This document shows, piece after piece, positions 1-64,000 of a stretch of 64,000 nt of DNA. The DNA comes from Emticicia sp. C21. Its GTDB lineage: Bacteria > Bacteroidota > Bacteroidia > Cytophagales > Spirosomataceae. The notes beneath the pieces were generated by a model. That model was not told the DNA's origin, ran no database searches, and was given only the letters and a program-made list of their open reading frames with translations. Positions within the stretch are counted from its first letter, which is position 1. Each line of letters begins with the position of its first letter. The position numbers were made by a program, and so were the translations under genes. Location of the stretch: contig NZ_QVMT01000001.1 in the NCBI RefSeq assembly GCF_003418935.1, positions 124,001 to 188,000 of the forward strand. Direction: 5' to 3'.

Positions 1-307
1 AGGCCCACAAGACAATGCTAATTTCTGGGCAAACTATAAGTTTAAACCTCAGAACCCAAATGGTTTCGGAATCGGTCTTGGGCTTAATTATGGTGGAGAA
101 TACAAAGTAATCGATAACGCTGCCACAGGTGTGTTTACTTTACCAAGCTATACCTTGTTGAACGGAAGCTTATTTTATAGCGCACCTAAATATCGTATAG
201 GTCTGAACGTAAATAATATTACCAATACGCAATACTATATCGGTTATTGGTCTATCAACCCACAAAAACCAAGAACAGCAGTAGCGAGCTTTATTTATAA
301 GTTCTAG
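1..307 (+). CDS. TonB-dependent siderophore receptor, C-terminal fragment
   Basis: Open from the left edge (frame starting at base 2) to TAG at 305-307, giving about 101 residues. The sequence shows alternating beta-strand segments, a GLNVNNITNTQYY motif and a final strand ending in ASFIYKF with the terminal Phe typical of outer-membrane barrel proteins. NNITNTQYY followed by a Trp-containing last turn is characteristic of the end of FhuE/ferrichrome-type TonB-dependent receptors, which import ferric siderophores across the outer membrane. The plug and most of the barrel lie outside the window, so the substrate cannot be named. Family call confident; ligand class inferred. Confidence 0.8.
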   Translation, partial: GPQDNANFWANYKFKPQNPNGFGIGLGLNYGGEYKVIDNAATGVFTLPSYTLLNGSLFYSAPKYRIGLNVNNITNTQYYIGYWSINPQKPRTAVASFIYKF

Positions 308-518
308 AAAATATATTTAGCTATTGAGCGATTCTATGAATTGACTTAACCACTCATTTATTAAATGAAATAGAGTAACTCAATATTTTAGTAAACTACA
401 CTTATTTATACCAAAGGTGTTCTCTAGCATTCGTTCGAATATAAAGGGCACCTTTCTTTATCTTAAATATTTTTAAATCTTTTTTTACCCCTGACATACC
501 TCTGTCATAACCTCTCTT

Positions 519-526
519 TAATTTTG
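519..526 (+). promoter_or_regulatory. putative -7 promoter element (TAATTTTG)
   Basis: TAATTTTG matches the Bacteroidota -7 consensus TAnnTTTG and lies about 30 bases before the ATG of the VOC gene. No perfect TTTG -33 box is present at the usual distance, so the call is tentative. Confidence 0.35.
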
Positions 527-557
527 TTTCATCAATCAAATCGAACACAATACTCAG

Positions 558-1010
558 ATGGAAGCACAAACAAAATTACGCGGAATGGCCAATGTAAGCT
601 ACTGGGCAGATGATGTAAAAGCGGCTCGTGAATGGTATAACGAAGTATTTGGTATTGAGCCTTATTTCCAAAGACCTGACGCAGAAAATCCTGCGTATAT
701 CGAATATCGCACAGGGGACTATCAACACGAAGTAGGTATTATCAATAAAAAATTCAGACCCCAACCCGCTCCAGATACACCAGGTGGAGCCATTTTATAC
801 TGGCATGTTGATCATATTGAACAATCTTTAGAACGATTACTAACCTTAGGTGCTCAACCTTATCAGTCAATTACTAAATGGGGTGAAGGCTTCATTACCG
901 CAGCAGTCATCGACCCATTCGGAAATATTCTGGGCATTATGTATAATCGGCACTATTTGAAACAATTGAGTGAATTAGTGATTGAACCTGCGCAGCCTGG
1001 TGTTGAGTGA
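558..1010 (+). CDS. VOC (glyoxalase/bleomycin-resistance) family protein
   Basis: A 150-residue protein with the two beta-alpha-beta-beta-beta halves of a vicinal oxygen chelate fold. The first half begins ANVSYWADDVKAAREWYNEVFG (residues 12-33); the second begins GGAILYWHVDHIEQSLERLLTLGA and ends in VIDPFGNILGIMYN, the DPFGN turn being typical of VOC proteins. Members are metal-dependent lyases, dioxygenases or binding proteins; nothing here identifies the substrate. Probably cytoplasmic, as no signal peptide is seen. It stands alone, with a putative -7 element upstream and the truncated YdeI-like gene on the same strand 125 bases downstream. Family confident, function unknown. Confidence 0.85.
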   Translation: MEAQTKLRGMANVSYWADDVKAAREWYNEVFGIEPYFQRPDAENPAYIEYRTGDYQHEVGIINKKFRPQPAPDTPGGAILYWHVDHIEQSLERLLTLGAQPYQSITKWGEGFITAAVIDPFGNILGIMYNRHYLKQLSELVIEPAQPGVE

Positions 1011-1135
1011 ATAAATTAAAATTGTCAAATTATTTTAATTTATCCACGGTCTAATGCCCCATTGATGACATTACTAGTTCGTGATAAAAATAATCATTCA
1101 ATCACTAATTCGCTCAATCACTCAATTCATATTTC

Positions 1136-1504
1136 ATGGAAAATAATAAAGGAATCGAAGCAGTTTATGCCTCAACCCGCCAGGAGTGGCGTCATTGGTT
1201 GGCAGAAAATAGTCAATCAAAAAAGGCAATCTGCCTGATTATTCATCATAAAAAGAGTTCAACTAACAGTATTAATTATGCCGAATCTATAGAAGAAGCC
1301 CTATGTTATGGATGGATAGATTCTAAGGCTAATAAAAGAGATGCTGAAAGTTTCTATTTGCAATTTACTCCCCGCAAACCCAAAAGCAATTGGAGCAAAA
1401 CTAATGTAGAAAGAGTAGGCAGAATGATTGCACAAGGGTTAATGACAGAACACGGCCAGAAATTTATAGATATTGCCAAACAAACCGGTAAGTGGCCTGA
1501 GTAA
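1136..1504 (+). pseudogene. YdeI/OmpD-associated family protein, C-terminally truncated
   Basis: The 122 residues match the N-terminal half of the YdeI/OmpD-associated family: W-R-x-W-L near residue 20, the IEEALCYGWIDSK motif, then FTPRKPKSNWSKTNVERV and IAKQTGKW. Family members are usually about 190 residues, with a second part containing an FxxxPxSxKR..LEWI segment. Here a stop follows KTGKWPE and no continuation is visible in the other frames before the convergent acetyltransferase gene. The gene therefore looks truncated and may be non-functional, although a short stable product cannot be excluded. The family is tied to bacteriocin and peptide resistance by weak, old annotation only. Confidence 0.6.
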
Positions 1505-1565
1505 ATGGAGAAAGGAACAAGGAGGATGGTTGAAGGAAATGGAGTTTTTCTTGTTAATTGATAAT

Positions 1566-1595
1566 CCAGAAGCCACTTTTACAGACGGCTTCTGG
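1566..1595. terminator. hairpin between convergent genes
   Basis: Perfect 9-bp inverted repeat CCAGAAGCC / GGCTTCTGG with a 12-base loop, between the truncated YdeI-like gene and the stop of the convergent acetyltransferase. No clear T-run follows on either strand, so termination is inferred from position and stem only. Confidence 0.4.
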
Positions 1596-1607
1596 CCAAC
1601 GAATTTC

Positions 1608-2126
1608 TCAAATTTGTACACCATATACTTTATTGTAGATTTCGACTTTCACGGCGTTCAGGTCAATTTCTTCTGTAGCCATCAGGTATAAATTAATGCT
1701 ATTTTTTGTAACATCATAAGCAGGCTGAATATAATCAGGGTCAGCAATCTGAAAACCATTTCTTTCATAAAACTCTATGCGTTTTTTGGCAACACTACCC
1801 ATTGACGGAGGTTCGGTTTCTAGAACCAGTATTTTATACTGATTTTGTAGTTCGGCCAGTGCCCTTGCCCCTAAGCCTGTACTTCTGAATATCTGATAGA
1901 TTTCAAAAAACTCGACAAACAAAAAATTGCTCATGGGCCAGGTAACAAAATACCCCATAGCATTATTGTTTGCATCGATTCCGAAAATGCGTGTGTTTTC
2001 ATTAGTAAACAGTTTATAGAACTGCTCTTCAGTGCGTCGCTCATCACTCGGGAAGGTGAGGCAATATTGACTATAAATAAATTCCCACTCTTCTTTTGGC
2101 GCGGTTTTTAAGTCTCTGAAATGCAT
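1608..2126 (-). CDS. GNAT-family N-acetyltransferase
   Basis: 172 residues with a GNAT-like core: a substrate-side N-terminal region, central strands (TRIFGIDANNNAMGYFVTWP), a degenerate acetyl-CoA pyrophosphate loop around FRSTGLGARALAEL (the usual Q/RxxGxG/A pattern) and the closing FYERNGFQIADPDY strand, where E-R-N-G-F is the common GNAT beta6-alpha turn. The protein presumably transfers an acetyl group from acetyl-CoA to an amine, but the substrate is unknown. The gene converges on the truncated YdeI-like gene. No signal peptide. Its most similar relatives are expected among uncharacterised Bacteroidota acetyltransferases. Confidence 0.8.
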   Translation of the reverse strand: MHFRDLKTAPKEEWEFIYSQYCLTFPSDERRTEEQFYKLFTNENTRIFGIDANNNAMGYFVTWPMSNFLFVEFFEIYQIFRSTGLGARALAELQNQYKILVLETEPPSMGSVAKKRIEFYERNGFQIADPDYIQPAYDVTKNSINLYLMATEEIDLNAVKVEIYNKVYGVQI

Positions 2127-2333
2127 AGTTATATCTTTTTGTGGTAGGAAAGCGCTAATTTACATCACTTTATTCATAACCTTTAGGAATTGCCCCATAA
2201 AAATGATGCTAATAGAAAACTAGCGACTTATATTAAACAGCAATAATGAGAATCCATTCGTATAAATAATGGGGGTAATCGCTTTTCTATATAAATATAT
2301 GTTGATAATTTGATGTGTATTTCTCCATTTACT

Positions 2334-2363
2334 TTTGCCAATCTACAATTACCCTTATATTTG
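2334..2363 (+). promoter_or_regulatory. Bacteroidota-type promoter of the DUF1080 gene
   Basis: TTTG at 2334-2337 and TATATTTG at 2356-2363 are separated by 18 bases, a textbook Bacteroidota -33/-7 pair. It ends 25 bases before the ATG at 2389. This supports that start over the in-frame ATG at 2335, which would fall inside the promoter. Confidence 0.65.
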
Positions 2364-2388
2364 TTTTTCAACCTTTAACACTATACAA

Positions 2389-3105
2389 ATGAACAAGCTA
2401 CTCCTCTTATTATTACTTAGTTGCACACTAATTCATACCAATGCACAGAATACATTAAGCGCAGAAGAAAAGAAAGCAGGGTGGAAATTGCTATTCGATG
2501 GAAAAGATTTTAAAGGCTGGCACGCTTATGGTGCCAAAGAACCCGGATCTGCTTGGGTAATTGAGCAAGGAGCCATTAAACTAAATGTACCCGAAAGAGC
2601 TGGTAATAAAGCCAAAAACGGAGGCGATATTGTAACAGACGAAGAAATAAAAGGCGATTTCGAACTGAAAGCTGAATGGAAAGTGAGCAAATTTGCCAAC
2701 AGTGGTATTTTCTTTTTTGTGAAAGAGGCACCGGAATATAAGTTTATGCATCACACTGGTTTAGAGCTTCAGGTTATAGACGATAAGATTTACGAAGGAG
2801 CAGCAGAGAATACCCACCGTGCCAGTGATTTCTTCGGAATTGCCAATGCCCGCTTACGCGAAAGTAATCCACAAGGCGAATGGAATCAGATTCATTTCAT
2901 TGTAAAGAAAGGTAAGTTGACCGTCACTCAGAACGGGTTTACAGTGCAGGAACATGATTTGAATAGCCAGGAATGGAAAGATAAAATTGCGAAAAGTGGT
3001 CTGGCAAAAGCCCCTATCGGAAAAGGAAGCTATACCGGAAGAATAGGTCTGCAGGATTGGGGTAGTACGGTTTGGTATAGAAATATCAAGATTTTAAAAT
3101 ATTAA
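2389..3105 (+). CDS. secreted DUF1080 (3-keto-disaccharide hydrolase-like) protein
   Basis: 238 residues starting MNKLLLLLLLSCTLIHTNAQ, a clear signal peptide cleaved near residue 19. The remainder is a single DUF1080 domain with its hallmark phrases: WKLLFDGKDFKGW near residue 35, NGGDIVTDEEIKGDFELKAEW, ANSGIFFFVKE, LELQVIDD and a final IGLQDWGSTVWYRNIKIL strand. The domain is a concanavalin-like jelly roll; characterised members hydrolyse 3-keto-glycosides, and many are linked to sugar oxidation by Gfo/Idh-type enzymes. A Gfo/Idh/MocA gene lies about 2.2 kb away, but not in an operon. An upstream in-frame ATG at 2335 is rejected because a good promoter overlaps it. Exact substrate unknown. 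Confidence 0.88.
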   Translation: MNKLLLLLLLSCTLIHTNAQNTLSAEEKKAGWKLLFDGKDFKGWHAYGAKEPGSAWVIEQGAIKLNVPERAGNKAKNGGDIVTDEEIKGDFELKAEWKVSKFANSGIFFFVKEAPEYKFMHHTGLELQVIDDKIYEGAAENTHRASDFFGIANARLRESNPQGEWNQIHFIVKKGKLTVTQNGFTVQEHDLNSQEWKDKIAKSGLAKAPIGKGSYTGRIGLQDWGSTVWYRNIKILKY

Positions 3106-3127
3106 ACCCGATAACCGTTTAATTAAT

Positions 3128-3180
3128 GGGAGCTGTTTAAGCTTTTTTTACTAAATATTTTTGTTTTTTTAACAGTTCCC
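3128..3180. terminator. bidirectional terminator-like hairpin
   Basis: GGGAGCTGTT pairs with AACAGTTCCC (one bulge) around an interior rich in T-runs. It sits between the convergent DUF1080 and FUSC genes. Moderate support from position and stem. Confidence 0.45.
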
Positions 3181-3271
3181 AACTCTTATGTCCTTTAGAA
3201 AGTAGTGAATGTTTTTTTTATTTTACGGAACAATTCTCGACTTTAATCTTACAAGCTTTCATTGATAACAT

Positions 3272-4351
3272 TTACTTCCTCAAAATCGCCACCCTCGTTT
3301 TTCTTATCTGCCTTTCAGCTTTCTGATGTAGCTTCTGATTATGCAGTAGCCAGCCGCCCAGTGCGCCAATCAGGCTGCCAATAGTAATATCTAAAAATCG
3401 AGTAGCAATTACCAGATTGGCATCTATCCCAGCCCCCCGGCTCAACTCTATCAGAAATACGGTCATGGGTGTAATAAATATTACTGCCAATGCATAATGC
3501 CTGACCACTAATATCTCAATGATATATTGCAATAGGATAATGCTGATACAGATTTGCAGGGTACTGAGATTGAGTTGCAATAAAAGCCACGAAAAACCCA
3601 TGCCGATGAAAGTTCCTATAATCCTGTGGAAGCTTCTCTGCCCTACTTGTGTGGCGTTCATGCCCTGCATAATAGCCAGACACGAAATGGGTATCCAGTA
3701 GGGATTATCTAATTGAAAAATATGCCCTGTTAGCAGAGAAATAGCAATGAACAACCCCATGATAAAAGACTCAGTCAGGTTTGTATAGATTCTTTTCCTG
3801 GTGCCGGGGTCTTTCATTTTATCAGGGTATTTTCTGATAATATACAAGCTAAATGCCATAGCAAGCACAAAACCTCCCATTGTTCCAAGCGCTACTAAGC
3901 CAATCTTAGTCGGAATAGCCAACAGGTCGAATGGCATACAACTAGCCATCGAAGCAAGCATGATAAAGAAGAAATTTCCCGGAGGTGGCAATCTGAAATA
4001 ATTAGTCAGCCAGTTAACACCAAAGGCATATAAACCTACTATTACGGCCGAAACATAATGATTAAAACTAAAAGCAATGCCCACCGTAAAACTCATAATA
4101 AACCCAAATGCACATACCAATAGAGTGAGCATGCGGTTTTCAAGACTCGTGGATGGTAAATATAGAATCACCAGCCCACCTATACACGCCAAAGTACCAA
4201 AATCGAGCCGACCCACATAATAGCCTACGAGCAAAGGCAAACCCGTGCACAAAGAAGCTAAAACCGGAATATGCCACAAACGTTCCGATTTCTTTAGCTG
4301 AAAAAACTGTTTAGCTTCTCGCTGGATAATATCTTTTACTTGTTCAAGCAT
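3272..4351 (-). CDS. FUSC-family inner-membrane protein
   Basis: 359 residues, almost entirely hydrophobic, in two bundles (about residues 28-185 and 195-345) separated by the charged stretch RKYPDKMKDPGTRKRIYTNL. The second bundle starts with TESFIMGLFIAISLLTGHIFQLDNPYWIPISCLAIMQG, the FUSC signature of a Pro-Tyr-Trp turn followed by a long helix, and contains HRIIGTFIGMGFSWLL. FUSC proteins include YccS and AaeB-like aromatic-acid efflux components and fusaric-acid resistance proteins. This one is short, with no cytoplasmic C-terminal domain and no visible membrane-fusion partner nearby, so an export role is inferred from family only. The 15-residue basic tail is probably cytoplasmic. Confidence 0.8.
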   Translation of the reverse strand: MLEQVKDIIQREAKQFFQLKKSERLWHIPVLASLCTGLPLLVGYYVGRLDFGTLACIGGLVILYLPSTSLENRMLTLLVCAFGFIMSFTVGIAFSFNHYVSAVIVGLYAFGVNWLTNYFRLPPPGNFFFIMLASMASCMPFDLLAIPTKIGLVALGTMGGFVLAMAFSLYIIRKYPDKMKDPGTRKRIYTNLTESFIMGLFIAISLLTGHIFQLDNPYWIPISCLAIMQGMNATQVGQRSFHRIIGTFIGMGFSWLLLQLNLSTLQICISIILLQYIIEILVVRHYALAVIFITPMTVFLIELSRGAGIDANLVIATRFLDITIGSLIGALGGWLLHNQKLHQKAERQIRKTRVAILRK

Positions 4352-4520
4352 GAAACAAAAATAACGGATTATTGAAAAGCAACTCCTCTGCTCCTATGAA
4401 TATCTAACTGTATAATCAAAATCCCTTTTAAATGTTTATTAACTCCTATAAATTTCTTTTTCAATGAATATATTTCCGTTAGTTATGTTCGTTTATAGAA
4501 AAGCGTTGGTTTGAGATTAG

Positions 4521-4752
4521 GAGTATTTTTTTGGTAGTATCATCATAAGTGATTTCAACCACTGGAATATGTTTGGCACTTCGCTTGCCAAAGTAAATGG
4601 TGGATGGAAATGCCAGTTAGATTTGAGACCGGTAGATATTTTTACAAATACATTATTGACGGAGATTGGGCTGCCGACCCCATTATCCTGCAAATCAATT
4701 GTTAACAGGTGGCAAAGGTCATGCTGGTTTAACAGAGGTTGTGGTGCAATGA
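4521..4752 (+). pseudogene. decayed AMPK-type glycogen-binding (CBM48-like) domain gene
   Basis: Reading three frames in turn restores a CBM48/AMPK-beta-like domain. The first frame gives FNHWN, then MFGTSLAKVNGGWKCQLDLRP (from 4569 to about 4632). After an apparent single-base loss the next frame gives GRYFYKYIIDGDWAADP (to about 4682). A second shift gives YPANQLLTGGKGHAGLTEVV and ends at TGA 4750-4752. The order FN.WN, then GGW.C.LDL.PG.Y.YK.I.DG.W..DP, is the core of the glycogen-recognition domain found in small Bacteroidota proteins. A stop at 4518-4520 blocks the upstream frame. With two frameshifts and no intact start, it is read as a pseudogene. A sequencing error is the other explanation. 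Confidence 0.6.
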
Positions 4753-4916
4753 TTTGTTTCTGGAATGAAAGTTATCTAGTAAAAGATTTTTTTCAAGAAA
4801 TCTTATGAGAGATATATGACAAAACTTTGTTTTATTTTTCTAGTTATTGATTATTAAGGAGACAATTCCTTTTAAAATTAATTCAATAGGCAATGTTATC
4901 GAAAAAATAAGACATA

Positions 4917-5264
4917 ATGAGTCAGGAAAAGGTCAGATATATCATTGATTATTTTTTGGATGTATTGCCAGCAGATGAACGTTTGTCCATATTTTACATC
5001 ATGAGCCAATTAAAAAACAATAATGAATTTCTACCTTTTGTAACCGTTAAAGACATTTTAATCAAGCGCGGATTTATAGCTTCCGGCCAGGAATTACGAG
5101 ACCTGCACAAAGAGGGTATCACGGCTTTTGAAGAAAAAGTAGCCGCCTATGTTCTAAAAAAATATGCCGACAAAGTCTATATCAATAATTGTCCGAAATG
5201 TCATCAATTAGCCCGAACTCCCCTAGCGCACCAATGCAAACATTGCGGGTATGACTGGCATTAA
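4917..5264 (+). CDS. small zinc-ribbon protein of unknown function
   Basis: 115 residues. The first 85 are charged and helical with no recognised fold. The C-terminus holds a four-cysteine zinc ribbon, C92-x2-C95 and C107-x2-C110, in NCPKCHQLARTPLAHQCKHCG, finishing GYDWH. Such ribbons bind zinc structurally and often mediate nucleic-acid or protein contacts. There is no signal peptide and no TM segment, so the protein is probably cytoplasmic. It stands alone downstream of the decayed glycogen-binding-domain gene. I do not recognise a named family. Confidence 0.7.
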   Translation: MSQEKVRYIIDYFLDVLPADERLSIFYIMSQLKNNNEFLPFVTVKDILIKRGFIASGQELRDLHKEGITAFEEKVAAYVLKKYADKVYINNCPKCHQLARTPLAHQCKHCGYDWH

Positions 5265-5312
5265 AAGTTATACAGTAGTTCCTCTAATTACTGACCCCTC
5301 TGCTCTTTAAGT

Positions 5313-6293
5313 TTATCCCCAGCGTTTTACACTTGTTTCAATCAGGCGCATTACCTCTGCCCCCTCAAAACCACTATCCGGATTTGGGCCTTTGTCTAAG
5401 AAATAGTTTACTACCGCTTCAATCATGGGTTGTTGCACGTGCAGAAGCGGTTCAAATGTGAGCACTTCGGCTTTGCCATCTATCTCAACAGTAATACTAT
5501 CAGTGCTGAAAACAGTAAAACTTATCTTACCCTTTGTTCCTTGAATCTCACAATAATCCGCGGCTTTTCCGGCATTAAAGCACCAGGTTCCGTTAAAAAC
5601 AACCCCGCTTTTAAACAAGATATTAGTTATTACCATATCATCAGCCTTATAGAAGCCTCCCTGGTTAGTGGCCAGACCTGTTACTTTCGCTACCTCGCCA
5701 AAGAAATAATACATCAGATCTAATTGATGTGGAGAAAGGTCATTGAATAAGCCCCCACCTGCTATGGCAGGGTCGATACGCCAGGCAGTTTTAGGGTCTG
5801 CAAATTCTTCGGGAGTTAAAGGAGTTTTGGCTAATTCGAGCCTCACTAATCTTACCTCTCCAATGGCTTTTTCTGCAATTAATTGTTTTACTTTTTTGAA
5901 TCGCTGCTGCTCACGACGATAGTGTGCTACTACCAGTTTGATGTTCTTGTCTCTGGCTGTTTCTGCCATATGTAGAGCAGAGGCATAATCGCCCGTCATA
6001 GGTTTTTCCACATAAACAGGTTTTCCGGCTTTGATGGCAGCAAGAGTATATTCTTCATGCGTAGAAGGAGGCGTAGCCACATAAATCGCATTTATTTCGG
6101 GGTCGTCAATTAATTGCTGTGCATCACTATACCATTTGGGCACACCGTGTCGGCGGGCATAATCTTCTGCCTTGGCTGCATCGCGACGCATCACAGCTAT
6201 TAATGATGAGTTTGGTACTTTATTAAAAGCAGGGCCGCTTTTGAGTTCGGTCACATCACCGCAACCGATAATTCCCCAGTTAATTTTTTCCAT
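5313..6293 (-). CDS. Gfo/Idh/MocA-family oxidoreductase
   Basis: 326 residues from MEKINWGIIGCGDV; an ATG ten codons earlier gives a less family-like start. The N-terminal Rossmann fold has GIIGCGDV at residues 7-14, and the family's catalytic E-K-P motif is at residues 96-98 in VYVEKPMT. The C-terminal alpha/beta domain includes DPAIAGGGLFNDLSPHQLDLMYYFFG, where GGG..D...H is the usual substrate-binding signature. These enzymes use NAD(P) to oxidise or reduce sugars, inositols or their derivatives. No transporter or kinase is adjacent, so the substrate remains open. No signal peptide, so cytoplasmic. Confidence 0.9.
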   Translation of the reverse strand: MEKINWGIIGCGDVTELKSGPAFNKVPNSSLIAVMRRDAAKAEDYARRHGVPKWYSDAQQLIDDPEINAIYVATPPSTHEEYTLAAIKAGKPVYVEKPMTGDYASALHMAETARDKNIKLVVAHYRREQQRFKKVKQLIAEKAIGEVRLVRLELAKTPLTPEEFADPKTAWRIDPAIAGGGLFNDLSPHQLDLMYYFFGEVAKVTGLATNQGGFYKADDMVITNILFKSGVVFNGTWCFNAGKAADYCEIQGTKGKISFTVFSTDSITVEIDGKAEVLTFEPLLHVQQPMIEAVVNYFLDKGPNPDSGFEGAEVMRLIETSVKRWG

Positions 6294-6472
6294 GCTGAAT
6301 AGGTAGGTTTTGAAGCAAGGCAAATATCGGAGATATTATTGTAGGTAAAGAATTATTCTATAACAAATTTTCAAATAAAAAGCCAAATCAGTTCCTATCC
6401 AGAAAATGCCAGAATAAAGAGCTGATTTGGCTGAGAGAGTATAAATATTAAGCTCCCTTATCTCTCTACGCG

Positions 6473-9400
6473 CTAATTACAAGCCTTTATTTGTGCAGTG
6501 AAAACGGCACTTTTTTCGGCTGCAAAACCGGGTTTTAATAAAATTGAATTTCCTGCTTCAAAACTTACCCTAGGCCCTGGCGTGTAATTTATATCACCGA
6601 CTTTCTTGGCTGACTCTATTTTGTTTACTGCTTTCACAGTGCTTTCTCCGGTTGAGACATTTCTGGTAACGATTGTATTCGTTTCGGCTACTGCTACAGT
6701 AATATTTGCGTTCCCTCCCGTACTGCATTGTATTAAATAAGTTGTGCTGGTAGTCGGATTGAAAGTGGCCGAAGTTCCTGTTAGAACGGTAGGCCCACCA
6801 GTCCAGGTTACAGTCCCACTGCATCCACTAGCAGATAATTTTACAGAAGTACCAGGGCAAATCACAGGCTTTTCTGGAGTAATTGTAATAAACTTTTGCC
6901 CGCCACAATTGCTATCCTGAGTAATAGTGATACTTGCCTCAGGCCCTCTACAGCCTGCACTCGATAGACAATACCCTTTATAAGTACCGGGAGCTGTAAT
7001 AGTCCGTACATTTATATAGGCAGGATTAATCTCATCATTTGTTCGGGCCTGGGCAACTGACCAATAGAAAGCTTCTGACTGGCTAGCGCATTGTGCAGTT
7101 ATAATGGCTATATCGCCACTACAAATCGTTGAATTATCTGTTGTAATATCCGGAGCAACAGGAACTATATTTACCATAATAGTGAAAACCTCAGAAGAAT
7201 CGCTGTAGCAACCGTTAAGACTGGCAATGGCTCTATAACTCTTACTGGTTGTGGGCGAGACGCTTATACTGTTTCCGGTTAATCCACCAGTCCAATGATA
7301 CGTTGAAACACCATCCACATCCGGCAACAGCGTTGAAGCCGTCAAGAGCACTGTTTCACCTGCACATATTTCATTAGTTCCTGATATAATTGGTGTCATT
7401 GGTAATGTTGTTACTACCACCCCAGTTGCCACTCTATTGCTTATACACGCACCATTGATACAACTGGCATAAAATGTAGTACTTATAGCAGGAGTCTGGC
7501 TGAGGGATGACCCGGTACCTAATGCCGTGCCCCCTGTTGCCTGATTATACCAGGTGAGAGTTCCTGTAGCACAGGTAGCTGTTAATAATATCGAACTGCC
7601 CTGGCAAATAGTATCATTAGTAACAGAAACACTTGTGGGGTCAGTTACTTGTGCCCATACCCCAACGGTACTGGTGGCTACTCTGGCACTTTCACAATTA
7701 CCATTTTTACATGAGGCATAGTAAGTGGTATTTACTGTCGGAGTTTTACTGAGCCCTGTGCCTGTGCCGATGGATGAACCTCCTGATAGTTGACTATACC
7801 AGGTAACTGTACCTATAGAACATGTGGCTGCCAAAGAAACAGAAGTACCATTACAAATACTTGTTTTACTGACAGAAACGCTTGTCGGATTTGTGGGTTG
7901 AATAGTTACAGTAACCTGATTGATAAGTACACGACCACTCTCGCAAAAACTACTCTTACAGCTCGCATAATAGTTAGTATTTACAATCGGGCTCTGGCTT
8001 AATCCGTTACCAGTGCCAATAGCTATACCTCCTGTTGCCTGATTATACCAGGTGATCGTTCCCGTGATACAAGTAGCCGTCAGAGAAACTGCTGTACCAC
8101 TACAAATAGCTGTATTGCCAAGAGTCACAGTGGTTGGGTTAACAGGTATGGCATGGACTACTACCTGACTGGTGGCTACTCTGTTACTCTCACAATCATT
8201 ACTTATACAAGCTGCATAATAAGTAATAGTAGAGGCAGGTGTCTGAATTAAAGAAGAAACCGTTCCGATTGGTGTAGAGCCACTGGCTTGTGCATACCAA
8301 CGGATAGTGCCTGTGGCGCAAGTCGCTGTTAAAGAAACCGATTCGCCTACGCAGATATCGGTTTTATTAACTGAAACAAGAGTCGGGTTATCCGGAATGG
8401 CTTTGACAGTTATTTCACTAGTAGCAACTCTCTCGCTATTGGTTTCACCTACCTGACAGGTGGCATAGTAAGTCGTTGTTGTATCTGGTATAACTGATAG
8501 TGGAGAGCCCGTACCAATTGCAGTACCTCCGGTGGTTTGATTATACCAGGCAATAATACCTTTGGCACAGGTAGCACTTAATGAAACATTCGTGCCCCTA
8601 CAAATGCTTGTCAGATTTACCGATACTCCCGTCGGTTTAGCAAGTACTTCGGTCTTTAAAAAGTAGCCGCCAAAACCTCTTGTGGTAAAACTTATCTCCC
8701 AACGATTGGCTGTACTATCCCAGACTATATCTGCCATATCCGGGTTAATATCTAAAGGGTCAGATGTGTAGGTAGATGGGAGCCCGGTTTCATCGTCACT
8801 TACACCTCCAAATTTCTGAATAATGATATAAGCCATACTTTCAGTATCATCACCACCTGCAGGAAGTTTCAGAACATTTGAATTACTAGATGTATTATAG
8901 GCATCAAAATCTGCCTGTGTAAAATAAAGTGTTACTTTTCCTGTGGCAATTGAAGGATTGTTGGCAGGCCTCATTTCAAAATGACGTCTTACAAAACCTT
9001 CTATTGCTGTATTTTCAATCCATTCTTTGACATTTACCGGATTACTAACCGGGCTTAAACCTGTGGAATCAATTGCAGTGATAAGTTTATTGAACACATC
9101 ACAATGGCAGGTAGTAAGGCTTGGAGTAGTATGCTTTGCACTGTTAAACTTGTTCGTTTTTCCATACTCAGTCACCACATCATTATCAGTGGTACAGCTT
9201 CCCAGGCTCCATAGTTCATTACCATATTTAAAGCCATCAAGTGTGATACTGGCAATAAAATATAATTTTCCTCCTACATTTAATAAATTATTCACATCTG
9301 TGATATGAGTAGCATTGTCAACCATTGCTATGCCATTGCTGTCACTTTTCCATAATCTGACTCCATTTACGCCATCATCAGCTGTAAAATATAAAGTACC

Positions 9401-12400
9401 ATTTACATTCACTAAATTAGTCGGAGATGATGAGTTCTCTAAAACATTGATGTCTTTCACTAATACTGTACCATCATCAGACCCATCACTTTTCCATAAT
9501 TCTATTCCATTTGTTCCGTCATTAGCTGTGAAATATAAGACACCATTTACATTGGTTAAATAGTTCGGAGAGGAATCGCCCACAGGATTTACATCTTTTA
9601 CTCTCACCGTGCCAATGTCAGAACCATCGCTTTTCCAGAGTTCTATTCCAATGTCTCCGTCGTTAGCTGTGAAATATAAGGTGCCATTTACATTAACCAG
9701 ATTAGAAGGAGATGAACTGCTCGAAGTATTGATGTTTTTTACCAGAACAGTTCCGTTTGGTGTACCATCGCTTTTCCATAGTTCTATTCCATGGGTTTCG
9801 TCGTAGGCAGTAAAGTATAATGTACCATTTACATTAACCAGATTAGAGGGGGATGAACTACCGGAAGGGTTAATATCTTTTACCATCACTGTCCCCTCTT
9901 CGGTGCCATTACTTCTCCATAATTCGGTACCATTTGTACCATCATTGGCAGCAAAGTATAATACTTCACCGACATTTAAAAGATTATCTGGCAATGAGTT
10001 ACCTGAAGGATTTATGTATTTTACAATGATAGTTCCTTGCTCTGTACCATCACTTTTCCATAATTCGCTCCTCCCTATACCATCGTATCCTTTGAAATAT
10101 AAATTACCACCCATACTCGTCAGGTTATTCATGAAACTCATATTTGAGCCTTTTGACTCAAATATTGACATTGTACCCCCTAGCGAACCATCACTCTTCC
10201 ATAAGTTGAAGCTACTAAACGCACCCGGCGCTGTAAAATATAATAGCCCGTTTACGTTCGTAAGACTATTAATGCTACCACCACCACTACTTATAAGGTC
10301 TATACTCTGAAGCATACTTGTTCCTGCATCTGTCCCATCTGTCTTCCATAGTTCACCTGAATTTGAAGTAAAATACAAGGTACCATTGACATTGGTCATT
10401 GACCCTAGTGAAGCAGTTCCATCGCCAGAGTGGATGTCTTTAACCAATGAAGTACCGGCTAATGTACCGTTAGTCTTCCATAATTCGCTTCCGGTTGAAT
10501 TAGTATTGGCACCAAAGTATACAATGCCGTTTATCTTGGTCAGACCCTCAAAGTTGTCCTGATTATCAATGTCACTTATCGGAACTGTTCCACTCTCTGT
10601 TCCATCACTTTTCCAGAGCTCTTTACCGTTTGTTCCGTTCTCAGCCTGAAAATACAAGACTCCATCAAAATTAGTCAGGCTCATAATATTTGCGTCGCCG
10701 GAAATATTAATATCTTTCACCATAGATGTTCCGCCCTCAGTGCCATCACTTTTCCACAATTCTTTACCATGAACACCATCGTCGGCTATAAAGTAAAAAG
10801 CACCATTAAGTTCGGTGAACACTCCTGGAACAGAATTTCCTGTAGGATTAATATCTTTTACCAGTTCTGCGATAGTTCCATTGCTTTTCCATAATTCATA
10901 CCCATTTACACCATCATTAGCAGCAAAATACAATGTACCATTCAGATTGAAGACATTATTAATAATTGAATTCACAGAATTATCATTAATGTCTTTTATC
11001 ACAGTGGTTCCACCTGCTGTGCCATCACTTTTCCATAATTCATATCCATACATACCAGCATCAGCAATAAAATATAAAGTACCATTCAAATCAATCAGAT
11101 TACTCGGGTTTGAACTTGCAATATCAGGTGCTATATCTGCTACTAATTCAGCCCCGTCAGCAGTGCCATCTGTTTTCCATAATTCTTTTCCATTAGTATA
11201 ATCACCAGCCGCAAAATATATGGTTCCATTTATATTCAAAAATCCGCTCATAGGGAAAGCACTGCCTGTCTTCAATCGCACTGTGCCGTCATCAGTTCCA
11301 TCACTTTTCCATAAGTCAATTCCTCCTGAATTGAAAGCCTGAAACAGCAAAGTTCCATTTACGTTCACAAAAGTGCTTGCATTTGAAACCTTTTCGGTAA
11401 CTTTTGAAGTTTCCCCTGTTATACCATCAACTTTCCATAATCCTCCCATAGTCGTTCCATCAAAGGCACTGAAATACAGATTTCCGTTAATATTGGTCAG
11501 GTTGCTTATTTGTCCATCTCCTGACGGATTTATATCTTCTACCAGTACTGTTCCTGAGTCGGTTCCATCGCTCCTCCACAATTCAGTTCCATGAACCCCA
11601 TCATCGGTAACGAAGTATAAAGTATTATTGACAACAATCAATTCCTCAGGGTTAGAATTACTATTCGGGTTGATGTTTTTCACTATTTTTGTTCCACCAT
11701 CAGTTCCATTACTCTCCCATAGTTCAACGCCGTTTTCTCCATCATTGGCAAAAAAATACAACTTGTCGTTAAGTTTTACAAAATTGTATGGGCTCGAACT
11801 ATTAGCCCCTGCGCTGATGTTTTTCACCATATATGGCAACTGATTGAGAGCAGACACTGTAACCTCACTGGTTGCCAGACGGCTACTCTCGCAGGCACCA
11901 TTACGGCAACTTGCATAGAATGTAGTGGTATTTGCCGGGTAGTATTTAAATGGAGAAGCCTCTCCTATAAGCATACCATCTGTTGCCTGATTGTACCAGC
12001 GAAGTATACCTGTAGCACAGGTAGCGTTTAAAGTCACAACTCTACCATTGACAATAGTAGTGTTATCAGCTATAATCCCCGTTGGATTGCCGGGTATTGC
12101 ATTAATTACAACCCGGCCTGCATTTACTTTATTGCTTAAACAACCATCGCTCAGGCAGGCCGCATAATAAGTTATATCACTTACAGGAATATGGGTTAAC
12201 AAAGATGCGCTGCCAATAGAAGTTGTGCCATTAAGGTCAGTGTACCAACGCAAGCTCCCTGAGGAGCAGGTGGCTGCTAATGTTACTGACGCCCCGGCAC
12301 AGATACTTATTTTATCTACTGATACGGCTGTTGGGTCAGGTATAATTCTCACAGTTACTTCATTTGTTGGTTCCCTGGCACTCAAATCAACTTCTCTTTC

Positions 12401-13051
12401 GCAGGCGGCATAATATCGGGAGGTTGAACTTACAGTGACTAACAACGGCGACCCTGTTCCTATAAGCAAACCATGTTCAGCCGCATTATACCACTTAACA
12501 GTTCCCACTTCGCAAGAGGCACTTAATAAAACATTTTCACCAACACAGACATCTGTCAGACTCACTGCTACACCTGTTGGATTGCCCAATACGATTCTTA
12601 CTCTTACCTCTTCTGTAGCCACTCTGTTACTAGTCATGCTTTCACTTTCACAAGCAGCGTAATAAGTTGTGGTAGAAGTTGGGGCCACAGTCAAAGGTGA
12701 GCCTGTGCCTATAGCAGAGCCAGCAGAAGCCTGATTGTACCAGGTAACTGTGCCCTCTGCGCAAGTAGCAGCCAAGTTAACAGAAGAACCACTATCAATT
12801 AATGTCGCATCAACCCATACATTAGTTGGGTCAGTCAATGATGGTATCGCCACAGAATTCTCTTTCCGGTTTTTGCTTTCTGTTTCATGACGCAAAATAG
12901 GATTTCTGAGTTGTTTTGACTCCGTTCTGACAACTTTTTTCAGTGGCTTATTTTGTCTGGAGCTTATAGAAGATTGAGCCAAGCTAAGCGTACTAATCAG
13001 ACAGCAAATAGAGAAAAACACCGTATTCTTAAAGGTAAAGGTCTGTGTCAT
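6473..13051 (-). CDS. giant secreted ELWxxDGT-repeat / Ig-like protein
   Basis: 2192 residues. A signal peptide (MTQTFTFKNTVFFSICCLISTLSLAQ) is followed by four Ig-like modules (about residues 75-400) of the pattern NPTxVxVxxTxICxGxxVxLxATC...WYNQ...GTGSPL...T.YYA.C. Next come about 18 ELWKSDGT modules of roughly 45 residues (about 440-1285), a beta propeller-like repeat with NGTLYFTANDG. A unique region with VTLYFTQADFDAYN (about 1300-1465) is followed by at least five more Ig-like modules, three divergent ones, and a C-terminal stretch FEAGNSILLKPGFAAEKSAVF resembling the 3-coathanger stack domain. No classical T9SS tail is seen. Function is unknown; a surface or extracellular adhesive or structural role is inferred. 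The repeats are strongly similar at the DNA level, so length may vary between strains. Confidence 0.88.
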   Translation of the reverse strand: MTQTFTFKNTVFFSICCLISTLSLAQSSISSRQNKPLKKVVRTESKQLRNPILRHETESKNRKENSVAIPSLTDPTNVWVDATLIDSGSSVNLAATCAEGTVTWYNQASAGSAIGTGSPLTVAPTSTTTYYAACESESMTSNRVATEEVRVRIVLGNPTGVAVSLTDVCVGENVLLSASCEVGTVKWYNAAEHGLLIGTGSPLLVTVSSTSRYYAACEREVDLSAREPTNEVTVRIIPDPTAVSVDKISICAGASVTLAATCSSGSLRWYTDLNGTTSIGSASLLTHIPVSDITYYAACLSDGCLSNKVNAGRVVINAIPGNPTGIIADNTTIVNGRVVTLNATCATGILRWYNQATDGMLIGEASPFKYYPANTTTFYASCRNGACESSRLATSEVTVSALNQLPYMVKNISAGANSSSPYNFVKLNDKLYFFANDGENGVELWESNGTDGGTKIVKNINPNSNSNPEELIVVNNTLYFVTDDGVHGTELWRSDGTDSGTVLVEDINPSGDGQISNLTNINGNLYFSAFDGTTMGGLWKVDGITGETSKVTEKVSNASTFVNVNGTLLFQAFNSGGIDLWKSDGTDDGTVRLKTGSAFPMSGFLNINGTIYFAAGDYTNGKELWKTDGTADGAELVADIAPDIASSNPSNLIDLNGTLYFIADAGMYGYELWKSDGTAGGTTVIKDINDNSVNSIINNVFNLNGTLYFAANDGVNGYELWKSNGTIAELVKDINPTGNSVPGVFTELNGAFYFIADDGVHGKELWKSDGTEGGTSMVKDINISGDANIMSLTNFDGVLYFQAENGTNGKELWKSDGTESGTVPISDIDNQDNFEGLTKINGIVYFGANTNSTGSELWKTNGTLAGTSLVKDIHSGDGTASLGSMTNVNGTLYFTSNSGELWKTDGTDAGTSMLQSIDLISSGGGSINSLTNVNGLLYFTAPGAFSSFNLWKSDGSLGGTMSIFESKGSNMSFMNNLTSMGGNLYFKGYDGIGRSELWKSDGTEQGTIIVKYINPSGNSLPDNLLNVGEVLYFAANDGTNGTELWRSNGTEEGTVMVKDINPSGSSSPSNLVNVNGTLYFTAYDETHGIELWKSDGTPNGTVLVKNINTSSSSSPSNLVNVNGTLYFTANDGDIGIELWKSDGSDIGTVRVKDVNPVGDSSPNYLTNVNGVLYFTANDGTNGIELWKSDGSDDGTVLVKDINVLENSSSPTNLVNVNGTLYFTADDGVNGVRLWKSDSNGIAMVDNATHITDVNNLLNVGGKLYFIASITLDGFKYGNELWSLGSCTTDNDVVTEYGKTNKFNSAKHTTPSLTTCHCDVFNKLITAIDSTGLSPVSNPVNVKEWIENTAIEGFVRRHFEMRPANNPSIATGKVTLYFTQADFDAYNTSSNSNVLKLPAGGDDTESMAYIIIQKFGGVSDDETGLPSTYTSDPLDINPDMADIVWDSTANRWEISFTTRGFGGYFLKTEVLAKPTGVSVNLTSICRGTNVSLSATCAKGIIAWYNQTTGGTAIGTGSPLSVIPDTTTTYYATCQVGETNSERVATSEITVKAIPDNPTLVSVNKTDICVGESVSLTATCATGTIRWYAQASGSTPIGTVSSLIQTPASTITYYAACISNDCESNRVATSQVVVHAIPVNPTTVTLGNTAICSGTAVSLTATCITGTITWYNQATGGIAIGTGNGLSQSPIVNTNYYASCKSSFCESGRVLINQVTVTIQPTNPTSVSVSKTSICNGTSVSLAATCSIGTVTWYSQLSGGSSIGTGTGLSKTPTVNTTYYASCKNGNCESARVATSTVGVWAQVTDPTSVSVTNDTICQGSSILLTATCATGTLTWYNQATGGTALGTGSSLSQTPAISTTFYASCINGACISNRVATGVVVTTLPMTPIISGTNEICAGETVLLTASTLLPDVDGVSTYHWTGGLTGNSISVSPTTSKSYRAIASLNGCYSDSSEVFTIMVNIVPVAPDITTDNSTICSGDIAIITAQCASQSEAFYWSVAQARTNDEINPAYINVRTITAPGTYKGYCLSSAGCRGPEASITITQDSNCGGQKFITITPEKPVICPGTSVKLSASGCSGTVTWTGGPTVLTGTSATFNPTTSTTYLIQCSTGGNANITVAVAETNTIVTRNVSTGESTVKAVNKIESAKKVGDINYTPGPRVSFEAGNSILLKPGFAAEKSAVFTAQIKACN

Positions 13052-13308
13052 CCATAAATGAGGTTAAATCTTTAGCGAATGTATGATAATCGCTTTATGT
13101 TATTCAGCAGTTTGTCAGGTTATGCCTAGTAAAAGCATTTCATTTTAACGGCAAATTTCATACCACTATATGCACTGCATTTCTTTATATTTTGGTCGAC
13201 AAAAATAACAATTTTGTCTTTATTTTTTTGAGTATTTTACCGATTGACCCAAAATTAATCAGCAAAGATTTTCGTTGGCCAAACGGGTGGTTCGCGCCGC
13301 AAAGGCTC

Positions 13309-13343
13309 GTCCAGAAATGGACGAAATTTGTCCGTTTCTGGAC
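13309..13343. promoter_or_regulatory. tandem GTCC-N6-GGAC palindromes, probable PadR operator
   Basis: Two 14-bp palindromes, GTCCAGAAATGGAC (13309-13322) and GTCCGTTTCTGGAC (13330-13343), lie 21 bp centre to centre, two helical turns, about 120 bp before the PadR start. The same half-sites and spacing occur before the second PadR gene at 19680. A PadR dimer site is inferred. Confidence 0.6.
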
Positions 13344-13462
13344 AAGTTTTTACTACCTAAAAATCTAAAATCAGCCATTCTGAGGGTTGTGAGGCGTTTT
13401 TTAATTCTGGCATTCTATTTGTTTTCTATTATTATAACAAATCATTAATAACCTGAGAATTT

Positions 13463-13801
13463 ATGAAAAGAACCTTTTTAGGAGAGTTTGAAGAAGTAGT
13501 ATTACTGGTGATAGCAGGCTGTACGGAAGAAGCCTATGGGGTAACTATCTGGGAGCGGTTACAACAGCAAACCGGACGTGCTATTACAATGAGCGCTGTG
13601 CATGCTACTCTTTACCGCCTGGAAGAGAAAGGCTATCTGGCATCTGAGTTAGGCGGTGCAACAGCCGAGCGCGGTGGCCGACGTAAACGTTTCTTCGCCC
13701 TTACCGCAACAGGAAGTAAAGCATTACTTGAAATACAGGAAATGCGGGCAAATCTCTGGCAGGAGATTCCGGCTGGTAAACTGCAGGTGATTATTAAATA
13801 A
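13463..13801 (+). CDS. PadR-family transcriptional regulator
   Basis: 112 residues covering a PadR winged helix: GEFEEVVLLVI at the start of helix 1, YGVTIWERL, ITMSAVHATLYRLEEKGYL (recognition helix) and the wing with GGRRKRFFALTATG. The short form has no extended C-terminal dimerisation domain beyond one helix. PadR proteins are typically ligand-responsive repressors of adjacent efflux or stress genes. The FtsX-type permease starts 16 bases downstream on the same strand, so the two are almost certainly one transcript. The paired palindromes upstream suggest autoregulation. A near-homologous PadR-permease pair lies in opposite orientation at 16597-19571. Confidence 0.92.
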   Translation: MKRTFLGEFEEVVLLVIAGCTEEAYGVTIWERLQQQTGRAITMSAVHATLYRLEEKGYLASELGGATAERGGRRKRFFALTATGSKALLEIQEMRANLWQEIPAGKLQVIIK

Positions 13802-13817
13802 ATATGAAAAAGCTATT

Positions 13818-16478
13818 ATGACTAACAATAAACTTCCAACCCCGCCCCGCTGGCCTGACCGCCTGTTAGAATGGTTTCTGTCACCCGACATGAAAGAAGA
13901 TGTCCAGGGAGATTTACATGAATTCTATCAGAAACGCATTACCCAAGTGAGCAAACGCCAGGCCGATAAAGATTATTGGCGCGCAGCACTACAGTACCTG
14001 ACACCTTATTTTTTCAGCAATCAATCATCTAATCATAATTCAACTATATCCCTCTCGCCTATTATGCTTCGTAACTATTTGAAAATCGCCTGGCGTAACC
14101 TGATGCTTCGCAAGGCTTACACGGCTATTAATATACTTGGGCTTGCTATTGGTCTGGCCTCCTGCCTGCTCATTGTGTTGTTTATTCAACATGAGTTAAG
14201 CTATGATAAATATCACGCAAAAGCTGACCGAACTTTCAGAATGACTATTAGTGGTGCACTTGGGGGGAAAGAGATAAAATCTGCTCATGCAAGTGTTCCA
14301 GCCGGGCCGGCCTTAGCTCGGGAAATCCCTGGGGTTGAGGCTTTCACCCGATTGTATCATGATGGAACATTCATTGTAAAAAATGCTACCGAGAGCTTTA
14401 AAGAAGAGCGCGTTGTTTTTCCGGACTCTAATTTATTTGAGGTATTCTCTGTTCCGTTGTTGAAAGGCAACCCGAAAACAGTTCTGAGAGAACCTAATAC
14501 GATGGTGATTACAGAAACCATTGCCACCAAATATTTCGGAGACAGCGACCCTATCGGCAAAACCCTGACATTAGGCGAAAAGGATGTTTACCGGATAACA
14601 GGTGTATGTAAAGATGTGCCATCCAATACGCATTTTCATTATAATATATTTGCTTCTATTAACGGTATAAAATTGCGTGAAAAATGGCTGGCCAGTGGCG
14701 CTTATACATACATAGTACTTCGTGATGGCTACTCACTGGAAAAACTGAATGCAGCTATGCCTGCCATTGTGGATAAGTATGTAGCTCCTGAAATTCAGGA
14801 ATTTTTAGGCATTACTTTGGCTGAATTCAAGAAAAGAGGCGATGCCTTTGGCTTTGAATTTCAACCCATCAAAGACATTCATTTGACTTCTCATCTGGAT
14901 GGTGAAATTGAAGCCAATAGTGATACGAAGTATGTATATATCTTCTCGGCTATTGCTTTGTTTATTCTGCTAATTGCTTGTATTAACTTTATGAACCTAT
15001 CTACGGCTAGTTCTGCCAATCGGGCTAAAGAGGTGGGTGTGCGCAAAGTACTAGGTTCTTTGCAAGGCCAACTAATAGGGCAGTTTTTGAGCGAGTCGGT
15101 ATTGATTACTTTCATGGCCTTATCGGTTGCTTTAGTAATAGTAGCTATAGCGTTACCTTACTTTAACGACCTATCAGGGAAATCATTTGAGGTGAGTGTC
15201 TTAATAAAGGGTATGATGATTCCTTTTATTTTAACGGCCTGCCTGTTTATTGGGTTATTGGCCGGAAGCTATCCTGCTTTTTTCCTGTCAGCATTCAAAC
15301 CTGTAAGTGTGCTAAAAGGGAAAATCAATGCCGGATTCAAGAGCAGTTGGCTGCGTAGTACCTTGGTTACCACTCAGTTTGTGGTTTCTATCGGCATGAT
15401 TATAAGCACGATGGTTGTGTATCGGCAATTAAATTATATTCAGAATAAAAAAGTAGGTTTTGATAAAGAGCAGATATTGGTTCTGCATGATACCTATGTG
15501 CTTGGCCAACAACTGAATACTTTAAAAAACGAAATCAAACAATTATCGCAGGTTGCCAATGCCACTATGGCGGGGTATATTCCTGCAGGAGCTTCGAATG
15601 GTGCTGCAGATGGATTTGAATTGGCCAATGGTTCAGACCACCCGATTACCTATCGCGACCAAACCTATTACATAGATGATGATTACCTACCTACTTTAGG
15701 TATTGGGCTGGCGGCAGGACGCAACTTTTCAAGAAATGTACGATCCGATACCGCCGCTATCTTGATTAATGAAGCTGCTGCTAAAGAATTTGGTTTCAGG
15801 AATCCTATCGGGCAGCGGCTGACAAGTGTGGGTGATTCACCGGCAAGCAAACGAACTTTTACAATAATTGGCGTGGTAAAAGATTTCCATTTTGAATCTA
15901 TTCATAACCGCATTGCTCCATTGGTCATGTATTATGGCGCTGATACCTATCAGATGGCAATTCGAGTTCGTACCAGCGATATACCAGGTTTACTGGATAT
16001 ACTAGAGCAAAAATGGAAATCGCATACTGATAATCCATTTTCTTATTCATTTTTAAATGATAGGTTTAATAAAACCTATCAGTCAGAGCAACGTACCGGA
16101 CAATTGTTCAGTGTTTTTGCATCGCTTACCATCATTATTTCTTGTCTGGGTTTATTTGGGTTAGCCATGTTTACCGCCCAACAACGCACCAAAGAAATCG
16201 GTGTCCGCAAAGTGTTAGGAGCCTCAGTTATGAGTATTATTGTATTGATGTCGAAAGATTTCATCCGTCTAATTCTCATTGCCATTCTGATAGTAAGTCC
16301 AATAGCCTGGTACATCATGAACCAATGGCTGCAGGATTTTGCTTACCGCGTTGAGCTTAGCTGGTGGATATTTGCTGTTGCGGGACTACTGGCAATAATC
16401 GTAGCGCTACTGACCGTAAGTTTCCAAAGCATCAAAGCTGCGCTGATGAATCCTATCAAAAGTTTGAAAAGCGAGTAG
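13818..16478 (+). CDS. FtsX/MacB-type ABC transporter permease with prefix domain
   Basis: 886 residues. Residues 1 to about 80 form the cytoplasmic permease prefix domain (PPRWPDRLLEWFLSPDMKEDVQGDLHEFY). Two FtsX units follow: a TM near residue 105, a periplasmic MacB_PCD-like region, and three TMs ending about residue 500. The second unit has a TM near 520, another periplasmic region and three terminal TMs. The cytoplasmic coupling motifs KEVGVRKVLG and KEIGVRKVLGASV precede the TM triplets of each half. Relatives act with a separate MacB-like ATPase in lipoprotein or peptide handling or mechanotransmission, but no ATPase gene is here. Co-transcribed with padR upstream. Substrate unknown. 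Confidence 0.9.
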   Translation: MTNNKLPTPPRWPDRLLEWFLSPDMKEDVQGDLHEFYQKRITQVSKRQADKDYWRAALQYLTPYFFSNQSSNHNSTISLSPIMLRNYLKIAWRNLMLRKAYTAINILGLAIGLASCLLIVLFIQHELSYDKYHAKADRTFRMTISGALGGKEIKSAHASVPAGPALAREIPGVEAFTRLYHDGTFIVKNATESFKEERVVFPDSNLFEVFSVPLLKGNPKTVLREPNTMVITETIATKYFGDSDPIGKTLTLGEKDVYRITGVCKDVPSNTHFHYNIFASINGIKLREKWLASGAYTYIVLRDGYSLEKLNAAMPAIVDKYVAPEIQEFLGITLAEFKKRGDAFGFEFQPIKDIHLTSHLDGEIEANSDTKYVYIFSAIALFILLIACINFMNLSTASSANRAKEVGVRKVLGSLQGQLIGQFLSESVLITFMALSVALVIVAIALPYFNDLSGKSFEVSVLIKGMMIPFILTACLFIGLLAGSYPAFFLSAFKPVSVLKGKINAGFKSSWLRSTLVTTQFVVSIGMIISTMVVYRQLNYIQNKKVGFDKEQILVLHDTYVLGQQLNTLKNEIKQLSQVANATMAGYIPAGASNGAADGFELANGSDHPITYRDQTYYIDDDYLPTLGIGLAAGRNFSRNVRSDTAAILINEAAAKEFGFRNPIGQRLTSVGDSPASKRTFTIIGVVKDFHFESIHNRIAPLVMYYGADTYQMAIRVRTSDIPGLLDILEQKWKSHTDNPFSYSFLNDRFNKTYQSEQRTGQLFSVFASLTIIISCLGLFGLAMFTAQQRTKEIGVRKVLGASVMSIIVLMSKDFIRLILIAILIVSPIAWYIMNQWLQDFAYRVELSWWIFAVAGLLAIIVALLTVSFQSIKAALMNPIKSLKSE

Positions 16479-16509
16479 CAGAAGGCATGGAGCATGGGGC
16501 AGAGGGTTG

Positions 16510-16559
16510 GAGCTTTTTGATATGCTTATTCGCTCAACTACTTGTATATCAAAAAGCTC
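16510..16559. terminator. bidirectional terminator between convergent permeases
   Basis: Perfect 14-bp inverted repeat GAGCTTTTTGATAT (16510-16523) / ATATCAAAAAGCTC (16546-16559) with a 22-base loop, in the gap between two convergent permease genes. The T-runs within each arm suit termination in both directions. Confidence 0.6.
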
Positions 16560-16596
16560 TTTACCTTCTACCCTATGCTCTGCTCTAAGCCCTATG

Positions 16597-19236
16597 CTAT
16601 TCGCTTCGCAAACTCTTCACTGGGTTAACTACTGCTGCTCTGATGGCTTTAAAGCTGACTGTCAATAAGGCAATACCAATGGCTAATATGCCTGATAAGG
16701 CAAAAATCCACCATTCTACGTCGGTTTTATAGGCGAAATCTGCGAGCCATTGGTTCATCAGAAACCAGGCGAGCGGCGAAGCAATGATGATGGCCAGTAC
16801 AACTAATTGCAGAAAATCCTTTGATAATAAGTTGACTATATTGGTAACAGTTGCGCCTAAAACTTTACGGATGCCTATTTCTTTGGTGCGTTGCTCGGCT
16901 GTAAAGGTAACCAGACCAAATAATCCCAGACATGAAACGAAAATAGCCAGCGCAGAGAAATAAAACACTACCTTACCTGTGCGTTGCTCGGTGCGATACT
17001 GGTTTTCTAAAGACTGATCGACAAATTCATAATATGGAGGCATAATGCTTTTATATTTCTTATAAACCTGTTCTAAAGCCGCAATTGCTTCATGATTGAG
17101 ATTCGGACGTGTCTTGATTAAGAAATTATTATAGTTATATGGCCCAACCGGCCAGTAACGTAGCAAAAATGGTTCTATAGCAGCCGTAAGCGGACGGAAG
17201 TGAAAATCTTTAACTACACCGATTACCTTTCCTTTCTTTTGCCAGAAAGTAATTGTTTTGCCTAAAGCCTGTTCGGGTGTCCAGTGCATTCGTTTGGCGG
17301 CAGTTTCATTAATTACATAGGCTTCGGCTGTATCACTTGTAATTTTTGGGTCGAAATTTCTTCCGGCAATCAGTTTCATTCCAGTTGTTTTCAAAAATTG
17401 AGGATCGGCATTGGCATGTGTAATTACCATCCCCTCTCCTGGTGCTTGTCCTTCCCACGAAAAATCATAGGTTGAATTGTTCATATCTACCAGATTCCCT
17501 GTGGTTAGGGTTACCTGAGCAATGCTACTTTGTTGTTCTAAATCAGCTTTCATCATCTCTATTTTATTATGCAGTTCAGGTCGGATCCAGGTTGATAGTA
17601 ATTGTGATTGATCAAAGCCCAGGTTTTGATTCTGCATAAATGTCAGTTGCTTGTATATCACAATAGCACCAGTTACCAGGACGACAGACATTGTAAACTG
17701 GCTGACTACTAAGGTTCGACGGAAAAGTTGTCCTGACTGTATATTAAATACGCCTTTTAGCACTTTTATGGGTTGGAAACCGGATAGGTAAAAGGCAGGA
17801 TATATACCAGCCAGAAAACTTATTAATAAAGTAAAGCCCATAATCACCAACCAGAGCAAAGGTTCAGTAAATGGTATTATTAATGATTTGGCGGCTATTT
17901 CATTCAGTAAAGGCAGAAACAGAATCAATAGGCCAATAGAGAAGATAACCGCTAATAACGTTAATAATAATGATTCGCCTAAAAATTGCACAACCAACTG
18001 TAAACGTACTGCACCTATGGCTTTCCGAACCCCTACTTCCTGTGCCCGTTTCATAGCCCTTGCTGTTGACAGGTTCATGAAATTGAAAAGGGCAATAAGC
18101 AATACAATACTTCCGACGGCTACGAAAACCCAGATGTATAAGCGACTTCCTTTCGTCTGCCAGTCGGTTTGAAAACTAAAAGCCGGATTCAGATAAATAT
18201 CTGACATGGGTTGTAGACTAATAGTAGGTTTGTCGAAAGGTCGGTATTTAGCCATAAAGCCAAATAGCTTTTTATTGAGGCTTACTATATCTGTATTAGG
18301 TTGTAGTAAAAGATAATTATAATGGCTATCATTATTCCATTTATACTGGTCTTTGTCGTTCTCTGTCAAAAGGTAAGAAAACAGGATATCAAATTGAATA
18401 TGTGAATTATGTGGAGGGTTCTGGGCGATTCCGGTTAGCGTAAAGGTTTTGTCTTTGAATTGAAATGGCTGACCTAATATATTGGTTGAATGTTTCCATT
18501 GACTCCCAAAGAATCGCTCGGCCGTGCTTTCAGTAATAATAATTTCATTGGGGTTCAATAAAGCCTGATTTACGTTACCCCGGAGTAAAGGGAAATTAAA
18601 CATATTGAAAAATGAATGGTCGACACCCAGCATATCTATGTCTTCAATGATAGTAGAATCGTGTTTTAATATGCCCCAATACCGGTCAAAGCGACAATAT
18701 TGTTTGATTTCGGCAAATTCAGCTTTTAAGGCGGGAGCCAACGGACCTGGTGATGAGGCCACATCATACAAGGTACCTGCCTGGTTCTGTTTTTCTACTA
18801 CCCTATACAGGTTCGGAGCATTGGTATGAAAACGGTCAAAGCTGAATTCATCGTATACATACAGGCAGATAGCCAGGCAGCAGGCCATGCCTACGGCCAG
18901 TCCGCTGATATTGATAAACGAATAAACCTTGTTTTTAATGAGGTTACGAAAGGCGATTTTGAAATAGTTGCGTAACATATCAGGGTGAAGAATAAAGGAT
19001 GATGAATAATAAGTAATAGTTTCATAAGTATCTGCTTTTCGTCGCCATAGGCGTGGGTGAAGCAGTAAAAGTATATCAATCAGATACAATAATCTGGCGA
19101 TGGCATAGCCATAACGCTGCCCGTGTTTATAGAAGCGTTCGTCTAAATCACCTAGCAATTCTTCTCTGAGATGTGGGGCGGCAATGCAACTGAATAGTTT
19201 TTCTGCCCAGCGGTAAGGGCGGGGAGAATTTTTCAT
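16597..19236 (-). CDS. FtsX/MacB-type ABC transporter permease with prefix domain
   Basis: 879 residues with the same plan as the permease at 13818: a prefix domain (SPRPYRWAEKLFSCIAAPHLREELLGDLDERF), then MLRNYFKIAFRNLIKNKVYSFINISGLAVGMACCLA starting the first FtsX unit, coupling motif QEVGVRKAIGA, a second unit, coupling motif KEIGIRKVLGATV, and three terminal TMs ending in NPVKSLRSE. The two permeases are clearly paralogous but well diverged, and end with the same NP(I/V)KSL(K/R)SE tail. Its start overlaps the stop of the upstream padR by 4 bases (ATGA), so the pair is translationally coupled. Partner ATPase and substrate are not evident. Confidence 0.9.
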   Translation of the reverse strand: MKNSPRPYRWAEKLFSCIAAPHLREELLGDLDERFYKHGQRYGYAIARLLYLIDILLLLHPRLWRRKADTYETITYYSSSFILHPDMLRNYFKIAFRNLIKNKVYSFINISGLAVGMACCLAICLYVYDEFSFDRFHTNAPNLYRVVEKQNQAGTLYDVASSPGPLAPALKAEFAEIKQYCRFDRYWGILKHDSTIIEDIDMLGVDHSFFNMFNFPLLRGNVNQALLNPNEIIITESTAERFFGSQWKHSTNILGQPFQFKDKTFTLTGIAQNPPHNSHIQFDILFSYLLTENDKDQYKWNNDSHYNYLLLQPNTDIVSLNKKLFGFMAKYRPFDKPTISLQPMSDIYLNPAFSFQTDWQTKGSRLYIWVFVAVGSIVLLIALFNFMNLSTARAMKRAQEVGVRKAIGAVRLQLVVQFLGESLLLTLLAVIFSIGLLILFLPLLNEIAAKSLIIPFTEPLLWLVIMGFTLLISFLAGIYPAFYLSGFQPIKVLKGVFNIQSGQLFRRTLVVSQFTMSVVLVTGAIVIYKQLTFMQNQNLGFDQSQLLSTWIRPELHNKIEMMKADLEQQSSIAQVTLTTGNLVDMNNSTYDFSWEGQAPGEGMVITHANADPQFLKTTGMKLIAGRNFDPKITSDTAEAYVINETAAKRMHWTPEQALGKTITFWQKKGKVIGVVKDFHFRPLTAAIEPFLLRYWPVGPYNYNNFLIKTRPNLNHEAIAALEQVYKKYKSIMPPYYEFVDQSLENQYRTEQRTGKVVFYFSALAIFVSCLGLFGLVTFTAEQRTKEIGIRKVLGATVTNIVNLLSKDFLQLVVLAIIIASPLAWFLMNQWLADFAYKTDVEWWIFALSGILAIGIALLTVSFKAIRAAVVNPVKSLRSE

Positions 19237-19571
19237 GACATAGCCCCTCCGAAGGCTACTTTAGGAATACCGGCCCATAAATCATTCCGAATCTGGCGGG
19301 CTTCCTGCAAGGCTTGTTCTCCCGAGGTAGTAACCGTAAACAATCGTTTCCTGCGCCCTCCCCTTTCGGCCAGTGCTTCTCCGAAACGGGATGCTACAAG
19401 TCCCTTTTCTTCCAGCCTTTGCATAGTTCGGTGCACGGCTCCCAGGCTCATAGGGCGCTGCAACCGCTTGGATAATTCTTCAACTACTGCCACGCTATAG
19501 GCATCGTCGTACAGCAGAGCAATAGTCAGTAATACTAATTCTTCAAACTCGCCTAATTGGTCTCCTTTCAT
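19233..19571 (-). CDS. PadR-family transcriptional regulator
   Basis: 112 residues, the same length as the PadR at 13463. Winged helix with GEFEELVLLTIALLYDDAYSV, recognition helix MSLGAVHRTMQRLEEKGLV and wing GGRRKRLFTVTTSG. It overlaps the following permease by 4 bases, so it is co-translated with it. A GTCC-N6-GGAC palindrome lies about 110 bases upstream, as for the first PadR. Each PadR probably controls its own permease; cross-regulation through the shared operator motif is plausible but inferred. Confidence 0.92.
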   Translation of the reverse strand: MKGDQLGEFEELVLLTIALLYDDAYSVAVVEELSKRLQRPMSLGAVHRTMQRLEEKGLVASRFGEALAERGGRRKRLFTVTTSGEQALQEARQIRNDLWAGIPKVAFGGAMS

Positions 19572-19679
19572 AATTCTGATGGGTCTAATTTATATCCTCC
19601 ACATTTGTATAGCAAATACTATTCCATGTGCCAAAACTGCTTATTCTGGTTAAATTCGGGCTATTTAGTAGAGTTCATT

Positions 19680-19715
19680 GTCCGAAATCGGACGGTTGGA
19701 TGTACGTTGGTGGAC
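19680..19715. promoter_or_regulatory. GTCC-N6-GGAC palindrome pair before second padR
   Basis: GTCCGAAATCGGAC (19680-19693) is a 14-bp palindrome of the same GTCC-N6-GGAC form as the two at 13309. A degenerate second site, GTACGTTGGTGGAC (19702-19715), follows 22 bp later. Arrangement and distance to the padR start match the first pair. Confidence 0.55.
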
Positions 19716-19780
19716 GATGAAGATGTATAACGATTTTAAAAATCGTTAGTAAGAAGATTGAATTTAAACTGTAGATAAGT

Positions 19781-22700
19781 TTATTCTTTTACGATTTTTA
19801 GCACATAAGCCTTACTCCCATCAAGCAACTGAATAAGATAAATTCCTTGTGGCAAGGATTTCATATTAATTCCTTCCTGAGATGATAGATTGCCCTGCAT
19901 TAGCAAGTGTCCTCTGGTATTGATTAGTTTATAGGGCAAAGATTTATCGGTATTGATGTATAGCTGGTCTTGTGCGGGATTGGGGTAGATAACAGGTTCC
20001 TCTACAACAGGTTCGTTGGCTAATGGAGCTTGTGGCTCTATAGCTATCGCCTTTGGTTTCGACATCTTCCAGACTTGCCAGCCGTGAGTATAGGTGAAAC
20101 CGTAGAGATATATCTGGCTTCTGAATTCAAATAGCGCTTTAGCCTCAATCCCTTCATTCCCTTTTACTATTTCAGGATATGCCACTAGTGAATCTATTCC
20201 TAATTGATATAGTTCATACCCCTTTTCTGGTGTTTTGAAGGTAGCAAATATTTGATCGTTGGCGTGAAAAAGATGGCTCGGGGAAATTTGCGACAAAGGA
20301 TATGCTTTTATAAACCGGATTCCATTAAAGTGCCAGTACCACATGCTGTTTTCAGTATCTGCTGAGACTAATCCTGTAGCAGCTTTAGCAGGAATCCATT
20401 GTAGTTGTCCGTCAAAATAATTCAATTGTTTTTCGCCAAGCGTCCAATATGCCCATTTACCTATTGAATTATTTTCGTATATAGAGGTTAGGAAATATCC
20501 ACTTTCGCGCATGATTGAACTCCTGATAAAATCAGCATCATATGATTGGTTCTTAATTATTACTGAAGTTTTATCAGAATCAAAATTATAATATACAACG
20601 TCTTTCTGCCCGAGAAATAAAATACCATTACCAAAAGCCAACATACCTTGTGAGACCTTAAAACCAATTTTAAAAACCTGCAAACGACTTCCTTTGATAA
20701 ATAAAGCCTGGTTATTGTTTAATAATACCAATGTATTTTTGATATAAAGCGTAGCTTCATAAAATCCTATATGTTTATCTATCTCAAGTTTACCGGATAC
20801 CATATCTAAAACAGAAAAAACGAATAAATCATTTGCCCTTTGGTTGAATATCAGCTTGTCTTCAACGATGGTATAATAATACATATTCTGATTCAAAAAT
20901 TTCAGAGGTCTGGCGTTAGCATCAACTGTAAATAAGCCAAATTTATCTATACCGGTACCAATAGTTTTTGAATAAAAAATACGGTTTTTATATACATTTA
21001 AATCTCTAATATTTCTGTCTATTAGTCTTGCTTCTATTCCTTCGACCTTATATAATTCTTTAATCCAGTTGTTTTTTTTATATACAGTGGCATATACATA
21101 GGTTTCGGTTTTAGTCTGGTAAATTTCCATGCTATTAGATACAGGGAAGTCAATAAGTCTGGCATTTCCATTATCAATCACCAGTAACTTTAGCTCATTG
21201 TGGGTGTTTCTCAGCTCGAATACAACGGATTTCTCATTAACTCTGGTTAGCCAGGGATTAACATTCAGCACTTCAGTAGATTTATATATTTTTTGTGTAC
21301 CTGCTTCCGTTCCATCAGACTCATAAAATACCTTCTGGTTTTGCGGTGAGTTCAGGTAAAAATAAAATTTACCATTGGCCCCCATAGCCCAGTTATTTAT
21401 ATAATTAGCATATCCGGAATCACTCAATATCATTGTTGCCTCATTCTTTTCACCTTTACTCGCCCAGATTTCCCTTTTCCCGGTTAAAGGACTGGTTAAA
21501 AGGTATATTATTTTATCACCCAATATTCTATAGCTAAAGTCAGTCGGGTATGTTGGGTCAAATATCTTTCTGGTGGGAAATAAAGATGTTTTAAGCCCAT
21601 TGGTAACCGTATAAATATTGTCTTTTATATACAGTGTGTTGTGGTTAATTGAAATCAGGGTATCTTTTAACTGCGGATTCTCGTATGGATAATCTTTTAG
21701 ATTTGTTACGGTGTCTTTTGAAAAACTGTAAGTAATTTTTCTGTTTATATTATTATCGATAGTAAAAACACTCGTATCAGTTTTACAGCTGTTGATTGTT
21801 ACAGGGCTATCCAAAAGGTATGCGACCAGATTTTTACTGCGTTTCATATATCCGCTTTTCAGATTGTACACATGGAGATTAAAAGAGAGATTGCTGATAG
21901 TGCTGGCTGCTGAGTTAAAAACAAGTTCATCACCGATAATGCGGAAATTCCGATACAGTATGAAAGGGCTGTAATCTTCAGGCTTTTTATTTAATTGACT
22001 TTCAATAGGCACTGTCCATTTTTTCTTAAGCGTATGATTGTTCTGTAAGGCAAATATTTCGAGTTTTTCTGACTGTTTGAGAAAATATACCTGCCCTAGC
22101 GTATCACGAACTACCATTGGTAATTCAGAATTGTCACCCCAGTCAATGAAAGGCAAAGTCTCGTTACTATTACTGGGCTTAACTATTAGTTTTCTTCCAT
22201 TACCTGTAAAGAAAAAATAGAAGTCGTAGCCATCTATAGCGTAGTATCTGAAAGTACCAATAAACATTTTACTATTATTGGCAACCAATAGATTTTTTGT
22301 AAGTTGGCCATACTTATTCAGTTTGTACAACTCAATGTTTCCGCTCTGATAATCGGTACGGGTATAATGCAAAGTGGAATCAATAATTTGAAAATCTAAT
22401 ACATTATCTGCCAGATGGGTGATGGTATTATCGGCATTCAGCCATATTAAATTAGCATACAGCGGCTTACCGGGGTAATAAGGGGAATAACTCCCTTTAT
22501 TGGTAAAATAGAGCAGTAACTTACCATTGAAGTTATGATAAGAGTAGAGGGAATCTGGTCGTGATAATACCTTTTCCAGAAAATCGCCTTTCGTGCGGTA
22601 GAGATATGAACCAGAATATTTTAAATATAAATAGCCATACGCTTTAGCTGTATACGGATATGCCTCTACGGCATTGTCTTCCTCATCTTTGAGCAAATGT

Positions 22701-22909
22701 GTATTTTCAGGTTTACCGTCGGTTATCCATAATTTATGCCCATCAATTTCTGGTCGGTTTATTGTAAAAACCAGTTTTCCATTAATTGTGTCTACTTTTT
22801 GAGCTTTATTCGGAGTTTCAAAACCTCTGTTCTCAAATTTGGATACCTGCTGTTGTGCCACAGCCGTATATCCCAATAACCAGCAAGCAAAAGTCAACAG
22901 TCTTTTCAT
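19781..22909 (-). CDS. secreted propeller-like protein with T9SS type A sorting domain
   Basis: 1042 residues. The signal peptide MKRLLTFACWLLGYTAVAQQ is followed by a long beta-rich region with weak DGT-type repeats (LWITDGKPENTHLLKDE near residue 55, FYESDGTEAGTQKIYKS near 530), related to the ELWxxDGT repeats of the 2192-residue protein. The last about 70 residues are a type IX secretion sorting domain: PVIYPNPAQDQLYIN, YKLINTRGHLLMQG and LPQGIYLIQLLDG...VLKIVKE. The protein should cross the outer membrane through the T9SS and be surface-attached or released. Function beyond that is unknown. The gene stands between the PadR/permease pair and the divergent GH43 gene. Confidence 0.88.
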   Translation of the reverse strand: MKRLLTFACWLLGYTAVAQQQVSKFENRGFETPNKAQKVDTINGKLVFTINRPEIDGHKLWITDGKPENTHLLKDEEDNAVEAYPYTAKAYGYLYLKYSGSYLYRTKGDFLEKVLSRPDSLYSYHNFNGKLLLYFTNKGSYSPYYPGKPLYANLIWLNADNTITHLADNVLDFQIIDSTLHYTRTDYQSGNIELYKLNKYGQLTKNLLVANNSKMFIGTFRYYAIDGYDFYFFFTGNGRKLIVKPSNSNETLPFIDWGDNSELPMVVRDTLGQVYFLKQSEKLEIFALQNNHTLKKKWTVPIESQLNKKPEDYSPFILYRNFRIIGDELVFNSAASTISNLSFNLHVYNLKSGYMKRSKNLVAYLLDSPVTINSCKTDTSVFTIDNNINRKITYSFSKDTVTNLKDYPYENPQLKDTLISINHNTLYIKDNIYTVTNGLKTSLFPTRKIFDPTYPTDFSYRILGDKIIYLLTSPLTGKREIWASKGEKNEATMILSDSGYANYINNWAMGANGKFYFYLNSPQNQKVFYESDGTEAGTQKIYKSTEVLNVNPWLTRVNEKSVVFELRNTHNELKLLVIDNGNARLIDFPVSNSMEIYQTKTETYVYATVYKKNNWIKELYKVEGIEARLIDRNIRDLNVYKNRIFYSKTIGTGIDKFGLFTVDANARPLKFLNQNMYYYTIVEDKLIFNQRANDLFVFSVLDMVSGKLEIDKHIGFYEATLYIKNTLVLLNNNQALFIKGSRLQVFKIGFKVSQGMLAFGNGILFLGQKDVVYYNFDSDKTSVIIKNQSYDADFIRSSIMRESGYFLTSIYENNSIGKWAYWTLGEKQLNYFDGQLQWIPAKAATGLVSADTENSMWYWHFNGIRFIKAYPLSQISPSHLFHANDQIFATFKTPEKGYELYQLGIDSLVAYPEIVKGNEGIEAKALFEFRSQIYLYGFTYTHGWQVWKMSKPKAIAIEPQAPLANEPVVEEPVIYPNPAQDQLYINTDKSLPYKLINTRGHLLMQGNLSSQEGINMKSLPQGIYLIQLLDGSKAYVLKIVKE

Positions 22910-23049
22910 GGTTTAATTTTATTTATTGGCATGACTTCAAGATGGCCTGATTGGTTGTATTTGTAGTTCGATTTTTCAAATATTGACCTCCGGGTTTATT
23001 ATATCAAAATAATTCCTTTTCTTCGTCATACTATTTAACCTGAATACGA

Positions 23050-24615
23050 ATGAAATTAATTAAGCTCCTTTGTCTATTTACTCTCTTGAGTGCCGGAACC
23101 TCATGGGCTCAAAAATTTAGTCCTCGCCCTGTTAATACTTATAGAAACCCTGTCATTGCAGGAGATTTTGCCGACCCATCGGTAATTCGCGTAGGTGATA
23201 CCTATTATGCTGCCGGAACATCGTCAGAATGGGGGCCTGCTTATCCGATTTACTCATCAAAAAACCTGGTTGACTGGGAATATGTGGGTCCTGTATTCGC
23301 TGAATTACCCGAATGGACTATGGGAAGTTTCTGGGCTCCGGAGTTATTCTACCGTAATGGTACTTACTATTGCTATTATACTGCACGCAGAAAATCGGAC
23401 AAGCATTCTTATATCGGTGTAGCCACTACCAAAGATCTGAAAAAAGGTTTTACAGACCATGGCGTAATTATTGAATGGACAAGCGAGGCCATTGATGCCT
23501 TTGTGATAGAAGATAAAGGAAAATTGTATATTACCTGGAAAGCCTACGGACTTGATAAAGGTAAAACCATAGAGTTATTGGGTGCGGAGCTATCGGCCGA
23601 TGGATTAAAGGTTATAAGCAAAGAGTTTAATCTCATTACGGCTAACAAAGAAGATTGGGAAGCAGGCGGTGCAGAAGGACAAGCCATTTTTAAAAGAGGC
23701 AATTACTGGTATATGCTCTATTCGGGTAATTCATGTTGTGGAAGCAGATGCAACTATATGGTAGGCGTGGCTAGAGCCGAAAAGATACAAGGCCCTTGGG
23801 TAAAGTATTCGGGCAATCCGATATTGGTGGGCGATGATGTCTGGAAATGTCCGGGACATGGTACGGTTGTTACGACGCCTGATAATCGTTATTTCTTTTT
23901 GCATCATGCCTATAGTGGCACCGATTTTACTTTTGTGGGCAGACAGGCCGTATTGAGCGAACTCGTATGGGATGAAGCCACCAAATGGCCTGTTTTCAGA
24001 TATGGTAAAACTACTCCACAGCAAGCCGAATCTCCGTCTGGTACCAGTACCCCTTATAACTCTAGCTTTGCAGTCAATTTTGCTCAACCTATGCCAAATT
24101 TACGCTGGATACATGATGTACATTACTCTAAACCAATTTATACGGTACAGAACGGCGCATTGCAGATTGAGAATACCAACCTGACTGAAACAGGGAATTT
24201 TATAGGTTTCAATATCAAAAAAGGTAGTTATACTTTTTCGGCAGAGGTAAGCCCGAAAGAAGACATTATGCAGAATATTGTTGTTTATGGTGATGCTAAA
24301 AATGCCATTGGTTATGGTGTGCGAGGGTCTAGAGTAGAATTATGGCGCATAAAAGATGGTGCGCATGAAGTGGTAAAAACACAGGAGATTCAGGCAAATA
24401 AGGATGTTAAGCTAAAGTTACAAAGCTATAATGGCCGTTTCTATGAGTTCAGCTATGAACAGAAAGGAGAAAAGGCTGATGCGGCCAATAAAGTTGCCCA
24501 ACTGGATAATTTATGGCTGCCCCGTTGGGACAGAGCGGCCAGAGTGGGATTGAATGTATCGGGTAAGGCGGCTGGAAAAAGTGAGATAAAGGCTGTGGAG
24601 ATGAAGTATGAGTAA
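23050..24615 (+). CDS. secreted glycoside hydrolase family 43 enzyme
   Basis: 521 residues with signal peptide MKLIKLLCLFTLLSAGTSWAQ. The five-bladed GH43 propeller begins YRNPVIAGDFADPSVIRVGDTYY. The likely catalytic base is D42 in FADPSV, the pKa-modulating Asp is D149 in AIDAFV, and the likely acid is E209 in GAEGQAIFKR, which matches GH43 architecture. A C-terminal concanavalin-like beta-sandwich (about residues 340-520) resembles the accessory domain seen in many GH43 proteins. Expected role is hydrolysis of arabinose- or xylose-containing glycans in the periplasm or outside; exact linkage unknown. A decayed copy of its 3' end lies at 26799, showing that it was at the edge of a tandem duplication. 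Confidence 0.88.
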   Translation: MKLIKLLCLFTLLSAGTSWAQKFSPRPVNTYRNPVIAGDFADPSVIRVGDTYYAAGTSSEWGPAYPIYSSKNLVDWEYVGPVFAELPEWTMGSFWAPELFYRNGTYYCYYTARRKSDKHSYIGVATTKDLKKGFTDHGVIIEWTSEAIDAFVIEDKGKLYITWKAYGLDKGKTIELLGAELSADGLKVISKEFNLITANKEDWEAGGAEGQAIFKRGNYWYMLYSGNSCCGSRCNYMVGVARAEKIQGPWVKYSGNPILVGDDVWKCPGHGTVVTTPDNRYFFLHHAYSGTDFTFVGRQAVLSELVWDEATKWPVFRYGKTTPQQAESPSGTSTPYNSSFAVNFAQPMPNLRWIHDVHYSKPIYTVQNGALQIENTNLTETGNFIGFNIKKGSYTFSAEVSPKEDIMQNIVVYGDAKNAIGYGVRGSRVELWRIKDGAHEVVKTQEIQANKDVKLKLQSYNGRFYEFSYEQKGEKADAANKVAQLDNLWLPRWDRAARVGLNVSGKAAGKSEIKAVEMKYE

Positions 24616-24629
24616 TAGTATATATAAAA

Positions 24630-24744
24630 TTGTGAAACATTGCCGCAATGGAATTGTGTTATTTGTGTACATAGTGGCAGTAAAATCTTAGTCGCAATGT
24701 GCACAGTTTAGATACAATTCCATGGCGGCAATATTTCATAATGA
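24630..24744. repeat. long intergenic palindrome (copy 1 of 3)
   Basis: Arms of about 28 bases: GAAACATTGCCGCAATGGAA at 24634 pairs with TTCCATGGCGGCAATATTTC near 24718-24737. The interior contains further GTGGCAG / TCGCAATG partial repeats. It lies between convergent genes (GH43 and SBBP), so it may act as a bidirectional terminator. Related palindromes occur at 26919 and 29959. Confidence 0.65.
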
Positions 24745-24791
24745 AAAAACGTTTTCCTTTCTACTTGTTCCTTTAACCGTTCTCCAACAAT

Positions 24792-26363
24792 TTAAGGATC
24801 AATTCTGACTGCAAAAATATCACGGAAGCCTTTGGAAGCTCTGGATAAATTGCCAATCTTTATAATGCCATCCTGATAAATGCCTCCTACATGAATACCA
24901 TTATTGGGGTCAAGTGTGATAACACTCCCGGTATTATAACCTTCACCTCTTATGTCAGTTACCCATTGCAGGTCTAAATTCTTATTATATTTGGCAATAA
25001 AAGTTTTGCTAAAATTTTCGTGTATAATAAATCTTTTATCGCCTAAGTCCCCATAGCGATAGCCTGTTATATATATATTGCCGTCATTATCTACAGCTAC
25101 AGCATTAGGGCCAACCTTGCTTTTCACATAGTAAAAATTTTGTAAATAACCAGTACTATCATATTTCACTATGGTTAACATATCATCAAACTCCGAATTG
25201 GTGTAGGAAAGCAAACCAACTTTGATTGTATACTTGAAAGTACCTACTATATAAACATTACCTGAGGCATCTGTTCCTATGCCTTTGCTGTAACACCTTC
25301 CATCATTTCCGGGATTTTCATTCAGTGCCTGTACCCAGAGCCATTCGCCCGTCGCGGGGTTACATTTAGCCGTAATTGTATTATTGTTAAGAGTATATTC
25401 GCCCTGATTTGAAATATGTTTAACAATTGTGCCGAAAGTAACTGTTAGCCCGCCGTAACCGGTAACATATACACCGTTGTTATCCACGGCCAGTCCAGTT
25501 AACACCTCATATTCAGAACCACCACCGGAATTTGCCCACAAAAAATTACCATCATTTGTATGTTTGGCTAAAAAAAAATCAGCCCTGCCTCTGGAAGTCA
25601 GTTTAGTACTACCGTAATCTAACTCTCCGGAGAAACCACCAGCAATGAATACATTCCCTGCATTATCTAATTTGATCTTATCCCCATAAATACTTGGATG
25701 TTTTGCCAGCATTTTGGCCCAAAGCAATACGCCATCTTTATTATACTTGGCTAAAAACAGGCCAGGGTCAGGTAAGGACTGGAGCATACTAAAATACATA
25801 GACCCAAATGAAGTGCCACATACATATATATTACCCTGATTATCTACTGTTATGCTGCCCCCCCCATCAGTACCCGGACCTCCTATTCCCTGAGCCCATT
25901 GCACTTCGCCATTCCTATCATACTTAGCGATATAGATATCGGTTCCTCCTCTAGAAAGTAGTTGAACGGGCCCGAAATTTATACTACTTTCAAAACCTCC
26001 TATCATATAAGTAAAATTTTTATCGGCAGCTATACCTTTGATATAGTCTTCGCCTGCTTCTCCTGTGGCCATTATCGGTACTGTTTTACCAGGCTCATTT
26101 TCGGGGTTTGTGCGTTTCCATTTGCCATCAAAAACCCGTAGGCAATCGTAGGTGGTATCATACACCTGATCACCTTTTTGTGGCGATTGTATAGCCAACA
26201 TAGCTTCGTAGCTAAGCCGTTGGTAACCACCTGCCATAGCTGGGGTAATGCCATTAGGGGTGATGGTTACATTCTGGCCGTATGCCTGTGTGAAGAGAAT
26301 GCTGGCAAAACAAAGGCAAAGCAGTTTTCTGATACATGCAGAAACATACTTGCCTTTATCCAT
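24792..26363 (-). CDS. secreted SBBP beta-propeller repeat protein, paralogue A
   Basis: About 523 residues from the chosen ATG (MDKGKYVSACIRKLLCLCFASILFTQAYGQ signal peptide); an ATG 14 codons earlier would add MRPEFLFLSTQLSP. After cleavage comes a conserved module: NVTITPNGITPA...YQRLSYEAMLAI...GDQVYDTTYDCLRVFDGKWK. SBBP repeats of about 50 residues then extend to the end, with motifs such as DNQGNIYVCGT, FLAKYNKDGVLLWAK and DNAGNVFIAG. The protein ends on a propeller strand (DIFAVRIDP) without a T9SS tail. Function unknown; probably an extracytoplasmic propeller. Its tandem copy is at 27031 and three more relatives are at 48940-53987. Confidence 0.85.
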   Translation of the reverse strand: MDKGKYVSACIRKLLCLCFASILFTQAYGQNVTITPNGITPAMAGGYQRLSYEAMLAIQSPQKGDQVYDTTYDCLRVFDGKWKRTNPENEPGKTVPIMATGEAGEDYIKGIAADKNFTYMIGGFESSINFGPVQLLSRGGTDIYIAKYDRNGEVQWAQGIGGPGTDGGGSITVDNQGNIYVCGTSFGSMYFSMLQSLPDPGLFLAKYNKDGVLLWAKMLAKHPSIYGDKIKLDNAGNVFIAGGFSGELDYGSTKLTSRGRADFFLAKHTNDGNFLWANSGGGSEYEVLTGLAVDNNGVYVTGYGGLTVTFGTIVKHISNQGEYTLNNNTITAKCNPATGEWLWVQALNENPGNDGRCYSKGIGTDASGNVYIVGTFKYTIKVGLLSYTNSEFDDMLTIVKYDSTGYLQNFYYVKSKVGPNAVAVDNDGNIYITGYRYGDLGDKRFIIHENFSKTFIAKYNKNLDLQWVTDIRGEGYNTGSVITLDPNNGIHVGGIYQDGIIKIGNLSRASKGFRDIFAVRIDP

Positions 26364-26667
26364 CGGAGACAATTGAGTGGATAGGAATAGAAATTCAGGT
26401 CGCATAGACTTACTAAGGTTTTAATATTTTACTGACAACACTGCGTTGTGTTATCGGGCAGTAAAACTGGCAGAATACCCCTGAAACACCAAAAAAAGGG
26501 GTTGGACAAAAATGGGACATTTGGAAGATTGTCGATTTTCGATTGCGGATTGTCGAATGAAGACACATACTTGACTGATTTTAGTCAATCACAGCACCAT
26601 TTAACTTCCTTTTCTAAATTCGACAATCTGCGCTGTGCGATGGATCGTTGACACTTGACAATACAAA

Positions 26668-26772
26668 TCACTTGCCTAATAATTTTCTTTTTACCACAAT
26701 CTCAATCACCTGCTCGCGCATGTTGCGGCTGATGGAGATGAGGTGGTTTTGAATGATGATGTCGTTGTTTTG
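26668..26772 (-). pseudogene. 3'-end fragment of a LytTR response-regulator gene
   Basis: The complement reads QNNDIIIQNHLISISRNM, then REQVIEIVVKRKLLGK and a stop. This matches the C-terminus of the LytTR regulator at 30067 (NNDITIQTHLIPISRTMREQ, then VIEIVVKRKLLSR). Only the last about 35 codons are present, with no promoter or start. It lies between the two copies of the tandem duplication, so the ancestral segment probably extended into the lytR-like gene. Confidence 0.8.
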
Positions 26773-26798
26773 ACAGTGCAAATAAAGTTAATCAATTA

Positions 26799-26908
26799 GA
26801 AAACTTATGGCTTCCCGCTGCGAAAGAGGAGTAAGAGTCGGGTTGAAAGTATCCGGTAAAACCTCAGGCAAAGGGAAGATTAATGCTGTGAAGATGAAAT
26901 ATGAGTAA
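26799..26908 (+). pseudogene. 3'-end fragment of the GH43 gene
   Basis: Reads LWLP, then after a frame break RVGLKVSGKTSGKGKINAVK followed by MKYE and TAA at 26906-26908. The intact GH43 ends RVGLNVSGKAAGKSEIKAVE then MKYE. It contains a stop in the first frame and is not a functional gene. It marks the left end of duplication copy 2. Confidence 0.85.
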
Positions 26909-26918
26909 GATAAATAAA

Positions 26919-26981
26919 ATTATGAAACATTGCCACTATGTACTCAAAGTACACAATTCCATTGCGGCAATGTTTCATAAT
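26919..26981. repeat. intergenic palindrome (copy 2 of 3)
   Basis: Perfect 16-bp arms ATTATGAAACATTGCC / GGCAATGTTTCATAAT around a 31-base interior. It corresponds to the palindrome at 24630 with part of the interior deleted, and again precedes the 3' end of an SBBP gene. Confidence 0.7.
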
Positions 26982-27030
26982 GAAAAAACGTTTTCCTTTC
27001 TACTTGTTCCTTTAACCGTTCTCCAACAAT

Positions 27031-28602
27031 TTAAGGATCAATTCTGACTGCAAAAATATCAAAGAAGCCTTTGGAAGCTCTGGATAAATTGTCAATCTTT
27101 ATACTGCCATCCTGATAAATGCCCCCTACATGAATACCATTATTGGGGTCAAGTGCAATAACACTTCCGGTATTATAACCTTGACCTCTTATTTCAGTTA
27201 CCCATTGCAGGTTTGAATTCTTATTATATTTGGCAATAAAGGTTTTGCTAAAATTATCGTAAGCAATAAATGTTTTATCGCCTAAAACTCCATCCGGGCT
27301 ACGAGAACCTATAATATAAATATTGCCGTCATTATCTACAGTTGCAGCACTAGGGTAAACCTTGCTATTGACATAGTAAAAATTTTGTAAATAACCGGTA
27401 CTATCATATTTCAATATGGTTAATATACGATAAAAATTCTGACTGGTGTAGGTAAACAAACCAACTTTGATTGTACCAGTAAAAGTACCTACCGAATAAA
27501 CATTACCAGAGGTATCCGTCCCTACGCCACAGAGATAAATGCTTGTGTCAGTGTTGGGATCTTCATTAAGGCCCTGTACCCATCGCCATTCTCCATTAGT
27601 AGGGTTAAACTTAACCGTAATTCCGTTAAGGTCTGAAGAAGAGCTTTTAGTCAGATTTTTAACGATTGCGCCAAACGTAACTATACCATAACCAAAGCCA
27701 GTAAGATATGCTCCGTTGTTATCAACAGTGAACCCATAGAGGCGTTCGTTACCGGGTCCGCCACCGGAATTTGCCCACAAAAAATTACCATCATTTGTGT
27801 GTTTGGCAATAAAAATATCTTCATTGCCTCTGGAAGTCAGTTTAGTATTACCGAAATCTAAATCTCCGTAGAAAGTACCAGCAATAAATACATTCCCTGC
27901 ATTATCTAATTTAATCTTAGGCGATATATTATATGGATTTTTTGCCAGCATTTTGGCCCAAAGCAATACGCCATCTTTATTATACTTGGCTAAAAACAGG
28001 CCAAGGTCAGGTAAGGACTGGAGCATACTAAAATACATAGACCCAGATGAAGTGCCACATACATATATATTACCCTGATTATCTATTGCAATATTGCTAC
28101 TCCCTTCAGAATTTGGACCTCCTATTCCCTGTGCCCATTGCACTTCGCCATTCCTATCATACTTAGCGATATAGATATCGGTTCCTCCTCTAGAAAGTAG
28201 TTGAACGGGCCCGAAATTTATACTATTTTCAAAACCTCCTATCATATAAGTAAAATTTTTATCGGCAGCTATGCCTCTGATATAGTCTTCGCCTGCTTCT
28301 CCTGCGGCCATTATCGGTACTGTTTTACCAGGCTCATTTTCGGGGTTTGTGCGTTTCCATTTGCCATCAAAAACCCGTAGGCAATCGTAGGTGGTATCAT
28401 AGACCAGATCACCTTTTTGTGGCGATTGTATAGCCAACATAGCTTCGTAGCTAAGCCGTTGGTAACCGCCTGCCATAGCCGGGGTAATGCCATTAGGGGT
28501 GATGGTTACATTCTGGCCATTTACCTGTGTGAAGAGAATGCTGGCAAAACAAAGGCAAAGCAGTTTTCTGATACATGCAGAATCAGACTTGCCTTTAGCC
28601 AT
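27031..28602 (-). CDS. secreted SBBP beta-propeller repeat protein, paralogue B
   Basis: About 523 residues from the ATG giving MAKGKSDSACIRKLLCLCFA as signal peptide; the longer alternative adds 14 codons. It aligns along its whole length with paralogue A, nearly identical in the first 180 residues and the last 60, with clustered differences in the central blades (for example around VDNNGAYLTGFGYG). The conserved N-terminal module and SBBP repeats are as in A. Divergence concentrated in the middle suggests relaxed or diversifying selection, or gene conversion at the ends. Function unknown. Confidence 0.85.
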   Translation of the reverse strand: MAKGKSDSACIRKLLCLCFASILFTQVNGQNVTITPNGITPAMAGGYQRLSYEAMLAIQSPQKGDLVYDTTYDCLRVFDGKWKRTNPENEPGKTVPIMAAGEAGEDYIRGIAADKNFTYMIGGFENSINFGPVQLLSRGGTDIYIAKYDRNGEVQWAQGIGGPNSEGSSNIAIDNQGNIYVCGTSSGSMYFSMLQSLPDLGLFLAKYNKDGVLLWAKMLAKNPYNISPKIKLDNAGNVFIAGTFYGDLDFGNTKLTSRGNEDIFIAKHTNDGNFLWANSGGGPGNERLYGFTVDNNGAYLTGFGYGIVTFGAIVKNLTKSSSSDLNGITVKFNPTNGEWRWVQGLNEDPNTDTSIYLCGVGTDTSGNVYSVGTFTGTIKVGLFTYTSQNFYRILTILKYDSTGYLQNFYYVNSKVYPSAATVDNDGNIYIIGSRSPDGVLGDKTFIAYDNFSKTFIAKYNKNSNLQWVTEIRGQGYNTGSVIALDPNNGIHVGGIYQDGSIKIDNLSRASKGFFDIFAVRIDP

Positions 28603-29088
28603 AGAGGGTAATTGAGTGGATAGGAATAGAAATTCAGGTCGCATAGACTTACTAAGGTTTTAATATTTTACTGACAACACTGCGTTGTGTTATCGGGCAG
28701 TAAAACTGGCAGAATACCCGTGAAACACCAAAAAAAGGGGTTGGACAAAAATGGGACATTTGGAAGATTGTCGATTTTCGGTTGCGGATTGTCGAATGAA
28801 GACACATACTTGACTGATTTTAGTCAATCACAGCACCATTTAACGTCCTTTTCTAAATTCGACAATCTGCGATGTGCGATGGATGCCTGTATATTCAAGA
28901 ATTAAAATTTATATAGCTGATGGTATGTTTTGAGTTCTTATCTGCTATTGAATCATTTTTCAAATCTCCGCTTATCAATTCATGTTCGCCGACTTTAGTG
29001 CCTTTTCTGCCAGAATTACATTGCAGGAAAAATACCGACTATTTAAGAAGTAGCTTTGGTTCATTATCCATCATAATTCTATTAAGTA

Positions 29089-29934
29089 ATGAAATTAATT
29101 ATCCACTTTGCATTTACCATTTTTCTATTTTCCAGCCAACTTTTTGCTCAAAGTGTTACTATAAGTCCCTCAGGTACATCGGCTTTGATTGATGCTAAAA
29201 GTACAACCGGAGGCACTACACTTCCCAACATGAACATGTCTCAACGAGGGGCTTTAACTCCTAAGCCCGGTTTACAGGTCTTTTGCAACAATTGTTCACC
29301 CGTAGGGCCATATGTCTATGATGGCACACAATGGAAAGCTATGTTTAATATAGCCAACGGAAACACGACTATTTATTCGGTTGGGCAACAGGCACAGGGA
29401 GGAACTGTTATCTGGGTTGATGACTCAGGTCAGCATGGATTGGTGGCTGCGCCTGAAGATGTTCCAGTTGTAAATTTTGGGTTTCCATACGGCAACAAAG
29501 GTATAAAGTGGGGGAATATGCTTTATAAGGCAGAGGATGTTAATCAAAATGAGCCTCTCCATGTTGGTGCGATGGGTCCGGGGGTTTATGATGGCGAAAA
29601 AAATACGGATGTGATTGTTAATAAACTTGGCTGGGACTCTTATGCAGCTTTTCTATGCCGTCAGATGAATTTTAATAGATATGGTGGCTGGTACTTACCT
29701 TCTCTGGCAGAGCTTTTACTTATTTATGAAAATAAAAATATTTTAACCGGCTTATCAAAAACTGTAAAATTGGATGCCTATTACTGGTCTTCCAATGAGG
29801 GCTCACAGACTGAAGCTGTTATGGTAAATCTTGTAGATGGCGAAGTTAGTAATTATAATAAATCTTCAACTTATCATACAGCAGGTGATTTTCCTTACTA
29901 TGCTCACAGAGCCAGAGCCGTAAGAAGATTTTAA
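29089..29934 (+). CDS. secreted DUF1566-like protein
   Basis: 281 residues with signal peptide MKLIIHFAFTIFLFSSQLFAQ. The N-terminal module (SVTISPSGTSALIDAKST, then LPNMNMSQRGAL...GLQVFCNN...YVYDGTQWK) is of the type found in many Bacteroidota surface proteins and resembles the start of the SBBP proteins. The C-terminal part contains QGGTVIWVDDSGQHGLVAAPED, YGGWYLPSLAELLLIYENK and YYWSSNE, ending RARAVRRF. W(Y)LPS..EL and YWSS are the hallmarks of the DUF1566/Lcl C-terminal domain, a C-type-lectin-like fold. Extracytoplasmic; binding partner unknown. It lies between duplication copy 2 and the LytR-like gene. Confidence 0.78.
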   Translation: MKLIIHFAFTIFLFSSQLFAQSVTISPSGTSALIDAKSTTGGTTLPNMNMSQRGALTPKPGLQVFCNNCSPVGPYVYDGTQWKAMFNIANGNTTIYSVGQQAQGGTVIWVDDSGQHGLVAAPEDVPVVNFGFPYGNKGIKWGNMLYKAEDVNQNEPLHVGAMGPGVYDGEKNTDVIVNKLGWDSYAAFLCRQMNFNRYGGWYLPSLAELLLIYENKNILTGLSKTVKLDAYYWSSNEGSQTEAVMVNLVDGEVSNYNKSSTYHTAGDFPYYAHRARAVRRF

Positions 29935-29958
29935 GGGAATTAAACCATCTGAAAAAAC

Positions 29959-30022
29959 CAATGAAACATTGCCGTAATGCAGTTTTACTATTCGAGTGTA
30001 GTATGGCAGTGTTTTATCATTT
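29959..30022. repeat. intergenic palindrome (copy 3 of 3)
   Basis: AATGAAACATTGCCGTAATG and a quasi-complementary TATGGCAGTGTTTTATCATT form an imperfect palindrome between the convergent DUF1566-like and LytTR genes. It is related to those at 24630 and 26919 and sits in the same convergent setting. Confidence 0.55.
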
Positions 30023-30066
30023 AAAATACTTTCTGCATTCTATCCTCCAGAAAATTCAATAATTCT

Positions 30067-30792
30067 TTATCTACTCAACAACTTCCGTTTCACCACAATC
30101 TCTATTACCTGCTCGCGCATGGTGCGGCTGATAGGGATGAGGTGGGTTTGAATGGTGATGTCGTTGTTTTCGATACTGCCGATTTTGGCGATGGCCACCA
30201 GATAAGATTTGTGTACGCGCAGGAAACGATTGGGGTCGAGGTATTCTTCGACGGTTTTGAGGGGTAAGAGGGTCATGTATTTGCCTCGGGTGGTGAAGAT
30301 AATAACGTAGTTTTGGAGGGCTTGTACAAAGAGTATTTCGTCAATCAATATCTTTTCATATTTACTTTCGCATTTGATAAACAGATAGTCAGGCTCGGTT
30401 TGCTGGGTCGGGTTTTCGGGTTTCTGGTTTTTGAGCCAGAAAAGTTCTTTGGCCTTATTGGTAGCTTTGAAAAAGCGATTGAAAGTGATGGGTTTCAGCA
30501 GATAGTCGACCACATCGAACTGAAAACCCTCAAGGGCATAATTGGGGTATGCGGTTGTGATGATTACCATAGGCAGATTTGCCTTGATTTTTAAAAATTC
30601 GAGCCCTGTCATGTGGGGCATCTGAATATCCAGAAAAATGAGGTCAATGCGTTCGTTTTCGAGTATTTTATTCAGTTCGATTGGATTTTCGGCAACAAAG
30701 GCGGGTTCGAGGTAGTCTATTACCTCAATGTATTTTGTTAAGCCCTCGCTTGCCAGCGGCTCATCGTCTACTATGACACACCTGAGTTTCAT
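30067..30792 (-). CDS. LytTR-family response regulator
   Basis: 241 residues. The receiver domain (1 to about 120) has the acidic pocket D9-D10, phosphoacceptor D55 in LIFLDIQMP, T79/T80 and K100 in YLLKPI. A linker of about 15 residues leads to a LytTR DNA-binding domain (about 135-238) with IDEILFVQALQNYVIIFTT, RFLRVHKSYLVA and the end PISRTMREQVIEIVVKRK. Phosphorylated by its partner kinase, it should bind direct repeats upstream of target genes. It overlaps the kinase gene by 4 bases (ATGA). A fragment of its 3' end at 26668 shows past duplication. Targets cannot be read from the sequence. Confidence 0.93.
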   Translation of the reverse strand: MKLRCVIVDDEPLASEGLTKYIEVIDYLEPAFVAENPIELNKILENERIDLIFLDIQMPHMTGLEFLKIKANLPMVIITTAYPNYALEGFQFDVVDYLLKPITFNRFFKATNKAKELFWLKNQKPENPTQQTEPDYLFIKCESKYEKILIDEILFVQALQNYVIIFTTRGKYMTLLPLKTVEEYLDPNRFLRVHKSYLVAIAKIGSIENNDITIQTHLIPISRTMREQVIEIVVKRKLLSR

Positions 30793-31856
30793 TTCAAATC
30801 TATGGCTAAATCTACTTTAAAGGTTTTGGCATCGGCGTCAATATGTAATTGATGCTGATGCGGATAAATGAGGTTTAAGCGTCGCCGGGCGTTCTTCAAT
30901 CCTATTCCTGACGAGGGTGAGTTTGACTCCCCTCCCCGACTGTTTTCTATATGCATCTCCAATTGTTTATTGTCTTTTACGGCCAGACACATCCTGATAA
31001 AATTCTTCTGTGTTTTGCCTTTTGATACATGCTTGAATGTATTTTCGACGAACGGCAGCAGAATAAAAGGTGAAATACTCACGCCCTGCGCAGAGGCATG
31101 GTTGATTTCGAACTGCAATTCGGTCTGATTTTCGTTGAGTCGGAGAGATTCCAGTTCGATGAAATTCTCTAAAAAATGTAGCTCCTTGCTTAGGGGAATC
31201 TCCTGGTCGTTGCATTCGTATAATTGATACCGCAACATATCTGAAAACGACGCCAGCGACTCGGAAGCCAAATCGGGGTTTTTATGGATGAGTACAAAAA
31301 TAGAGTTGATGGTATTAAACAGAAAATGCGGATTTATCTGTGATTTAAGGTATTTGAGTTCCGTTTCCAGATTGTCTTTTTCTAAATCCCGTCGTTTTTT
31401 CTCGGTTTCCAGCCAGTTTTTGCCCAATTTTATACTCATGGCAAAAGTCATGCTTCCGACTGTTGAGGGAAAAGCATTGGTGCTAAAAATAAGCAGGTAT
31501 TGGTCTGGCCGACGTCCGAATATCTGTTCAAAGGTCAAATCAGAGAAATAAGGAGCGAGATAATAACCACCCACAATAAAAGCCGAACAAACCAGAATAG
31601 TGAGAATTACCAAAGCAATGTAAGTTTTGTACTTGCCTACAAGCAAAAACCTGGGCATGAGGTAATACAGGTTAAAATAAGCGGCTAAGGCCTGAAAAAT
31701 GATATAACCATAGAATTTAACAGGAAAGGCCCCTAGAAAAAGATAAGCATAGGCATCGCTCAGATTACCGATGTTAATCCACATCCATAATAAATGATAG
31801 CCTATCCAGAAAACAATATGGTGAAGTTTATATCGAAAAAACCAGTTTTGCATCAA
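30789..31856 (-). CDS. LytS-like sensor histidine kinase (His_kinase family)
   Basis: 355 residues. About four TM segments lie in the first 145 residues. A short coiled coil (WLETEKKRRDLEKDNLETEL) leads to the His_kinase dimerisation motif LKSQINPHFLFNTINS with phospho-acceptor H177. The ATPase domain has PFILLPFVENTFKHV (N-box) and SGIGLKNARRRLNLIY (G-box). No separate periplasmic sensor domain is present, so sensing is probably within the membrane. Typical Bacteroidota partner of LytTR regulators; overlaps the regulator gene. The CRISPR leader region lies upstream on the other strand. Confidence 0.92.
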   Translation of the reverse strand: MMQNWFFRYKLHHIVFWIGYHLLWMWINIGNLSDAYAYLFLGAFPVKFYGYIIFQALAAYFNLYYLMPRFLLVGKYKTYIALVILTILVCSAFIVGGYYLAPYFSDLTFEQIFGRRPDQYLLIFSTNAFPSTVGSMTFAMSIKLGKNWLETEKKRRDLEKDNLETELKYLKSQINPHFLFNTINSIFVLIHKNPDLASESLASFSDMLRYQLYECNDQEIPLSKELHFLENFIELESLRLNENQTELQFEINHASAQGVSISPFILLPFVENTFKHVSKGKTQKNFIRMCLAVKDNKQLEMHIENSRGGESNSPSSGIGLKNARRRLNLIYPHQHQLHIDADAKTFKVDLAIDLK

Positions 31857-31899
31857 ATAAAGAAATAGCGACCAGGTTATCTAATACCGAAATATACCG

Positions 31900-32118
31900 C
31901 TAATCTCAATGGTTATCAAACCCTGCTTGACGTAAGGTAAGAAATAATTGATGAAATGCAGGGGAAAGTCTCTATATTTACATTGATTATTGAATCTATA
32001 TATAAAATTGTCGTCGATGTCCCGGCAAAATCTTGCTTTTATACATCGACGATTTTTTTATTTGTATTTTCCCATAAAAAGCCTTAATATAGCCACTGCA
32101 AAGCATATTTTTAAACGG
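31900..32118 (+). promoter_or_regulatory. probable CRISPR leader with upstream terminator hairpin
   Basis: AT-rich gene-free DNA between the histidine kinase start and the first CRISPR repeat. At 32011-32052 the 10-bp stem TCGTCGATGT / ACATCGACGA is followed by seven T (32053-32059), a good rho-independent terminator for plus-strand transcripts. It would shield the array from readthrough. The leader proper would be 32060-32118. Leader side is inferred because the mutated repeats are at the other end. Confidence 0.5.
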
Positions 32119-33796
32119 CTTTTAATCGCACCATTGAGGAATTGAAATTTTCCATGCGTTTTTTACAATAGCAGAAAAATTAACTTTTAATCGCACCATT
32201 GAGGAATTGAAATAAGCTGACAACCTTTTGTGTAACACTATGCGTTTGGCTTTTAATCGCACCATTGAGGAATTGAAATCAGGTTCAACCACGGGCTCAA
32301 CCACAAGTTCAACAGCTTTTAATCGCACCATTGAGGAATTGAAATGGTTAAGCCCCCTTTGCGTATCGCTCCTGTCAGCACCTTTTAATCGCACCATTGA
32401 GGAATTGAAATTAGCAGAAGCATTAGGAATAACAGTAAAGGAGTTAACTTTTAATCGCACCATTGAGGAATTGAAATTTCTCGGCCACTGCTTCTGCTAC
32501 ATTCATTATAAACTTTTAATCGCACCATTGAGGAATTGAAATTCATAAATTTCTTTTCCATGTTTATCTAAAAGTCCAGCTTTTAATCGCACCATTGAGG
32601 AATTGAAATCCTGGAAATCAAACATCTTTTTCATCAACACATCACCTTTTAATCGCACCATTGAGGAATTGAAATTGCCGTTAAATTGTAAAGATGGCTA
32701 AACGGTACAGCCTTTTAATCGCACCATTGAGGAATTGAAATAAAAGCAAAAGGAAAAAAGAGTAGTAAACGGTCGACTTTTAATCGCACCATTGAGGAAT
32801 TGAAATCCTGTACCCGTACCACCTGATTGAGCATTGTAGGCACTTTTAATCGCACCATTGAGGAATTGAAATGCACAAACCAATACCAAAGGCTTTAAAA
32901 AAGGCGACCTTTTAATCGCACCATTGAGGAATTGAAATTAGAATGACCGGAGTACCTGGCTTTACATTTCTTGCCTTTTAATCGCACCATTGAGGAATTG
33001 AAATATTATTAAAAACTACTCCTTCAAGGCTTCCAATTTCCTTTTAATCGCACCATTGAGGAATTGAAATATACAGGACGCAACCCCACAATAAAAAAAA
33101 CACCCCCCTTTTAATCGCACCATTGAGGAATTGAAATTCAGAGCCGATACTAAAAGGCAGATATTGGAGGTAACTTTTAATCGCACCATTGAGGAATTGA
33201 AATTTTGCAGTATTAGCGTATAGGTATTATAGAAAGCATCTTTTAATCGCACCATTGAGGAATTGAAATACGGAGAATAATGGTAAAGGCTATAGTTATC
33301 AGATGCTTTTAATCGCACCATTGAGGAATTGAAATATAAAGATTTTATTGCCTCATCTATTTTGTTTAGAACTTTTAATCGCACCATTGAGGAATTGAAA
33401 TCTAGAACTGGGCAATTACAAATAGCTCTAGCTAATACTTTTAATCGCACCATTGAGGAATTGAAATTTTTATAACAAAATACATTTCATTTAATACAGC
33501 TGCTTTTAATCGCACCATTGAGGAGTTGAAATTAATTGCTACCAGTTGAATCTATTACAAGGGTTTGACTTTTAATCGCACCATTGAGGAATTGAAATAC
33601 TGAAAAACCCATTTGTGATGCTACTGAACCTGAACTTTTAATCGCACCATTGAGGAATTGAAATATGGTTTCGGTATTAATACACCAGAATTAGATGAAA
33701 CTTTTAATCGCACCATTGAGGAATTGAAATTCTACTCAGGATCCTTTTCCTCTGTTAGCGTTTCCGCTTTTAATCGCACCATTGAGGAATAGAAAT
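32119..33796 (+). CRISPR. CRISPR array, 26 repeats and 25 spacers, no adjacent cas genes
   Basis: A 30-base repeat beginning CTTTTAATCGCACC and ending GAGGAATTGAAAT occurs 26 times, from 32119-32148 to 33767-33796, at 65-67-base intervals, giving 25 spacers of 35-37 bases. All copies are identical except repeat 22 (33503, one A to G in GAGGAGTTG) and the last (33767, T to A in GAATAGAAAT). Degeneracy at the right end and the repeat's 3' GAAAT place the leader on the left and transcription on the plus strand. The repeat resembles type I-B/III repeats of Bacteroidota, but type cannot be fixed without cas genes. None lies in the window, so the array is orphan or served in trans. All spacers look different by eye. 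Confidence 0.97.
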
Positions 33797-33811
33797 ATTG
33801 GCAACTAAACA

Positions 33812-33940
33812 CTACGCCAATGCCTCTAATCTCTCAAAAACAGGAATCATGATTTTGCCTTTTTCAGTCAGATAGTATTCAGTATACAGGGATTTTAGTT
33901 TAATCGTTATTTTCCAGCAGAACAGCCTTTGCCCAGGTTA
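33812..33940 (-). pseudogene. 3'-end fragment of an HxlR-type regulator gene
   Basis: The complement reads KAVLLEN, then after a one-base frame break TIKLKSLYTEYYLTEKGKIM followed by IPVFERLEALA and a stop (33812-33814). The intact HxlR gene at 34865 ends LLEKVTIKLKPLHIEHYLTE then KGKTMIPVFETLEALVV. Only about 40 codons remain. The fragment begins 15 bases after the last CRISPR repeat and lies in the same orientation as the intact gene, on the other side of the terminase-like gene. Confidence 0.8.
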
Positions 33941-33956
33941 TACCCCTTATGACTTT

Positions 33957-34107
33957 CTCCACATGGTCTAACTGTCTGATTTTACCAAAGTCTTCTCCAA
34001 AAACTTTGAAAACACAAACCTAAGTAGGAAATTTAAGGAACGCCTGTTTTTTGGATAAACATTCACAATTAGGCGTGCGTAACTAGTTGTCCACACAAAT
34101 TAATATC
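33957..34107 (+). repeat. upstream flank shared with the 62-kb repeat gene
   Basis: Interrupted similarity to 61849-62026, directly before the start of the related gene there. Matching blocks include CCACAT...GTCTGATT, CTTC.CCAAA.A.TTTGAAA.CA, GGAAATTTA, GGATAA.CA..CACAA and CG.AACTAG just before the ATG. No reading frame is conserved across it by eye. It may contain the promoter or a 5' leader RNA. Confidence 0.55.
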
Positions 34108-34806
34108 ATGGAAAAAGAGAAAAACAAAATCAATCTAGGGGGTAGAGGCATCACTGACTACCTACCTGACTTTGAAGAGCAAGCCTACAATTATTGCCTT
34201 TTGGGGGCAACCAACGAGTCACTCGCCGAGTTTTTCGGGGTGTCTACTACTACCCTGAAAAAATGGATGAAGAAGTATCCGGGTTTTAAGGAATCTGTCA
34301 GAAGAGGGAAAGAACTGACTGATATGAAAGTAGCCGCAAGCCTGTATAAGAGAGCCATTGGCTATAATTACCTGCAAGTAGCCTTGGAGTTTGTGAAAGC
34401 ACCCCCTACCCAAACGAAACCGAAAAAGGTTACCGATACGGTGGGAACCTTTTTGAATGAGGAGTCTTTGGAAGCACCGGCTACTCAAACAGAACCTGAA
34501 AAGGTTACCGATATGGTGGGAACCTTTTTGAAAAAGGAGACTGTGAATGTACCCGTTACTGAAACGGAGCTTGAAAAGGTTACCCACATGGTAGGAACCT
34601 TTTTGAATGAGCCAAGCGATGGTTTAAAGAAAATCAGAATAACAACCAAGGAAGTAATACCTGATACCAGGGCTCAGATATTCTGGCTCAAAAATCGTCG
34701 GCCTGACTTGTGGCGGGACAAACGGGAAGTGAAGGATACACCGGAGAGCGAAAATCGGTCATACATAAGGATATTTGAATTACCCAATGACCACCGCAAC
34801 GATTGA
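34108..34806 (+). CDS. terminase-small-subunit-like HTH protein with inserted tandem repeats
   Basis: 232 residues from ATG at 34108. Residues 10-90 resemble phage terminase small subunits: YLPDFEEQAYNYCLLGATNE, then SLAEFFGVSTTTLKKWMKKY (helix-turn-helix) and VAASLYKRAIGYNY. The C-terminal part has IPDTRAQIFWLKNRRPDLWR followed by DKREV, also typical of that family. Between them lie three 25-residue repeats starting KVTDTVGTFLNE, KVTDMVGTFLKK and KVTHMVGTFLNE, each encoded by a 75-base unit that opens with a hairpin-forming palindrome. No large terminase, portal or other phage gene is nearby, so this is not a recognisable prophage. Possible roles are DNA-binding regulator or domesticated phage protein; unknown. 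A degenerate relative lies at 62027. Confidence 0.7.
   Translation: MEKEKNKINLGGRGITDYLPDFEEQAYNYCLLGATNESLAEFFGVSTTTLKKWMKKYPGFKESVRRGKELTDMKVAASLYKRAIGYNYLQVALEFVKAPPTQTKPKKVTDTVGTFLNEESLEAPATQTEPEKVTDMVGTFLKKETVNVPVTETELEKVTHMVGTFLNEPSDGLKKIRITTKEVIPDTRAQIFWLKNRRPDLWRDKREVKDTPESENRSYIRIFELPNDHRND
34423..34604. repeat. three in-frame palindromic repeats, 75-base period
   Basis: Copies at 34423-34454, 34499-34529 and 34574-34604 follow the form AAAAGGTTACC-N5-8-GGGAACCTTTTT. AAAAGGTT pairs with AACCTTTT, then one mismatch, then ACC with GGT, leaving a tiny loop. The period is exactly 75 bases, so the frame is kept and the complementary strand is open too. Sequence is shared with the five copies at 62129-62520. 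Confidence 0.8.
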
Positions 34807-34864
34807 GATTATCAGGCTAAAAGAGGTGACTTTATGGAAGCTAAATTTGGAGTGTATGATTCAT

Positions 34865-35179
34865 TTACACAACTAGCGCTTCCAATGTCTCAAAAACAGG
34901 AATCATTGTTTTGCCTTTTTCTGTCAGATAATGCTCAATGTGCAGGGGCTTTAGCTTAATTGTTACTTTTTCGAGCAAGCCTGCTTCTTCCAGTTCTTTT
35001 AATGCTAACGCTAGCGTTTGCTTGTTTGAGCCCTCCAGTTGGCGTAATAAACTACTGAAACGTAGTGGCCCCTGCATAGCCAGACGAAAGATTTCCGGCT
35101 TCCATTTTCCTGCCAAAAGCTTTAATAATGTCTGCGCAGGGCATGTTTCTGTATTTTCTTCAATCTTTTTAGTAGTCAT
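34865..35179 (-). CDS. HxlR-family transcriptional regulator
   Basis: 104 residues from ATG at 35179; the reading frame stays open upstream, but that part overlaps the divergent gene and lacks family similarity. The winged helix follows the HxlR pattern: CPAQTLLKLLAGKWKPEIFRLA (first Cys conserved), LRFSSLLRQLEGSNKQTLALAL, LKELEEAGLLEKV and the wing YLTEKGKTMIPVFETLE. HxlR proteins often sense redox or electrophile stress through the N-terminal Cys. The gene is divergent from the DsbA-like gene, about 100 bases between starts, suggesting shared control. A 3' fragment of a related gene lies at 33812. Confidence 0.9.
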   Translation of the reverse strand: MTTKKIEENTETCPAQTLLKLLAGKWKPEIFRLAMQGPLRFSSLLRQLEGSNKQTLALALKELEEAGLLEKVTIKLKPLHIEHYLTEKGKTMIPVFETLEALVV

Positions 35180-35275
35180 GTTTTTTTGACTTATTGTATG
35201 GGCTGATAAGGTTTCAGACCTTTGCACAAGGATATAAAATAAATTAACTGAAAATGGTTCAACAAATTCAGAGAC

Positions 35276-36259
35276 ATGCAAAGTAAAGCCTTAATTTTTC
35301 TATTAACAGCCAGCTTCTTTAGTTGCCTGGCTCAAAATCAAAAAGAAATGACTACAAACATTAATCCACTCCTTTGTAACCCGGAAACGGGCATTTGTGA
35401 GATTCCCGGTGCGGCAAATGTTGCTGATAATCAAGAGATAAATGCTGTGAATAAGCCAGTAAAAATTATCTATTTTACAGACCCTATCTGTTCTTCTTGC
35501 TGGGGTATAGAACCACAATTGAGAAGATTAAAACTGGAATATGGCCACGATGTAGAGGTTGAATACCATATGGGCGGGCTTCTGCCAGACTGGAGTTATA
35601 ATAGCGGTGGTATCAGCAAACCATCAGATGTAGCGCACCACTGGGATGAGGTAAGTCTGCATTATAAAATGCCTATCGATGGTGATGTATGGTTGGAAGA
35701 TCCTCTGGATTCATCGTACCCGCCCTCTATTGCTTTTAAGGCTGCTCAATTGCAGGACGAAAAAAAGGCCATTGTTTTTCTGCGGCATTTGCGCGAAATG
35801 GTGTTTTTGCAAAAGAAAAACATTACCAAATGGGAGGTAATAGCGCAAGCAGCACTTAAAACAGGCTTAGATGCTGCTCAATTACGGAAAGATTATGAGG
35901 GTAAAGCAAAAGAACTTTTTCAGGCAGATTTAGGCCTTGCGAAGAAAATGGGCGTAAGAGGGTTTCCTTCTATTTTTGTTAGTAATGCTACCGGTAATTC
36001 TGAATTTATTTATGGTACAAAACCCTATTTACAATACGAAAATGGCATTCAGAAAATCTATCCGGCAGCCCACAAAAAGGCTTATAAAAAAGACTGGGAA
36101 AGTCTGTTTGGCAAGTACCCTACCCTTACCCTAAGAGAATTTGCCGAGCTTGGAGATATCTCTTTTCAGGAAGCAGAGGAAACGCTGGAGAAGTTAGTAG
36201 CAGGTAATAAACTCAAAAAGTTTGTTACTAAAAACGGAGCAATCTGGATAAAGGAGTAG
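35276..36259 (+). CDS. DsbA/FrnE-like thioredoxin-fold protein
   Basis: 327 residues. The first ATG gives MQSKALIFLLTASFFSCLAQ, a possible signal or lipoprotein signal peptide; starting at M25 (MTTNINPLLCNPETG) would give a cytoplasmic protein as in most FrnE-like relatives. The thioredoxin fold has C72-S-S-C75 in YFTDPICSSCWG, the alpha-helical insertion with VAHHWDEVSLHY, and the cis-Pro loop VRGFPSIFVSN. The last about 60 residues (LTLREFAELGDISFQEAEETL) look like a winged helix. Predicted role is thiol-disulfide exchange or isomerisation, probably in stress response with the divergent HxlR regulator. Start choice decides location and is unresolved. Confidence 0.85.
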   Translation: MQSKALIFLLTASFFSCLAQNQKEMTTNINPLLCNPETGICEIPGAANVADNQEINAVNKPVKIIYFTDPICSSCWGIEPQLRRLKLEYGHDVEVEYHMGGLLPDWSYNSGGISKPSDVAHHWDEVSLHYKMPIDGDVWLEDPLDSSYPPSIAFKAAQLQDEKKAIVFLRHLREMVFLQKKNITKWEVIAQAALKTGLDAAQLRKDYEGKAKELFQADLGLAKKMGVRGFPSIFVSNATGNSEFIYGTKPYLQYENGIQKIYPAAHKKAYKKDWESLFGKYPTLTLREFAELGDISFQEAEETLEKLVAGNKLKKFVTKNGAIWIKE

Positions 36260-36275
36260 GTGAACCCCATTCCAA

Positions 36276-36329
36276 CCCTTCCCCGTTGTTGGGGAAGGGC
36301 TTAAAAGTCCCCCTTTAGGGGTTAGGGGC
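36276..36329. repeat. hairpin plus dispersed CCCCTAA-type repeat
   Basis: CCCTTCCCC / GGGGAAGGG (36276-36299) is a perfect 9-bp hairpin with a 6-base loop. Directly after it, AAAGTCCCCCTTTAGGGGTT (36305 onward, then AGGGG to 36327) is a copy of the dispersed repeat CCCCTAACCCCTAAAGGGGA, here in reverse. It sits between convergent genes and supplies the last codons and stop of the Kazal gene. Confidence 0.6.
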
Positions 36330-36557
36330 GGCTTTCTTACACTCTCCCTCAGTATACTTAGTTATTCCTCTTGCCTCAGCTTCGCAGGAATTACCATAAG
36401 TTTTATTATTACACCCGCACACGGGTTGATAAATAGCGGTGCACATTCTTCCGTCGCTGGGCTTTTCTACGCACTGTCCGGGTGAGCTTGCTTTTTTGTT
36501 ACAACAAAGGCAAGTAAGCAACATAGATAAGATGAGGATTGACTTTCCGGTTTTCAT
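36315..36557 (-). CDS. Kazal-domain lipoprotein
   Basis: 80 residues. A hydrophobic leader (MKTGKSILILSMLLTCLCCN) ends in a lipobox-like LLTC at C16, or C18/C19. A single Kazal-type domain follows with cysteines at 29, 39, 47, 49, 58 and 73: C-TAIYQPV-C-G-C-NNKTYGNS-C. Kazal domains inhibit serine proteases by a canonical loop after the second Cys; here the P1 position would be near T40-A41. Likely anchored in the outer or inner membrane, facing the periplasm or surface. The C-terminal AAPNP and stop are made by a dispersed CCCCTAA repeat, so the tail is probably not functional. Confidence 0.85.
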   Translation of the reverse strand: MKTGKSILILSMLLTCLCCNKKASSPGQCVEKPSDGRMCTAIYQPVCGCNNKTYGNSCEAEARGITKYTEGECKKAAPNP

Positions 36558-36612
36558 GGCTTTCTATTTTGTTCAAGAATAAATGCAAAAAATTCATGCC
36601 AAGTAATCAAGA

Positions 36613-37614
36613 CTATGGTTTCTTTTTAACGGTTGTTTTAGGCTTGATTACTGCCGGTTTGGGCTTAGCACTTGTTGGTTTTGTAGTACTTGTTGTGGGC
36701 TTAGGTATATTATTAACAGGTCGAGAAGTATTCCCTACCGACTTACCTTTACTTCTGGATAAGAAGAAATACCTTACCCAGATGCTATGGTATTTAAAAT
36801 CGGCAGCATCCAAGGCATCCCATTGATACCCGAACATAATCTCAGGTTTAGGCTTTATACCTACGCCCAATCGTTGGAGACCTGTGGTGCTGAAATTAAA
36901 GTTTTTTACACTTACTGCCGCATTCACATATACTAGTTCTTTATATCTGAAAGCCACATCACCCGCAAACAAATGTCCCGGACTTGCATTACCATATTTT
37001 TTGGTAGTGCCCACCTGTAAGTAGGCTGATGGTATAAACTTTATATCGTAGGGTAAATAAAAGGTGTAACCTCCCTGAAGAATCAAGGCATTATAGGCTC
37101 CTTGTGTGAACTCGCCCTTATCAACGGAAGTCACTATATGTGGAAACGAAAGCCCTATATAATTCTCTTTATTCTTATTCTGCAAGGCTATGCCCAGGCC
37201 ATACCTGAATATTTTCCCATCCTTAAACTCCAAAGGATTATACATGCCAAGATTTGCGCCGAAAGCAATATTGGTATGCCTGTTAATAGGCATTTCGTAG
37301 GCATAGTCGAGCACCAGCGAATTACTTGCCTGCTGTTGTCCCCAGATATAAGCGCCGAAATGATGCGGACTTTTGTCGGGATGATACGTACCCGATGCCA
37401 GAAACTGATAATTATTAAAAGTATAGGTATCGCGTGGATGTTTAATGGTATAACTTCCCGGAGAAAAAGAAAGCAGGGCATTATTGTCAGAAGCATTGAC
37501 TAATAAGGCCGGATTACTTATTTGTTTATCAAGATACCATTGCCTGAATTCGGCAATGGTTTGTGCCTGTATGGCATGCCCAGTAATCAATAGTAAAATG
37601 ATTAGTCGTTTCAT
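36613..37614 (-). CDS. PorP/SprF-family outer-membrane protein
   Basis: 333 residues with signal peptide MKRLIILLLITGHAIQAQ. After DKQISNPALLVNASDNN it follows the PorP/SprF pattern of a small beta-barrel: FNNYQFLASGTYHPD, HFGAYIWGQQQ, RHTNIAFGANLGMYN, FRYGLGIALQNKN, FIPSAYLQVG and MFGYQWDALD, ending the barrel with SIWVRYFFL. A 45-residue tail rich in Lys, Pro and Thr (PKPTTSTTKPTSAKPKPAV) follows, which is unusual for the family and may bind peptidoglycan or another protein. PorP/SprF proteins support type IX secretion or gliding adhesin export. No sprB-like or other T9SS gene is adjacent. Confidence 0.75.
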   Translation of the reverse strand: MKRLIILLLITGHAIQAQTIAEFRQWYLDKQISNPALLVNASDNNALLSFSPGSYTIKHPRDTYTFNNYQFLASGTYHPDKSPHHFGAYIWGQQQASNSLVLDYAYEMPINRHTNIAFGANLGMYNPLEFKDGKIFRYGLGIALQNKNKENYIGLSFPHIVTSVDKGEFTQGAYNALILQGGYTFYLPYDIKFIPSAYLQVGTTKKYGNASPGHLFAGDVAFRYKELVYVNAAVSVKNFNFSTTGLQRLGVGIKPKPEIMFGYQWDALDAADFKYHSIWVRYFFLSRSKGKSVGNTSRPVNNIPKPTTSTTKPTSAKPKPAVIKPKTTVKKKP

Positions 37615-37692
37615 GGCTGTTAACGTATATCAAGTCTGTGGTTATTATTATTAACAACTCAATGAGGCTTATATTGTTTGGGAGGAGGGGAT

Positions 37693-37837
37693 AATTGAGT
37701 GATTTTGAAATTGAGTGATTGAGTGATTATGTTGTCTGAATTTTGATTAACCTGATTGCATGATTTATAATGATAATATGTAAATCATGAAATCAAATTA
37801 ATCAGCTAAATCATAGTTCAAGACTAATCACTCAATT
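37693..37837. repeat. inverted AATTGAGTGATT repeats
   Basis: AATTGAGTGATT (37693-37704), with two further GAGTGATT copies to 37728, is matched by AATCACTCAATT at 37826-37837, flanking about 100 bases of AT-rich DNA before the yjdM stop. Similar AATCACTCAATT words occur at 1095-1130. Low-complexity origin is possible. Confidence 0.45.
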
Positions 37838-37840
37838 CTT

Positions 37841-38179
37841 CTAAGCTTTCCTCACAAATTCAGATTTTAAGCCCATTGCTCCAAAGCCCTCTATTTTGCA
37901 GTCTATATTATGGTCACCGCCGGTCAGGCGAATGTTTTTTACCTTTGTACCTGCTTTCACGGGTTTAGGCGCGCCTTTTACGGGTAAGTCTTTGATTACT
38001 ACTACCGTATCGCCGTCTTTTAGTTCATTTCCATTGGCGTCTAATACTTTCATGCCTGACTCTTCGATTACGACTTCGTCAGGATTCCATTCATAAAAGC
38101 ATTCCGGACATATCAATAATCCATCGCTCGGATACACATACTCACTTTTACATTTTGGACAAGGCGGAAATGCTGACAT
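37841..38179 (-). CDS. yjdM: YjdM/PhnA-type zinc-ribbon protein
   Basis: 112 residues. An N-terminal zinc ribbon has C7-x2-C10 (PPCPKC) and C24-x2-C27 ([10 protein letters not shown]). The C-terminal PhnA domain has [31 protein letters not shown] and [20 protein letters not shown]. This is a near-complete match in order and length to YjdM, historically called PhnA although it is not a phosphonoacetate hydrolase. Biochemical role is uncertain. Cytoplasmic, monocistronic. Confidence 0.93.
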
Positions 38180-38429
38180 AGTATTCTTTAATTATTGAAG
38201 AGTGCAAAAGTACGGATAATTTTCTGATGTAAGTGCCACGAGTGCAATTTGGTAAGGATTTATGATGCACGGTTAAGCACATTTCACCGCCGCATTGTTA
38301 CATATCAACACCCTGATTTTACAATTCATGGCACGGTACATTTTTCGCGGTAATGGCAGGCTGTAGCTTTGAAACATTAATTATGAAAAGCAGCCATTTC
38401 ACATGAGCTTATTACTAAAAAACAAATTT

Positions 38430-39008
38430 ATGAAAAAGAAAACCTTAGGAATTATTGGGCTGATAGGTGCTCCTTTCCTCTTTATCGACATGCTTGTTGG
38501 CGCCAGGTTCCCTGACTTTGCTGAATCGGCTCCCTGGCTCTCTGGCTTTTGCGGACTGCTGTATATTACTGGCTGGCTGGCTTCTATGGAAAATCTGAGA
38601 CAGACAACCGAAACCAATAAACGAGATTTTAGCTGGTATGCTATCCGCATTGTCATGTTTACACTTATTATTGCCGATATCTCAAATATCTGGGCTATTA
38701 CAACTCCTGCTAAACCAGCCCTTTATTATATTCTGGATGCTGGCTGGCCTGTAAGTCATCTACTGATGCTTCCTGTGGCGTGGGCTGTTATCAAAGGAAA
38801 CCTGTTGAAAGGTTACAGACAATACTTGCCCTTACTTATGGGATTATGGTTTCCGGTTTGTATGCTCCTGGGCAGAAATGATTTTGCTCTCTATTTCGGT
38901 GGTATTTATTCTACACTTATCTGGTCGTTGTTTGCTGTTGCTGTCATGCGTGCACAAAGCAATCCTATAATATCTCAATATTCATTCAATCATAAGCACA
39001 CTTTTTAA
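38430..39008 (+). CDS. multi-pass membrane protein of unknown function
   Basis: 192 residues from ATG at 38430 (MKKKTLGIIGLIGAPFLFID); an ATG nine codons earlier is possible. About six hydrophobic helices are visible, including WLSGFCGLLYITGWLASM, IRIVMFTLIIADISNIWAI, PVSHLLMLPVAWAVIKG and IYSTLIWSLFAVAVM. The stretch between them has few charges, and the loop KGNLLKGYRQ is basic. No known domain is recognised. The following gene starts 8 bases after its stop, so the two may be co-transcribed. Confidence 0.65.
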   Translation: MKKKTLGIIGLIGAPFLFIDMLVGARFPDFAESAPWLSGFCGLLYITGWLASMENLRQTTETNKRDFSWYAIRIVMFTLIIADISNIWAITTPAKPALYYILDAGWPVSHLLMLPVAWAVIKGNLLKGYRQYLPLLMGLWFPVCMLLGRNDFALYFGGIYSTLIWSLFAVAVMRAQSNPIISQYSFNHKHTF

Positions 39009-39016
39009 TTATAGCC

Positions 39017-39802
39017 ATGTCAATCTTATTTAATCTCCGCGCTTTCGTTGCTTCAACCTGTTTAATAATCAGTACAAATTCATGCACACTATCGGTCGGC
39101 CAAATAGAGCCGGACCCTGATTTAGGTGTAGAGCAATCAGGCTACCTGATAGGAAAAGTAACCGATCCAAGCGGCAAGCCTCTTTCAAAAGCAACTATCT
39201 ACACCAACAACACTGTTATCAAAGATCGTGGAGCAGAAACTACTTCAGCAGGCGACGGGTCTTATAAAATAGCGATGGTAGCCGGTTTAGGTCAATGGAT
39301 TGCCAAAGGGTATATTCTGAAGCAATATAATGGTAGAGTATACAAATTGTTACTCGACCCTGAAAATGACGATTCTTTTACACAAGAAGAAAAACCGGTC
39401 AGAAATTTTCAATGGAAATTGCAAGGACATGTACCCGATTTAAGTCTGAATTTATACTATGGAGGTTCAGCAGAATTGTACAAAGACCCGAATGTTGAAG
39501 ACATGAATGATACAGAAAACGTAGAATTTACTTTTCAGCCAGATGGCGCCTTGATTGATGGCTCGCAAGGCAAAACCCTGAAATTAAGAGGGGGTAAAGC
39601 AGGTACGCAAAACCGCAACAGATTGGTAGATATTCCGATTGGTCGTTATAAAGTATCGGCAGTTTATTTACCAACTGGCAAAGCATTGAAAGTAAAAGAT
39701 GCCTGGAATGATGACCCTTATGCAAGCAGTGCGATTATCGAATTTCATGGTACAGAAGAATCTTATAGAGCGAATCAGATGGGGATTGGATTTAGGGAAT
39801 AG
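39017..39802 (+). CDS. lipoprotein with carboxypeptidase-regulatory-like domain
   Basis: 261 residues. A hydrophobic leader ends at LIISTNSC23, an acceptable lipobox. Residues 43-110 form a CarboxypepD_reg-like beta sandwich: YLIGKVTDPSGKPLSKATIY, then GDGSYKIAM. The remainder is beta-rich (VEFTFQPDGALIDG, IPIGRYKVSAVYLPTGKAL) and resembles an extra binding domain. Expected to be a periplasm- or surface-facing lipoprotein. It lies 8 bases after the membrane-protein gene. No enzymatic motif is visible. Function unknown. Confidence 0.7.
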   Translation: MSILFNLRAFVASTCLIISTNSCTLSVGQIEPDPDLGVEQSGYLIGKVTDPSGKPLSKATIYTNNTVIKDRGAETTSAGDGSYKIAMVAGLGQWIAKGYILKQYNGRVYKLLLDPENDDSFTQEEKPVRNFQWKLQGHVPDLSLNLYYGGSAELYKDPNVEDMNDTENVEFTFQPDGALIDGSQGKTLKLRGGKAGTQNRNRLVDIPIGRYKVSAVYLPTGKALKVKDAWNDDPYASSAIIEFHGTEESYRANQMGIGFRE

Positions 39803-39839
39803 AACAAATGCCCCCGACCGTAAAGGAGAGTAAAACCCA

Positions 39840-39881
39840 GTGTGGCACGGTTATATTCGTCTGAGTATGGCCGTGCCACAC
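39840..39881. terminator. strong hairpin after the lipoprotein gene
   Basis: Perfect 11-bp arms GTGTGGCACGG (39840-39850) / CCGTGCCACAC (39871-39881) with a 20-base loop, about 40 bases after the lipoprotein stop. Only a short T-run (ATTTT) follows. Probably a terminator or RNA-stabilising stem. Confidence 0.55.
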
Positions 39882-40010
39882 AGATTTTGGGAGCAACAAT
39901 TTAACGACAAATTGTATGCAATCAAATTTCACAATGGGCTCGTTTCAGTTTTCCTTTTTCCAATCTCTGGAACAGTTTTTTAGCAGTATTTCTCATAAAA
40001 TGATACAGCT

Positions 40011-40286
40011 ATGAAAATGATGCAAGTATTGGCGATAGCGCCTGCGGTTATGTATAACTTCCAATTTCTCAACTTTTTTTTGAATCCGGGAGATGGTACT
40101 TCTTATAATGGCGGTGATGTGGATGATGAAGATGTGCTAGAAGATGAAAATCTGGAGGACGAGGAATTACCGGATGAAGCCCCTACTCCACCTGAAGATG
40201 ATTTTAGTTATGTAAATGAAGATAAAAGCATTCCACCTGAAAGGGAAGAAAGCAATTTTGAACCGAATGATATTGATGAGAAGTAA
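40011..40286 (+). CDS. small highly acidic protein, unknown
   Basis: 91 residues. The first 28 are hydrophobic (MKMMQVLAIAPAVMYNFQFL), and from residue 36 on nearly half are Asp or Glu (DVDDEDVLEDENLEDEEL), with Pro-rich spacing. There is only one basic residue between the hydrophobic start and DKSIPPER. Such tails bind calcium or basic proteins or mimic nucleic acid; which applies here is unknown. The hydrophobic N-terminus may be an uncleaved anchor. Coding is supported by an open frame and biased codons, but there is no family evidence. Confidence 0.5.
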   Translation: MKMMQVLAIAPAVMYNFQFLNFFLNPGDGTSYNGGDVDDEDVLEDENLEDEELPDEAPTPPEDDFSYVNEDKSIPPEREESNFEPNDIDEK

Positions 40287-40361
40287 TGGTTTTCAGAAGT
40301 TATGTTTCCTTGTTATACTACCCCAAACATCATGAGGTAGTATAGCAATGGCATAATACGA

Positions 40362-41576
40362 TTATTTCTTTTTATTCTCTACATCAGGCAAAAAACCTGT
40401 CAGAATACCTATCAACGGTAAATAAGAACAAACATCAAACATATAACTGATGCTTGTGTGGTCGGCCAGTGTACCTAAAAGTGCTGAGCCGAGACCGCCC
40501 ATTCCAAAAGCAAGGCCAAAGAATAATCCTGAAATCATACCTACTTTGCCGGGCATTAATTCTTGTGCATATACCAGAATAGCCGAAAATGCTGATGAAA
40601 TTAACAGACCAATACAGATAGCAAGAATTGGTGTAAAAAACAGATTGGCATAAGGCAACAATAAAGTAAACGGCGCAGCTCCTAAAATAGAAATCCAGAT
40701 TATATATTTTCGTCCGAATTTATCTCCTAATGGCCCTCCGGCAAAGGTACCAACGGCAACCGCAGCCAGAAAGATAAATAGCTGTATCTGTGCATCTTTT
40801 ACGCTTAGGTGAAACTTATCCATCAGGTAAAAAGTATAATAACTGGTCATACCCGCCATATAGAAAAACTTCGAGAATATTAACAAGAGCAATATAAACA
40901 GTGAGATTGCTATACGGTTTTTACTCAGCCCCACACTTGTTTCCTGTACTGCTTTATTTACTTTAGGTAATGCCACTCTTTTATACCAGCTGCCGATATT
41001 ATATAATAATATAATACCAATGAGCGCAGCAATCCCAAACCATAAGACACTATGCTGCCCGTAAGGCACTACAATCAGAGCTGCCAGTAAAGGGCCTAAA
41101 GCACTCCCTGCATTGCCTCCCAACTGAAAAACTGCCTGCGCCATTCCACGCTTACCACCCGATGCGAGATAGGCCACGCGTGAAGAATCAGGATGAAAAA
41201 TAGACGAACCAACACCAATGACGCTGACAGACAGGAGAATCCAGTAAAAATCAGAGGCAAAGGCCAGGTTAAACAACCCAAATAAGGAAATACCCATCCC
41301 AATAGCTAAAGAAAATGGCTTGGGGTATTTATCAGTATATAGCCCGACAAAAGGTTGCAGGATAGAAGCTGTTAATTGATAAGCCAAAGTAACCAAACCA
41401 ATCTGGGTAAAATCAAGATGAAAGCTTTCTTTAATGAGTGGATAAATAGCTGGAATAACCGCCTGAATCATATCATTGAGTAAATGCGCAAAACTAATGG
41501 AATATAAAACTGTGTAGACTGTCTGTTGAGCTATCCCTGGTTGTGTAGTAGTTGTTTGGTCTGTTTTATTCATCAT
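40362..41576 (-). CDS. fsr: Fsr-type MFS drug exporter
   Basis: 404 residues with 12 TM helices. The N-terminal half matches the fosmidomycin-resistance family closely in order: SFAHLLNDMIQAVIPAIYPLI, FTQIGLVTLAYQLTASILQPF, the loop-2 motif GLYTDKYPKPFSLAIGMG, then GVGSSIFHPDSSRVAYLASGG. Residues FHP.SSR and GGNAGSALGP are characteristic. It should expel a small toxic compound by proton antiport. Start ATG-ATG at 41576/41573; the operator-like sequence TCATCAGATGATATGATGA spans it. The divergent-acting GntR regulator gene lies upstream in the same orientation, 43 bases away. Confidence 0.9.
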   Translation of the reverse strand: MMNKTDQTTTTQPGIAQQTVYTVLYSISFAHLLNDMIQAVIPAIYPLIKESFHLDFTQIGLVTLAYQLTASILQPFVGLYTDKYPKPFSLAIGMGISLFGLFNLAFASDFYWILLSVSVIGVGSSIFHPDSSRVAYLASGGKRGMAQAVFQLGGNAGSALGPLLAALIVVPYGQHSVLWFGIAALIGIILLYNIGSWYKRVALPKVNKAVQETSVGLSKNRIAISLFILLLLIFSKFFYMAGMTSYYTFYLMDKFHLSVKDAQIQLFIFLAAVAVGTFAGGPLGDKFGRKYIIWISILGAAPFTLLLPYANLFFTPILAICIGLLISSAFSAILVYAQELMPGKVGMISGLFFGLAFGMGGLGSALLGTLADHTSISYMFDVCSYLPLIGILTGFLPDVENKKK

Positions 41577-41590
41577 ATCATCTGATGATT
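41574..41590. promoter_or_regulatory. GntR operator overlapping the fsr start
   Basis: ATCATCTGATGAT (41577-41589) is a 13-bp palindrome ending one base before the fsr ATG. On the coding strand the sequence TCATCAGATGATATGATGA is identical to that at the gntR start (42274-42292). Binding there would block translation initiation or early transcription. Confidence 0.6.
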
Positions 41591-41619
41591 TTTAGTAAAA
41601 AAAATTAATTCAATTCTGA

Positions 41620-42279
41620 TTAATGTCTGAGAATCAGCGTGGCATAATGCAAGGCTTTATCTGCCTTACGTTCTTTGATACTTTCAAATAAAGAAGCGTG
41701 CAGGTCATTAGTCAGTATAAATGCTTTTGTATCTGGGTGTACTTGCAAAAACCAACTTTTAAGATGGGTTGAAAAAGCCTCGTACATATCTGCCAGAATC
41801 TCATTGCCCGAGGCTTTAGCTATACTCACATGAAAATTAATATCCGCTGTAATACATTCTTCCAATAGTCCGGCACGTGATGTCTGAATCCTTTGATTCA
41901 GAAACATTTCTATCTGAAATAACTGCTGAACATTGCGGTTTTCAGCTGCTTTCTGGGCAATTTTAATCTCCAACATCTGCCTTACCTCGTCAATGTCTTT
42001 GGCTTGCGCACGTTTCAATCGCTGATTTAAAGACTCATTGCCCGACGAATATTCTTCGATAAACGTGCCTACCCCCTGTTGTACACGCAAAAAACCTGAG
42101 TTTGCCAACATACGCACTGCTTCGCGAATAGTAGAACGCCCCACACCAAATTGCTTCATCAGTTCAGGTTCTGTAGGTAATTTCTGATTTACCACATAAT
42201 GACCCGACTGAATATAAGTATTAATCTGGTTGGCTACCTCTTCGGCCAATGAGCGTTTATGTATGGGTGTGGTCATCAT
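41620..42279 (-). CDS. FadR-subfamily GntR regulator
   Basis: 219 residues from ATG-ATG at 42279; the frame continues five codons upstream through a TTG, which lies inside the operator and is rejected. The N-terminal winged helix has RSLAEEVANQINTYIQSGHY, LPTEPELMKQFGVGRSTIRE and GFLRVQQGVGTFIEE. The C-terminal FCD all-helical effector domain (about residues 90-215) contains EIKIAQKAAENRN, D-x3-H in DINFHVSIAKASGNEIL and a later LHASLFESIKER. Metal/ligand-binding Asp and His are present. It probably represses fsr and itself through the shared palindrome. Confidence 0.92.
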   Translation of the reverse strand: MMTTPIHKRSLAEEVANQINTYIQSGHYVVNQKLPTEPELMKQFGVGRSTIREAVRMLANSGFLRVQQGVGTFIEEYSSGNESLNQRLKRAQAKDIDEVRQMLEIKIAQKAAENRNVQQLFQIEMFLNQRIQTSRAGLLEECITADINFHVSIAKASGNEILADMYEAFSTHLKSWFLQVHPDTKAFILTNDLHASLFESIKERKADKALHYATLILRH

Positions 42280-42292
42280 ATCATCTGATGAC
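42274..42292. promoter_or_regulatory. GntR operator overlapping its own start
   Basis: ATCATCTGATGAC (42280-42292) directly adjoins the gntR start codons; the coding-strand sequence TCATCAGATGATATGATGA (42292-42274) is identical to that at fsr. Autoregulation inferred. Confidence 0.6.
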
Positions 42293-42381
42293 AAAGGTAG
42301 GATTGATTATTTAAACGAACAAGTATGAAAGATTAAAAATCAGTTTATTTTCTCACCCCTACTCTTTCAGCTAATTTCCAG

Positions 42382-44001
42382 CTATTTCATTAATCGGCTT
42401 TCTAGTGCTTCCAATCGTGCAGTAAAATCAATTTTAAGAGCTTTGTTTTGTTTTTTCAATTCCTCTATTTCACTGTTTTGTTTCTTTAATTCTTCTACTT
42501 CTTTAGCCAATTGTTGGATGGCACTGATGCCTAACATTGAAAGAGCTTCATAATCAACCGTTCTGAAATCTTTTACCTCTCTGCCATATACAAATACTTT
42601 GTCGCCTGCATATTGCCAGTTTGCTACCGTAAAATTCTTACCTGTTACCGTTTCAATAGTTGTTGTTACCTCACCATAGGTTGGGTGTACCAGTTTTATT
42701 TTGTCTCCGGGTTTTAACTGATAATCTTTTGCCATAGTAAGAGTCAAACGCTTGCTGGCGGCATCATATTCTGTCTTTTCAGCAAGACTATAAATATCAG
42801 GTATGATAGAACTAATCTGCTTTACTGCTTCAGGGTACACAGCTTCTACTTCTTGCGCAATTACTTTTTTATAAACCTGTGCGCCCATCGTAACCTCATC
42901 TTTATAGGTATAATCTGTTATCTTTATTTTTTGCAGAAGTGCCAGGTCTTTTGCTGCATCTGATATACCAATAATATTTTTGATACGCTGATCAGAAGAA
43001 GTAACTGTTTGTGAAGAAACAAAAGCTCCCTCCGTTACGATATTATTATTGGCTAAAATACTCACATAATAATTATTGTTCGCTAGATTATGTATTTGCT
43101 CATCTGTTGAATGATTAAAATACTTATTGGTTTTTAAATTTAACTGACCATTCAAACCTTGTCCTACATGTAGTGGAGCATCAGGAGAATTTAAACCTCC
43201 TATGCTAACATTCCCATTTTTTAACACTAAAAGCGCATTGTGGCCGTTACCGATTGTGAAACCGTCCCCTACCATAAACAAGGCGTCAGCAGCATCAAAG
43301 TTATTATATCCAATTGCTGTAGCATACTGACTATTAGTGTGAGTTTCATATCCTGAAGCTGTTGAATAATTCCCATTAGCAATAGTTCTGTATCCCATTG
43401 CTGTTGAATATTGTCCGTCAGCAATTGTTTGATAACCAAGTGCGGTTGAAAATGGGCCAGTTGCTTTTGATTGTGTACCTAAAGCTACTGTATAACTGCC
43501 AGTGGCTTCTGCTCCACCACCTAAAGCAATCGAGGCTACACCTGAAGCGAGAGTATTAATACCAAAAGCAACTGAACTATGCCCAATTTTATTAAAATCC
43601 CATTGCATATTCTGGGAGCTGATCATGCCTGATCTTAAAGCTGCCTTGACCGGGATCCACATAAACTTGGAGCCTAAACCCATCGTATCGGCACCGAATA
43701 AAACAGTTTTGCCTAATCCCACATTCAAGTGTGCCTTAGGTGTGGTTGTACCGATTCCTACATTACCCGTATTGGCATTATAGATATGTGTCCCATTAGC
43801 TGCCCAGCCTGTACCTGCCGCACCGTTAATCATGGGTATCCAGACAGAGCCATTCCAGTATTTAAGTTGATTGGTATTTTTATCAAAAACCATTGCTCCC
43901 TTACTAGGATTGTTGGGATTTACTGGTTCTAAAGAGATAGATTGTGCTACTGTCAGATAAGAGCTGAGAAGCAGAAGTGAGAAGAATAAAACCGTTTTCA
44001 T
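42382..44001 (-). CDS. YadA-head-like protein with C-terminal S74 chaperone domain
   Basis: About 539 residues from MKTVLFFSLLLLSSYLTVAQ. After the module KGAMVFDKNTNQLKYWNGSVW comes NVGIGTTTPKAHLNVG. YadA-type head repeats of about 14 residues follow (SSVAFGINTLASGVASIALG, TALGYQTIADGQ, TAMGYRTIANGN). From SSDQRIKNIIGISDAAKDL the S74 intramolecular-chaperone domain follows, with the coiled coil VEELKKQNSEIEELKKQNKA at the end. Such domains trimerise tail-fibre-like proteins and self-cleave. The beta-roll suggests an adhesive stalk; it has no T9SS tail. Ser at the cleavage position (SSDQR) is retained. Monocistronic. Confidence 0.85.
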   Translation of the reverse strand: MKTVLFFSLLLLSSYLTVAQSISLEPVNPNNPSKGAMVFDKNTNQLKYWNGSVWIPMINGAAGTGWAANGTHIYNANTGNVGIGTTTPKAHLNVGLGKTVLFGADTMGLGSKFMWIPVKAALRSGMISSQNMQWDFNKIGHSSVAFGINTLASGVASIALGGGAEATGSYTVALGTQSKATGPFSTALGYQTIADGQYSTAMGYRTIANGNYSTASGYETHTNSQYATAIGYNNFDAADALFMVGDGFTIGNGHNALLVLKNGNVSIGGLNSPDAPLHVGQGLNGQLNLKTNKYFNHSTDEQIHNLANNNYYVSILANNNIVTEGAFVSSQTVTSSDQRIKNIIGISDAAKDLALLQKIKITDYTYKDEVTMGAQVYKKVIAQEVEAVYPEAVKQISSIIPDIYSLAEKTEYDAASKRLTLTMAKDYQLKPGDKIKLVHPTYGEVTTTIETVTGKNFTVANWQYAGDKVFVYGREVKDFRTVDYEALSMLGISAIQQLAKEVEELKKQNSEIEELKKQNKALKIDFTARLEALESRLMK

Positions 44002-44287
44002 AAAAGACATAATTTAAGTGATAGCTTTTCATATATGTAAAAACGGTTGCAATAATAAGCGGAGAATAGGAGCAAGAATAAAAAAGCAGCACATAATTAC
44101 TCATTATTTTATCGGTTGGCCACCCAAAATTTTACATGTACCAACGGATAAAAGAATGAATATTTACTTGGAAAATTGGTGATTAAGTAACCTATCTGTC
44201 TTTATATTTTATGTTTAATTTACTTGTGGTTAAGTCAGTCTACTAATATAAATTTTTAATCCTTTGCCCTGTACCTCGTATCCTATG

Positions 44288-45208
44288 CTAATTAAACGAG
44301 GCTCTAAATTCTAAAGGTGTAAAGTTGGTCTTGCTTTTGAATAACTTATTGAAAGATTGCGAATACTCAAAACCCAGATAATAGGCAATCTCACTGACAG
44401 TCAGGTTTGATGAGGCTAGCATTTCTTTGGCCTTCTCAATCAATTTGCTATGGATGTGTTGTTGAGTATTCTGCCCTGTCAGATTTCGTAATAGATCACT
44501 CAGGTAATTGGGAGAAAGATTTAGTTGATCGGAGATATATTTTACTGTTGGTAAGCCCTGTTCTTCTATTTGGTTGCTGCTGAAATAATCATTCAGTAAT
44601 AATTCTAACTTTACCAATAAGTCACTACTGACATGTTTACGTGTGATAAACTGACGATTATAGAAGCGATTGGCATAACTTAAAAGAAGCGACAAGTGCG
44701 AAAGAATGATTTCCTGGCTGAAATGGTCAATACTAGTATGGTATTCTTCATATATGATTTTCAGCAGGCGTTCTATCATTTTTTCTTCCTTAGGAGATAA
44801 ATGCAAAGCTTCATTGACAGCATACTGAAAAAAGCCATACTCTTTGATTTTCTGTTCAAGTGGGTTACCTCTCAGAAAATCAGGATGAATACTGACTGCC
44901 CAACCCGTTGATGGCATTTCGTCGTCAGCATTCCAACTCAATATTTGTTCCGGCGCAAAAAAAGACATCATGCCCTGGTCATAGTCATAATCGTTTTGCC
45001 CGTATCGGGTTCGGCAGGTACATTTTCTCTTAATGGCTATTGCATAAAACTTGTTCGTAAAGTGTCCGGTTTCTTTTGTTGTAGCACCTCTAGAATCTTC
45101 AAATCGGGCAATACTCATGAGTGGGTGCTGCGGTTGTGGCAGCCCCATGAGATGGTGTTGCATAGCAATCGACTCAATTGTAAACAGCTTACTTGCTTTC
45201 GGTCTCAT
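44288..45208 (-). CDS. AraC-family transcriptional regulator
   Basis: 306 residues. The C-terminal about 100 residues hold two helix-turn-helix units: TVKYISDQLNLSPNYLSDLL then NLTVSEIAYYLGFEYSQSFN, followed by KLFKSKTNFTPLEFR. The N-terminal region is a cupin-like sensor domain without a recognised ligand. The ATG at 45208 overlaps the stop of the upstream SDR gene by one base (TAATG), so the pair is translationally coupled. It may regulate the SDR gene. Confidence 0.9.
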   Translation of the reverse strand: MRPKASKLFTIESIAMQHHLMGLPQPQHPLMSIARFEDSRGATTKETGHFTNKFYAIAIKRKCTCRTRYGQNDYDYDQGMMSFFAPEQILSWNADDEMPSTGWAVSIHPDFLRGNPLEQKIKEYGFFQYAVNEALHLSPKEEKMIERLLKIIYEEYHTSIDHFSQEIILSHLSLLLSYANRFYNRQFITRKHVSSDLLVKLELLLNDYFSSNQIEEQGLPTVKYISDQLNLSPNYLSDLLRNLTGQNTQQHIHSKLIEKAKEMLASSNLTVSEIAYYLGFEYSQSFNKLFKSKTNFTPLEFRASFN

Positions 45209-46008
45209 TACTTTATCTTTTGTAAGGTTGAACGCGCATTATTAGCAATAAATTTCATAATCATCGAATTTGGTATCAAAGCCCCAAGCTTTGCTCCTAT
45301 TTTATTAGTCAGACCTGAAATAATAATCGTTTTATTCGATTTCATTCCTTTCATGGCTTCTTCTACTACCATGGCAGGCGTCTGTATATTTGCATTACCC
45401 AATAAAGCTTTTTTATCTTCCTGATTGATTTTGGCCGTCTCAAAAAACCTGGTTTCAGTAGCTCCGGGGCATAATAGCATAATACGGATATTAAACGGAC
45501 GGTTTTCTTCGCTAAGTGCCTCTGTGAATGATTTTACAAATACTTTACTGGCAGCATAAGCGGCCATAAATGGCGCAGGCATAAAAGCTGCCATAGATGC
45601 CACATTGATAATTGTACCACTATTTCGTTCGCGCATTTGCTTCAGATAGCGATGTGTCAGTGAAACCAGAGTAATCATATTCAGTTGCATCATCGCTTGT
45701 TCGTCAGCTAGTTCTATCTGAGTAAAATCACCTGCGGTGCCTATGCCTGCATTGTTTATCAGACAATCTACAATCAGTTTTCTTTTCTCAGTTTCTTCAA
45801 AGATGAGTAAATCAGCATTCGGTTGAGTCAAATCTATAACAATGTATTGCACCGAAATACCGTATTGCTGACTCGATTGATTACACAATGTTTTTAATTT
45901 ATTTTCGGAACGAGCCACCAAAACCAGATTATGTTTTTCTGCTGCTAAACTCTTTGCCCAGGCCTCACCAATACCGCTTGAGGCCCCAGTCAATAATGTA
46001 ACTTTCAT
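45208..46008 (-). CDS. short-chain dehydrogenase/reductase (SDR)
   Basis: 266 residues with the classical SDR motifs: TGASSGIG (7-14) for NAD(P) binding, NNAG (85-88), catalytic S138, and Y151-x3-K155 in AAYAASKVF. The C-terminal region has MRILLLCPGATETRFF-like PG motif (IRIMLLCPGATETRF). Substrate unknown; resembles short-chain fatty aldehyde or DltE-type SDRs. Cytoplasmic. First gene of an apparent two-gene transcript with AraC. Confidence 0.93.
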   Translation of the reverse strand: MKVTLLTGASSGIGEAWAKSLAAEKHNLVLVARSENKLKTLCNQSSQQYGISVQYIVIDLTQPNADLLIFEETEKRKLIVDCLINNAGIGTAGDFTQIELADEQAMMQLNMITLVSLTHRYLKQMRERNSGTIINVASMAAFMPAPFMAAYAASKVFVKSFTEALSEENRPFNIRIMLLCPGATETRFFETAKINQEDKKALLGNANIQTPAMVVEEAMKGMKSNKTIIISGLTNKIGAKLGALIPNSMIMKFIANNARSTLQKIK

Positions 46009-46154
46009 ATTTTTTCCTTTGCTATTAAATACAGAACAAAGGTCTTGTATCTACTTCACATAAATGTATCCAAAACCCTGCGTATTGTATCCAAAGTGTG
46101 GAAAAAGGAGGACGGAGAATGGAAAGCGGAGTGCACGTAAAGTTTTACGGTTAT

Positions 46155-46180
46155 TTCCCTCTGGGGGTTAGGGGGAGTTA
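46155..46180. repeat. dispersed CCCCTAA-type repeat, degenerate
   Basis: CCCTCTGGGGGTTAGGGGGA resembles the reverse of the CCCCTAACCCCTAAAGGGGA repeat seen at several other intergenic sites. The rest of the SDR/receptor intergenic region (46009-46282) shows nothing else recognisable. Confidence 0.45.
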
Positions 46181-46282
46181 TCCATCATTCTTTACACTTA
46201 ATCAAGTATTATTTACAGTTTATCAATTCTTAAATGGATGTATTTAGCATATACATAAATTCATTGGAAAATTCAATAAACA

Positions 46283-48712
46283 ATGAAAACGCTATTGCTA
46301 TTACTAATATCCTTATTTTCGTTTAATCTCTTTGGGCAAATCACAGGTAAAATAATTACAGCTAAATCAGAAGCCGTTCCCTTTGCTAATGTAGTATTAC
46401 TTTCTGCTAAAGATTCAAGCATAAATACGGGTGCAGCTACTAATGAAAACGGAGATTTTCAACTAAACCCTACCCGAACGGGTGAGTTTTTCCTCCGTGT
46501 CAGTAGCATAGGCTATCAAAATTATCAATCTAAATCCTTTGCTTTTAATAACTCTCCAATTCAAATCACCTCCATCTACTTAGCCGAAGAAAATAATGCG
46601 CTTAATGAAGTTACGGTTTCGGCTAAGAAAGATCTTATCCAAAATACTCCTATTGGTAAAGTTATTAATATCCAAAGCAGCCTCATGACTAAGGGGAGTA
46701 ATGCCTTACAGGTATTGGAGCGGCTGCCAGGTGTTATTTCAGATAGACGCAATAATCAGTTTAGTCTGAACGGACAAAGTGGCGTGACTATTCTTTTCAA
46801 TGGACGTAGAGTGCCAATGTCGATGGAAGAATTAATGAATCTGCTAGAGAGTACAATCGCAGACAACATCGAAAAAATAGAGTTGATTACCTCTCCTACT
46901 GCGCAATACGATGCCGATGGTGGGGCTGGTATTATCAATATAATCTTTAAGAAAAAGGAAAACGAGGGCACGCGGCTTAATCTATCAGTTACAGCAGGTT
47001 ATGGTTATCGGGAAAAGGCCCTTACTTCCATTGGCTTATCACATGGTTTCAAAAAAGCCCATATAAATGCTTCTTATTCTTTTGGGCATAATCATGACTA
47101 CTCGGGTTATAAAGGTCATGGTACCTCAAATTTCCCTTTTATGGGTGGTTATAATAGTACTATTTTTGGAGGATTGACTGACCGTATTCAACAAGTGCAC
47201 AATGCAAATGTCCTGGCCGAGTTCCGCCCTACTAATAAAACCTCTTTTGGAGGTGAGTTATCGTTTTCATCTAGCAAAACGCATAATCTGGTTGAGATTA
47301 TTGGCGACCGTATTATGCCTGATGGTAGCTTTTTAGGTTCACGAGGATTATCTGATGGTACCAATCAACGGCAGAACTTTATTTCATCCCTCTATCTCAA
47401 TCAGAAGCTTTCAACAAAATCTCAATTAAATTTTGACCTGAGTTATATCGGGTATAACAACGATAGTCCTAATCTGGTCACGTATCGGTATTTCAATGAA
47501 GACGGTAAAGACATCCCTCCTACCAACCCTATATTTAATTATGGTAATCGTGGACAAAGCCATTCTACCATTCATGTAGGTGTTATCAAGGCAGATTATA
47601 GCTTGCAACTCACCCCTAAAATACAAGCAGAGTTAGGTTTTAAAGGCAGTTATACGACGAACGCCAATACTAGCAATGTAGAGCGCAAAGTGAGTGATGT
47701 GTGGGAGATTGATCCACGTACCCAAAGCACTATTAGCGGAGATGAGAAAATAATAGCAGGCTACTCGCAATTCCGGTTTCTGCTTAATTCTAAATCGAAT
47801 CTGCACGCAGGTCTTCGTTATGAATACTGGCAACGCAATATTACTATTTACAAGGAAGCATTTACTATAGCCCAATTTTTCCCTTCCCTGCTCTATACTT
47901 ATGCCATTAACGATAAGAGTAACCTCAGTCTGAGTTATAGTCGTCGTATTACCCGTCCGGCTTATACCGACCTGATTTCTAACCTCTTTTATAATGATGC
48001 CACCTTTGTTTTCTCGGGCAATCCGCTACTAAAACCAACGATTACTGATGCTGTAAAAGCAGAATTTAATAAAAAAGGGTATAATGTAGGTTTATCCTTT
48101 CAATATGATTTGCACCCTATTCTACGCTATCAGATTACATCCAACCCTCAAAAAGATATTGGTGTGTCATCCCCACAAAACCTTGATTATCAAAAAAGTA
48201 TGAATCTGTTTATCAGCGCACCTGTCCAGATTGCATCCTGGTGGAAGTTTACTTTAGGTAGTACTACGGCGCTAAGACGCTATAAAATATCCTACAGCCT
48301 TAATCCTGCCGTAAAAACTTATCTTTTCCAGAACCTGAATTTTACCCAAACGATTTCTTTGCCGAAAAACTTTGAAATAGAATTATCAGGCTGGCAGAAT
48401 TTCCCGTTCTTTGATGGGGCCAATCGTCTGAATGGTTTCGGTGTCATGAATTTAGGGATTGCCAAAAAACTCAAAAACGACAAAGGTACTTTTCAGCTAT
48501 CACTGCCCGACTTGTTTCAGACTACCTCTTACTACACACATATAGGTAGTATGACACCTATTGCTTTCAATATCAGAAGCGAGTCAAATTTCAAAGACGA
48601 AACTGCACTTTACAGAGTTGTTAAACTTACCTATTCAAGAAGTTTCGGTAGAAACACAAAAAACATCAGCAGAAATACTGACGACGAAGAAAGAGAAAGA
48701 GTGAGAAAGTAG
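46283..48712 (+). CDS. outer-membrane beta-barrel receptor (TonB-dependent type)
   Basis: 809 residues. Signal peptide MKTLLLLLISLFSFNLFGQ, CarboxypepD_reg-like domain (about 20-110) with AVPFANVVLLSAKDSSINTG and RVSSIGYQNYQSK. A plug-like region follows (GSNALQVLERLPGVISDRRN, FNGRRVPMSMEEL, IEKIELITSPTAQYDADGGA), then a large barrel of about 580 residues. The C-terminus KNISRNTDDEERERVRK is charged rather than aromatic. Matches the outer-membrane beta-barrel family (OMP_b-brl_3) related to SusC but without SusD partner. Ligand unknown. Confidence 0.85.
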   Translation: MKTLLLLLISLFSFNLFGQITGKIITAKSEAVPFANVVLLSAKDSSINTGAATNENGDFQLNPTRTGEFFLRVSSIGYQNYQSKSFAFNNSPIQITSIYLAEENNALNEVTVSAKKDLIQNTPIGKVINIQSSLMTKGSNALQVLERLPGVISDRRNNQFSLNGQSGVTILFNGRRVPMSMEELMNLLESTIADNIEKIELITSPTAQYDADGGAGIINIIFKKKENEGTRLNLSVTAGYGYREKALTSIGLSHGFKKAHINASYSFGHNHDYSGYKGHGTSNFPFMGGYNSTIFGGLTDRIQQVHNANVLAEFRPTNKTSFGGELSFSSSKTHNLVEIIGDRIMPDGSFLGSRGLSDGTNQRQNFISSLYLNQKLSTKSQLNFDLSYIGYNNDSPNLVTYRYFNEDGKDIPPTNPIFNYGNRGQSHSTIHVGVIKADYSLQLTPKIQAELGFKGSYTTNANTSNVERKVSDVWEIDPRTQSTISGDEKIIAGYSQFRFLLNSKSNLHAGLRYEYWQRNITIYKEAFTIAQFFPSLLYTYAINDKSNLSLSYSRRITRPAYTDLISNLFYNDATFVFSGNPLLKPTITDAVKAEFNKKGYNVGLSFQYDLHPILRYQITSNPQKDIGVSSPQNLDYQKSMNLFISAPVQIASWWKFTLGSTTALRRYKISYSLNPAVKTYLFQNLNFTQTISLPKNFEIELSGWQNFPFFDGANRLNGFGVMNLGIAKKLKNDKGTFQLSLPDLFQTTSYYTHIGSMTPIAFNIRSESNFKDETALYRVVKLTYSRSFGRNTKNISRNTDDEERERVRK

Positions 48713-48733
48713 AACTTATCAGGTCAAAATTGG

Positions 48734-48775
48734 AATACCTGTTCTATTTATCTGATAAGACGGGTATTTTATTTT
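48734..48775 (+). terminator. terminator after the beta-barrel receptor gene
   Basis: AATACCTGTTCTAT pairs with ATAAGACGGGTATT through G-U wobbles, followed by TTATTTT. Located about 25 bases after the receptor stop. Confidence 0.55.
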
Positions 48776-48939
48776 AGCACTTAACCCAATTGCTTTATGA
48801 AAAACTATTTCACTGCCAAAGCGATAATATTTTCACAATAACAATTGATGAATCGTATCTTACAATTCATACATAATAATCTTCCTTTGATACGCCTGTT
48901 TCTCTAAGTTCGCCTCGTATTAGATTATTTAATAAAATT

Positions 48940-50475
48940 ATGCAAAAAGCTACTTTAAAATTCATTTTTGGCTTGCTACTGCTCGCCAAAAGCATCTGCA
49001 CGTATGCACAAAATGTAACCATCACGCCTGATGGCATCACACCTGCCAGTAACAGCACGTATCCACGGCTTGCATATGATGCACTCCTGACCCTACCAAA
49101 TCCACAAAAAGGTGATATTGCCTACGACCTCACCTTTGGCTGTTTACGCGCCTATAATGGTCAGAAATGGATATGCACTAATCAATCAATTGCCGCTACC
49201 AGCACACCCAACCTGGCTGCAACAGCTACTCATGGTGGTCGGGGAAATGACCAAGGACAAGGCATCGGCACTGATGCTATGGGGAATGTCTATGTAGCTG
49301 GGTTCTTTGCTGACACTATAACTTTTCAGAATACTACTAAAATCACGAGGGCTGCGCATTGTTTATTTGTCAGCAAATACAACAGTAGCGGTACTTTGCA
49401 ATGGGTACAAACAGCTGGAGGAACAGGTTATACCTATACTACTGGACTTACTGTAGATAGTGTTGGCAACTCTTATGCAGTTGGCTATTTTACCGGTACA
49501 GTTATGATAGGCAATACTACTATGACTGCTTCACCTGTTAATTTTTTCATAGCTAAATATAATACCGACGGAGATTTTCAATGGGTAAAAACCGGGATTG
49601 GAGGTGTACCATATAAAGTAACGCTGGATAAAAATAACAATGTCTATATAGCAGGGGCTTTTAGTAATACTCTTAATATAGAGGGCCGAAGTAGAAATTC
49701 ACAAGGTAATTTTGATGCATTCCTGGCCAAATATGATAGCGAAGGGAATTATAAATGGTATAAAACTGCCGGAAGTGGCAATTATGACGCCGCTTTCGGT
49801 ATAGCCGTAGACGCAAACAATAATGTGTATATAGCAGGCAAATTTCAAGGGGTTATTACATTTTTTGACCTCACAAAAGTCTCTCAAGGGGCAAGTGATG
49901 CCTTTATTGCAAAATATTCGCCTGATGGTGCAATTCAATGGGCTGAATCATTTGGAGGTGAAAACGATGACGAAGCTTCTGATATAGCCATTGATGAACA
50001 TAACTTTGTCTATTGTATAGGCTCATTTGACGCTTCGGCCAATTTTAAAGGTACCTACAAACAATCCAAAGGTTTACGAGATATTTTTATTTTGAAATTA
50101 CATCCGAACAGAGATGTAGCATGGATAGAAACTATTGGCGGAATTGGCAATGAGGTTGTCTGCAAACTAACTCTGGATAATGAAAGCAATGTATATATAA
50201 CAGGTAATTTCAATGACTCAATTGATTTTGGAACTACCAACAAAATTCCGGTAGGTGATGAGGATGTTTATGTAGCAAAATATCATAAAAAAGGAATTCT
50301 GCTATGGGTACAGACCATCGAAGGCCCTGACACACAGCAAGCACAGGCTATAGCTACCGATAACAACGGAAACGTATATCTAACAGGGTTCTTCAGACAA
50401 ACTACCAGTTTTGCAGATATTTCTTTCATTTCAGCCGGGCGGGAAGATATCTTTATTGCTCGCCTGCAAATGTAG
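48940..50475 (+). CDS. secreted SBBP beta-propeller protein, paralogue C
   Basis: 511 residues. Signal peptide MQKATLKFIFGLLLLAKSIC, then TYAQ and the shared module NVTITPDGITPA...YPRLAYDALLTL...GDIAYDLTFGCLRAYNGQKW. About eight SBBP repeats follow, with recurring DAMGNVYVAG, FVSKYNSSGTLQWVQ and DANNNVYIAGKF. The end is DIFIARLQM. No T9SS tail. First of three adjacent paralogues on the same strand. Function unknown. Confidence 0.87.
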   Translation: MQKATLKFIFGLLLLAKSICTYAQNVTITPDGITPASNSTYPRLAYDALLTLPNPQKGDIAYDLTFGCLRAYNGQKWICTNQSIAATSTPNLAATATHGGRGNDQGQGIGTDAMGNVYVAGFFADTITFQNTTKITRAAHCLFVSKYNSSGTLQWVQTAGGTGYTYTTGLTVDSVGNSYAVGYFTGTVMIGNTTMTASPVNFFIAKYNTDGDFQWVKTGIGGVPYKVTLDKNNNVYIAGAFSNTLNIEGRSRNSQGNFDAFLAKYDSEGNYKWYKTAGSGNYDAAFGIAVDANNNVYIAGKFQGVITFFDLTKVSQGASDAFIAKYSPDGAIQWAESFGGENDDEASDIAIDEHNFVYCIGSFDASANFKGTYKQSKGLRDIFILKLHPNRDVAWIETIGGIGNEVVCKLTLDNESNVYITGNFNDSIDFGTTNKIPVGDEDVYVAKYHKKGILLWVQTIEGPDTQQAQAIATDNNGNVYLTGFFRQTTSFADISFISAGREDIFIARLQM

Positions 50476-50506
50476 ATTTTTATTTTACTTATTTTACAGG
50501 TACATC

Positions 50507-52039
50507 ATGAAAAAGAATATTCTAAAATTTGCTTTTGCCTTGCTATTGCTTGGCAAAAGTATCTATACATGCGCCCAGAGTGTTACCGTCACACCCAATG
50601 GCATTACTCCGGCTAGCACCATGAGCTATCCGCGCTTAAGTTATGAGTCTATCCTGGCTTTGTCAAATCCTCAGACAGGTGATATAGCCTACGATCTGAC
50701 TTTTGACTGTTTGCGTGTTTATAATGGGCAGCAATGGGTAAGCGTCAATCGGTCTTCTGCCAATAAAACACCTATTGCCTCCACTATTGATACGCCCGGC
50801 AGTAAAAGTTATGACCAGGGGCAAGGGATAGCTACCGATGCTAATGGTAATATATATATAACAGGGTTCTTTGGCGATACCGCTACTTTTGGTAATATAA
50901 CCAAAATCAGTGAGAGCTTTCGTTGTTTGTTTGTAGCCAAATACAATAAAAGCGGTATTTTACAGTGGATTCAGATCACGGGTGGTACTGGTCAGGCCTA
51001 TGCACTTGATATTGGACTTGATACTTATGGAAACGTTATTATTACGGGCTATTTTTTTGGTACAGTTTCTTTCAACGGTAGCCCTGTCACAGCTAGTGGC
51101 ACCAATTGTTTTATAGCTAAATATACTAACAGCGGTAGTTTTCAATGGGTAAAAACCGGAACTGGTGGTGTGTATAATAAGTTGGCGCTAGACAATAATA
51201 ATAATATCTACATTACAGGTACTTTTATGAATACGCTAACTGTAGACGGTATCACCAAAACTTCCAGAGGGTATAATGACCTATTGCTGGCGAAGTATGA
51301 CAGCAATGGTAATATTAAATGGGTACAAACAGCCGGAGGTAATCTTGACGATGGTGGAAATCATCTGGCCATTGATGCCAACCAGAATATATACCTGACA
51401 GGCTACTTTAGCAATACGGCCTATTTTAATCAGCTTACTAAAACTTCTTTTGGTGCAAGCGATGCCTTTATTGCCAGATATAGTAATGATGGGAATATCC
51501 AGTGGGTGGAGAACTTTGGAGGCGTCGGACATGACTATGCTATGAGCGTTGCCGTTGATGAGAATAATAACGTGTATTGTACAGGCAATTTCCTTTATAC
51601 AGTTAATTTCAAAGGCATTACAAAAACTGCCCGTGGAAGCACAGATATTTTTATTCTGAAGCTTAAAAATAGCAGGGAGTTGGAATGGTTACAAACCATT
51701 GATGGTGTTGGCACTGATTGGGTAAAAAGCATGTCACTAAGCTCTGATAATACTCTTTATGTCACAGGCTATTTTACCGATATACTTGTGCTTGGGAATA
51801 AAACCAGACTTCCTGTGGGTGAGCAGGATGCTTTTGTTGCTAAGTATAATCATAAGGGGAATTTATACTGGGCTGAAATTATTAGTGGAAGCGGTTCTGA
51901 AGAAATTCTTGATTTGGCCATAGATACTAACAAAAATATCTATATAACTGGATTTTTCAGACAGATAGCCCAAATCAATAATATCAACTATACCTCCGCA
52001 GGAAATGAAGATATTCTGATAGCTCGTTTGCAGATGTAG
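50507..52039 (+). CDS. secreted SBBP beta-propeller protein, paralogue D
   Basis: 510 residues from ATG at 50507; the reading frame is open 32 codons upstream but that part overlaps paralogue C and lacks a signal peptide. MKKNILKFAFALLLLGKSIY begins the signal peptide. The shared module and repeats match C closely, and it ends DILIARLQM. It follows C by 31 bases, so both are probably on one transcript ending at the terminator at 52114. C and D look like a recent tandem pair. Confidence 0.88.
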   Translation: MKKNILKFAFALLLLGKSIYTCAQSVTVTPNGITPASTMSYPRLSYESILALSNPQTGDIAYDLTFDCLRVYNGQQWVSVNRSSANKTPIASTIDTPGSKSYDQGQGIATDANGNIYITGFFGDTATFGNITKISESFRCLFVAKYNKSGILQWIQITGGTGQAYALDIGLDTYGNVIITGYFFGTVSFNGSPVTASGTNCFIAKYTNSGSFQWVKTGTGGVYNKLALDNNNNIYITGTFMNTLTVDGITKTSRGYNDLLLAKYDSNGNIKWVQTAGGNLDDGGNHLAIDANQNIYLTGYFSNTAYFNQLTKTSFGASDAFIARYSNDGNIQWVENFGGVGHDYAMSVAVDENNNVYCTGNFLYTVNFKGITKTARGSTDIFILKLKNSRELEWLQTIDGVGTDWVKSMSLSSDNTLYVTGYFTDILVLGNKTRLPVGEQDAFVAKYNHKGNLYWAEIISGSGSEEILDLAIDTNKNIYITGFFRQIAQINNINYTSAGNEDILIARLQM

Positions 52040-52113
52040 TTTTTGATTGATTAGGCGTGATCTCAATAATGATAAATTAAATATAAAAGTAGAGTTAGTT
52101 GAAGTAAAAGCTA

Positions 52114-52144
52114 AATGTTGCCCTGGATCAGGGCAACATTTTTT
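52114..52144 (+). terminator. rho-independent terminator after SBBP C-D
   Basis: AATGTTGCCCTG (52114-52125) pairs perfectly with CAGGGCAACATT, loop GAT, then TTTT. A strong terminator by sequence, closing the C-D transcript. Confidence 0.85.
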
Positions 52145-52409
52145 GTTATTCAGAAGAAAATCTCCATTAGCATTAGTGAAAAGCTTTCTATAGAATATCT
52201 GATTGGCAAGTTTGAAAAAAATAGCTAAATTTCTTTAAAATCGTCTGAATTAACTACTTTTTGCCCCTATCCTGAGTTTGTTTAGCCATTCAATTTATTT
52301 TTTGTCCACTGAATAAAATTATAGCATGTTTCACTCGGGTTTACTTTTTCCTGAATTTTCTATGCTATACTTTTGATACATCATTTATCATTTTTTTCTC
52401 TCTAAATAC

Positions 52410-53987
52410 ATGAAAATCAATACTTTAAAGTCCTTACCCGACTATATAGCCGGGCTGAAAAGACTATGCCTTATGGTAGCTATATTAATGGCTACTTTTA
52501 CAACTTATGCACAGAATGTTACCATCTTACCTAGTGGTATTACCCCACTTCCTGCTGGTGCATTACCTCGTTTAAGTTATGATGCCATTCTGGCCTTGCC
52601 TTCACCTACAACCGGGGATATGGCCGTTGACTTAACTTTCAAATGTCTTCGTTTTTATACAGGAGACCGTTGGGCCAGACTCATTAACGATGATGATATT
52701 AATCTTCCGGCCATTACAGCATGGGCAGAAGGAGGCACTGGTAACGATTATGGCTACGGCGTAGCAACAGATAATAATGGTAACATTTATGTAGCCGGAC
52801 GGTTTACTGGTACGGCCACCTTTGAAAGCACCAGTATTGTAACCACTGGCGGAGAAGATATTTTCCTGGCTAAATACAATAGAGCCGGAGCCTTGCAATG
52901 GGTGAGAAAAGCCGGTGGAAGCAGTGATGACCGTGCTAACGCCGTTGCCGTAGATGCCAGTGGCAATGCGTATATTACTGGCCGTTTTACGGGCACTGCC
53001 ACTTTTGGCGCTACCAATCTGGTAGGTGCAGGACAACAGGATGTTTTTATTGCCAAGTATAATACAAGCGGCACATTGCAATGGGTAAAAAATGCAGGAA
53101 GTCCAGGTTATGATACTGGCAGAGGTATTTGTCTTAGTAATAATGGCTCTGGTGTCTTTGTTACGGGATCTTTTACTAACGTGGCCACTTTTGGAGATAC
53201 AACTGTTACAAGCCAGGGCAATGGAGACATTTTTATTGCCGGTTGCAGTTCTGAAGGAGAGAACTGGTGGGTTCAGACAGGTGGCAGTCCTATGGACGAC
53301 GAAGGCTATGCCATTGCGGTAGACAACTTAAATATTTATGCTACAGGCTATTATCGGGGTAATTTGGTTTTCAGTGAAGGTGGTCTGACAAATAATGGTG
53401 GTAGTAGTGATATGTTTGTTGTTAAATACAATGCTGACAAAGTGTTTCAATGGGCAAAAAAAGGGAGTGGTCCGATTACTGAAGAGGGCCATGGGATAGT
53501 TGCCAGTAGCACAGGAGATGTATTTGTGACAGGAAATTTTGCAGGAACTGCCAATTTTAGTGGTACAGATCTTACCGTTTATGGAGCTGCTGATGCTTTT
53601 CTGGTTAAGTACAATACAGATGGAGATATGCAATGGGTAAAACAATTAGGCGGTACAGGCTTAGATATAGGTTACGGTCTCACGCGTGATGCTAATAATA
53701 ATGTATACGTGACCGGGTCTTTTGAGAGTACTGGTAATTTTGGAGGTGTTTCGCTCACAAGCAATGGAGATACTGATGTTTTTGTTGCCAAATTTACTTC
53801 AGATGGAGCTGTGCAATGGGCCCAAAAAGCAGGGGGTGCTGGTGCTGACGTATCTCAGGCAGTAGCCATTGACAATGCAGCCAATCTCTATTTAACAGGA
53901 TATTTTTCGGGGTCTGCTACTTTTGGCAATACAATTATTACCAGTGCCGGAGGTATTGATGTGTTTATAGCCCGCATGAAAGAATAA
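52410..53987 (+). CDS. secreted SBBP beta-propeller protein, paralogue E
   Basis: 525 residues. Signal peptide ending in MATFTTYAQ; module NVTILPSGITPL...LPRLSYDAILAL...GDMAVDLTFKCLRFYTGDRW. Repeats here are more regular than in C and D (GDVFVTGNFAGTANFSG, FVAKFTSDGAVQWAQKAGG). The end is DVFIARMKE. The gene has its own upstream region of about 265 bases with no recognised element. Most diverged member of the local group. Confidence 0.87.
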   Translation: MKINTLKSLPDYIAGLKRLCLMVAILMATFTTYAQNVTILPSGITPLPAGALPRLSYDAILALPSPTTGDMAVDLTFKCLRFYTGDRWARLINDDDINLPAITAWAEGGTGNDYGYGVATDNNGNIYVAGRFTGTATFESTSIVTTGGEDIFLAKYNRAGALQWVRKAGGSSDDRANAVAVDASGNAYITGRFTGTATFGATNLVGAGQQDVFIAKYNTSGTLQWVKNAGSPGYDTGRGICLSNNGSGVFVTGSFTNVATFGDTTVTSQGNGDIFIAGCSSEGENWWVQTGGSPMDDEGYAIAVDNLNIYATGYYRGNLVFSEGGLTNNGGSSDMFVVKYNADKVFQWAKKGSGPITEEGHGIVASSTGDVFVTGNFAGTANFSGTDLTVYGAADAFLVKYNTDGDMQWVKQLGGTGLDIGYGLTRDANNNVYVTGSFESTGNFGGVSLTSNGDTDVFVAKFTSDGAVQWAQKAGGAGADVSQAVAIDNAANLYLTGYFSGSATFGNTIITSAGGIDVFIARMKE

Positions 53988-54008
53988 GGATAAAAGCGAT
54001 AAAGATAA

Positions 54009-54045
54009 GAATCAAAGGAGTTTATTCAACAGACTCTTTTGATTC
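54009..54045. terminator. bidirectional hairpin between SBBP E and GNAT genes
   Basis: GAATCAAAGGAGT (54009-54021) pairs with ACTCTTTTGATTC (54033-54045), one wobble. It overlaps the last codons of the convergent GNAT gene. Confidence 0.5.
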
Positions 54046-54522
54046 ATTATCAATCAACTTTTTCATCTTGTAATTAGTCAGTTCTACCCCTTGTCTTATA
54101 ACCGTTTGCTCAGTAACTATCTGAAAACCTTTTTTTTCAAAAAAGGGTCTGGCAGTTTTGCTTACATCAGCCGTCAGGCTTTTTTGCCTTTGATGTCTGG
54201 CTTCGGTTTCAAGAGAATTATATAATGCTGAAGCAACGCCTCTTCCCTGATAATCTTTATGGACATAGAACATATCTATATAATTCCCTTTATCTAAAGT
54301 TCCAAAACCTACAATTATATTATCCATTTCGGCAATTAACACATATTGCTCTGAAAGGATTGTCTGCCAGCGAGTTATATTCTCTACTCCCATCACCCAA
54401 ACTTGTATCTGTTTATCATTGTAATCAGCCTTACAAATAGTAGTAATCGTTTCTTTAAACAATTGTTGGAGGTCTGCTAAATCAGCTAGGTTTCCATATC
54501 TGATAGTAAATGACTGTGACAT
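54022..54522 (-). CDS. GNAT-family N-acetyltransferase
   Basis: 166 residues from MSQSFTIRYGNLADLADLQQ; a start nine codons earlier (MKTDSLLTY) is less family-like. Acetyl-CoA loop Q-G-R-G-V-A in KDYQGRGVASALYNSLE and the closing ARPFFEKKGFQIV are standard GNAT features. The order and the NIIVGFGTLDKGNYIDMFYV strand fit PhnO/YhbS-type small acetyltransferases. Substrate unknown. Confidence 0.88.
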   Translation of the reverse strand: MSQSFTIRYGNLADLADLQQLFKETITTICKADYNDKQIQVWVMGVENITRWQTILSEQYVLIAEMDNIIVGFGTLDKGNYIDMFYVHKDYQGRGVASALYNSLETEARHQRQKSLTADVSKTARPFFEKKGFQIVTEQTVIRQGVELTNYKMKKLIDNESKESVE

Positions 54523-54599
54523 ATAGGTGAGAAGGGAATCCGTTTTCAATGATTAGTAAGGTTTCCTGCAAAGTGTACATTAAATATAAACGCTAATAA

Positions 54600-55322
54600 T
54601 TACTTTAGAGCCATTTGCTCTCTTTGTAAATCCACCGTGAGTAGTCCCTCCCTCACATGATCCAAAGCCGCTACCAATTCTCCTTTTGCATTCCAGAATC
54701 CACTGCTTCCCATGCTTACAAAATTATCGCAGTAGCCTACGCAATTTACCATCAACACAGGCATTTGGTATTGTCGGGCAATAATAGGATAATGAATATA
54801 GGCTTTATCAACTCCTTTTTGAGATTTGGCTACACTTGCCAGATAGACTCTTGCGCCAAGGGCATGAGCAGTTTGAACATGGCTGGCTTGTAATGACTCA
54901 TAGCAAATAGCCGGAGCAACTTTCAATGTTTCAGGCCAAAGTATAAGTTGTTCGTGTCCTTCTACAAAATAAGGCAATTCATCGGCATGTAATTGTTGCT
55001 TGGCATAGGACTGTAAAGGCTGATTAGTTTGAAAAATCAACATTGTGATCTCTATACCTTTAGCTGTTCTGATAGGCATGCCAAGCCCTATAGTAATACC
55101 ATGATTATCACTCATTTGCTGGAAAATAGCAAAACGATTATCATCAGGTGTGGTAGCTAATGATTCAGCCAACTCAGGTTCATAACCTGTCAATGAAAGT
55201 TCATGAAAAAAGATAGCTTCAGCCTTTTCAACTATAGCTTGTTGAATAAAATGTTGATGTTTCGCAATATTAGCCAAAATATCACCTTTTACGGACTTTG
55301 TTTGTGCAAGACAGATTTTCAT
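54600..55322 (-). CDS. carbon-nitrogen hydrolase (nitrilase family)
   Basis: 240 residues. The catalytic triad is visible: E41 in FFHELSLTGYEP, K108 in SYAKQQLHADELPYF and C140 in APAICYESLQ. The fold order and length match small nitrilase-superfamily amidases. Reaction is presumably amide hydrolysis to acid and ammonia; substrate unknown. Cytoplasmic. A dispersed CCCCTAA repeat lies just before its start. Confidence 0.9.
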   Translation of the reverse strand: MKICLAQTKSVKGDILANIAKHQHFIQQAIVEKAEAIFFHELSLTGYEPELAESLATTPDDNRFAIFQQMSDNHGITIGLGMPIRTAKGIEITMLIFQTNQPLQSYAKQQLHADELPYFVEGHEQLILWPETLKVAPAICYESLQASHVQTAHALGARVYLASVAKSQKGVDKAYIHYPIIARQYQMPVLMVNCVGYCDNFVSMGSSGFWNAKGELVAALDHVREGLLTVDLQREQMALK

Positions 55323-55326
55323 AAAA

Positions 55327-55353
55327 CCCTAACCCCTAAAGGGGAACTTTTAT
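55327..55353. repeat. dispersed CCCCTAA-type repeat
   Basis: CCCTAACCCCTAAAGGGGAA, then CTTTT. CCCCTAAAGGGG forms a small palindrome. Immediately upstream of the nitrilase-family gene. Confidence 0.6.
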
Positions 55354-55462
55354 TTTAATATGATTTTTCAAATCTCCCATTTATTTTTCGAAAGTAAATT
55401 ATCCAGCTATTAAAAGCAAGGAATGTTGAGTTATCAAATTCTGACTCTAAAAATACAGTACA

Positions 55463-55492
55463 GTTGCTTTTGAGTATAGTATGTTATATTTG
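55463..55492 (+). promoter_or_regulatory. Bacteroidota-type promoter of the TonB receptor gene
   Basis: GTTG (55463-55466) and TATATTTG (55485-55492) separated by 18 bases; ends 37 bases before ATG 55530 and overlaps the longer alternative start at 55464, which it argues against. Confidence 0.5.
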
Positions 55493-55529
55493 TAAACTTA
55501 TTTCATCGACATTCGAAAGCAAACCACTC

Positions 55530-57788
55530 ATGAATTTACTGAAACGTATACTTTTTATACAGCTACTCACCATTTCTACGACTTTTGCTCACTTAGGTAC
55601 TATTGTAGGTAAAATTACCGATAGTAAAACCAAACAACCTATCCGGGGAGCAAATATTGTGCTGACAGGACTGAATCGTGGAGCAATCTCTGATGATGCC
55701 GGCTATTTCCAGATTAACAACCTCTCTCCTGCCCCTTATAATGTAGAGGTATCTTTTATGGGCTATCTGGCACAAGCACAGGCAGTAATAGTGAAAGCTG
55801 ACGAGGCTTCGGTAATTAATTTTATACTCACCAGCACCGAGGTATCCTTAGAAGAAGTAAAGGTTTCTGCTGCCAACCCACAGCATCAGCAGGTTATTTC
55901 TAATATAGATATTAAGCTTCGTAACATCAATAATTCACAGGAGGTACTCCGTATTATTCCAGGAGTAGTGATCGGGCAACATGCCGGAGGTGGTAAAGCC
56001 GAACAGATTTTCTTACGGGGTTTTGACATTGACCATGGCACAGATATTCGTCTGACAGTAGATGGCATGCCTATTAATATGGTTTCACATGCGCACGGAC
56101 AAGGCTATGCCGATGCCCACTTCATTATTCCCGAATTAATTGATGGTGTTGATTTCAAAAAGGGTTTGTATGATGCCGATAAAGGTAATTTCAGTACCGC
56201 AGGTTGGGCCAATTTCAGAACCAAATCTGTTTTAGACCAGAATTTTGTAAAAGCCGAAGCAGGGCAGTTTAATACGTATCGATTGGTAGGCGGAGCCAAT
56301 ATCTTACTCAAAAAAGCACAGGATAAGAACCAGAATGCTTATCTGGCCGGAGAGTATAATTATTCTGATGCCTATTTTGATGTACCACAGCATTTTAAAC
56401 GACTGAATTTATTAGGCAAATATCACGGGCACCTAAGTGCTAATACAAACCTTACTTTTACTGCTTCTACTTTCTGGAGCAAATGGAATGCCTCAGGACA
56501 AATTCCAGATCGTGCGGTTGCTGATGGTTCAATCGGTTTCTTTGGGGCTATTGACCCAAATGAAGGCGGCGAGACCAATCGAACAAACTTGAATGCCCAG
56601 TTTGTGACGCTTACTAAACGTAATCATGTCTGGAAAAACCAGTTCTACTATGCCAATTATAACTTTGAACTTTACTCTAACTTTACTTTCTTTTTGGAAG
56701 ACCCTATAAATGGCGACCAGATTAAACAAAAAGAAGCGCGGAATCTGTGGGGATATAATAGCAATTATTCCATTGCCCATGGTATAGGTCAAAAACAAGC
56801 CACCTTTAATATTGGAGTAAATTATAGACATGATTTGACGAATGATTCAGAATTATCACACACCCAAAACCGTTCAGAGTTATTAGAGGCCATTAAGTTG
56901 GGAGATATTAATGAAGCGAATCTTGGTATTTATGCCGATGAAAACATTCAATTGAGCAATAAGCTTACGGCAACCGTAGGTGTTCGTTTTGATTATTTTC
57001 ATAACCAATACCTTGACCATCTGCAAACCAATACGAAAAGTAAGGCGCAGGCTTCTATACTATCGCCTAAGTTGAATCTGTATTATACACAGAATAACAA
57101 ACTACAATTGTATCTCAATCTGGGCAAAGGGTTCCATTCTAACGATACTCGAGTGGTGGTAGCACAAAATGGTCTCGATATACTACCTCCCGCCTATGGG
57201 GCTGATTTTGGAACCAACTGGAAGCCTTTTCCAAAAGTGCTTATCAATGCGGCTTATTGGTACTTATGGCTACAACAGGAGTTCGTTTACGTGGGCGATG
57301 CAGGTGTGGTAGAACCATCCGGGCAATCGGTCAGAAGCGGCTTTGATGTATCTGTGCGTTATCAATTGACCAGAAATCTATTTGCCGATTTTGATGCCAA
57401 CTGGGCTAAGCCCCGCGCTGTAGGCGAAGCCGAAGGACAAAACTTCCTACCACTGGCTGTAAAATTTACAAGTATTGGAGGGTTGACACTAAAAAATAAA
57501 AATGGCTTTAGCGGCAGCTTGCGCTATAGATACGTAGGTGATAGGCCGGCTAACGAAGATAGTAGTATTGTTGCCAAAGGTTATTTCGTAACAGACGCTT
57601 TGTTGAGCTATACCAAAAGCCGTTACACTTTAGGACTAAATATTCAGAATCTTTTTAATACCCGCTGGAAAGAAACCCAGTTTGCTACAGAAAGCCGTCT
57701 GAAAGATGAAAGTCAACCAGTAGAAGAAATACATTTTACGCCGGGCACTCCATTTAATGCCAGAGCATTTTTGCAGATACAATTTTAA
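55530..57788 (+). CDS. TonB-dependent receptor with His-rich plug
   Basis: 752 residues from MNLLKRILFIQLLTISTTFA (signal peptide). CarboxypepD_reg-like domain (GTIVGKITDSKTKQPIRGAN), then a plug with FLRGFDIDHGTDIRLTVDGM and PINMVSHAHGQGYADAHF, then a barrel of about 22 strands ending ARAFLQIQF with terminal Phe. The D-x-D-H-G and H-A-H-G...D-A-H-F histidines face the plug and suggest metal or metal-complex binding; this is inferred. No partner permease nearby. Confidence 0.9.
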   Translation: MNLLKRILFIQLLTISTTFAHLGTIVGKITDSKTKQPIRGANIVLTGLNRGAISDDAGYFQINNLSPAPYNVEVSFMGYLAQAQAVIVKADEASVINFILTSTEVSLEEVKVSAANPQHQQVISNIDIKLRNINNSQEVLRIIPGVVIGQHAGGGKAEQIFLRGFDIDHGTDIRLTVDGMPINMVSHAHGQGYADAHFIIPELIDGVDFKKGLYDADKGNFSTAGWANFRTKSVLDQNFVKAEAGQFNTYRLVGGANILLKKAQDKNQNAYLAGEYNYSDAYFDVPQHFKRLNLLGKYHGHLSANTNLTFTASTFWSKWNASGQIPDRAVADGSIGFFGAIDPNEGGETNRTNLNAQFVTLTKRNHVWKNQFYYANYNFELYSNFTFFLEDPINGDQIKQKEARNLWGYNSNYSIAHGIGQKQATFNIGVNYRHDLTNDSELSHTQNRSELLEAIKLGDINEANLGIYADENIQLSNKLTATVGVRFDYFHNQYLDHLQTNTKSKAQASILSPKLNLYYTQNNKLQLYLNLGKGFHSNDTRVVVAQNGLDILPPAYGADFGTNWKPFPKVLINAAYWYLWLQQEFVYVGDAGVVEPSGQSVRSGFDVSVRYQLTRNLFADFDANWAKPRAVGEAEGQNFLPLAVKFTSIGGLTLKNKNGFSGSLRYRYVGDRPANEDSSIVAKGYFVTDALLSYTKSRYTLGLNIQNLFNTRWKETQFATESRLKDESQPVEEIHFTPGTPFNARAFLQIQF

Positions 57789-57910
57789 CCCCTAACCCCT
57801 AAAAGGGGACTATTTTAAGAGTAGAAAGTTTCTCTGCTAAAACACTAATGTTTTTAGATAGTAAAACATTCTAGCTCAACTATAGTCTCCCTTTAGAGGC
57901 CAGGGGTTAG
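57788..57910. repeat. two opposed CCCCTAA-type repeats
   Basis: TAACCCCTAACCCCTAAAAG, then GGGACT (57786-57811), and in reverse AGTCTCCCTTTAGAGGCCAG followed by GGGTTAG (57884-57910). They face each other about 75 bases apart. Between here and 58091 nothing else was recognised apart from a short open stretch without family evidence. Confidence 0.55.
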
Positions 57911-58091
57911 CAGTTCAACGAGTTTACGGATACATTTTCTTAGCCTCAACATATCCTCCCTTGGTTTTCATCAGTCTTAGCGACATCTGAAAGAGGAAAT
58001 TTATCGGGAATTTTACGTATACAAAAGAGCCTTCAATCCGATTCATGATTGTACGGTTTTTTTATTATTTTACGGTGAGAAAAGTAAGGCA

Positions 58092-58118
58092 CCCCTAACA
58101 CCTAAAGGGGGACTTTAT
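58092..58118. repeat. dispersed CCCCTAA-type repeat
   Basis: ACCCCTAACACCTAAAGGGG, then GACTTTATT, adjacent to the 3' end of the FAD monooxygenase gene. A further partial copy (CGCCCTAAAGGGGATTTT) lies at 59760-59777 upstream of that gene. Confidence 0.55.
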
Positions 58119-58127
58119 TAAGCTTTC

Positions 58128-59729
58128 TTATTCTTCTGCTAATAGTATAGCCACTTCATTATCTATTAAATCTTGCTCTGATGGTGTGTGAGAAATCATA
58201 TCAGTTAAGGAACCTGATAGATAAATTTCTTTAAGGCTGATTGCCAGATCAGGAGTGAAGTTTTTCCATCTTCCTAAAATATATTGGTCGGGAGTGATAA
58301 GGTAGGCAGCATCTGGTGTAAGTTCATACAAGTCAATTAAGGCCGGACTACCATCATTCGTAATCGCTAGTATATGAATATTATTTGCAGCAAAATCTGT
58401 ATCAATATTAGCAGAATGGTTATCTGAATTTATGAGTAAAGTAAACTCAGAATTCAATTTTTCTATCAGATAACCATCATACATCAAACAGTCTTTTATA
58501 CAACGTCCGGGCGATGTTTCTATTGAATTCCACTCACCCTCCTCACTGTGACTATAGCTGCTATACGCATTGGGCACACTTAGTCGCCCACAATTGATTT
58601 GTTTTTTGGCAACAACGTCTCCAACAGCCTGTAGTAAAATAGAATCTCTTACAGATATTGCCTTAACCGTTGGCGGACTAATAAATTGAGTAGAATTAAT
58701 TGTGCAGGTAATATTTTGTTTGCAAGCTCCTAAACGCTCATGGTTATAAGTTTGCAATAATTTTGCTGTTGCCTTATTGTTTACTATCTCAGCCAGCTTC
58801 CATGCTAAATTATCAGCATCGTGCATGCCTGAATTAGCTCCTCTGGCACCAAATGGACTAAAGACATGGGCTGCATCTCCTGCAAAAACTACACTGCCAT
58901 GTACAAAATTCTCTAACATTTTGTTGCTGAATCTATACAGGCTCACCCAATCAATACTAACAGGTTTATCTCTTACTACCTGCTTTATCTTTTTTATCAC
59001 AAAATCATGGTCATTTACTATAGTCTCAGGCACTTCTTTTCCTAATTTCACATCCAGTCGCCAGATATTGTTCGGTTGCTTATGTAGTAAAATAGTTTCC
59101 TGTTCATTGTGTGGTGGTGCAAACCAGAACCATCGTTCTGATGGAAAATCTGCCTCCATTCTGAAATCGATGATAAGAAATTTCTCTTCCGACCTCGACC
59201 CAGTCATTTCCAGATTCATCAGTCGCCTGATTGTACTTTTACTACCGTCGCAGGCTATTAAAAAGTCACTGGTTAAAGCTTGTTCTCCTTCGGGCGTTAT
59301 TATTTGAATAGTATTGCCTTCAATACTCGTCTCCAGAGATTTTATCCGGTGCTGCCATCGCATATCTATCAATTTTTCCTGCTGAACTGCCGCCACTAAT
59401 ATCTTTTCTACCTCATATTGAGAGATATTCACAAAAGCAGGATACTTGGCGTACTTATCAGGCAGCAAATCAAAGCTATGAATCTCCTGATTTCTAAAAA
59501 ATATTCTTCCCTTATTCCATTGTACCCCTTGCCCAAAAACAGGTTTCACCACGCCTAGTTTATCAAAAATTTCTAAAGTACGTCTCGAAAAACAAATGGC
59601 TTTGCTGCCCTTACCTATCTCACTTTTTTCGTCCAATAGCAAAACTTCTACTCCCCTTTTGGCAAGGAGTAAAGCAAGTGTGAGGCCGGTAAGGCCACTT
59701 CCGGCTATGGTTACTTTAAAAGAAGACAT
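58128..59729 (-). CDS. FAD-dependent monooxygenase (PheA/TfdB type)
   Basis: 533 residues. N-terminal FAD-binding GSGLTG near residues 10-15 (VTIAGSGLTGLTLALLLAKR), then LDEKSEIGKGSKAICFSRRT. The DG motif CDGSKSTIRR and the GD motif GDAAHVFSPFGARGANSGMH (about 283-302) are typical of aromatic-ring hydroxylases of class A. The C-terminal about 150 residues form the thioredoxin-like dimerisation domain. Substrate is probably an aromatic compound; unknown. No ring-cleavage genes nearby. CCCCTAA-type repeats lie on both sides. Confidence 0.9.
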   Translation of the reverse strand: MSSFKVTIAGSGLTGLTLALLLAKRGVEVLLLDEKSEIGKGSKAICFSRRTLEIFDKLGVVKPVFGQGVQWNKGRIFFRNQEIHSFDLLPDKYAKYPAFVNISQYEVEKILVAAVQQEKLIDMRWQHRIKSLETSIEGNTIQIITPEGEQALTSDFLIACDGSKSTIRRLMNLEMTGSRSEEKFLIIDFRMEADFPSERWFWFAPPHNEQETILLHKQPNNIWRLDVKLGKEVPETIVNDHDFVIKKIKQVVRDKPVSIDWVSLYRFSNKMLENFVHGSVVFAGDAAHVFSPFGARGANSGMHDADNLAWKLAEIVNNKATAKLLQTYNHERLGACKQNITCTINSTQFISPPTVKAISVRDSILLQAVGDVVAKKQINCGRLSVPNAYSSYSHSEEGEWNSIETSPGRCIKDCLMYDGYLIEKLNSEFTLLINSDNHSANIDTDFAANNIHILAITNDGSPALIDLYELTPDAAYLITPDQYILGRWKNFTPDLAISLKEIYLSGSLTDMISHTPSEQDLIDNEVAILLAEE

Positions 59730-59955
59730 AAACGCACACCCTTAACCGAAACGTCGGACCGCCCTAAAGGGGATTTTAAAAATCAGATTAGTATATTGAC
59801 AAAGTTGCAGGAATTAATTTGTTAAGTCAATTATTAAATTTACAGTTTCAAAATTTATTTGATAATATCCATTTATTAGAACATAATCACTAAATCGCTA
59901 AATCACCAATCACTTAATCTACTCAAATGCCGTATAAAAGTCGGCTAAAAACCGT

Positions 59956-59963
59956 TATCTTTG
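59956..59963 (+). promoter_or_regulatory. putative -7 element (TATCTTTG)
   Basis: TATCTTTG fits TAnnTTTG exactly and lies 48 bases before the XRE-hydrolase fusion gene. No clear -33 box. Confidence 0.4.
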
Positions 59964-60010
59964 TTTAGAGTGCAGGCTAATTTTGTCATATAAATCAAAA
60001 TTACAAAATC

Positions 60011-61621
60011 ATGACAATAGCTAAAAAAATTCTCAACTTACGTAAAAGTCAGGGCTTATCACAGGAAGAATTAGCAGATAAGGCTTCTATCAATCTGCGA
60101 ACTTTACAAAGGATTGAACAAGGACATACCGAACCCAGAGGACTAACTCTCCGGTTGATAGCTAACGCACTGGGACAGTCTCCCGAAGATTTATTGAGCT
60201 TAAATATATCGCTTGATTTAAAAGAAGACCCAAGTTTTCTGCAATTACTGAACCTCTCTGCTTTAACAATCTGGCTGATTCCTTTTGGCAATTTAATTCT
60301 ACCCCTTATTCTCTGGTGGAGATACCGGGACAAGATTGTTGGTGTCAGAGAATTAGGCCGTCAGCTACTCAAATTTCAACTCATCTGGACATGCCTGACC
60401 TATGGTGTTCTAGCCGCTACCATAGTTATAGCGCTCATTCGCCCTGAAGGCATGAATCCTTTTTTTCCAATTTACGCTGTGGCTATCATTGGGTTTCTTC
60501 TATTACTCAATACTGTGCTTATCCTTATTGCCTCATTTCAGCTCAGACGTGGCAGGCAGCCCTTTTATTCCAGAATCTTTTCGATTTCTAAAAGACCAGA
60601 AGCCTTTATCAAAACTGCTTTTGTGATTGTATTCGGGTTTGGGCTTACTATCACTACACAGGCACAAGTTACAGAATCGCCTCGCTCCTTAGGACAATTA
60701 ATTGATATAGGTGGGTGGCGATTACATCTTTTCAAACAAGGTACACATCACGCCCAGGGACCAAGTGTCGTTTTAGAAGCAGGAAGCGGAGATTTTTCGT
60801 TCGATTGGCTAATGGTGCAAACCAAAGTAGCTGTTTTTACCCGCGTATATGCCTACGACAGAGCAGGTTTAGCCTGGAGTGATTTAGGGCCACGGCCACA
60901 TACTATGCAACAGGCTGTTTATGATTTGCATACACTTTTGCTTAAAGCGCGAGTTCCCAAGCCTTATGTTTTAGTTGGCGCATCATATGGCGGCTTATTA
61001 GTCAGGCTTTTTGAACAGACATATCCTGATGAAGTAGCCGGAATTGTATTAGTTGATTCAGGTAGTGAAACTGGCCGATTTTTCATTAATGGCCGAATGT
61101 TAACACCTGAAAAAGATGCTACCGGAAAGTCTATTCCTCCTATAAAAACTGTTGCAACACCCGAAGATAATAACTTAGCCAGAACACCCGAAGCCATAAA
61201 AGCGATTGGCGATGCTTTAAATAAAATGGGGTTACCAGCCAAGCAGGTACATGGTTCTTTTGCTCTATTGCCTGATTCCATACAAAAAATACGTTTATGG
61301 GCCTTAGGTAAGTACGAGTATTATGCCACCAGCGATAATATTTACCTGATGGATGAATTATTGCAAATGGTTAAAGCGAAACAGAAGAATCCGCAACCAT
61401 TAGGCAATAAACCTTTGATTGTTATTTCGAGAGGGAAAGCCTTCTCAAATGATAATGAAGCCGAAGAACAAAAACGCCTGCAAGACCAGAAAGAACTTAC
61501 TAGACTTTCGAGCAATAGTAAGCAAATCATAGCCCGGAATAGCGGTCACCACATTCAACTTGATGAACCTGATGTAGTGGTTGAGGCGATTAAGGATATG
61601 GTGAGGATGGTAAGGGAATAA
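60011..61621 (+). CDS. XRE-HTH / DUF4870-like membrane / alpha-beta hydrolase fusion
   Basis: 536 residues in three parts. Residues 3-62 are an XRE helix-turn-helix (KILNLRKSQGLSQEELADKA, INLRTLQRIEQGHTEPRG). Residues 75-218 hold hydrophobic segments of DUF4870 type (NLSALTIWLIPFGNLILPLI, two further TMs) and a fourth, FVIVFGFGLTITTQAQ, that looks like a signal peptide. Residues 225-536 form an alpha/beta hydrolase: oxyanion loop VVLEAGSGDFSFDW, AYDRAGLAWSD, nucleophile S325 in GASYGG and H513/H514 in NSGHHIQLDEP. Positive charges (RYRDK, RRGRQPFYSR) suggest that the HTH is cytoplasmic and the hydrolase periplasmic. Acid residue not assigned. Each part is a known family; the combination in one chain is unusual. 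No frameshift is visible. Confidence 0.85.
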   Translation: MTIAKKILNLRKSQGLSQEELADKASINLRTLQRIEQGHTEPRGLTLRLIANALGQSPEDLLSLNISLDLKEDPSFLQLLNLSALTIWLIPFGNLILPLILWWRYRDKIVGVRELGRQLLKFQLIWTCLTYGVLAATIVIALIRPEGMNPFFPIYAVAIIGFLLLLNTVLILIASFQLRRGRQPFYSRIFSISKRPEAFIKTAFVIVFGFGLTITTQAQVTESPRSLGQLIDIGGWRLHLFKQGTHHAQGPSVVLEAGSGDFSFDWLMVQTKVAVFTRVYAYDRAGLAWSDLGPRPHTMQQAVYDLHTLLLKARVPKPYVLVGASYGGLLVRLFEQTYPDEVAGIVLVDSGSETGRFFINGRMLTPEKDATGKSIPPIKTVATPEDNNLARTPEAIKAIGDALNKMGLPAKQVHGSFALLPDSIQKIRLWALGKYEYYATSDNIYLMDELLQMVKAKQKNPQPLGNKPLIVISRGKAFSNDNEAEEQKRLQDQKELTRLSSNSKQIIARNSGHHIQLDEPDVVVEAIKDMVRMVRE

Positions 61622-61848
61622 TCTTAAACCCTTCATTTACAATAATTGCCCTATCAAAATCTGACAAAGCACTTATAAAGCATGCATCAAAGCAAAGTGA
61701 AAGCACTAGCCAAAGCATTTATAGTATATATAAACCAGGAAGTAAAGAATAAATAAACTATTCAACTAAAAAAGTATATTGTCGAAACTGATTAAGATTC
61801 AGGAAATAAATGCTGAGTATGTGTATTCCTTAAAATTTGATATGACCA
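61622..61848. other. gene-free stretch, nothing recognised
   Basis: AT-rich DNA after the fusion gene with no convincing open frame, hairpin or repeat. From 61849 it continues into the flank shared with the 34-kb repeat gene. Confidence 0.5.
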
Positions 61849-62026
61849 TCTACCACATTCGATATAACCCTCAATAGTCTGATTCTATCGAAAACCTTCC
61901 CAAACATTTTGAAAGCATAATCCAAAACCAGAAATTTATGAGGATGCCAGGTTGGTAGTGCCAAGACATGGATAACAACACACAACAAGTAGTTCGCAAC
62001 TAGCTGCCTGCATAACAACTATTGCC
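61849..62026 (+). repeat. upstream flank shared with the 34-kb repeat gene
   Basis: Counterpart of 33957-34107. Matching blocks in order: CCACAT, AGTCTGATT, CTTCCCAAACATTTTGAAAG, AGAAATTTATG, GGATAACAACACACAA and CGCAACTAG, ending at the ATG. Suggests both genes were copied with their upstream region. Confidence 0.55.
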
Positions 62027-62542
62027 ATGAATAATAAAAAGAAAGCCTACAATTACTGTCCATTGAGTGCCACTCAAAAGAACATTACCCGTCTTTTTTG
62101 GGTGTCTCCAACTACCAAAAAGAAACCTAAAAAGGTTACCAATATAGTGGAAACCTTTTTCAAAGAGAACAGAGATGGTATAGAGAAAAACAGAATTACT
62201 ACTCCTAAATCGAAACCGGAAAAGGTTACCATTATGGTGGGAACCTTTTTCAAAGAGAGCAGAGATAGTTTACAGAAAATCAGAATTACGAATCCTAAAT
62301 CGAAGCCAGAAAAGGTTACCATTATGGTGGGAACCTTTTTCAAAGAGAGCAGAGATAGTTTACAGAAAATCAGAATTACTACTCCTAAATTGAAACCGGA
62401 AAAGGTTCCCAATATGGTGGAAACCTTTTTCAAAGAGAGCAGAGATAGTTTACAGAATATCAGAATTACGAATCCTAAATCGGAACCGGAAAAGGTTACC
62501 ATTATGGTGGGAACCTTTTTGCATGAAGACAGCCGTAAATAA
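62027..62542 (+). CDS. degenerate relative of the 34-kb gene, mostly tandem repeats
   Basis: 171 residues. The first about 35 (KKAYNYCPLSATQKNITRLF, then WVSPTTKKK) align with the HTH start of the protein at 34108 (EQAYNYCLLGATNESLAEFF, then GVSTTTLKK) but lose the HTH helices. Five 30-residue repeats follow: KVTIMVGTFFKESRDSLQKI then RITNPKSKPE. The terminase-like C-terminus is absent. It may be a decayed copy kept open by the repeat structure, or a repeat protein with a role of its own. Highly basic. Confidence 0.55.
   Translation: MNNKKKAYNYCPLSATQKNITRLFWVSPTTKKKPKKVTNIVETFFKENRDGIEKNRITTPKSKPEKVTIMVGTFFKESRDSLQKIRITNPKSKPEKVTIMVGTFFKESRDSLQKIRITTPKLKPEKVPNMVETFFKESRDSLQNIRITNPKSEPEKVTIMVGTFLHEDSRK
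62129..62520. repeat. five in-frame palindromic repeats, 90-base period
   Basis: Palindromes start at 62129, 62220, 62310, 62400 and 62490, each AAAAGGTTACC-N5-8-GGGAACCTTTTT or a variant with one or two changes, at the head of a 90-base unit. B, C and E copies are nearly identical. Period is a multiple of three and both strands stay open. Confidence 0.85.
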
Positions 62543-62667
62543 TTAATATACCTAGATTACGGGATGGTTAGCAGAAGTTATTCCATTGTAGTGAAATTAA
62601 AACAAGTTCACTGTAACCTTTTTTCAGAACCTAAGTATCCACACAAAAATCACTTTTAAATTTATTC

Positions 62668-64000
62668 ATGAAAAAGCTTATAACTGTATTAATGCTGATT
62701 AGTCAGCTGGGGTTCGCACAATCCAAAGAAAAACAAGTAGAAGATTTCCTGCTTAAGCAGATGAAAGACTTCAAGATTCCAGGTATGCAGGTGGCAGTAG
62801 TTCAAAGGGGCAAAATTGTATTTAGTAAGTCATTGGGCAAGGCCTATATTCAGGATAATATTGCGGTTGATGACCAAAGTATTTTTGCCATTAATTCCTG
62901 TACCAAGTCTTTTACAGGCGTAGCTGCTATGCAATTGGTTGAAGAGGGTAAACTCGACTTAAATGCTCCAATCTCTCACTATATTGATAGTCTGCCGGCT
63001 CAGTGGCAACCCATTAAGATTCAGCAATTATTAGCCCATATTTCTGGTTTACCAGATATTTTGCGCATTCAGGAAAACACTAGTGCTGGTGCATTCAATG
63101 AAGCAAAATCATGGCAGAAAGTGATGACTTTACCCATGGATTTTCCTACCGGTAGTCAGTTCAGCTATAACCAGACTAATTATGTACTCCTGGGCAAGGT
63201 GATTAGTAAATTAAGAGGAAAGGATTTCACACAGGTATTTCAGGAAAAACAGTTTGATGTAGTTGGGATGCCACACACAGTTTTTGGAGATTCTCGTGAC
63301 ATAATCCCACATTATGCCCCAACTTACTCCTTAAAAAAAGCAATGGATGGGCAACGACTGCCAGAAGAGAAACTCACGATTAATTATGCGGAAGTTCCAC
63401 CCTCTCGCCGTGGAGGTACTGGCTTAAATAGTACAGCAGAAGACATGGCTAAGTGGGTAATTGCCTTACAGCAAGGTAAATTACTCAAAAAAGAGACTCT
63501 TAAAACCATGTGGTCGCCGATAACTTTTAACAACGGCAAGCCTACTAACTGGGCTTTGGGTTGGGGTGTAAACAAATTCCGTCCGAAACACTGGGCGGTC
63601 GGAATGACTGGAGGTGGTCGTTCAGCCTTTTTAGTTTATCCGGACGATGAGATGGCTGTTATTGTATTGACAAATTTGCAAGGCTCTTCTCCTGAAAACT
63701 GGATAGAAGAACTCGCAGGCTTTTTTAACCCTGAAATTCCCGCCTCTGACCCAATTACTTTATTGAGAATTGAACTTGATAAACGCGGCTATGACAAAGC
63801 CATGCAAGTAGTAGAAGAAGCCCGTAAAAAAGACCATGGTTTTAAACCAGATGAAAACGAACTCAACGATTGGGCCTATCGGGTCATGAGCAAGGACAAA
63901 AACAAAGAGGCACTTGAACTCTTTAAACTAAACGCAGCACTATATCCTGATAGCTGGAATACGTATGACAGTTTAGGAGAGGCATTACTGAGACTGGGGA
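62668..64000 (+). CDS. serine hydrolase (class C beta-lactamase-like) with TPR-like tail, partial
   Basis: At least 444 residues, running off the right edge. Signal peptide MKKLITVLMLISQLGFAQ. Penicillin-binding/AmpC-like domain with S77-C-T-K80 (SxxK nucleophile), Y167-N-Q-T-N in FSYNQTNYVLLG (the YxN position) and TGGGRSAFLVYP (KTG-like region). After about residue 360 a repeat-like helical region (EELNDW, KEALELFKLNAALYPDSWNT, YDSLGEALL) resembles TPR units common at the end of such Bacteroidota hydrolases. Probably periplasmic. Substrate may be a peptide or ester rather than a beta-lactam. Confidence 0.88.
   Translation, partial: MKKLITVLMLISQLGFAQSKEKQVEDFLLKQMKDFKIPGMQVAVVQRGKIVFSKSLGKAYIQDNIAVDDQSIFAINSCTKSFTGVAAMQLVEEGKLDLNAPISHYIDSLPAQWQPIKIQQLLAHISGLPDILRIQENTSAGAFNEAKSWQKVMTLPMDFPTGSQFSYNQTNYVLLGKVISKLRGKDFTQVFQEKQFDVVGMPHTVFGDSRDIIPHYAPTYSLKKAMDGQRLPEEKLTINYAEVPPSRRGGTGLNSTAEDMAKWVIALQQGKLLKKETLKTMWSPITFNNGKPTNWALGWGVNKFRPKHWAVGMTGGGRSAFLVYPDDEMAVIVLTNLQGSSPENWIEELAGFFNPEIPASDPITLLRIELDKRGYDKAMQVVEEARKKDHGFKPDENELNDWAYRVMSKDKNKEALELFKLNAALYPDSWNTYDSLGEALLRLG

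Follow-up and report, generated by a model that had tools for sequence, protein, structure and literature searches.

A palindrome array within a terminase-small-subunit-like gene of Emticicia belongs to a dispersed family of modular elements with an apparent origin in a phage DNA-packaging gene

The palindrome array within a phage terminase-small-subunit-like (TerS-like) gene of Emticicia is a single member of a dispersed family of modular elements, which descends from a phage terS gene and is found in two sister Emticicia species only. About sixty related elements, whose source appears to be a DNA-packaging gene of a phage, lie mostly in the 5' region of diverse genes and in the direction of those genes, and they may be control sites of Emticicia genes. 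In order, an element consists of a 66-bp leader, the terS gene or its remnants, usually 1–5 palindromic units and, in some copies, a 3' tail.

The array was found in a 64-kb stretch of DNA (64,000 nucleotides, hereafter the window; the parts of its two elements are on the forward strand) from a genome of 6.64 Mb in 33 contigs (G000, genus Emticicia). The TerS-like gene (34108–34806) encodes 232 aa from its ATG and matches phrog_309, phage terminase small subunit (E 6.2e-41), over both its N-terminal HTH part (34108–34385; N-domain dN/dS 0.13) and its C-terminal part (34614–34803, PDTRAQIFWLKNRRPDLWRDK...; C-domain dN/dS 0.11), the two parts being delimited by alignment. Between them repeat detection placed three 75-bp tandem units (34386–34611), each with a near-perfect, in-frame palindrome of the general form AAAAGGTTACC-N8-9-GGAACCTTTTT (34424–34454, 34499–34529 and 34574–34604, spaced at exactly 75 bases), which bears out the period and the location given in the preliminary description. 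The peptide KVTxMVGTFL given there holds for the second and third palindromes (KVTDMVGTFL and KVTHMVGTFL) but not for the first, KVTDTVGTFL, which has T in place of M, and the DNA sequence given for the copies fails at the third, which is GGTAGGAACC and not GGTGGGAACC; the complementary strand is open as described (34219–34587, 122 aa). A second array in the window (62122–62520) holds five palindromes at 90-base spacing (62130–62520), and the 64-kb window has 8 palindrome matches in total, against 0 in 100 shuffles. This second array lies in a remnant ORF of 171 aa (62027–62542), a degraded HTH followed by 5 repeats, in whose N-terminus a decayed version of the TerS-like gene can be made out by eye; a terminase family was absent among the 15 matches listed for it.

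A CRISPR repeat identity for the palindromes was rejected, as the stretches separating them are themselves repeated and are not unique spacers. A CRISPR-like array of 66-bp period (32122–33796, repeat CTTTTAATCGCACCATTGAGGAATTGAAAT) does occur in the window and ends ~300 bp upstream of the TerS-like gene. Elsewhere in the window are 141-bp tandem repeats (9477–9962, 2–3 copies per repeat-finder row) and four stretches (30446–30649, 31292–31386, 36265–36315 and 37690–37850) that match many places in several Emticicia genomes and are probably further dispersed repeats or gene families.

Phage proteins, some of them annotated as terminase small subunit, share ~50% identity with half of the TerS-like protein; the match falls into two pieces in 7 of the 8 phage matches listed, and none of 388 matching phage records covers 80% of the protein. 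The one phage relative examined has a short linker without the palindromic unit. Among the Emticicia relatives, KVT-type units in the linker number 0 (L097, L133 and the prophage L139), 1 (L114), 3 (the window gene) or 5, some degenerate (L110), and the L097 linker carries a loose hairpin of other sequence (9 mismatches, 8/9 pairs). A search against solved structures gave no significant match. The few full-length TerS-array proteins carry the mark of purifying selection: dN/dS is 0.16 between the window gene and its ortholog in the sister species G001, compared downstream of an internal stop in the ortholog, 0.19 for the array part of the same pair, 0.07–0.25 by domain among four array-bearing TerS genes, and 0.06–0.26 over all TerS pairs where it could be computed, several pairs being saturated at synonymous sites. 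As synonymous changes dominate, the TerS-array proteins were long kept as proteins.

No TerL partner was found near the window gene, the only TerL match in G000 lying at C23:591243, where it forms a terS-terL pair whose neighbours, like those of its G001 counterpart, look bacterial by eye. This standalone cassette was considered as an autonomous mobile element and rejected: by eye, its two copies (L175 and L176) appear to be one resident locus with the same two outer genes. Since the locus seems resident in both genomes and a search for a clean empty site found none, mobility of the cassette is not claimed. Two further observations concern the surroundings of terS genes. The 3' end of an HxlR-type regulator gene (33822–33913) is duplicated at 34878–34969 (82% identity), flanking the window's TerS-like gene as if that gene had arrived with the duplication. 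A prophage of G001 with its own terS-terL (L177, G001:C24:40000-58000) has a reverse-transcriptase-like ORF (5291–6256) behind two short genes with similar C-termini, an arrangement that by eye resembles a diversity-generating retroelement.

Genome-wide, the palindrome is repetitive, as had been suspected: G000 holds 148 matches at ≤3 mismatches (87 forward and 61 reverse), and a reversed-pattern control gave 0. Of 58 genomes (that of the window and relatives), 2 have a palindrome match; in genome_contigs, a collection that may omit the genome of the window, the exact pattern occurred only in Emticicia sp. BO119 (27 stretches), and a virus origin of the palindrome was rejected on 0 exact matches in viral_contigs. 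A model of the leader found at least 58 copies in G000, at least 31 in G001 and 0 in nine other Emticicia, with 150 first-look candidates scored per genome, so that the counts could be low. A family search of 200 genomes (24 candidates scored per genome) gave 54–78 bits in the two species and weak matches of 20–24 bits in four other genomes, which were treated as chance or as very distant, and a family extending beyond the two species was accordingly set aside. That no family with this sequence had been described agrees with a search of open-licence papers, which found none.

For G000, 100 listed palindrome matches and two terminase places yielded 50 stretches which, with the window, gave 52 arrays of 1–5 close palindromes, 134 in all; eight further leader loci, six of which have a palindrome at ≤3 mismatches, were left out of the counts that follow. 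Eighty leaders from G000 and G001 were aligned (consensus pieces AACAGTnTGATTnTACCAAAAACCTCC..AAACACTTTGAAAACACAAT..AAGTCGGAAATTTAGG), among them that of the window's TerS-like gene (33970–34035; model E 4.6e-16) and that of the second window element (61873–61938; alignment and model). The 3' tail begins with the stop codon of terS, and in 21 of 78 elements its score exceeds the highest from shuffled sequence. Its likeness to the tail of truncated elements is weak in the TerS-like gene (34797–34847, around and after the stop codon; score 21 vs shuffled maximum 17), and in the second element (62543–62610) its end is inferred at ...AAACAAGTTCA by comparison with the empty site in G001. Upstream of the second leader lies a repeated block (61635–61808, CCTGTCAAAATCTGACAAAGCACC... 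in relatives) that is common to other loci in the same orientation, and across both genomes it precedes several leaders, almost always in one orientation and at variable distance. Some repeated stretch within the genome is shared by the upstream flanks of 14 G000 and 10 G001 leaders of the 80, in the same orientation except for one 25-base match.

The leader and the palindromes, as palindromes, are retained while the coding parts are mostly lost. Among the 49 G000 arrays with ≥400 bp upstream (3 of the 52, cut by contig ends, were dropped), the leader is kept in 48, half of the HTH core in 5 and half of the C-terminal domain in 2. Nearly all arrays thus sit in leader-terS elements (L096 is without a leader), so that an identity with REP/BIME, short palindromes outside a longer element, was rejected. 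In G001 a leader was found at 29 of 33 loci fetched for their palindrome and at none of L120, L122, L125 and L131, the L122 leader being placed by the model though the script found none. Internal breakpoints vary from locus to locus, and the shared deletion breakpoints expected from the spread of one truncated master copy were not seen. The majority of copies are remnants of terS that no longer code and precede other genes; at L069, L103 and L104, the mechanical ORF of the downstream gene starts inside the element.

Between neighbouring close palindromes, 60 of the 94 spacings are divisible by three, and in 51 of the 94 pairs both members lie in one open frame, which we read as a trace of in-frame ancestry and not of present coding. 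These spacings, and the array dN/dS of 0.19 between the two orthologs, speak for selection of the KVTxMVGTF unit as protein with the DNA palindrome as a by-product. Against it stand the 43 of 94 adjacent pairs outside one open frame, the persistence of palindromes where most of the gene is lost, the compensatory stem changes described below and the phage relative without the unit; a protein-level repeat is thus contradicted for the dispersed copies and possible for the few intact genes, and as a general explanation it is very improbable. The preliminary description had likened the palindromes to elements that invade coding regions without breaking them, as do the Rickettsia palindromic elements, which are palindromic repeats translatable in frame and inserted in many unrelated genes. 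By protein alignment, the intact coding copies found do stay in frame, in three TerS-like genes (window, L110 and L114); but these are all of one gene family, in which it is the linker of a phage terS gene that the palindrome occupies and expands, and the other copies are mostly non-coding, with 51 of 94 pairs in one open frame and 5 of 49 arrays retaining half of the HTH. Invasion of coding regions is accordingly hardly credible as the origin of the family.

The suspected constraint on the palindrome as a palindrome was upheld by compensatory changes in the stem. In 199 palindromes (119 distinct) from 80 leader regions, both stem partners were changed with pairing kept in 26 cells; 1000 shuffles, which ignore relatedness, averaged 3.7 such cells and reached 14 at most. 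To be admitted, palindromes that match loosely had to show at least 7/9 pairs, G-T counted, a rule that favours pairing in this count. Several loci have a second stem type, GGTAGnC/GnCTACC. An RNA-level device, in which hairpins transcribed in the 5' leader RNA act as attenuators, terminators or stability elements, would suit the position of the elements upstream of genes and in gene orientation, as well as the folding energies of the A-tract/T-tract hairpins (-10.5 to -16.3 kcal/mol); the folding check that had been proposed gave an intermediate result, single hairpins being moderately better than shuffles (z -1.5 to -3.3, five folds). However, among 91 distinct close palindromes there were 2 G-T/T-G cells and 6 A-C/C-A cells, and RNAalifold predicted 0 pairs over the 80 leaders, which does not support the leader as a structured RNA; the lack of a G-U excess over A-C, together with the lack of leader structure, fits a DNA site better than RNA. 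In a terminator scan of 33900–35000, 1 terminator-like site was found where shuffles give 1.4, which led us to reject an intrinsic terminator, and no known RNA family matched within the window at Rfam gathering scores. In the alignments examined, moreover, blocks conserved among relatives separate element and gene, so that transcripts of the gene may in many cases not include the array. We consider a device acting in RNA improbable. The canonical Bacteroidota promoter motif is TAnnTTTG; it is present in 1 of the 80 leaders, and the leader was rejected as such a promoter.

The palindromes are also insertion points. A G000-wide search with the end of an IS3-type element (so labelled from a reading of the IS frames) gave six matches, five exact and one with 2 mismatches. 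All five exact ends begin after 16–17 bases of the 31-bp palindrome, at its centre, and the sixth lies outside any palindrome; at the junction of the other IS end, a palindrome half comes next in 4 of 5 cases (not at L080). In G001, a related IS copy at L135, which was among the loci chosen for their palindrome, is inserted at the same point. Several contig breaks of G000 are IS3-type insertions at a palindrome centre (L108, L111, L167, L170 and L185). REPs are known IS targets at their symmetry axis (PMC1525189). The Emticicia palindromes resemble REP/BIME in being many, dispersed and entered by an IS at the centre; unlike REP/BIME, they form part of a longer element that derives from terS and has a leader.

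With ORFs called mechanically, the first ORF on the 3' side of the element runs in the element's direction for 45 of 47 G000 leaders (3 of 50 leaders without a next ORF in the sequence examined were left out) and for 29 of 30 in G001. The exceptions are L077 and the window's TerS-like gene, upstream of which the 'ORF' lies in the CRISPR-like array, in G000, and the ortholog of the window gene in G001. Since divergent pairs make codirectionality automatic, the tandem pairs are the informative ones, and these are codirectional by 21:1 in G000 and 16:0 in G001 (p 1e-5 and 3e-5). The gene that follows at L097 and L133 is their own terL or terS, and leaving these two loci out gives 20:1 and 15:0. 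G000 and G001 are not independent samples: 18 ortholog pairs carry a leader on both sides. Gaps of ≥60 bp in four G000 stretches comprise 23 tandem, 17 divergent and 11 convergent cases. The placement is opposite to the published pneumococcal pattern, in which BOX, RUP, SPRITE and IS are over-represented between convergent genes (PMC3049150). The downstream genes include those for an ATP synthase alpha/beta-family subunit, a 2-oxoglutarate-dehydrogenase-type E1, a class I tRNA synthetase, IGPD, three ECF sigma factors, peptidases and hydrolases; no family was found for 3 of 37 downstream proteins scanned, and a functional theme, sought in the 37 of 47 downstream proteins listed, was not apparent.

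Comparison of relatives revealed empty sites. Two elements at L066 are absent from the syntenic sites in both G001 and G008, and the second window element is absent in G001, with other DNA at that place in G008; other element sites are occupied in both species. Terminal inverted repeats and target duplications were not seen by eye in these comparisons, in which the flanks are too diverged to place both ends. Across the 18 ortholog pairs, gapped columns number 3 of 1188 in the leader, 689 of 4140 upstream and 683 of 2817 in the middle part, the choice of pairs with a leader on both sides favouring leader retention. Leader identity is 75% against 83% for the downstream flank, which is largely coding, only 4 of the 18 leaders have their ortholog as the nearest match, and the number of palindromic units differs between orthologs. 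The leader data are compatible alike with old, fast-changing sites, with exchange among the copies and with separate arrivals.

The main rival to a host role is that these are selfish, non-autonomous repeats like BOX or BrickBuilt, a terS-derived unit spread in trans, with the 5' codirectional pattern left by selection against antisense transcription and disrupted genes; we regard this as possible, on the doubtful side. High copy number, strict lineage limit, the three elements whose sites are empty in a relative, unit numbers that vary between orthologs and downstream genes without an evident common function all suit it, as does the anatomy. BOX of Streptococcus pneumoniae (boxA-boxBn-boxC; PMC3049150) is likewise dispersed, with a 5' module, internal repeats whose number varies between relatives and a 3' module, an anatomy matched here by the leader in 48 of 49 arrays, the 1–5 palindromes and the tail in 21 of 78 elements. 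The likeness is one of anatomy; phage terS descent is visible in the Emticicia elements, terminal inverted repeats are not established, and the elements are 5' and codirectional, whereas BOX favours convergent gaps. The BrickBuilt MITE of Porphyromonas gingivalis, from the same phylum, is similarly a leader, a tandem repeat and a tail, intergenic, lineage-limited and variable in repeat number, but is described in PMC4596501 with 23-nt units lacking spacers, inverted-repeat ends and 19 copies in one strain, in contrast to the mostly 75–90-bp, palindrome-bearing, terS-derived units of Emticicia. Against selfish spread count the retention of leader and palindromes while the rest decays with breakpoints that differ per locus, the near absence of convergent sites in contrast to their pneumococcal over-representation, and terminal inverted repeats and target duplications that are not established.

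The explanation that we favour, tentatively and with confidence short of even, is a modular family descended from a phage terS gene in which a domesticated TerS-like protein would recognise a pac-like module and modulate transcription. In the phage ancestor, by analogy, the module would have been a pac-like region recognised by TerS. The pac of P22 lies in the terS gene (PMC9611059) and that of SPP1 comprises repeats around the terS promoter and start (PMC4737164); in both, the small-terminase gene has repeats or a recognition sequence inside it or at its start. The putative Emticicia sites differ in their spread over ~60 places in the chromosome. A domesticated TerS-like HTH protein may bind the leader and palindrome arrays upstream of ~60 transcription units and modulate their transcription; this would account for why the elements stand 5' of genes, share one orientation and have kept their palindromes. 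Counting against a regulatory role are the lack of a function evidently common to the downstream genes, a leader that is not a TAnnTTTG promoter, and the internal stop that the G001 ortholog of the window gene now has, which is odd for a global regulator. In vitro binding of TerS to pac in phages is reported as weak and largely non-specific (PMC9611059, PMC4737164), which counts against an easy phage analogy. A wider version, in which a packaging-recognition system was domesticated and its module copied before some sixty genes, core ones included (those of the ATP synthase subunit, the E1, the tRNA synthetase and the three ECF sigma factors), founding a lineage-specific regulatory or chromosome-organising network, seems to us rather unlikely.

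In the two sister genomes the type of parent gene (a phage terS) can be seen together with relatives that still code and are under purifying selection, with shortened descendants that no longer code, and with sites that are empty. Bacteria commonly harbour small dispersed repeats, but the origin of these can seldom be traced and their function is seldom decided. With parent gene type, coding relatives, descendants and empty sites all present, and a pattern relative to genes opposite to the pneumococcal one, a direct test is possible in Emticicia of whether sites for phage packaging can turn into control elements of the chromosome.
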